From the IMG/VR virus record IMGVR_UViG_3300022854_000015, positions 1 through 20,432 of that record: a stretch of 20,432 nt of DNA, one strand, 5' to 3'. The stretch comes from a virus. The position numbers were made by a program, and so were the translations under genes. Of this stretch, positions 1-20,432 are shown piece after piece. The notes under the pieces are model-generated. The model had not been told where the DNA came from. It did not search any database and was given only the letters and a program-made list of their open reading frames with translations. Positions within the stretch are counted from its first letter, which is position 1. Every line of letters starts with the position of its first letter.

Positions 1-1105
1 CACCCCACCCAACATCATCGCCCGCTATCCGTAAGTTTCCTGACCCAGAATTATAACCCTGTATATCAACTAAATATTCAGTGGCAGTTACTAATGTGCC
101 GGACATAGATAAAGAGTTCCATGCCGAGTCGGGTTCTAAGTTCGTGACAGTAATGGTTGATGACGACGACAATAAATCACTCGTTGCAACTGTTGCATCT
201 TTTTCATAGCAATGGACAACCGCCTGGTTTGTCCCTGTGTTCTCTGTTACCCAGCAATATAAGTCGGCACTTGTAATTGTTCCCGCTCCGGGGGTTTCTG
301 TGTTCATTGCCCACAAAGCATAATGCCTGTAGTTCGTTATGGTTTGGCTTGACGCTCCCATTGTTTCCCTACCAAAAGATGGATCAAGAGTAACTGGATA
401 AGTGGCGTTCGCCATCCAGGCCGAATCAGCCCCAACCCACATCATCCCCCTGTCAGCGTCAATTTCTATTTCTCCCCAGACGGTATCACCATCATTGTCC
501 CAAACCTTTGGCCTATAAATATGAAATGCTTTCCCGGAACCATATATATTGTAAGTGGTATCAGCCCCCCTTATTTCAGTCTCGTTCCATTTATTCTCTG
601 CATTATAAACAGCATAAGAACCTATTACTGAATCGGGGGCGTGCCAGTTGGGATTTACTAAAATGGAATCAGGGTCTTGATAGAAAAACCTCAACCCTTT
701 GGTTTGGATATTAAATGGAATCCGATATCTGCCCTTTGGAGATTTATTCCTGATGATAGCATCGAACTCAAAGTTGTCGGCTTTATTGATATACATTCTG
801 AACCTGAAATTGTCATTACCATATAGCATATATGGATGACCGTTACGATTACCAGTTGTATAGAAGTTTGCATTGACAAGCATCCGGTCAAGTAGGTTCA
901 CCTTAAAGTAGCACTCGTCACCCCAAGCCCTCATAGTTATACCAGTAGAATCTATATCGGCGGTTAATCGTCTGCGCTTGATTTTCTGGAAATCCTCAAC
1001 CCTCGTAGTGTCATAGAGCTTATGGCGATTCATCGCAGTTCTATCCTGTGCATAGCCAATACTAACCGAACAAACAATCAGCAATAGATAGTTAATCGAC
1101 CGCAT
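1..1105 (-). CDS. Tail-fibre-like secreted protein, partial (C-terminus beyond window)
   Basis: I translated this reading frame by hand; it is open for 368 codons from an ATG at 1105 to the window edge. Residues 1-19 form a clear signal peptide (MRSINYLLL..., likely signal peptidase I cut after GYA before QD). The mature part is rich in beta-forming and aromatic residues. Around residues 205-240 it has GKAFHIYRP and then TYPVTLDPSFG, after which a region rich in Thr, Ser and Gly begins (TITNYRHYALWAMNTE, GAGTITSADLYCWV). I recall similar 'AFHIYRP...YPV.xDPTFG' stretches in phage and prophage tail-end proteins, but this is memory, not a search. The start overlaps the upstream lipoprotein gene by 14 bases, so they are probably translated together. 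A host-recognition or appendage protein is likely from position after the tail hub. The signal peptide is unexpected for a virion protein assembled in the cytoplasm. Confidence 0.7.
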   Translation of the reverse strand, partial: MRSINYLLLIVCSVSIGYAQDRTAMNRHKLYDTTRVEDFQKIKRRRLTADIDSTGITMRAWGDECYFKVNLLDRMLVNANFYTTGNRNGHPYMLYGNDNFRFRMYINKADNFEFDAIIRNKSPKGRYRIPFNIQTKGLRFFYQDPDSILVNPNWHAPDSVIGSYAVYNAENKWNETEIRGADTTYNIYGSGKAFHIYRPKVWDNDGDTVWGEIEIDADRGMMWVGADSAWMANATYPVTLDPSFGRETMGASSQTITNYRHYALWAMNTETPGAGTITSADLYCWVTENTGTNQAVVHCYEKDATVATSDLLSSSSTITVTNLEPDSAWNSLSMSGTLVTATEYLVDIQGYNSGSGNLRIAGDDVGWG

Positions 1106-1508
1106 TGAAATCCCCGATTGGTGATGGGGCTGTAATGTCAGCCCATTGTAGCTCGATTATATTTGACAACCCAGACCAATTCGGCTTTTCATCGGCTGTT
1201 TTTATAGCAAAGTAATAAGGCACGCCTGTTTCAATTTCTATCTCAACAGTCAAGGTATCATTCACCAAGGGTGCCCATGAGGGTTGTTCTGTAACAAGCG
1301 CACAACCATCCCAATCAGTTGCTAAGAGAACAGGATCTTGAGCCATTCGGATCTGTATTTTGTCAGCCTGGCCTACTGTCCCATCATCCCCGGCAGCCGT
1401 ATAACTAAACTGCTGTGTTATTGTTACCGGATCAGAATCTACTGGCACACAGCCAGCAACCAACAGCATCAAGATTAACACTAAGCTACTTTTTAATAGA
1501 TTGATCAT
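1092..1508 (-). CDS. Lipoprotein with one fibronectin type III-like domain
   Basis: A 138-residue protein. The start chosen is ATG 1508, preceded by GAGGTG; an in-frame GTG at 1520 is possible. Residues 1-20 form a lipoprotein signal with lipobox L-V-A-G-C (Cys20), so the protein should be lipid-anchored in the envelope. Residues about 30-125 match the pattern of a fibronectin III-type unit common in surface proteins of FCB-group and candidate-phylum bacteria: AAGDDGTVGQADKIQIRMA, a W..A..V segment, then YYFAIKTADEKPNWSGLSNI. The last residues, ITAPSPIGDFNAVD, look like the linker that normally opens a next domain, but the protein stops there. It overlaps the upstream gene by 23 bases and the downstream gene by 14. 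Role unknown; an outer-membrane or surface function, or an outer spanin, is conceivable. Confidence 0.75.
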   Translation of the reverse strand: MINLLKSSLVLILMLLVAGCVPVDSDPVTITQQFSYTAAGDDGTVGQADKIQIRMAQDPVLLATDWDGCALVTEQPSWAPLVNDTLTVEIEIETGVPYYFAIKTADEKPNWSGLSNIIELQWADITAPSPIGDFNAVD

Positions 1509-1803
1509 ACAACACCTCACGTTTTACAATTTGTCCAACCATTGAATCTTTTACATGATAAATAACAACCATACTAAGATCAGGAGAAATCCACTGTTGC
1601 GCCCCGGATTTCAATAGCCCGGTTTCCTGATCATAAGTTGGCCACTGTGGATATTCTTTAATCTCAAGTATTTGTTCTGTAGTGTACCCTTTAAGCATCA
1701 AGCGGTTGACAACTTTGTTTAAGCTATCACCGCCTGCAAAACTGATATTTGCCATCAAAAGAAGTGAGACAAATAATATTAAAAACGTTTTAATTATCGA
1801 CAT
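1486..1803 (-). CDS. Small secreted protein, unknown function
   Basis: A 105-residue protein starting at ATG 1803, five bases after a CGGAG ribosome-binding sequence; a longer in-frame extension to 1866 lacks such support and would run deep into the previous gene. Residues 1-23 form a signal peptide (MSIIKTFLILFVSLLLMAN..., likely cut after SFA). The mature protein has a short helix-forming part (SLNKVVNRLMLKGYTTEQILEI), a polar middle, and a C-terminal pair of beta strands (MVVIYHV then IVKREVLYD). The last element resembles one in the small lipoprotein at 19744-19971. It overlaps the upstream membrane protein by 14 bases. I do not recognise the family. Location beside a membrane protein and a lipoprotein suggests an envelope function during lysis or host modification. 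Confidence 0.65.
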   Translation of the reverse strand: MSIIKTFLILFVSLLLMANISFAGGDSLNKVVNRLMLKGYTTEQILEIKEYPQWPTYDQETGLLKSGAQQWISPDLSMVVIYHVKDSMVGQIVKREVLYDQSIKK

Positions 1804-2086
1804 GAATACTCCGATCATTGACATGATCATCAAAGCGGTCAATTTTCTTTTGCATCTTAATACCATTGATGATCAGTGAAGAGTCAACCCAATATTGTCC
1901 TTTCATTTCATCCCGGAGTTGGCCAACCTCAGTAATCAGGGTATCTATTTTCTGAGTATGGCTTTTATCATTTTCAGTCAAACCAGACCAAGCCAGACCG
2001 ACCAGAGTAGTTAAAAGCAATAATAACATAACCCCGGCCCCGCTCAATACCATCGAAACACTAATTGACTCACCTTTTAATGTCAT
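1790..2086 (-). CDS. Single-pass membrane protein with C-terminal coiled coil (holin- or spanin-like topology)
   Basis: A 98-residue protein, ATG at 2086 preceded by AAGGG at seven bases. Residues about 10-34 form one strongly hydrophobic membrane segment (GAGVMLLLLLTTLVGLAW). The rest is charged and amphipathic with heptad-like spacing (KIDTLITEVGQLRDEMKG, then GIKMQKKIDRFDDHV), which suggests a coiled coil outside the membrane. This topology fits an inner-membrane spanin subunit, a hemolysin XhlA-like protein, or a small holin-associated protein. Its place right after the tail hub gene and before a secreted protein and a lipoprotein makes a lysis or envelope role reasonable. No lysin is visible in this window, so the assignment stays open. 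Confidence 0.7.
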   Translation of the reverse strand: MTLKGESISVSMVLSGAGVMLLLLLTTLVGLAWSGLTENDKSHTQKIDTLITEVGQLRDEMKGQYWVDSSLIINGIKMQKKIDRFDDHVNDRSIHVDN

Positions 2087-2098
2087 AATATACCCTTA

Positions 2099-4510
2099 TT
2101 AAAATAACTCGATTGCTGTGAGCTTGGTTGTGTCCTCGAGTTGTGTTAATGAAATAACTAAGAATTGCTTTCCTGCCCAGCTTGTCCCATATAATTTTAA
2201 ATGAGGATCAATATCCGAACTTAACTCTATCCAATCACCTATTTCAACATCAGCCCCGGTGTAACCTAAAGAGGTGAACTCAATTATATTATGCCGATTT
2301 GACCAAATGCCATCTGTCCCAACGAGGAAAGAGGCAACTGCGGCGGCTGATGTTCCATTTATATTTTTCCATTCAGCTTTGTATGTCCTGGTGCCATGAG
2401 CAGTCACAGAGGTTGAATCCACCACGTTGTTGCTGTCCCTGTACTTGCCGTATTCCTGCTGCCATCGGCTCTTGTAAGTGATGTCATTGTAGAGTTTTGG
2501 TTCTTTATAATAACGAAGCGATTTTCCCTTGATATGTGAATATGGGAAAATTACAGGATGACTCCCTCGGGCCGCTGTGGTTGGGGTTGTATCAGAAAGA
2601 TCAATCAGCTTTGCTTTGTTAGCACTTGAATAGAAAAACATGAACGTTGATTGCTCTACTAATTCCCTGATTGCAGAGTTTGAATCTTTTGTATTTCCTG
2701 AATGATAGTTAGCCCTTGATTCGATAGCTGATTCAGCCGCAATGAATGAGGGCATATCAATATCAGCATCTACTAACCCAATTTCATCCCTGAGAATAGA
2801 TTCAATAATCCCAGCAGGGTCTTTAATCATATCACTAGCCGCATAAGAACTTGAACGGCCTGTTATCCATGATCCGTATTCACGACCTTCGCACGCAACA
2901 AAAAAAGTATCAGGCTTGGCAACTATGGTAAAATCGGCCCTAACCCTTAACTCATGTATGTAAAATATATCTTGATTTCCAGGGATTGAATCTTCTGTTG
3001 GACTGCCAGCAGCAGCCGACATCTGAACAATTAAAACTACTGGATATTCTTTGTCTGCAACTCGAACGGATTCATACCCGTTCAGCCAGTGCCAAGCAAT
3101 TAGATTCCCTGATGTTATATTTATCGAATTGAATGTTGTACCATTAAGAGTTGATATCGTACCAAGTGCGCTGCGGTCGGCATCATCAGGTCCCCATATC
3201 ATTGCTAGTTCTACGTTAGAACCGTACGCTACAGCGACCGACGCACCAAGTGTAACTTTAATTTCAGCATTTAGATCTGTAATTTCCCCAATCTGGTTAT
3301 CAATATTATTGCCAGTCGCATAATTATCTAACGATACCAACCCCTGTGCGAAGATGCCCGAGGCTGTTCCATCTAATCTTTCCTTGACAGTTGCCTTATC
3401 CGAATCATCTTGATTTGAAACAAGTGGGCTGGCTGTTGTATATGATGCAACTTGTGACGTATAGGAGCCGGATTCCGTTGCTACAAAAGTAGCCGTTACA
3501 TCAAACAATGTCCCTGCACCAGCCGAACCTACAACCACGTATTCGCCATTATAATTTGTAGTCCCTGAAATAGTTACATATTCGCCAATGGCGAGACCTG
3601 ATGGACTTGCAGATGCCGTAAATCTGATTTTCCCGCTGCCTATGTCTGTTACTGTATCAAATGTCTTAACTATTTTGCAAATTCTATTTGTGCCGATTGA
3701 ATCCTCTGAAGTGTCCCCGATAAAATTTCCTACTGGATATAGATAGGCTCTCGCTGTTAAATTTGCTACAATAGCAAGAGCAGAGCTAGCAGTTAATGTT
3801 GCTGATAAATACTGAATCGGTTCTGGCAACCCGGATACTTTGGCGAATATTTTCGTTATAGCATTTAAAGCATGGTCGGCCACAACAGTTGCCGGATATT
3901 GTTCTACCCAATCATATAGTAATGCAACAGCTAAACCAGTATCAGTGGTAGCATCAAAAGTTTTTATGAAATCACCATAAACAATAGGTATTAGTTTATC
4001 CCTGTTTTCTACTGGCGTGGAAGATATCTCTTGGCCTAGCAGTGTTTGTGGTAGATCAACAATATTGATCTTGCTTTTGTCTATAACACTCAAACGAATA
4101 TAATCACTATTTATGGTTGGGGGAGTTATTACTATCCCAATGAACCGCACTAAGCAATCAGATAAAGAAGTAACATTACTACCAGCTGCTAAATAGACAG
4201 TCACAACACCATTGAGAATATCGTCCCATTCATCGGATAGCATCGCCCCTGTGCCAAGATAATCAGCGTTTAATAAGTTGATCGCTACAGTTGAGAGTTT
4301 CCATGTCCGTCTATACGGGTCAATTGATTGCGTAATTGATATACCTGACCTGTCCTTTGGCAATAGAGGATAAACATAGCCATCAGTCAAGTTCATATCA
4401 ATGTCAGAGAATAGCCAGGTTGTTCCCCCAGAGACAAGTTTTACAATTATATGCCGGACGGCCCCTGTATTGTTTTGCTGGCTTTGAAACTCTGTTGGGC
4501 GGGTTAGCAT
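2099..4510 (-). CDS. Tail hub / tail tip protein
   Basis: An 803-residue protein. ATG 4510 shares one base with the stop of the upstream gene (TGATG), which decides this start over the TTG one codon earlier. The N-terminal part is beta-rich and contains SIDPYRRTWKLST and, near residue 172, KLIPIVYGDF, a motif type I associate with phage tail hub proteins. Residues about 288-352 form an extra beta unit with VTISGTTNYNGEYVV and ATESGSY, which looks like an inserted domain. The middle and C-terminal parts include a helical RELVEQSTFMFFYS segment and end in GDWIELSSDIDPHLKLYG...GKQFLVISL, typical of hub/tail-associated proteins in which a strand-rich C-terminus closes the ring. Position after tape measure and distal tail genes supports a Tal/gp27-like hub at the tail tip. 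No peptidase motif is recognised. Confidence 0.7.
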   Translation of the reverse strand: MLTRPTEFQSQQNNTGAVRHIIVKLVSGGTTWLFSDIDMNLTDGYVYPLLPKDRSGISITQSIDPYRRTWKLSTVAINLLNADYLGTGAMLSDEWDDILNGVVTVYLAAGSNVTSLSDCLVRFIGIVITPPTINSDYIRLSVIDKSKINIVDLPQTLLGQEISSTPVENRDKLIPIVYGDFIKTFDATTDTGLAVALLYDWVEQYPATVVADHALNAITKIFAKVSGLPEPIQYLSATLTASSALAIVANLTARAYLYPVGNFIGDTSEDSIGTNRICKIVKTFDTVTDIGSGKIRFTASASPSGLAIGEYVTISGTTNYNGEYVVVGSAGAGTLFDVTATFVATESGSYTSQVASYTTASPLVSNQDDSDKATVKERLDGTASGIFAQGLVSLDNYATGNNIDNQIGEITDLNAEIKVTLGASVAVAYGSNVELAMIWGPDDADRSALGTISTLNGTTFNSINITSGNLIAWHWLNGYESVRVADKEYPVVLIVQMSAAAGSPTEDSIPGNQDIFYIHELRVRADFTIVAKPDTFFVACEGREYGSWITGRSSSYAASDMIKDPAGIIESILRDEIGLVDADIDMPSFIAAESAIESRANYHSGNTKDSNSAIRELVEQSTFMFFYSSANKAKLIDLSDTTPTTAARGSHPVIFPYSHIKGKSLRYYKEPKLYNDITYKSRWQQEYGKYRDSNNVVDSTSVTAHGTRTYKAEWKNINGTSAAAVASFLVGTDGIWSNRHNIIEFTSLGYTGADVEIGDWIELSSDIDPHLKLYGTSWAGKQFLVISLTQLEDTTKLTAIELF

Positions 4511-5283
4511 CAATAAGTCTCTTTTTGTGGGATAAACGGTAACTCAATTAAACTAAATGAAGGTTTATATATTTCATGAGATATCTCACCCCGAGAAAGA
4601 TCATCTGAGCCAAACCTAACCAGCCTTGTTGTTTCACCAGATTCAACAACAAGCAAGGGAAGTAATCGCCCCCGGCTATCGTCAAAGGCGGCCTTGAGTG
4701 CTGTATAGTCAGTATCATCTATCAGATAATTACGAGGCAAGATTGTTCGTGAATTACTATTAACCCCTCTGATAAACTCACGACCACCACCAGCAAGACT
4801 CACATTATTATAATATCTGGTTATATCGTTTCGGGGGAGTTGTGATGATTTAACAATTGTACTTTTCTTAAACAGCCAAATTGCGCTGTGTTTCCACAGG
4901 GTAACATGTCCCCCTACAAAATGCGAATAGAAACCCCAGTACCGCTTTGATACTGGTGTTATGTCACTGAATTGTGGATATCCCCCACTCATGGCAACTG
5001 TTGCGTGGGATGTTACAGCAGTATAGGCTCCATCGTCATTATCGTCTGAAAAAATATTGTAAGACCCGGTTGCTGATTTTATCCAACCGCCAACGGCATC
5101 TATAGTTTTAGCCTCACCCAAGTCTATTGTTACGGTTTGTGCGTCTCCAGTAGTTGGGAGCCAAGTTGTATCTGGGTTATTATCAATAAGGTTTTCTCTA
5201 GGATGCCCGGCTGTCTCGGATTCAACCCAAGTAATCTCAGCCTTTAACATTTGGCCCAAGGTATATAAATTAAGCGAAGGCAA
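4510..5283 (-). CDS. Distal tail protein with F5/8 type C (discoidin)-like domain
   Basis: A protein of about 257 residues located between tape measure and tail hub, where siphoviruses keep the distal tail (Dit) protein. The start is uncertain: TTG 5283 follows a run of eight G about five bases upstream and overlaps the tape measure by 14 bases; GTG 5313 and ATG 5250 are alternatives. Residues about 25-75 (from TTG 5283) have the discoidin-like pattern HPRENLIDNNPDTTW, then VTIDLGEAKTIDAVGGW, known in carbohydrate-binding F5/8 type C domains. The rest contains PRNDITRYYNN, RLLPLLVVESGET and a C-terminal SFSLIELPFI, beta-rich. A sugar-binding role in first contact with the host surface is inferred. 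The stop shares one base with the hub gene start. Confidence 0.65.
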   Translation of the reverse strand: MPSLNLYTLGQMLKAEITWVESETAGHPRENLIDNNPDTTWLPTTGDAQTVTIDLGEAKTIDAVGGWIKSATGSYNIFSDDNDDGAYTAVTSHATVAMSGGYPQFSDITPVSKRYWGFYSHFVGGHVTLWKHSAIWLFKKSTIVKSSQLPRNDITRYYNNVSLAGGGREFIRGVNSNSRTILPRNYLIDDTDYTALKAAFDDSRGRLLPLLVVESGETTRLVRFGSDDLSRGEISHEIYKPSFSLIELPFIPQKETY

Positions 5284-7393
5284 TAGTTCCCCCCCCTGTA
5301 TTGTTTTGAGCACCCATTAATATTCTACTCGCACCATTCAGGATAGAATTTTCAAAGGCTGGAATAAGTGTTTCGGTTACAAACTGCTCTGAACCAATAA
5401 CATCACCGCTGATGTTTACAGATATAGAGGCCGGGGCAGGAGCCGAAAGACTACCGCTGTCATTAAAACCGCCAGCACCACCAACCCCTAATTGCCCCCC
5501 CCCACTAAAGCCGCCTTGGAGTGAATCAACCCCGGTGCCAGCTGCCCTTAACGTTGTTGCCGCTGCATAGACGGCTGTGGCTCCTGCGATACTTGCCGCC
5601 GCAGATAACCCAAGTGATGCCGCCGCCATCGCCGCCGCCATATCCCAATAAGCTGATGCCGCAATAGTTGCTGATGCCGCTTGCGCTGCGTTTGAAGTCG
5701 ATGCAACAACACCCGCCGCCGCCAATGCCAAAGTTGCCGCCACTTGTGAGGTGAGGACTGTTGTAGCCGTTACAGTGGTAGCTATATATTCAACAAGGGC
5801 TTTGATCGCGATACCAACGAGGCTTTTCACTATTGAAATCCCGATCTCTTTAAATGCTTTTTTCATTACATCTTTCAGAGATTTCATATTGGTTAAAGTA
5901 GCTACAAAGAAATCTTGCAATAATCGGGTTGTTGAGCCGACAACGATTTCCCATTTTCTTAGCCAATCCTCTGAAACCTGTTCCTGAACTCGGGCTGATA
6001 AGTCAGCCATTTCCTGATTGAACAATTCCTCAGATTCCAATAATAATTGGTGAGTTAGTTCAGCATCAACTAGCTTTGACTCTCCAATAAGTCTGCGGCG
6101 TTCAGCGGCCTCTTGTTCGAGAATCTCCAACTCATACTCATAATCTGACATCATGGCCAGCCTAACCTCGTTGGTCTGCTGGATCAGTTCTGTTCTTGCT
6201 TCATTAACTCTTTCCGCCGCACTAACTACCCTTGCCATATGTTCCTCTAGTAGCTTTTCATCTTCCTTCATATCGTCCTGGTCTATAAAGGATATTGATG
6301 GCAGTTGTTGTGTAACCAATTTAGTAAGCTCAATATTCTCTGCGATGATTTCACCTAACCGTTCCGCCTTGGTTTTTTGTTCCTCAAGTCTGTCATTTGC
6401 GTTCTTAACAGCGGGGTCAAGTCTCTCTTGAGCTATTGCCCATTGGTTAGTATTATCGCCGACAACCCCGGTCAAGTCAGTGAAGGCCATAAAGTCATTT
6501 AATGCTAAGTCAGGGGCACCGATATTTTTCAAAGCCTCTTTGAAATCTTCAATGGAAATTAAACCCTCACCAAGGCTTTTCATTAGCTCGTTAATTTCAT
6601 CTGTCCAGAGTGAAGTTGCCTCTGCCGTGTTAGTCAATTCGGTCTCTGCCCCAGAGAGGAAATCAGATAATGTCTCAAAAGCATCTAAGACATCAGCCGC
6701 AACCCCAACTATTGCAATAAAGGATTCAAGGACTGCCTCAAGGGCTGGCTGTAATAGTCTAAATATATCCTCTTTCAGATCTCCTATCCGTTCGCTCAAT
6801 ACTTCCATTCTAACAGCAAAAGAGCCAGCAACATCTTGAGCCGCTCCACCAAACTTTTGATTGATCTGTTCAATAGCCGCCGCAAACTTTTCATTTTTTG
6901 GGATAGCTTCATCAATGATAATACCATATCGGGACAGCGTGCCTGTATAACCAACCTGGGCTTTCGATATCAAATCAACCGCTGATTCAAGAGATATACC
7001 AGAACCGACAGCCAGATCAGTTGCTACTTTCATGGATTCTTTAGCATCATCTATTGACGCACCAAAATCAACAAACCTCTGGATTCCCTTGGCAACAACT
7101 TCATCAGAAACACCTGTCAATGTCTGCATTTCATCAGCAAACTTTCTGATCTTTGCTATCCCTGAATCAACCTCGATGTTGTGCCTCTTGAGTGATCCGG
7201 CCACAGCAAGCCATTGCTTTTCACTCTCTGCCCCAACTTGTGTAATATCTACCAGGACATCAAGACCAATCTTGAGGGCGGCGATGGCGGCGGCAACTGC
7301 GGCTATATTCTTAACTGCCCCCTGAAAAGCCGCTGATGATTTATCTTTTGCATTGATGATAATATTAACGTTCTTGGTTGTGGTATCACCCAT
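5270..7393 (-). CDS. Tail tape measure protein
   Basis: A 707-residue protein with the composition of a tape measure: long helical, Ala-rich and coiled stretches. The N-terminal part (NVNIIINAKDKSSAAFQGAV) is like the start of many phage tape measures that have a 'KDKASA' type element. Residues about 100-210 contain the helical VSDEVVAKGIQRFVDFG and SAVDLISKAQVG region seen in many phage tape measures. Residues about 360-490 are strongly charged coiled coil (EEQKTKAERLGEII; EYELEILEQEAAERRR). Residues about 515-620 are hydrophobic and Ala-rich, then a Gly-rich stretch (GGFSGGGQLGVGGAGGF). The start ATG 7393 overlaps the frameshifted chaperone by eight bases, the usual G/GT-tape measure arrangement. 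At about 0.15 nm per residue it would set a tail near 105 nm; that is inference. Confidence 0.88.
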   Translation of the reverse strand: MGDTTTKNVNIIINAKDKSSAAFQGAVKNIAAVAAAIAALKIGLDVLVDITQVGAESEKQWLAVAGSLKRHNIEVDSGIAKIRKFADEMQTLTGVSDEVVAKGIQRFVDFGASIDDAKESMKVATDLAVGSGISLESAVDLISKAQVGYTGTLSRYGIIIDEAIPKNEKFAAAIEQINQKFGGAAQDVAGSFAVRMEVLSERIGDLKEDIFRLLQPALEAVLESFIAIVGVAADVLDAFETLSDFLSGAETELTNTAEATSLWTDEINELMKSLGEGLISIEDFKEALKNIGAPDLALNDFMAFTDLTGVVGDNTNQWAIAQERLDPAVKNANDRLEEQKTKAERLGEIIAENIELTKLVTQQLPSISFIDQDDMKEDEKLLEEHMARVVSAAERVNEARTELIQQTNEVRLAMMSDYEYELEILEQEAAERRRLIGESKLVDAELTHQLLLESEELFNQEMADLSARVQEQVSEDWLRKWEIVVGSTTRLLQDFFVATLTNMKSLKDVMKKAFKEIGISIVKSLVGIAIKALVEYIATTVTATTVLTSQVAATLALAAAGVVASTSNAAQAASATIAASAYWDMAAAMAAASLGLSAAASIAGATAVYAAATTLRAAGTGVDSLQGGFSGGGQLGVGGAGGFNDSGSLSAPAPASISVNISGDVIGSEQFVTETLIPAFENSILNGASRILMGAQNNTGGGTIAFA

Positions 7394-7814
7394 TTATTCC
7401 AACTTTCGATTTGTGGCAAAGATCAAGTTCTAAGGCTATGATATCGCAAGCATCAACCCAAATGTTTGGCAGATCAAAATATTCATCGGGTGTTCTGATT
7501 CTCCGATATCCATCAGTTGAGTTGTAAAGTCTGATCAGCATATTATATTCTGTTTCTACTATCCCATAAGGGCAAACGTTAAACTGTTTAAGACAGTTTA
7601 CAATTGGTGATTTCTTTTTGTCTGGTTCTGATTTTTGCACATACTCGACGATATCCCACCATGAATCTTTGGTAACTGTTAGGGTCTTGACTCCCGGCCA
7701 TACAGCCTCTAAAGATTCGGAACCTTTTGTGAAGCATTGGGTGAATCCTTTACCGATCCCGCAGTCTTCGTGACTTCCGCTGCCGAGGACTGCGATGCCG
7801 ACAGCGAGCCGGAG
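7386..7814 (-). CDS. Tail assembly chaperone, downstream (gpT-like) part made by -1 frameshift
   Basis: This frame is open from just upstream of base 7814 to the stop at 7386 and is read after a -1 slip at 7814-7820, giving a fusion of 105 + 142 = 247 residues with the upstream chaperone. Its early part overlaps the end of the upstream frame (to 7709). After that it is protein-like without overlap, for example DSWWDIVEYVQKSEPDKKK, NVCPYGIVETEYNMLIRLY and YFDLPNIWVDACDIIALELD. An in-frame GTG at 7640 exists but has no convincing ribosome-binding sequence. In lambda-like phages the G and GT products bind tape measure and tube protein and are absent from the virion. The position directly before the tape measure gene supports the same role. 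Confidence 0.8.
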   Translation of the reverse strand, partial: LRLAVGIAVLGSGSHEDCGIGKGFTQCFTKGSESLEAVWPGVKTLTVTKDSWWDIVEYVQKSEPDKKKSPIVNCLKQFNVCPYGIVETEYNMLIRLYNSTDGYRRIRTPDEYFDLPNIWVDACDIIALELDLCHKSKVGING

Positions 7815-8128
7815 TTTTTTACTTGATCGTCAGAAAACTTGCTGATCCTCATTAACTGGTTTATCAAGTCCAAAATATCTGGCAGATAAAGATTGTCAGC
7901 TAAATATTCAGCCGTAATCTCTTCATCAATACCTTGGAGCTTTAGAACGTTATCGGCAAATATAGTTGTCATTATGAGTGGATCAATTTCCTTGGCAGTC
8001 AGTATATCCATTTTGGTCAACTTTATAAATGCGCCAGCTTTCATTGGGGTTAAGGTTGCTATAGCTTTGTGCTTGCCAATCTCAACCTCTACTGGCTCCC
8101 TTGATACTGTTGGAAATACATTCTTCAT
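7709..8128 (-). CDS. Tail assembly chaperone (gpG-like)
   Basis: A 139-residue protein between tail tube and tape measure genes, the standard place of the tail assembly chaperone. The N-terminus is beta-rich (VSREPVEVEIGKHKAIATL) and is followed by helical segments (AGAFIKLTKMDI, EEITAEYLADNLYLPDILDLINQL), as usual for gpG-like proteins. The C-terminus is low-complexity, rich in Ser, Ala and Lys (SASQSSAAEVTKTAGS), which probably reflects the constraint of coding in two frames plus RNA structure. ATG 8128 lies 18 bases after the tail tube stop and follows GGGTGA. Most ribosomes would make this short form; a fraction would slip at 7814-7820 and make the long form. Confidence 0.8.
   Translation of the reverse strand: MKNVFPTVSREPVEVEIGKHKAIATLTPMKAGAFIKLTKMDILTAKEIDPLIMTTIFADNVLKLQGIDEEITAEYLADNLYLPDILDLINQLMRISKFSDDQVKNSGSLSASQSSAAEVTKTAGSVKDSPNASQKVPNL
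7761..7820 (-). promoter_or_regulatory. Programmed -1 ribosomal frameshift site: slippery heptamer plus H-type pseudoknot
   Basis: On the minus strand the zero frame reads GTA AAA AAC, so A-AAA-AAC (7820-7814) is a canonical X-XXY-YYZ slippery site. A six-base spacer TCCGGC (7813-7808) follows. Stem 1 is TCGCTGTCG (7807-7799) with CGGCAGCGG (7785-7777), nine pairs including two G-U. The loop holds GCAGTC (7793-7788), which pairs perfectly with GACTGC (7766-7761), six pairs, forming stem 2. Loops are GCATC (5), CT (2) and ten bases. The -1 frame stays open to 7386. This pairing was worked out by eye; folding energy was not computed. Confidence 0.8.
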
Positions 8129-8146
8129 TTCACCCGGCCTTTTCTT

Positions 8147-9178
8147 TTACCATGCTCGGTCTATTGCGTTTGCCATTATAATGGTAATTGGTGAGGTGCT
8201 TTTGTCGGCTCCTGAAATTTCGCCGATTAAAGCCGCACTCATAATTCCATCTTTTTCTCTGGTTAAATCTTCTGTCATTTTCCCGGTAAAGGAAATATCA
8301 AAATCTCCATCATCAGTGCCGGGGGTTACGTTTCCATAACTAAGGTTGACAGTTATTGCAGTTCCGGTGGCGGCATTAACATAGCCTGACATAACATTTG
8401 CGCCCTCTTTCAGCGGTATCTTAAATGTTCCAAACCGCTTAACAATTCCGAAGTCCTCAAAAGCCCCGGAGTCTTGCCCACATTTTTCAAGTACCTGTGT
8501 GAGAACAATTTCCCAAGCACCCTTCATGGGAATGTCAACAGCACCAGCACCAAAGTTGACAGTCTGGCGGTCTAAAGCGGCATAGTGAAACCCTGCCGAT
8601 GTGTATTTTGTCCAAGCGCCAGAGGGGTTCGAGGTACCATTGATCGCACCACGCCCGGCCCACTCACCACTAATACTAACTTTACCGCCCGGCTCAGCCT
8701 TGATAGTCAGAGTTTGAACAATGCAATCACCAATCTTTCTGGATTTCGAGGCATCAGGGTGTTTCTCTGTTACTGTAAAGAAATATCCAGCATCGCTAGC
8801 AAAGGCTGGTTGCTGTGTTGCCCCGGACACAGGGAGAGTGAACGTCTTATCAAATGGCGTGGTTGCACCCTCAACAACATTCTGGAAATAAGCGGCGAGG
8901 AATAGGTCAATGAATTCATCCCTTGCAGTGATAGCGGCATTGAGACTAAAGACAGGCATTGCCTCATTTGTATCAACCAGAGAATCACTGTGAACTTTAA
9001 ACCGGACACCATTGGCGGTTGGTTCATTTCTGAAATTTATTGCGTTCACCAGGGAAACTGCCTCAACAGCTATTTCCGCACCATTGTTGGCTGTGTTGTA
9101 ATCTACTGAATCAGCCTCGGGAGTACCCCAAACGGCCTGTTCAACAAGCCCCATAACTACCTCTTGGCCTGCACTCAT
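8147..9178 (-). CDS. Major tail tube protein
   Basis: A 343-residue protein whose start shares one base with the stop of the small gene before it (TAATG). The sequence is beta-rich throughout with an N-terminal 'GLVEQAVWGTPEA' element, which I associate with long tail tube proteins of siphophages. It has short alternating strands (TLTIKAEPGGKVSISGEW; AWEIVLTQVLEKCG) and a C-terminal FDISFTGKMTEDLTREKDGI, compatible with a tube beta-sandwich plus an extra domain. It has no catalytic motif or membrane segment. The gene comes immediately before the chaperone and tape measure genes, the conserved order tube-chaperone-tape measure. The length is above the roughly 150-250 residues of small tube proteins, suggesting an additional Ig-like or surface domain. 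Family assignment rests mainly on order and composition. Confidence 0.75.
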   Translation of the reverse strand: MSAGQEVVMGLVEQAVWGTPEADSVDYNTANNGAEIAVEAVSLVNAINFRNEPTANGVRFKVHSDSLVDTNEAMPVFSLNAAITARDEFIDLFLAAYFQNVVEGATTPFDKTFTLPVSGATQQPAFASDAGYFFTVTEKHPDASKSRKIGDCIVQTLTIKAEPGGKVSISGEWAGRGAINGTSNPSGAWTKYTSAGFHYAALDRQTVNFGAGAVDIPMKGAWEIVLTQVLEKCGQDSGAFEDFGIVKRFGTFKIPLKEGANVMSGYVNAATGTAITVNLSYGNVTPGTDDGDFDISFTGKMTEDLTREKDGIMSAALIGEISGADKSTSPITIIMANAIDRAW

Positions 9179-9387
9179 TATTTACCACCAATCGCAAGGT
9201 TTGCTTTGATCATCTTGGTTGCTGTTTCACGTGAAACCTCGACGGCTTCACCTAACTTTAATTTTTTGACATCAATAACAGTCAGCCCGAATTTCTTACT
9301 CGCAGTGCTCGCCCTGAACATTGAAAGTTTGGTTGTGGCTGTTATCGTTGCCTTGGTCTGGATAGTTGTTGGCTTAGTCTCTGTCAT
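9178..9387 (-). CDS. Small neck/tail-region protein, unknown function
   Basis: A 69-residue protein. ATG 9387 is preceded by AGGAG at seven bases and lies four bases after the previous stop; this is much better than an upstream in-frame start at 9417. The N-terminal third is a Thr-rich low-complexity tail (MTETKPTTIQTKATITATTK), followed by a Lys-rich part (KKFGLTVIDVKKLKLGEAVEV, then SRETATKMIKANLAIGGK). The last 40 residues could form a small basic domain. I do not recognise it. The codons for VSRET form a near-perfect parS palindrome (9223-9238). The gene stop shares one base with the tail tube start, so the two are probably translated together. Confidence 0.7.
   Translation of the reverse strand: MTETKPTTIQTKATITATTKLSMFRASTASKKFGLTVIDVKKLKLGEAVEVSRETATKMIKANLAIGGK
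9223..9238. promoter_or_regulatory. parS: parS-like ParB (Spo0J) binding site
   Basis: The plus strand reads TGTTTCACGTGAAACC, matching the general chromosomal parS consensus TGTTNCACGTGAAACA at 15 of 16 positions; the central 14 bases GTTTCACGTGAAAC are a perfect palindrome. It lies inside the coding part of the small gene at 9178-9387. No parA or parB is visible in the window, so a trans-acting host or distant phage ParB would be needed. The motif match is direct; binding is inferred. Confidence 0.55.
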
Positions 9388-9391
9388 TATA

Positions 9392-9871
9392 TCACTCCTG
9401 TTCATAATCATTATCAAACATCATTAGCACAATTATTTCTGCCCCCATTGTGGCAGATTCCGAAAACTCAAGGCTGTTCTTGATACTCTCAATTTTCTGA
9501 ATCCAGTAGTTATCGGCTTTATATGTAAAAAGGTTCTTTTGTAATTTATTGCAAACACCCTCTGCAAGTCTCATAGTGTCACGTTCATCGAACCGGTCTC
9601 CAAGATATGCAGTGTGAACCCGACAGGATATAGACATCAACCAATTGACCTCTGTGCCATTATCAACACCCTCTGGGGTTGCTGTGGATTCCATCACCTC
9701 AACAGTTACAGCATTTAAGCGCAAGAGAGCCGTTGTGTGGCTGTCGTAAACATATCCGATTGACGGATCATAACCAGTGGCCATTGTTGTTTTCAGAGCT
9801 TTGAGTAGCTCCACAACCCTATCTCTGGCTCCATCGGCGAATTGTGCTCCATAAACATCAAGATCGGCCAT
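9392..9871 (-). CDS. Tail completion / tail terminator-like protein
   Basis: A 159-residue protein. ATG 9871 overlaps the previous stop by one base (TAATG), favouring it over an in-frame start at 9895. It shows the order N-terminal helix (ARDRVVELLKALKTTM), beta region (VEVMESTA, VNWLMSISCRVHTAYL), helix (DTMRLAEGVCNKLQKNLF), and final beta strands (SATMGAEIIVLMMFD). This order resembles small tail terminator (lambda gpU-like) or head completion proteins that form a ring at the head-tail joint. The preceding gene product shows the same order, so the pair may be distant paralogues. Placement between gp10-like and tail tube genes agrees with a tail completion role. Confidence 0.55.
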   Translation of the reverse strand: MADLDVYGAQFADGARDRVVELLKALKTTMATGYDPSIGYVYDSHTTALLRLNAVTVEVMESTATPEGVDNGTEVNWLMSISCRVHTAYLGDRFDERDTMRLAEGVCNKLQKNLFTYKADNYWIQKIESIKNSLEFSESATMGAEIIVLMMFDNDYEQE

Positions 9872-10317
9872 TAGTAAGACCCCTTTGCTGTCCAATAGAT
9901 CACATTGAATTTCCCTGTGATTGTACTTTGTCCCTCGGGCGTAATCTGATAATTGGGCATTTCATTCCAGAACATAGCTAATACATAAGTTCCTAAACTC
10001 GGATCAGAATTTGCAAACTGTTTTAAGGCCGCAACCATGTTGTTGCTGTCCCGCTGAACAGTGTCATGAGTCCCGCCTGTCGTGAATCCGGTAACAGTCA
10101 GAATGATTTGAAATCGGTCGTTGGTACCATCGGCAACAAGCTGTACTTCCTCGCCATCCTCATGAACCATCAGCACTGGTGTTTGAGCCTTTGCTAATTG
10201 CAAGTAACCGCTATTGTATGGCATGATCTTTGCTATCCTGACATCGTAATCATCAGAGTCTTTGATTACGGCCATCGCCTCTAATACATTGTTAATTATA
10301 TCGTTACGTATAGACAT
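9871..10317 (-). CDS. Head/tail completion-like neck protein
   Basis: A 148-residue protein starting at ATG 10317, three bases after the previous stop. It has an N-terminal helix (RNDIINNVLEAMAVIKD), a beta region (TPVLMVHEDGEEVQLV; RFQIILTVTGF), a helix (RDSNNMVAALKQFANS) and a C-terminal strand pair (GQSTITGKFNVIYWT). This is the build of tail-completion and terminator proteins that handle the connection between neck and tail tube. It shares this layout with the next gene product. No enzymatic motif or membrane segment is seen. The functional call comes from position and predicted layout rather than a recognised family signature. Confidence 0.55.
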   Translation of the reverse strand: MSIRNDIINNVLEAMAVIKDSDDYDVRIAKIMPYNSGYLQLAKAQTPVLMVHEDGEEVQLVADGTNDRFQIILTVTGFTTGGTHDTVQRDSNNMVAALKQFANSDPSLGTYVLAMFWNEMPNYQITPEGQSTITGKFNVIYWTAKGSY

Positions 10318-10320
10318 ATA

Positions 10321-10752
10321 TTATTTCAACGGTTTCAGTATTTGTTCGTTAATAGCCGCAGTGGCTTCTTTGCCTTTATCTTTCCAAGTCGGGCCAACAT
10401 AATCATATGCTGGCATATTCTTTGTACCTCGAACCAGAAACTTATCATACTTGACATTAGCCCCAACCTTGAGACCTTTACTGAACCTGATCAAGACTGC
10501 CTTGATTGAAGCTCTAAGCCGCCCACTTATGACTCCGGGGTACTGATTCAATCTACTGAATGAGGCAACCTTTTTTCCTTTTCTGGCACGTTTTCTGCCC
10601 GGCCCCGAAACTTTCCTTTTCATATCACCCTCGAGGATCACCCCGGCATTGCGTAAACCCATCTTGAGATTGGCTGGCAATGCTTTTCGGAAATCTCCAA
10701 GCATACTGGTTATTTCCTTTTGGCCCTTGATTGTGATAGTTGTTTCAGGCAT
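10321..10752 (-). CDS. HK97 gp10-like neck protein
   Basis: A 143-residue basic protein that carries features of the HK97-gp10 / minor tail family: an N-terminal TITIKGQKEITSML helix start, a Lys/Arg-rich centre (GPGRKRARKGKKV), the conserved GRLRASI segment, and a C-terminal YDKFLVRGT then PAYDYVGPTW block equivalent to the 'Y...E.GT..mpa.pfl.Pa' part of the family. Such proteins act at the neck during head-tail joining. It begins two bases after the gp6-like connector gene and is followed by two tail-completion-like genes, the usual neck order. Length is typical for the family. Confidence 0.8.
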   Translation of the reverse strand: MPETTITIKGQKEITSMLGDFRKALPANLKMGLRNAGVILEGDMKRKVSGPGRKRARKGKKVASFSRLNQYPGVISGRLRASIKAVLIRFSKGLKVGANVKYDKFLVRGTKNMPAYDYVGPTWKDKGKEATAAINEQILKPLK

Positions 10753-10754
10753 AG

Positions 10755-11357
10755 CTAAACATTCTTGTCACTGTTTTTGTCTAAGATTTCTCTGATATCA
10801 TCTGGAATTCCAGCAAGGCTATATGAGAAACTACGGTCAGAGATTGATTCAGATGTCAACCCCTCTTTGCCCTCTGCTTTAGCCAGCAACCGCTGAACTA
10901 AAGTGGCACAGGCTTGTTTCAGACCACCGGGAACATTCGGCAGTGTAACCCCATAATCGTAAGTAATCCGCCAGTTATCCTCACCATAAGTGAACTTGGT
11001 TCCATCAGTGAAATAAACCCTACCTATATCCGCAATAACGGCTCTGGTTGCCTCGGCTATTGTTCTTTCATCCCAAGTGGAACCATCCCAATTCTCAAGT
11101 TTGATTGCAGTGACAGTTTCAACAATTGGAATATTTCTGGTGTATAGGTCTTTTTCTCCATCACCATCAAACATTTCAACCAGGCCAGTTGTCAGCCGGA
11201 ACTTACGATTGCAATAGTTCTCAATACTTTCAGAAACCATATTGATTGCCAGATTAACTTGCTCTTCGTTAAAGCCGTTTTCATCTGTGTTTTCGCCAAT
11301 CAGGATAATGAAAGTATTCAGATCAATGAGGGCATTGTCATTAAGTTTCAGTGCCAT
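10755..11357 (-). CDS. gp6-like head-tail connector (adaptor) protein
   Basis: A 200-residue protein. Its start shares bases with the previous stop (TAATG). The N-terminal half is helical with the pattern NEEQVNLAINMVSESIENYCNR, which corresponds to the 'a...a...Ie.yc.R' helix of HK97 gp6 / SPP1 gp15-type connectors. A beta part follows (VEMFDGDGEKDLYTRN, IPIVETVTAIKLENW) and the typical ITYDYG-x(4)-P-VPGGLKQACATLVQRLL helix, where the family has 'y.aGy...P..lk.A...l'. It should bind below the portal and form the first ring of the neck. The extension after the last helix (SISDRSFSYSLAGIPDDI) matches the C-terminal arm seen in this family. Confidence 0.82.
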   Translation of the reverse strand: MALKLNDNALIDLNTFIILIGENTDENGFNEEQVNLAINMVSESIENYCNRKFRLTTGLVEMFDGDGEKDLYTRNIPIVETVTAIKLENWDGSTWDERTIAEATRAVIADIGRVYFTDGTKFTYGEDNWRITYDYGVTLPNVPGGLKQACATLVQRLLAKAEGKEGLTSESISDRSFSYSLAGIPDDIREILDKNSDKNV

Positions 11358-11575
11358 TATTTAGTCTCGGTTGGCTTCATTTCTCTGGTTTTTTTGGGCT
11401 TCATTTCTTTCTTAGTGGTAGGCTCCGAATCAATAATACTAAAACGATCAGGGAAATCCCTGGTTAACCGGTTGGCTTCATTTTCTGAAACTTCTTTTCC
11501 GATTTGCATTTCACCTGGGGCAAGAAATCTGACAGCACCAAAATACTTTCTCCCTGTGAACCTTAATAACTTCAT
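11357..11575 (-). CDS. Small basic protein after the capsid gene, unknown function
   Basis: A 72-residue protein with ATG 11575 preceded by GAGAGG at about six bases. The first 50 residues look folded (MKLLRFTGRKYFGAVRFLAP, then GKEVSENEANRLTRDFPDRF), with a short strand pair followed by an amphipathic helix. The tail is rich in Lys, Glu and Thr (TTKKEMKPKKTREMKPTETK), probably disordered. Small proteins with a folded N-terminal unit and charged tail often lie between capsid and connector genes. The order 'beta strand then V-x-x-x-E-A-x-x-L' is common for such genes. I cannot name a function; head completion or decoration is possible. Its stop overlaps the connector start. Confidence 0.7.
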   Translation of the reverse strand: MKLLRFTGRKYFGAVRFLAPGEMQIGKEVSENEANRLTRDFPDRFSIIDSEPTTKKEMKPKKTREMKPTETK

Positions 11576-11659
11576 AATTAACCTCTCGTTAAATTTGGTC
11601 TAATGCTTTAAAAGCAGGGCCGATGAAAGCCCTGCTTAATTAACCTATTTGATCAATTC
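11576..11659 (-). other. Intergenic gap after the capsid gene
   Basis: This 84-base gap is the largest within the head and tail block. It holds the hairpin at 11612-11637 and the ribosome-binding sequence of the next gene. No further gene or convincing promoter is seen in it. Confidence 0.6.
11612..11637 (-). terminator. Hairpin terminator or attenuator after the capsid gene
   Basis: On the minus strand AAGCAGGGC and GCCCTGCTT form a perfect nine-pair stem around an eight-base loop (TTTCATCG). Only a short run of four T follows, so it may act as a partial terminator or as a 3' stabiliser of the capsid mRNA. Placing it directly after the most highly expressed head gene is sensible for lowering expression of the neck and tail genes. 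Confidence 0.6.
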
Positions 11660-13825
11660 TTAGTTCGCCGCATCTACATTATAAATTGCATTGATGAAAC
11701 ACTCAGTTGACGATGGAGTGAAATTAGGTTGGAAATCATAACGAGCATAACCAACAACATTATAACCGTAGTTATGGATATCTCTCTCGGTTAGAATCTC
11801 GACATCTTTACGTTCAGCAACGCTAAACATATCAGTGCGAACAGGCATCATCATTGTCCGGGTGTTACCGGATGCAGAATAGATACCAGTGGCATCAAGA
11901 TCATCTGCGATTTGAGACATTGGAACAATTGGTGAGCCAAAGATTTTGGCAAGTTCACCAATTGCAACAACAGCATTTGGGCCGTACTTATCCATTGTCA
12001 TAACTTCTGGCATTTCGTCAGCACTGAGCAGGCGGAGCAAGTAACCCTGAACAGAGGTGAGCCAAGCAAGTTGATTCGGTTTTAAACCATACTTGCCCAT
12101 CTGTCCCCTGCATTGAGTCATAACATTTGCACTGAAAGTTCCACCATCAATACCTTTTACATCACCAGCAGAGCCAGCATTGATTATTTGGAACCAGAGA
12201 TATCTCAAACCAGAAAAGGCTCTTTGCCTGTGTGTGGCGGCTCGGGTATAACCAGAATCAAGGGCGGCATCAGAAAAGGCGCTTGAACCATTGGAATTGA
12301 TAATCGCATCATTCAATGTTCGGGCGGCACCTCTGGCCATCTTGTCCCGGGCATGAGGCATGATTGCAATAATAGAATCCTCTGTCTCTTCACCGGAAAT
12401 AAAGTAACGACCTTTGAATTTCTTAGCCGTAAATGTCATGTTGCCAGTGAGTATGTCCTGTTCATCTGAATTCACAGATGATGGGACTGTGGTTGTTTCA
12501 GGGCACAAGTCCCAATAGGTGTCAGCCCCCTCTTGTGGAACAGTCAAAGTTTTGTTGACCATCGGGACAAACGGAGCAAACAAAGCCGCAACATTAGCCT
12601 CTGCTCTTACGATTTCTAACAGCTTGCCAGACCAACCCGCCGGAACCCATTCAGTACCTTGGCCCGATGCAGAAGTTGCCATCGATTTAGCAAAGTCATT
12701 GAATTCATTCCAGATTGGCAGGCTCTTCATCCTGATATCTTTTGGCTGTCTGTGGTAGTCACCGCCAACGGATTCTGACTGTCCACTTTTGTAACGATCA
12801 AGCCAAACCAAAGCATCTTGCTTTTCCTGCAATGTGATAAGGTTATCGGCCTGACTTGCGCCAAGGCTCCCCTTCAATTCACCGGGGGTATGCTGTAGCA
12901 AAGACTTGATCCGGTCGGGACTAAACGACAGGCCAGGAACAGCCACAGTTTTGTTTTTCTTGACCGCTTTGACTTCATCAGAAAGATCAGTCATCTTTTT
13001 AACAAAGTCGGCTGTGATGTTATCCATCAGGGTTTTTGTGTCGGCCTCTGTCATTGTCTTATCGGTCAACTGTTTCATTTGTGATTGGAACTGTGCCGCA
13101 TCGACAAACTTTGTCCCAAGCTCCGCAACAGTCACCTCTGTTTGTTTTTTCATTGCATCAGCAATTTGGCTGTCTACAACTTCTTTGGTAACTTCCATAT
13201 CCTTAACCTTTCGTTTGCTCTTTTGAGCTGAAAAATATTTCAATGTCAAATTATGTTCTTTTGCGTGGTTCAGCAGATCAGCGTTTTTAATCTGCTCAAC
13301 TGTTTCGATAGTTGCGCCAGAGTGTCCGGGCGATGGCACTAGGGATGTTTCTATCAATTCCTGTTTGTGGAAATGATATCCGCCATCCTCAATTAGTGAA
13401 TATTCGAGAGCATTAAATCCAACAGAATATGACCTATAAACACCAGCCCGAATGAGCAGGGCGGCATCTTCACCTTGCTTTGTTCCATAGATTACATTTC
13501 TGCCATAAAGCCCCTCTTTACGTATTTCGATATCTGTCCAAATACCAAGTAACATGGCACCCCAGCTATGATGGAACATGAACACAGGATATTTGAGAAA
13601 GTCGTCCAAAACCCAACCAGCAGGATCAATGATATCATCCATTCTGTCCATGCTACCCTTAGACATCCAGCCTCGAGTTGACAGGATTGGCTTGATAGAT
13701 TTATCAGCCCAGCCCGGAGTGATGGAAACAAATTTTTCCTGAATGATATCCATATCGGCTTTGACAGGGGTGCCTATATCTTCAATCCCGCCGATTACGT
13801 GCCTTGTGTTGAGTTTTTGAATCAT
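11660..13825 (-). CDS. Prohead protease fused to major capsid protein
   Basis: A 721-residue protein that joins two head functions. Residues about 25-190 are an HK97 gp4-like prohead protease: FMFHHSWG (candidate catalytic His85/His86), YRSYSVGF (candidate Ser134, in the usual S-V-G-F setting) and ETSLVPSPGHSGA, typical of this family. Residues about 210-295 are a Lys/Glu/Asp-rich coiled coil like the scaffolding delta domain of HK97 gp5. From about residue 300 onward it is an HK97-fold major capsid protein, with AGWSGKLLEIVRAEANVAALF, KKFKGRYFISGEETEDS, an ARDKMARGAARTLNDAI helix, and a C-terminal IHNYGYNVVGYARYDF strand. An internal ATG at 13198 (residue 210) has good ribosome-binding sequence, so free capsid protein may also be made. 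It starts one base after the previous stop. Confidence 0.85.
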   Translation of the reverse strand: MIQKLNTRHVIGGIEDIGTPVKADMDIIQEKFVSITPGWADKSIKPILSTRGWMSKGSMDRMDDIIDPAGWVLDDFLKYPVFMFHHSWGAMLLGIWTDIEIRKEGLYGRNVIYGTKQGEDAALLIRAGVYRSYSVGFNALEYSLIEDGGYHFHKQELIETSLVPSPGHSGATIETVEQIKNADLLNHAKEHNLTLKYFSAQKSKRKVKDMEVTKEVVDSQIADAMKKQTEVTVAELGTKFVDAAQFQSQMKQLTDKTMTEADTKTLMDNITADFVKKMTDLSDEVKAVKKNKTVAVPGLSFSPDRIKSLLQHTPGELKGSLGASQADNLITLQEKQDALVWLDRYKSGQSESVGGDYHRQPKDIRMKSLPIWNEFNDFAKSMATSASGQGTEWVPAGWSGKLLEIVRAEANVAALFAPFVPMVNKTLTVPQEGADTYWDLCPETTTVPSSVNSDEQDILTGNMTFTAKKFKGRYFISGEETEDSIIAIMPHARDKMARGAARTLNDAIINSNGSSAFSDAALDSGYTRAATHRQRAFSGLRYLWFQIINAGSAGDVKGIDGGTFSANVMTQCRGQMGKYGLKPNQLAWLTSVQGYLLRLLSADEMPEVMTMDKYGPNAVVAIGELAKIFGSPIVPMSQIADDLDATGIYSASGNTRTMMMPVRTDMFSVAERKDVEILTERDIHNYGYNVVGYARYDFQPNFTPSSTECFINAIYNVDAAN
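13196..13215 (-). promoter_or_regulatory. Internal ribosome-binding site and in-frame start for capsid part
   Basis: On the minus strand GAAAGGTTAAGGAT stands directly before an in-frame ATG (13198, Met210 of the fusion). AAAGG sits eight bases upstream of the ATG. The product, 512 residues, would begin with the delta-like coiled coil (MEVTKEVVDSQIADAMKK) and lack the protease. This is the exact domain boundary, right after a basic linker (QKSKRKVKD). Use as a start is inferred. Confidence 0.5.
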
Positions 13826-13826
13826 C

Positions 13827-14384
13827 TTACTTGGCGTACATTTTAAGTTTAATTTTCAGCGGCAACAGGCTGTCAATGATATTTGTATCTTCAACCGTTG
13901 TTATAAGCCGGACATAGGTGTAATCCCATAAGACCGAATCAGTTAAATTAAAGGCCACATAATCAGAATTTGCGATAGCATTATGTTTAGGTATGGCAGT
14001 AATCTTGTTAGAATAAAGCAATTTGCTTGGTGTCCCGCCAGCCGCCGCAGTTAAGATTTGAACCCAGACAGTATCTTGAGTTGAGTCAATTACACCAGTG
14101 GCCCCCGGAATACTATCATAAGAAACAACATAATATCCATGTACTGTACTATACCGATCAACAGCATCAAACTTGAACAACAGACTTGATGAATTGTTAT
14201 AGGTTGTCAATGAATCAGGGCCAGATGCAGTTGACGAATCAGGCATTTCAAATTTCCACCTGAAAGTATTTTCCATCTTGGCAGGCGTGGGCCTGTCTGC
14301 TACGGCCTGATCAGGGGTTAGCATAACACTCATAAACACAAGGATTATAACTGTTATTGTTCCGAGTAAAATTAGTCTTTTCAT
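13827..14384 (-). CDS. Secreted beta-rich protein in the head gene block, unknown function
   Basis: A 185-residue protein with ATG 14384 placed eight bases after a strong AAGGAG. Residues 1-29 form a typical signal peptide (MKRLILLGTITVIILVFMSV..., likely cut after AVA). The mature part of about 156 residues has predicted beta strands and many Ser, Thr and Asp (SSSLLFKFDAVDRY; HGYYVVSYDSI; DTVWVQILTAAAGG; DYVAFNLTDSVLWDYTYVRL). It looks like a small beta-sandwich. It lies between portal and protease-capsid, where other phages place head decoration or scaffold genes, yet the signal peptide predicts export. Options are a moron that changes the cell surface, an exported decoration protein, or a retained N-terminal membrane anchor. 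I do not recognise the family. It stops one base before the next start. Confidence 0.75.
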   Translation of the reverse strand: MKRLILLGTITVIILVFMSVMLTPDQAVADRPTPAKMENTFRWKFEMPDSSTASGPDSLTTYNNSSSLLFKFDAVDRYSTVHGYYVVSYDSIPGATGVIDSTQDTVWVQILTAAAGGTPSKLLYSNKITAIPKHNAIANSDYVAFNLTDSVLWDYTYVRLITTVEDTNIIDSLLPLKIKLKMYAK

Positions 14385-14417
14385 TTTGGGACTCCTTTGG
14401 GTATTACCCTTTTTTTA

Positions 14418-16508
14418 TTATTCAATTACTACTGGTATCATGGTGCATCGACAGTTGATTATATTTTCAGGACTGCCATTCGGGTCTGCGGGGTAGTCTA
14501 ACATATCACCGCCAACCATAAATTTTTCTTTTGGCTGAACTCTTTGGCCGTTGGCCTCTGCGTGTTCTGGCCGGGTCTCACTGTCGAAAGTTGCCAGCCA
14601 TTCTTTACCAAGTCCGCCCTGTGAATAAGCCTCTGAGGCACCGCCATTAACAAAGCCATTCATTTCTGTTCTGGCAATTCGCATTGCTCTTGGAGTCTCA
14701 AGTTTTTTGTCAGACCAACCGGAATACAATTCCTTTAACTGGCTCGAGACAACAGGCACACTATCACCATTCTTGACAGACTCAATCAAGAGGTATTGAA
14801 CTTGCTGTTGCGAGTATTTGTTTATATCTGTAATCTTTTGAGCAAAGTTCAGAGACATCATTTGAACACCCGGATCATTCGGGTTGAAATCCATCGCCAG
14901 GTTGAAATCAGATACAGCGGCATTGCCGCCAGCCTCAACAGACTGCTTAATTGATATGCCAACATCACTGATAAGCAATTTGTTTTCAGCGTCCATATTA
15001 AACAATCTACCTGGTAGATTATCGTTTTCATCAAAGTCAGCTTTGACTTGCAAGGCCAAAGTAGACATGAACTGGCCCTTGCCTGTGATATCATTCAGGT
15101 TCTTAATCAGGCGGTTGACCTGGCCATTGAAATATGAGGTGATGATCTTGGAAAACTTCTTTTCCTCTTTTTTCAACCGCCCCTCATGGCGTTCACGTTG
15201 TGTTTCCTCACCGGCCTTTGTCAGCTTATAAGTAACCGGATCATACAATCGTTCACGGCTTTTTTTATCTTCATCTGCTGGATTGAATTGGATAGCGGCG
15301 GGCGATGTAAAGAATTCATTACCGCCTTCATCATCATCGACAGGCTCAAGCCCTAACTCAACTCTGGTTTCATTTAGTTTCCGAGCTTTACTTTTCCACT
15401 GATCAAGAATCCGCTTTGATTTCTCGTTAGCATCCTCTTGTAATCCAGTAACTTGTGACCTGTCAAACTTAACTCTGAATTTATCGCCGAATGTCGGCCT
15501 GACAAATTGCAGATTGACTGCATTTTCATATTTGCGCCTGTATGGCTCAACTGCCCCATGCTGGTAAACTTCATCTTGTTTGTTCGCATTGGCATAACTG
15601 GCACCATCAAGAACACCAATCTTGATAGGCGGAACTTTATAGGCGGCCAGTGTTTTCCTCATGACTCGCAGATCAATTTCCTCTGGGATCAGATCCTTGA
15701 GAGAATGGCTCAGCCTTGATAGTGTTGCGCCCTTTTCAAGAACAACATTCTGGAACTGGTTGGCTCCGGTATAAGCTACCCTCACTTGCTTTTTGATTTT
15801 CTTGATATCGTCTTTATTCAGTGCTTGGGCAGTTGAAAATACTGTCCCTGTCATAGCATTATTTTTAAAGTAGTTATTGATATAATTATCAAGGTTGATA
15901 TCAGTCATTATCGTTTTCTTGATAACTTCACTTGGCGGCATACCGTAAAAATCGCCAATAGGATTAGCTATCCTGAAATGAATAACCTCTGCTGTGTCAA
16001 GCTGGTTTGTTATCCCCCGATTGGTGAACACATATTGCGTGACTCTACCCATTGCATCAGTTATAACCTTAACCCAATCAGGCTTGACATAATAGAATTC
16101 ACGATCATCAGTATCATACATCAGGTAAGAATTACCCGCCGCAAGCAAACTGATTATTTCTCTCTCAACTAATTCATCCCATGTTTCATTTGGGTTCGGA
16201 TTGTTGATAAGCTCAAATAGTTCACCGTCACTTTGGGTTTCCCATTGCTCTTGGCCACCAATAATAGTTTTTTTCTGAACCAGCATCGGGGTACTCGAGA
16301 CATCAGTAGCTATGGCTTGAATTGCGGCATAAGCATAAACATTAACCAGGTAGACTTTTAAATGCGCCTCAGTGTCACTGTCCCAAGATTGTTCGCTTTC
16401 TCCACCACTTGAATTGATAACAGTGAGGGCACCAGCCGGGTTGACCTTTTCGATTATTGACTGAGCACGCCTCAACCGCCAATCTATATATTTATCTAAT
16501 AGGTTCAT
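14418..16508 (-). CDS. Portal protein fused to MuF-like minor head domain
   Basis: A 696-residue protein starting at ATG 16508, which overlaps the terminase stop (TGATG). Residues about 45-400 form an HK97/lambda-type portal: YLVNVYAYAAIQAIATDVSS, WDELVEREIISLLAAGNSYL, AEVIHFRIANPIGDFYGMPP, and the PPIKIGVLDGASYANANKQ block. Acidic linkers and a coiled region follow. Residues about 610-696 are a MuF-like domain: RIARTEMNGFVNGGASEAY, KEWLATFDSETRPEHAEANG, and the final INCRCTMIPVV (the conserved N-C-R-C ending). The portal forms the dodecameric ring through which DNA passes. MuF-like proteins are minor head proteins, sometimes ejected with DNA. A fusion gives one MuF copy per portal subunit; separate genes are more usual. 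Confidence 0.88.
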   Translation of the reverse strand: MNLLDKYIDWRLRRAQSIIEKVNPAGALTVINSSGGESEQSWDSDTEAHLKVYLVNVYAYAAIQAIATDVSSTPMLVQKKTIIGGQEQWETQSDGELFELINNPNPNETWDELVEREIISLLAAGNSYLMYDTDDREFYYVKPDWVKVITDAMGRVTQYVFTNRGITNQLDTAEVIHFRIANPIGDFYGMPPSEVIKKTIMTDINLDNYINNYFKNNAMTGTVFSTAQALNKDDIKKIKKQVRVAYTGANQFQNVVLEKGATLSRLSHSLKDLIPEEIDLRVMRKTLAAYKVPPIKIGVLDGASYANANKQDEVYQHGAVEPYRRKYENAVNLQFVRPTFGDKFRVKFDRSQVTGLQEDANEKSKRILDQWKSKARKLNETRVELGLEPVDDDEGGNEFFTSPAAIQFNPADEDKKSRERLYDPVTYKLTKAGEETQRERHEGRLKKEEKKFSKIITSYFNGQVNRLIKNLNDITGKGQFMSTLALQVKADFDENDNLPGRLFNMDAENKLLISDVGISIKQSVEAGGNAAVSDFNLAMDFNPNDPGVQMMSLNFAQKITDINKYSQQQVQYLLIESVKNGDSVPVVSSQLKELYSGWSDKKLETPRAMRIARTEMNGFVNGGASEAYSQGGLGKEWLATFDSETRPEHAEANGQRVQPKEKFMVGGDMLDYPADPNGSPENIINCRCTMIPVVIE

Positions 16509-18202
16509 CAAATCACCGTAATCAATCCGCCGCCCTGGCAGTTCTCAGAGGCAAGCCTTGCATAATTATCTGTATGCTGATGATGATCTTTTCCTTTTGT
16601 CCAAATGAATTTAATTGTGCCATTGGGGGCTGTCAATTCTACTCGAGTTGACTCACACATCATCTTGACAAAATCACCATCATCAACTGTTTTATAATCT
16701 CTCGGGAGCAATACTGAGCCATCAGCATAGGACTGCATCGACGTATCAAGTGAGGCTGTCCTTTTAGTTCTGATTGTTTGCGTAACATAATCTATTTTAA
16801 ACTCTTCTGCATCTGTATCTGACAGGTTGTAATAACAGACAAACCAGCCGGGGTGAGCTTGAACAAACTCCAATGCTTTATGGTGTTCCGGTTCGGCATC
16901 AATAACCCCGCCATTGACTCCAAACCTTTTGCAGACAGTATGCAACTCATTCCAATTTGGGACAGCACCAATGAATAATTTCTTTCTCTTGCCCGATACA
17001 ATCTTTTCAATATGCAGATGCAACTTGCCGCCGACATCAACCCCGGCATATGTATTTCTGGCACTCACTGGCATTATGTAATCAGCAACACAGCCCTTTA
17101 AAAGATCATCACTGAACTTGGCACCTGTCCCGGTGTATGTCTGGCCAAGAATGTTATTATAGAATCTCTGTGTTAAAGTCGGATTGCCTTGGGCTTTCTC
17201 AAAGGTCTCGAATGTCTCATTGACTATTTGCCGAACGTGGTTAGGATCATCATTACCGGGGAAACCAAACAGCCTGCCAATCTGATAGCCGCTGATGTCA
17301 ATATCCGGGTGTTCAGCTACCCATTCACCAGGTGCTAATCTATTTCTGGGCTTGGAACAATAACGACAGACCGGGAAAGAATCCCGGCCATCGTTAGAGG
17401 AACCAATCTTGCCCAAGAGTAAGAATTTGTTATTGTCTGTTTCTCTAACAAAGTGAGTAAACCAATCAAAGTTGTCCCACTTGCCGCAATGATCACATTT
17501 GGTAAACCATTGCTTTTTGTCTGTACTCTCATATTCTAAAGCGATGCCATAACCTGAAACAGTTGGGTTGCCGATCTTGCGCCACATTACCCGGGTGGCC
17601 CCGAGTGTTCTGTCCTCACCATAGGCAATGCCAACCTGATCACATTTATCATATTCATCATATATCATACAGCCAGCATTGAATTCATAGAACTGTGTAT
17701 GACTACCGCCCGAACCCTCAAAAGACCAATCGGCATCATAGATTGATTTCAGATCTTTGGAGTCAACCGATTTTCTTTTAGTCATTATATTCTTGCGGTA
17801 CTCTTCAACCCTGCCAATAATGCTGTCAAGCCTGGTTGATATAAATCTGTTTTTGATTTTCCTGTCGGGCAATACGTACATCCCGGAAATTCCATGTTGA
17901 GCTAAGCAGAATACATCGCACAAAGCCCACTCTGATACACCTGTCTTGGATGATTTAACAATGACTATCTTATCGGAGTTGTCAACATATAGCTGAACAG
18001 CCCAGGGGCGGTTGTCAAAGCGCATATGCTCACCCTCGAGGGGTTTGTGGATATATTCAGCAAATGCCGCCCTCGGTAAGTCTACATATAGCTGTGCTGC
18101 CGCTTGACGTATTTCAGGATCATCTATCGATAGGATCGAGCCTGGAATTTTTATCTGCGGTTGAGTAGAAGTTTGAGAGATTACCGAATTTTCCATTGCC
18201 AT
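16508..18202 (-). CDS. Terminase large subunit, GpA family
   Basis: About 564 residues when started at ATG 18202; ATG 18196 is equally likely and neither has strong ribosome-binding sequence. A longer frame exists upstream but overlaps the small subunit. Numbered from 18202: an AFAEYIHKPLEGEHMRF adaptor region, Walker A-like KSSKTGVSE at about 83-91, Walker B MIYDEYD at about 179-185, two Cys pairs C236/C239 and C279/C282 that look like a zinc ribbon, as in GpA-type terminases, and a nuclease part with YAGVDVGG (Asp387) and GVIDAEPEHH (Asp433). The protein should cut concatemeric DNA and drive it into the prohead through the portal. It overlaps the small subunit by about 83 bases. Confidence 0.88.
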   Translation of the reverse strand: MAMENSVISQTSTQPQIKIPGSILSIDDPEIRQAAAQLYVDLPRAAFAEYIHKPLEGEHMRFDNRPWAVQLYVDNSDKIVIVKSSKTGVSEWALCDVFCLAQHGISGMYVLPDRKIKNRFISTRLDSIIGRVEEYRKNIMTKRKSVDSKDLKSIYDADWSFEGSGGSHTQFYEFNAGCMIYDEYDKCDQVGIAYGEDRTLGATRVMWRKIGNPTVSGYGIALEYESTDKKQWFTKCDHCGKWDNFDWFTHFVRETDNNKFLLLGKIGSSNDGRDSFPVCRYCSKPRNRLAPGEWVAEHPDIDISGYQIGRLFGFPGNDDPNHVRQIVNETFETFEKAQGNPTLTQRFYNNILGQTYTGTGAKFSDDLLKGCVADYIMPVSARNTYAGVDVGGKLHLHIEKIVSGKRKKLFIGAVPNWNELHTVCKRFGVNGGVIDAEPEHHKALEFVQAHPGWFVCYYNLSDTDAEEFKIDYVTQTIRTKRTASLDTSMQSYADGSVLLPRDYKTVDDGDFVKMMCESTRVELTAPNGTIKFIWTKGKDHHQHTDNYARLASENCQGGGLITVI

Positions 18203-18599
18203 TGTTTGAGCTTGTGTCAAGGTTGATAGTGAGAGAATTACCACCAGCAACACCAGCCACACTCCGCATAAGTTCTTTAAACTCTTCATAATCTTTTGCC
18301 AGAAGTCCTGTACCCTGTAGGAATTTAATGGTAACATCAATATCTTTATTGGCCAAATGATAGGCTAATGATTCAATAGCCAAAGGAACTAACCCGAGCA
18401 ATCTTGGCCTGAACTTATCAACATCAAAACTCTTTTTGAGGAACTTATTGAGCCGTTTTCTATGGGTTGTTACTGTGTTTCGGTGTATGCCTAATTTCTT
18501 TGCTGTAACCAGTGCAGTCACGCCACAAACTTGATCAGCGAAAACAACCGCCTGTTCAGTGGTTAATTCCATTTTGGCTGGTTTTTTATCTTCATTCAT
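18120..18599 (-). CDS. Terminase small subunit (HTH DNA-binding)
   Basis: A 159-residue protein. ATG 18599 is nine bases after AGGA; an in-frame TTG at 18617 lacks this. Residues about 25-55 form a helix-turn-helix (ALVTAKKLGIHRNTVTTHRKRL), like small terminase subunits that bind the packaging start site. A helical middle (RLLGLVPLAIESLAYHLANKDIDVTIKFL) would serve oligomer formation, and the C-terminus is disordered, with SSNNGNGKFGN. It is the first gene after the terminator and candidate promoter, and directly before the large subunit, as in most tailed phages. The specific recognition sequence is not identifiable here. Confidence 0.78.
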   Translation of the reverse strand: MNEDKKPAKMELTTEQAVVFADQVCGVTALVTAKKLGIHRNTVTTHRKRLNKFLKKSFDVDKFRPRLLGLVPLAIESLAYHLANKDIDVTIKFLQGTGLLAKDYEEFKELMRSVAGVAGGNSLTINLDTSSNNGNGKFGNLSNFYSTADKNSRLDPIDR

Positions 18600-18637
18600 T
18601 TCATTGAGTCCTGTCAATTACCGTGCCAACTAATCCG

Positions 18638-18665
18638 AGGATAAAGTATTTTATACGTTTAGCAA
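18638..18665 (-). promoter_or_regulatory. Candidate promoter of the packaging/late genes
   Basis: On the minus strand TTGCTA (18665-18660) and TATCCT (18643-18638) are separated by 16 bases; each matches the bacterial housekeeping -35/-10 consensus at four of six positions. The spacer contains the inverted repeat GTATAAAATAC (18656-18646), a possible operator. It sits just after a strong terminator and about 40 bases before the terminase start. Sigma preference of the host is unknown. Confidence 0.4.
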
Positions 18666-18826
18666 GTTTTATTTTTGTTTGGCATGGAAAAAACCCCCGG
18701 TGTATTCTCCGAGGGCTGGCGTAAAGATATGAGGTGTATTGGTTTAGGCCGAATAACAGTCAGGGCCGGGCGGTTTGATATCAGGCGGGTTTTCCGCTTG
18801 CCTGTTTTTGTTTTCCTGGTACTCAT
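18659..18826 (-). CDS. Doubtful 55-residue ORF
   Basis: A 56-codon frame from ATG 18826, eight bases after the stop of the 180-residue gene and preceded by AGGAAAA. The predicted peptide is very basic (MSTRKTKTGKRKTRLISNR) and has no other recognisable feature. It would run straight through the intrinsic terminator at 18688-18715, so most transcripts would end before its stop codon. Treat it as possible but not established; the space may be pure regulatory DNA. Confidence 0.25.
   Translation of the reverse strand: MSTRKTKTGKRKTRLISNRPALTVIRPKPIHLISLRQPSENTPGVFSMPNKNKTC
18688..18715 (-). terminator. Intrinsic terminator before the terminase genes
   Basis: On the minus strand CCCTCGG and CCGGGGG form a seven-pair stem (one G-U) around the eight-base loop AGAATACA, followed immediately by six T. 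It would end transcription of the small upstream genes and separate them from the late operon, whose candidate promoter begins 23 bases later. Confidence 0.75.
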
Positions 18827-18833
18827 GATTTTC

Positions 18834-19376
18834 CTATTCGTCGAATCTTACATTTGGCATGGAAAGCTCTGCCGCTTCTTTTGTGAGATAAGCATTTTCA
18901 AGTTCTACAAATCCAGCCCACCAATCATCAATGACTGTATTTGGTTTAATATAATCCGAACAAACCAAGCCTCGTTTTCCGTCTGATATAGCTACACCAA
19001 TCACAACATATTCAAATATTTGGCCTTTGCCTCTGTCTATATTCCCTGGCTCATATATTGTTTTTCCGCCCCACTCTGCCCACAATGAATCAAGTGATTC
19101 CTTTGGCTTGCAGGCGGCTATTAAAACCGGAATAGAGAAACTCTTTATTACCGCCCGGCGCATATCCAGTTGATCCTCAAGTTGACCAATCAATGATTTA
19201 TCCCTTGTGAAAACTTTCCTGACAGCAATTAGGAACTGCCTGCCTGCTCTTCTTATTTTCCTGAAATGCCATTCAAAGGTTTTCTGGTAGGCAATTGAGA
19301 ATTTGGAAAACTTGACCCCATAATCCCGCAACTGAACCAGCCTTGCTCTGTGTTCATGATTGAGGTGAGCCGTCAT
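18834..19376 (-). CDS. Unrecognised 180-residue protein
   Basis: ATG 19376 follows the upstream stop by three bases, with GAGGG in the end of the upstream gene as ribosome-binding sequence. The N-terminal 75 residues are strongly basic and helical (NHEHRARLVQLRDYGVKFSK; EWHFRKIRRAGRQFLIAVRK), suggesting nucleic-acid contact. The C-terminal part is mixed alpha-beta (IFEYVVIGVAISDGKRGLVC, then VIDDWWAGFVELENAYLTKE). No known motif is recognised. It is the last confident gene before the terminator. A role in DNA packaging or in gene regulation would fit its place, but the sequence does not show one. Confidence 0.65.
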   Translation of the reverse strand: MTAHLNHEHRARLVQLRDYGVKFSKFSIAYQKTFEWHFRKIRRAGRQFLIAVRKVFTRDKSLIGQLEDQLDMRRAVIKSFSIPVLIAACKPKESLDSLWAEWGGKTIYEPGNIDRGKGQIFEYVVIGVAISDGKRGLVCSDYIKPNTVIDDWWAGFVELENAYLTKEAAELSMPNVRFDE

Positions 19377-19379
19377 TTT

Positions 19380-19751
19380 TCAGCCCTCTATCTCTTTGAT
19401 TTTCTTATTTATAACCATAATATCCATGTTCATCTGCTGAAAAAAAGCTTTGTGATACCCATATCTATTTGTCCTATCAAGCCCCTCTGCTTTCATCCTG
19501 TCTATATCAGCTTTCCATGATTTACGCTTTTCTATAAATTCACCCCTCAACTCTTTCAATACCTCAACTGCATAAGTGGCAGTTATCCGCTTATTTTCTG
19601 CGGTCAGGGCTTCATTTTCATCGAGCTTGGCGAGGATTTGGGTACGGTATGATTCTTCGTCGTCTTCGCTCCATGACATCGGCAATACCGCTGCGTTCAC
19701 CCATCGTCTGAGCCTATCTTTTCTGTCTTTCAGTTCTTGTATATCAATCAC
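19380..19751 (-). CDS. Small coiled-coil protein, unknown function
   Basis: A 123-residue, highly charged, mostly helical protein with heptad-like stretches (DENEALTAENKRITATYAVE; VLKELRGEFIEKRKSWKADI). The start is GTG 19751, about eight bases after AAAGGAA and overlapping the previous stop by eight bases; no better ATG is near. It ends in KKIKEIEG, nearly the same C-terminus as the Lar-like protein at 19968-20237, with the codons doubling as the ribosome-binding sequence for the next gene. No family recognised. Confidence 0.65.
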   Translation of the reverse strand: MIDIQELKDRKDRLRRWVNAAVLPMSWSEDDEESYRTQILAKLDENEALTAENKRITATYAVEVLKELRGEFIEKRKSWKADIDRMKAEGLDRTNRYGYHKAFFQQMNMDIMVINKKIKEIEG

Positions 19752-19971
19752 AACCTATTCCTTTATCGGTAACGATATCCCGACGAAAGATCATTGTGTC
19801 TACCGCTACCCCAATATGGTAAATTATTATTACAGAATCAGGGTCACCCATTATTATCCTGCTATATTCAAACGACTGTAACTCAGGTGTGATGTGTTCG
19901 TTTGTCTCTTTTTTCTCGCCCTCACAACCTACACAGAGGGCTATCAGAACGATTGTTAGTAATAATTTCAT
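19744..19971 (-). CDS. Small putative lipoprotein
   Basis: A 75-residue protein, ATG 19971 at eight bases after AAGGAG and overlapping the previous stop by four bases. Residues 1-16 form a hydrophobic export signal ending C-V-G-C (Cys16), a weak but plausible lipobox, followed by charged EGEKKETNEH. The rest has SVIIIYHIG then MIFRRDIVTD, two probable beta strands resembling those at the end of the secreted protein at 1486-1803. Phage lipoproteins of this size may block superinfection, but nothing here proves that. Confidence 0.6.
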   Translation of the reverse strand: MKLLLTIVLIALCVGCEGEKKETNEHITPELQSFEYSRIIMGDPDSVIIIYHIGVAVDTMIFRRDIVTDKGIGCD

Positions 19972-20237
19972 CCCTCTATCTCCTTAATCTTAGCGTCGAT
20001 GATATCTGTTATTTCGTTTACGTGCCACTCTTTCAACTTTTCATTGTCTCTTTTCTGGACTTCGGCCCTCACTTCCTCCAACGCCTTGACTGTATCGGAT
20101 CGTTGGTTCCAAAACTCCAAGGAAGCCGATCCACCACAATCCACCTGATCCTTACAATCGACAACAACCGGGCCAGCATACACACACACCTCGCCTTCAC
20201 CACCACAAAACGGGCATGGTTTCAGTTTATCACTCAT
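19968..20237 (-). CDS. Lar-like (restriction alleviation family) zinc-ribbon protein
   Basis: An 89-residue protein starting at ATG 20237 after AAGGAA. The N-terminus LKPCPFCGGEGEV is the hallmark of Lar-type proteins, with a second Cys pair in VVVDCKDQVDCGG and then the typical ending SLEFWNQRSD (family: '...A...WN.R'). The first pair is CxxC and the second is spaced more widely (C-x5-C), so zinc binding is likely but not standard. A helical extension of about 40 residues follows (VKALEEVRAEVQKRDNEK) and is not part of the short Lar core. Lar from the Rac prophage modulates host type I restriction; most homologues in phages are untested. The position among small pre-late genes fits an early counter-defence or accessory gene. 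Confidence 0.7.
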   Translation of the reverse strand: MSDKLKPCPFCGGEGEVCVYAGPVVVDCKDQVDCGGSASLEFWNQRSDTVKALEEVRAEVQKRDNEKLKEWHVNEITDIIDAKIKEIEG

Positions 20238-20249
20238 TGGGTTTCCTTC

Positions 20250-20330
20250 CTACTTAATTAACGTGGCCCATAAAATATAGCCGACACTAACTATAACAAA
20301 AAACCACTTAGCAAACTTTTCTTTACTCAT
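20250..20330 (-). CDS. 26-residue single-pass membrane peptide
   Basis: A short frame, ATG 20330, six bases after a strong GGAGG. The peptide begins MSKEKFAKW and continues with a hydrophobic stretch FFVIVSVGYILWATLI before a final Lys, so it would span the membrane once. The overlap of its start with the stop of the upstream frame and the excellent ribosome-binding sequence make it likely to be translated. Function unknown; tiny membrane peptides of this kind are frequent in phage early regions. Confidence 0.6.
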   Translation of the reverse strand: MSKEKFAKWFFVIVSVGYILWATLIK

Positions 20331-20432
20331 TCATCGCCTCCGGGGTTAAGGTGTATTCAATTTCATCTTCGGTGATGTTTTCTATTTCTATAAAATTTCT
20401 ATCAATTAACCCCAGTAATGTCCGTTTGTGTA
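20323..20432 (-). CDS. Partial small gene, C-terminal 35 residues
   Basis: The frame is open from the window edge to a TAA at 20323-20325 and overlaps the start of the membrane peptide gene. The visible end is acidic (NFIEIENITEDEIEYTLTPE). The start lies outside the window. Nothing more can be said about its role. Confidence 0.5.
   Translation of the reverse strand, partial: HKRTLLGLIDRNFIEIENITEDEIEYTLTPEAMNE

Follow-up and report, generated by a model that had tools for sequence, protein, structure and literature searches.

The tail operon and its frames

The window, that is, the whole stretch of DNA analyzed here, is a 20,432-base IMG/VR record (IMGVR_UViG_3300022854_000015) from an uncultivated phage with very few kin. 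Its tail genes are encoded on the minus strand in the 5' to 3' order tail tube, G, an open -1 frame (hereafter, T) and tape measure (Table 1). G and T are a pair of open reading frames lying between the tail tube and tape measure genes, the second at -1 relative to the first and without a start of its own near the junction: the first start codon in the T frame is a GTG at codon 60, and there is also an ATG at codon 93. As the preliminary description of this DNA had stated, the -1 frame remains open until 8 nt past the tape measure start, with its stop ending at 7386 inside the ORF that begins at 7393. A shift at the heptamer described below would join 105 codons of G to the 142 codons that start from CTC, giving a fusion of the proposed length of 247 residues.

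Recognizable similarity of the G product to known proteins is limited to a weak profile match to PHROG 508, 'tail assembly chaperone' (E 0.011). Pfam gave no match for G, and AlphaFold modelled G and T with confidence too low for use (pLDDT 43 and 39). Because the profile match is weak and the structure models are unusable, we name G a putative tail assembly chaperone mainly from its position and the frameshift.

Relatives of this phage proved scarce. Exact peptide patterns from G and from the tail tube, tail-tip, portal and capsid proteins retrieved no close relatives from IMG/VR; DNA and protein searches of a phage collection with the G/T region, the tail tube and tail-tip proteins and the tape measure N-terminus gave no match; and the tail proteins were without a detectable match among 50,697 phage records. 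Portal and terminase scans yielded distant loci only, except for IMGVR_UViG_3300022707_000476 (L070), the only near relative found, which came from the terminase scan, and two more distant fragments, L068 and L069, both of which end before gene G.

Table 1. Features of the G/T junction and the adjoining tail genes, arranged 5' to 3' along the minus strand of the window
Feature	Position	Strand	Basis or remark
Tail tube (major tail) protein, 343 aa	8147..9178	-	PHROG 290, E 5.7e-10; Pfam Phage_tube_2, E 2.3e-4 (below the curated cut-off)
Gene G, putative zero-frame tail assembly chaperone, 139 aa	7709..8128	-	ORF; position; weak PHROG 508 match; likeness to L070 G
Slippery heptamer A_AAA_AAC	7814..7820	-	In phase; conserved in L070 at 12923
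T domain, -1 frame after the predicted shift, 142 codons from CTC plus stop	7386..7814	-	
Spacer UCCGGC, 6 nt	7808..7813	-	
Predicted pseudoknot stem 1, 5' arm UCGCUGUCGG	7798..7807	-	Kept in L070, one compensatory change
Loop 1, 2 nt	7796..7797	-	
Predicted pseudoknot stem 2, 5' arm UCGCAGUC	7788..7795	-	
Unpaired single C between stems	7787..7787	-	
Predicted pseudoknot stem 1, 3' arm UCGGCAGCGG	7777..7786	-	
Loop 3 AAGUCACGAA, 10 nt, crosses stem 1	7767..7776	-	
Predicted pseudoknot stem 2, 3' arm GACUGCGG	7759..7766	-	
Tail tape measure protein, 707 aa	5270..7393	-	PHROG 167, E 1.9e-8; N-terminus 78% identical to L070

A slippery heptamer followed by a potential pseudoknot

Within G, 102 nt before its stop, the zero-frame codons GTA AAA AAC place an A_AAA_AAC heptamer in the X_XXY_YYZ phase that is correct for tandem slippage. 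Downstream, after a spacer of 6 nt, inside the 5–9 nt range of such elements, two stems can form, with loops of 2, 1 and 10 nt that are able to span them, which is the topology of an H-type pseudoknot. Stem 1 (UCGCUGUCGG/UCGGCAGCGG) comprises 10 pairs, of which 7 are Watson-Crick and 3 are G.U, and stem 2 (UCGCAGUC/GACUGCGG) comprises 8 pairs, 7 Watson-Crick and 1 U.G. The preliminary description was right about the phase of the heptamer and the six-base spacer, and both of the stems that it proposed are present, but its counts of nine pairs in stem 1 and a perfect six in stem 2 have to be revised, and the element, which it placed at 7761–7820, runs on to 7759. In Rfam, the element belongs to no family.

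To rank this structure, we used a score made up of the stacking sum and simple loop terms, which is not a full pseudoknot energy. When every position of both strands is tried with a 6-nt spacer (about 40,700 placements), the window knot comes first by stacking energy, and its stacking energy was reached by none of 40,000 dinucleotide shuffles, none of 40,000 zero-frame-synonymous recodings and none of 30,000 T-frame-synonymous recodings. When stem 1 was kept in place, 29 of 20,000 shuffles equalled stem 2. Folded in the usual nested way, this stretch is unexceptional (z -0.83), and what stands out is therefore the knot topology specifically. The knot has competitors in nested folds at about -18 to -20 kcal/mol; given that stems 1 and 2 sum to about -34 before the knot penalty, which we estimate at roughly 8–10, the knot should be preferred over them by some kcal/mol.

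Conservation of the arrangement in a near relative

L070 and the window are 61% identical in terminase, 59% in portal, 59% in tail tube and 78% in the tape measure N-terminus, with lower values for the T frame (42–43%) and G (34–35%); their DNA is roughly 65–75% identical where it can be aligned. The gene order is the same, AAAAAAC is found in phase, and T is again in the -1 frame, although G of L070 stops much sooner past the heptamer than does G of the window. Conservation of the arrangement is read here from this one near relative, with distant loci contributing candidate sites.

The T-frame proteins of both phages begin with KKLRLAVG, eight identical residues located exactly at the heptamer. 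This most conserved part of the T frame lies far upstream of any start codon, the first of which is at codon 67 in L070. Over the 35 codons of the overlap, substitutions fall 10, 7 and 22 times on T-frame codon positions 1, 2 and 3, respectively. The KKLRLAVG identity, the third-position bias and the late start codons together indicate that T-frame translation sets in at the heptamer, for which a shift at that site is needed.

Conservation of the two stems differs. In L070, 9 of the 10 pairs of stem 1 are kept, the exception being the innermost G.U, and one pair shows a compensatory change (U-A in the window, C-G in L070); the stacking energy of this stem in L070 is -21.4 kcal/mol. For stem 2, four of the eight pairs are unchanged, one, isolated, is changed on both sides, and three are broken, and no replacement for stem 2 in L070 does better than chance (p about 0.25 for the best). 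The pair counts for the window and L070, a comparison of two sequences only, do not exceed those of shuffles, 134 of 500 of which score as high. Both frames of the overlap are coding, and almost none of its positions is doubly silent; since nearly every base is under this double coding, the conservation of stem 1 may in part reflect protein constraint. The claim of a full pseudoknot is therefore borne out strongly by the sequence of the window, whereas in L070 only stem 1 is clearly retained; of the covariation proposed as a check on the claim, the two sequences show a single compensatory pair in stem 1 and, in stem 2, one isolated pair changed on both sides along with the three broken ones.

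Structures at other candidate G/T sites

We compared the window with candidate G/T sites in the fetched loci, 24 in all, which were picked by rule and include sites where frameshifting is unproven. At most of them a pseudoknot is either lacking or no better than in shuffles, so that the description of a full knot as a minority case holds in this sample. Four of the sites (those of the window, L070, L015 and L005) were matched by at most 5 of 4,000 shuffles; L070 and L015 reach that rank mainly through stem 1, and at L005, where the site is poly-U, the loop is 33 nt long.

At the candidate site of L015 (position 18025; Syntrophobacterales MAG), AAAAAAC is followed after 7 nt by a perfect 12-pair hairpin, for which a possible knot partner (stem 2) was not significant. 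In three contigs of one MAG (L019:7587 and L020:6228, both from Ignavibacteriales, and L081:1740-1960), a candidate U_UUU_UUN precedes the tape measure gene and is followed by conserved pairing of the GAAUCCC/GGGAUUC type that could form a long stem-loop or a pseudoknot. The pseudoknots suspected in L019 and L020 are explained equally well by a long nested stem and were set aside. In Paenibacillus species and a Paenibacillaceae MAG (L028, L029, L030, L033, L037 and L038), the candidate tail-chaperone sites have AAAAAAC about 27–30 nt ahead of the G stop, with similar sequence after it; L036 has AAAAAAA in that place.

Interpretation and alternative explanations

We interpret the locus, with considerable confidence, as a lambda G/GT-type programmed -1 frameshift of a long-tailed phage tail operon, stimulated at a downstream structure. 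That the heptamer directs a -1 frameshift yielding the 247-residue GT fusion is very likely, in agreement with the preliminary description, which had the element joining the tail chaperone frames: the L070 layout, the heptamer, the conservation of T and the absence of a nearby start all point to it. Stem 1 is likely to act as the stimulator, and the balance tilts somewhat toward the full pseudoknot working on the ribosome. The heptamer, its phase, a structure potential beyond chance, the arrangement in L070 and the T-frame conservation are the supporting observations; folding of the RNA as a pseudoknot on the ribosome, the shift efficiency and the chaperone function are what we infer from them.

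Under this interpretation, most ribosomes would read G to its stop and produce the 139-residue chaperone. A minority would pause at the structure 6 bases downstream with tRNA-Lys and tRNA-Asn on AAA AAC; both tRNAs would then slip back by one base to pair with AAA AAA, and reading on in the T frame would give the 247-residue GT. Together, GT and G would cover the tape measure protein and bring in subunits of the tail tube, in a GT:G ratio that would be set by the efficiency of the shift.

Three accounts that dispense with ribosomal frameshifting were weighed and rejected. The least probable of them, to the point of being negligible, is that an indel from sequencing or assembly has broken the frame of a single real gene: such an error would be conceivable at a six-A homopolymer in a metagenome contig, but the frame relation, the heptamer and stem 1 recur in L070, which is a distinct and divergent contig, and this excludes it. 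Transcriptional slippage on the A run, restoring the T frame in the mRNA instead of at the ribosome, is also very improbable. The six consecutive A's are what suggests it, yet runs that support such slippage usually need about 8–9 bases, and it leaves unexplained why a knot should lie downstream at canonical spacing. Production of T as a separate protein, by internal initiation or by reinitiation after G, would find possible starts in the GTG and ATG of the T frame, but the position of these codons far downstream of the conservation peak at the heptamer, together with the difference in first start codon between the window and L070, makes it highly unlikely.

The nature of the stimulator is a closer matter. 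If the -1 shift is real but stem 1 works as a hairpin alone, with stem 2 fortuitous or minor, then L070, where stem 1 persists with its compensatory pair, stem 2 is broken and the substitute is not significant, would look as expected, as would L015 with its AAAAAAC, long stem and non-significant partner. What makes this reading doubtful, although possible, is the window itself, in which so few shuffles match stem 2 given stem 1 and in which no other placement along the contig betters the whole knot. Less probable still, and offered tentatively, is that the downstream element differs in topology between relatives, being a full pseudoknot in the window and mainly a hairpin in L070, so that the heptamer and stem 1 would be fixed and the GT:G ratio would be adjusted solely through stem 2 being gained or lost. 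The window and L070 make up a natural pair for asking what stem 2 contributes.

Relation to known frameshift sites

According to the excerpts of PMC5009743, -1 shifting at G/GT is common among long-tailed phages, and it fixes the proportion of the two chaperones, about 30:1 in lambda. One test of two fs-genes from a phage tail assembly chaperone cluster gave shifts of 6% and 7% (PMC3711429). The window shares with lambda two frames between the tail tube and tape measure genes, a -1 shift (predicted in the window) and a slippery heptamer late in the first frame; it differs in having A_AAA_AAC as the heptamer, at its distance of 102 nt from the G stop, and in its strong predicted pseudoknot downstream, which is not described for lambda in those excerpts (PMC5009743). 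Listeria phage PSA also has a stimulatory 3' pseudoknot in a structural gene but, unlike the window, undergoes a +1 shift on a proline codon, in the capsid gene (PMC5009743, same excerpts).

The closest parallel in structure is corynephage phi16, for which the excerpts of PMC5506516 predict both a -1 shift within the tail assembly genes and an H-type pseudoknot downstream of it, as in the window, whereas the slippery sequence is GGGGGAA, accompanied by an internal Shine-Dalgarno sequence, and the case is one of prediction only. Since an H-type pseudoknot has thus already been predicted at a phage tail-assembly -1 site, the knot of the window is less notable than the preliminary description claimed (PMC5506516, same excerpts). 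Outside phages, -1 shifting on A_AAA_AAC has been proven in bacteria for an insertion sequence cluster (IS1), there without an established stimulator, and IS3 family sites are stimulated by downstream structures, which links both to the window; their sites, however, are in transposase genes (PMC4066793). The general picture of G/GT frameshifting is unchanged by the window site, which adds a well-defined, testable candidate for pseudoknot-stimulated tail-chaperone frameshifting in an uncultivated phage.

Bacillus phage Silence (KT001912) resembles the window in its head-to-tail gene order and in the joined G/GT 'tape measure chaperone' frames annotated before its tape measure gene, but it has CCCAAAG at the G stop and no significant pseudoknot. 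HH comparison of the window G with G of Silence and G of L020 found no detectable similarity.

In the head gene cluster of the window, a 721-aa ORF (11660-13825, minus strand) has an N-terminal match to prohead protease profiles and, beyond it, matches to those of major head proteins, so that the protease and capsid protein appear to be fused; the L070 counterpart has 715 aa. Between the portal and capsid genes (13827-14384, minus strand) lies a gene for a protein with a signal-peptide-like N-terminus, unusual in a head gene cluster, and a similar protein is encoded at 6047-6613 in L070.

Follow-up and report, generated by a model that had tools for sequence, protein, structure and literature searches.

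A predicted internal capsid start at the domain boundary of a fused prohead protease-capsid gene

Protease-capsid fusions and nested protease/scaffold genes are both already known. In phage lambda, the prohead protease gene C carries an internal in-frame start from which the abundant assembly partner Nu3 is made, Nu3 being a separate scaffold, whereas at the locus described here the nested product would be the major capsid protein itself. In herpesviruses, the UL26/UL26.5 pair combines a protease N-terminal to an assembly protein with a shorter in-frame, 3'-coterminal product without the protease (PMC4498786). This nested protease gene layout is the one proposed here, but the herpesvirus nested product is a scaffold with its own transcript, and ours would be a capsid protein that includes its own scaffold domain, made from a translational start. 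The likeness to such nested protease/assembly-protein genes is functional and not a matter of common descent, and a putative internal start with a ribosome site is present at our locus. In HK97 the scaffold is the N-terminal domain of the capsid protein (PMC10275583), and the abstract of a phage report names a protease-capsid fusion (PMC12760985).

The same two domains in one frame are found in NF045541, phrog_617, phrog_4523 and PAJU2 ORF003, the last annotated as 'prohead protease fused capsid protein'; the difference is that one product is annotated in those HK97-type protease/major capsid fusion records that were examined. In Novosibvirus (Proteus phages PM135 and M4H10_20) the capsid is of T5 type, its start lies at the matching place, and the gene order (portal, small or decoration protein, protease, capsid, head completion protein) is like that of the locus studied here, but protease and capsid are separate genes. 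In the literature searched, mostly without subscription papers, no report of an internal capsid start in a protease-capsid fusion was found.

The window, that is, the whole stretch analysed, is a complete virus record of 20,432 bases, in which the minus strand carries in order a terminase, a portal with a MuF domain, a 185-aa gene, the fusion, a 72-aa gene and a head-tail connector. A sequence-only reading had placed protease and capsid in one shared frame of 721 codons, and 11660..13825 (minus strand) is indeed a single frame, open throughout, that combines an S78 prohead protease with a T5/HK97-type capsid protein. The features of this region are the following:

13827..14384, minus strand: 185-aa gene between portal and fusion, with a strong ribosome site
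11660..13825, minus strand: protease-delta-capsid fusion ORF, 721 aa (open frame and domain models)
13823..13825, minus strand: full-length start ATG, without a ribosome site
13292..13699, minus strand: S78-type prohead protease domain, about residues 43-178 (family models, AlphaFold model)
13199..13291, minus strand: linker, residues 179-209 (low model confidence; variable among relatives)
13207..13212, minus strand: GAAAGG, predicted internal ribosome-binding site, 8-nt spacer to the ATG
13199..13204, minus strand: AAGGAT, directly adjoining the internal ATG
13196..13198, minus strand: putative internal ATG start, residue 210, product of 512 aa (P0002)
12746..13198, minus strand: predicted delta-like helical scaffold domain, about residues 210-360 (model, low confidence)
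11663..12703, minus strand: capsid part (predicted HK97 fold), about residues 375-721 (capsid model and profile matches)

By family match, the protease part is assigned to the HK97-type (S78) prohead proteases: residues 82-179 match PF04586 with 24.8 bits (cut-off 21) and TIGR01543 with an E-value of 6e-9 and 36.1 bits, the latter under the curated cut-off of 59. H86 and S134, which we take to be the likely catalytic residues of the S78 protease, are invariant across 28 aligned fusions. The capsid part is assigned by sequence match to the T5/HK97 major capsid proteins, residues 247-515 matching the HK97 major capsid model TIGR01554 with 43.5 bits (cut-off 27.5), and a profile of 16 fusions matches the solved T5-type capsid precursor 8zvi_A with an E-value of 3e-70 over residues 10-449 of 458; a further solved capsid, 5tjt, is T5 kin. 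In that profile residue 10 of 8zvi_A corresponds to residue 229 in the window protein, so that a complete capsid precursor would begin at about the internal ATG. The match to the phrog_617 major head protein profile (E 1e-23) is confined to residues 52-272, and the window protein misses the cut-off of NF045541, the prohead protease/major capsid fusion family (27.4 vs 525 bits). The AlphaFold model of the fusion has a mean pLDDT of 52.1, with most of the capsid part below 60, and its delta-like helices (213-255, 260-290 and 323-353) are predicted with low confidence. Because the protease is modelled reasonably to about residue 178, residues 178-235 have low confidence and the first long helix begins at 213, the ATG falls at the protease/delta boundary, as had been read from the bare sequence, three residues ahead of the first predicted delta-type helix.

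Of the two motifs that the sequence-only reading had put before this ATG, GAAAGG is usable with its 8-nt spacer, and AAGGAT was rejected as a ribosome site because it touches the ATG and leaves zero spacer. The full-length start lies one base past the stop of the upstream 185-aa gene. For two assumed forms of the host's 16S tail, the E. coli and an extended anti-Shine-Dalgarno (anti-SD) sequence, the calculated pairing is -3.4 kcal/mol (E. coli anti-SD) or -7.6 kcal/mol (extended anti-SD) at the internal start and +0.5 or +0.7 kcal/mol, respectively, at the full-length start. RNA folding over 70 nt gives -10.5 kcal/mol around the internal ATG and -3.8 kcal/mol at the full-length start; the internal region is the more folded, which speaks against the internal start.

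The fusion, the internal ATG with its predicted ribosome site and the conservation of both can be read directly from the sequences, and we consider it highly probable that the gene encodes a nested pair, the 721-aa fusion and a 512-aa delta-capsid protein from the internal start. Ribosomes starting at 13825 would make the protease-delta-capsid fusion and those starting at 13198 a delta-capsid protein equivalent to an ordinary T5/HK97-type capsid precursor. As the delta and capsid parts are common to both products, these should co-assemble, the fusion would bring the protease covalently into the prohead on some of the subunits, and the protease, once inside, would remove both itself and the delta domains by cleavage. 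What we infer is that two proteins arise from the gene, with the shorter one predominating, that they assemble together and that cleavage follows. If true, this would explain how few proteases and many capsid proteins are obtained from one fused gene. The principle of nested genes, known for the scaffold of herpesviruses, would then apply to a capsid protein as such, and in a broad group of tailed phages the annotated start of the major capsid protein would be incorrect.

The evidence that carries this reading comes from relatives. Used as a direct query, the fusion protein found no relative in viral contigs or genome contigs; no relative was found with the portal as query, nor with a three-sequence profile in genome contigs. 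A terminase search yielded L008 (50% identity), L007 (37%) and L006 (23%), three near relatives that also carry the fusion, and a profile search in viral contigs yielded further loci, of which the best 80 of 301 were taken. In the resulting 93 loci, 58 ORFs were fused; removing those more than 70% identical left 39, and setting aside L003, in which the capsid gene is separate, left 38; L001, L013 and L014 are copies and had been left out before counting. Among 28 fusions scanned, the protease was matched by 28 and TIGR01554 by 24; the rest of the 38 were called fused by length, with at least 300 residues after the protease. In the three near relatives the boundary ATG is preceded by AGGAG at 7 nt (L008), AAAGGA at 9 nt (L007) and AAAGGAG at 6 nt (L006).

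For all 38, the boundary start was defined before scoring as the first ATG 15-60 codons past the protease match. Such an ATG is present in 38/38 non-redundant fused ORFs, drawn from loci that include the best 80 of 301, and since 308 of 459 control stretches of 46 codons elsewhere in the same ORFs also contain one, the ATG alone is unremarkable. The ribosome site before it is not: pairing of -4 kcal/mol or stronger with the extended anti-SD is found at 35/38 first boundary ATGs vs 92/575 other in-frame ATGs, and with the E. coli tail at 26/38 vs 80/575. Median pairing is -6.1 at the boundary vs -2.1 kcal/mol at the other ATGs (n=575) with the extended anti-SD (p 1.5e-18), and -4.85 vs -1.90 with the E. 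coli tail (p 6e-12), p-values that count related sequences as independent. An exact match to the ribosome site of at least 5 nt, 3-14 nt upstream, occurs at 27 of the 38 boundary ATGs vs 18 of the 575 others, and weak pairing at the first boundary ATG is seen in three ORFs (L036, L054 and L066). In a small negative control, the portal-MuF fusion of four genomes, ATGs are scattered, some with moderate pairing, and no boundary start is shared. The sequence-only reading had held that loss of the internal ribosome-binding sequence in relatives would speak against it; both the boundary ATG and its site are retained, and this comparison strongly supports the internal ATG as the true start of a second, capsid-only product.

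One alternative is a polyprotein. Here only the full-length protein would be made, every subunit would carry a protease that releases itself by a cut in the linker, and the ATG and its purines would be a by-product of the many lysines and arginines in the linker. In favour of this, no stop interrupts the frame, many annotated fusions have a strong full-length ribosome site, charged linkers are purine-rich, and after synonymous recoding of the seven upstream codons the mean pairing energy is still -3.8. The observed mean, however, is -6.5 (extended anti-SD; Fisher 3e-11, Wilcoxon 2e-9), with mid-p<0.05 in 11/38 single ORFs and mid-p>0.5 in 4/38; an earlier version, based on the E. coli anti-SD and on whichever ATG lay nearest, the wrong one in the window, gave a weak result (Fisher p 0.008; p<0.05 in 3/38), and the later one used the fixed first-ATG rule. 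Along the linker, pairing is strongest exactly at the ATG (mean -6.5), and from a distance of two codons onwards it lies between -0.5 and -2.8. Of the 38 ORFs, 34 have a core of 4 nt or more, and these cores occur in all three codon phases (19/9/6, with one spacing register common to 16/34), which indicates that nucleotides and not one peptide are kept; the site is translated as K-G, K-E, K-D or E-G in different members while the AAGGA-like nucleotides stay constant, and the linker peptide diverges among relatives while ATG and ribosome site remain. The boundary Met was dropped as a plain conserved column, being aligned in 12/15, 4/6, 5/8 and 4/6 rows of local alignments; it stands at a distance varying by a few residues ahead of the conserved helix, and its position drifts like that of a start codon, unlike a structural residue, with the pairing signal shifting along with it. 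A polyprotein accounts neither for the peak at the ATG and the surplus over recoded sequences nor for the three codon phases and the drifting Met, and we therefore regard it as improbable.

The split relatives support the nested start and also bear on a further alternative, namely that a stop codon was lost between two genes and that the former capsid start, with its ribosome site, survives as a functionless leftover. Most split loci have a capsid gene that starts just past or overlapping the protease stop and has a ribosome site, with exceptions such as L003 and a few others, in which the two genes lie further apart. The capsid of the split locus L079 starts with MNIAQQI, 12 nt past the protease stop, and its fused counterpart reads MNIAEQI; in the Proteus Novosibvirus phages the separate protease and capsid genes are in the same frame, 12 nt apart, with the protease stop codon inside a TAAGGA site. 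Judged by sequence, the capsid start of split relatives thus lies at the place matching the fused internal ATG, and this shared start, preceded by a ribosome site of like kind, is what a relic would leave, as is the alternation of fused and split states on a quickly built tree (45 protease domains, 153 columns, most forks open), with eight changes, at least three of them forced by starred branches. The same tree holds two well-supported all-fused clades (15/15 and 6/6) across long branches, so that the state has changed several times and yet has also lasted long. These clades (15 and 6 rows) retain the site, and synonymous choice favours it, where a relic should have decayed; we consider a functionless remnant very improbable.

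Retention extends to annotated genomes. In 8/8 annotated fusions outside the 38 (phages SP-016, JLK-2012, PAJU2 and PPompW_EH2246; plasmids of Enterobacter, Arsenophonus, Ewingella and Citrobacter; two pairs among them near relatives), an internal ATG has a pairing of -5.4 to -10.8 kcal/mol, the strongest being AGGAGG in PAJU2 (-10.8 kcal/mol), and in the regions read none of the eight records has a second start annotated. Among 5426 complete E. coli genomes, a related fused gene, matched at the DNA level along 80% or more of its length, is present in 1243.

The nested pair leaves the amounts of its two products to be considered. The expectation that they are unequal, with capsid in excess, agrees with the start strengths in the window, but 7/9 annotated fusions (six enterobacterial and RHph_X2_26) show the opposite, the full-length start having the stronger ribosome site with the E. 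coli anti-SD, and capsid excess is therefore not predicted there. The full-length site is the weaker one in PAJU2, Arsenophonus, the window and L008; in L006 both starts are level, and in L007 the ranking depends on the anti-SD chosen. The internal start might thus be real and set a fixed ratio, or the short product might be the minor one, as the seven fusions would suggest. The window, L008 and PAJU2 show the reverse, and the prohead volume would make a protease on every subunit unlikely; we judge this version rather doubtful. Ribosome-site strength alone gives no product ratio. The 185-aa gene possibly couples translation to the full-length start, and a coupled, low-level long form together with direct initiation of the short form would fit the start strengths in the window.

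More tentatively, and with the odds somewhat against it, an internal boundary start could, as a general rule, accompany every fusion of a phage head protease to a building block of the head, the protease then being a covalently attached minority component of the shell. Fusions of portal and protease in marine phages would be a second case, in which the nested product is a free protease: an in-frame start with a ribosome site lies 10-17 residues before the protease in 11/11 loci of about four lineages, with pairing of -6.4 to -11.6 kcal/mol and with ATG in ten and GTG in one. These loci, L021, L023, L024, L026-L032 and L034, each encode portal and S78 protease as a single ORF, with the Pfam matches shown for L021 and L024.

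Some minor observations concern the neighbouring genes. The 185-aa protein (13827-14384), for which no Pfam, NCBIfam or PHROG match was found in the window and no Pfam match in its relatives, has an N-terminus resembling a signal peptide, and similar genes occur in L008 and L007, with none in L006. The terminase ORF (16508-18340) has a hydrophobic N-terminal stretch, which lies out of frame over part of the small gene upstream; L007 and L008 have similar stretches, and the start of this ORF is probably wrongly placed. L006 and L007 are nearly identical in the terminase region and very different in portals and capsid fusions, the terminase and the head genes thus meeting at a mosaic boundary.
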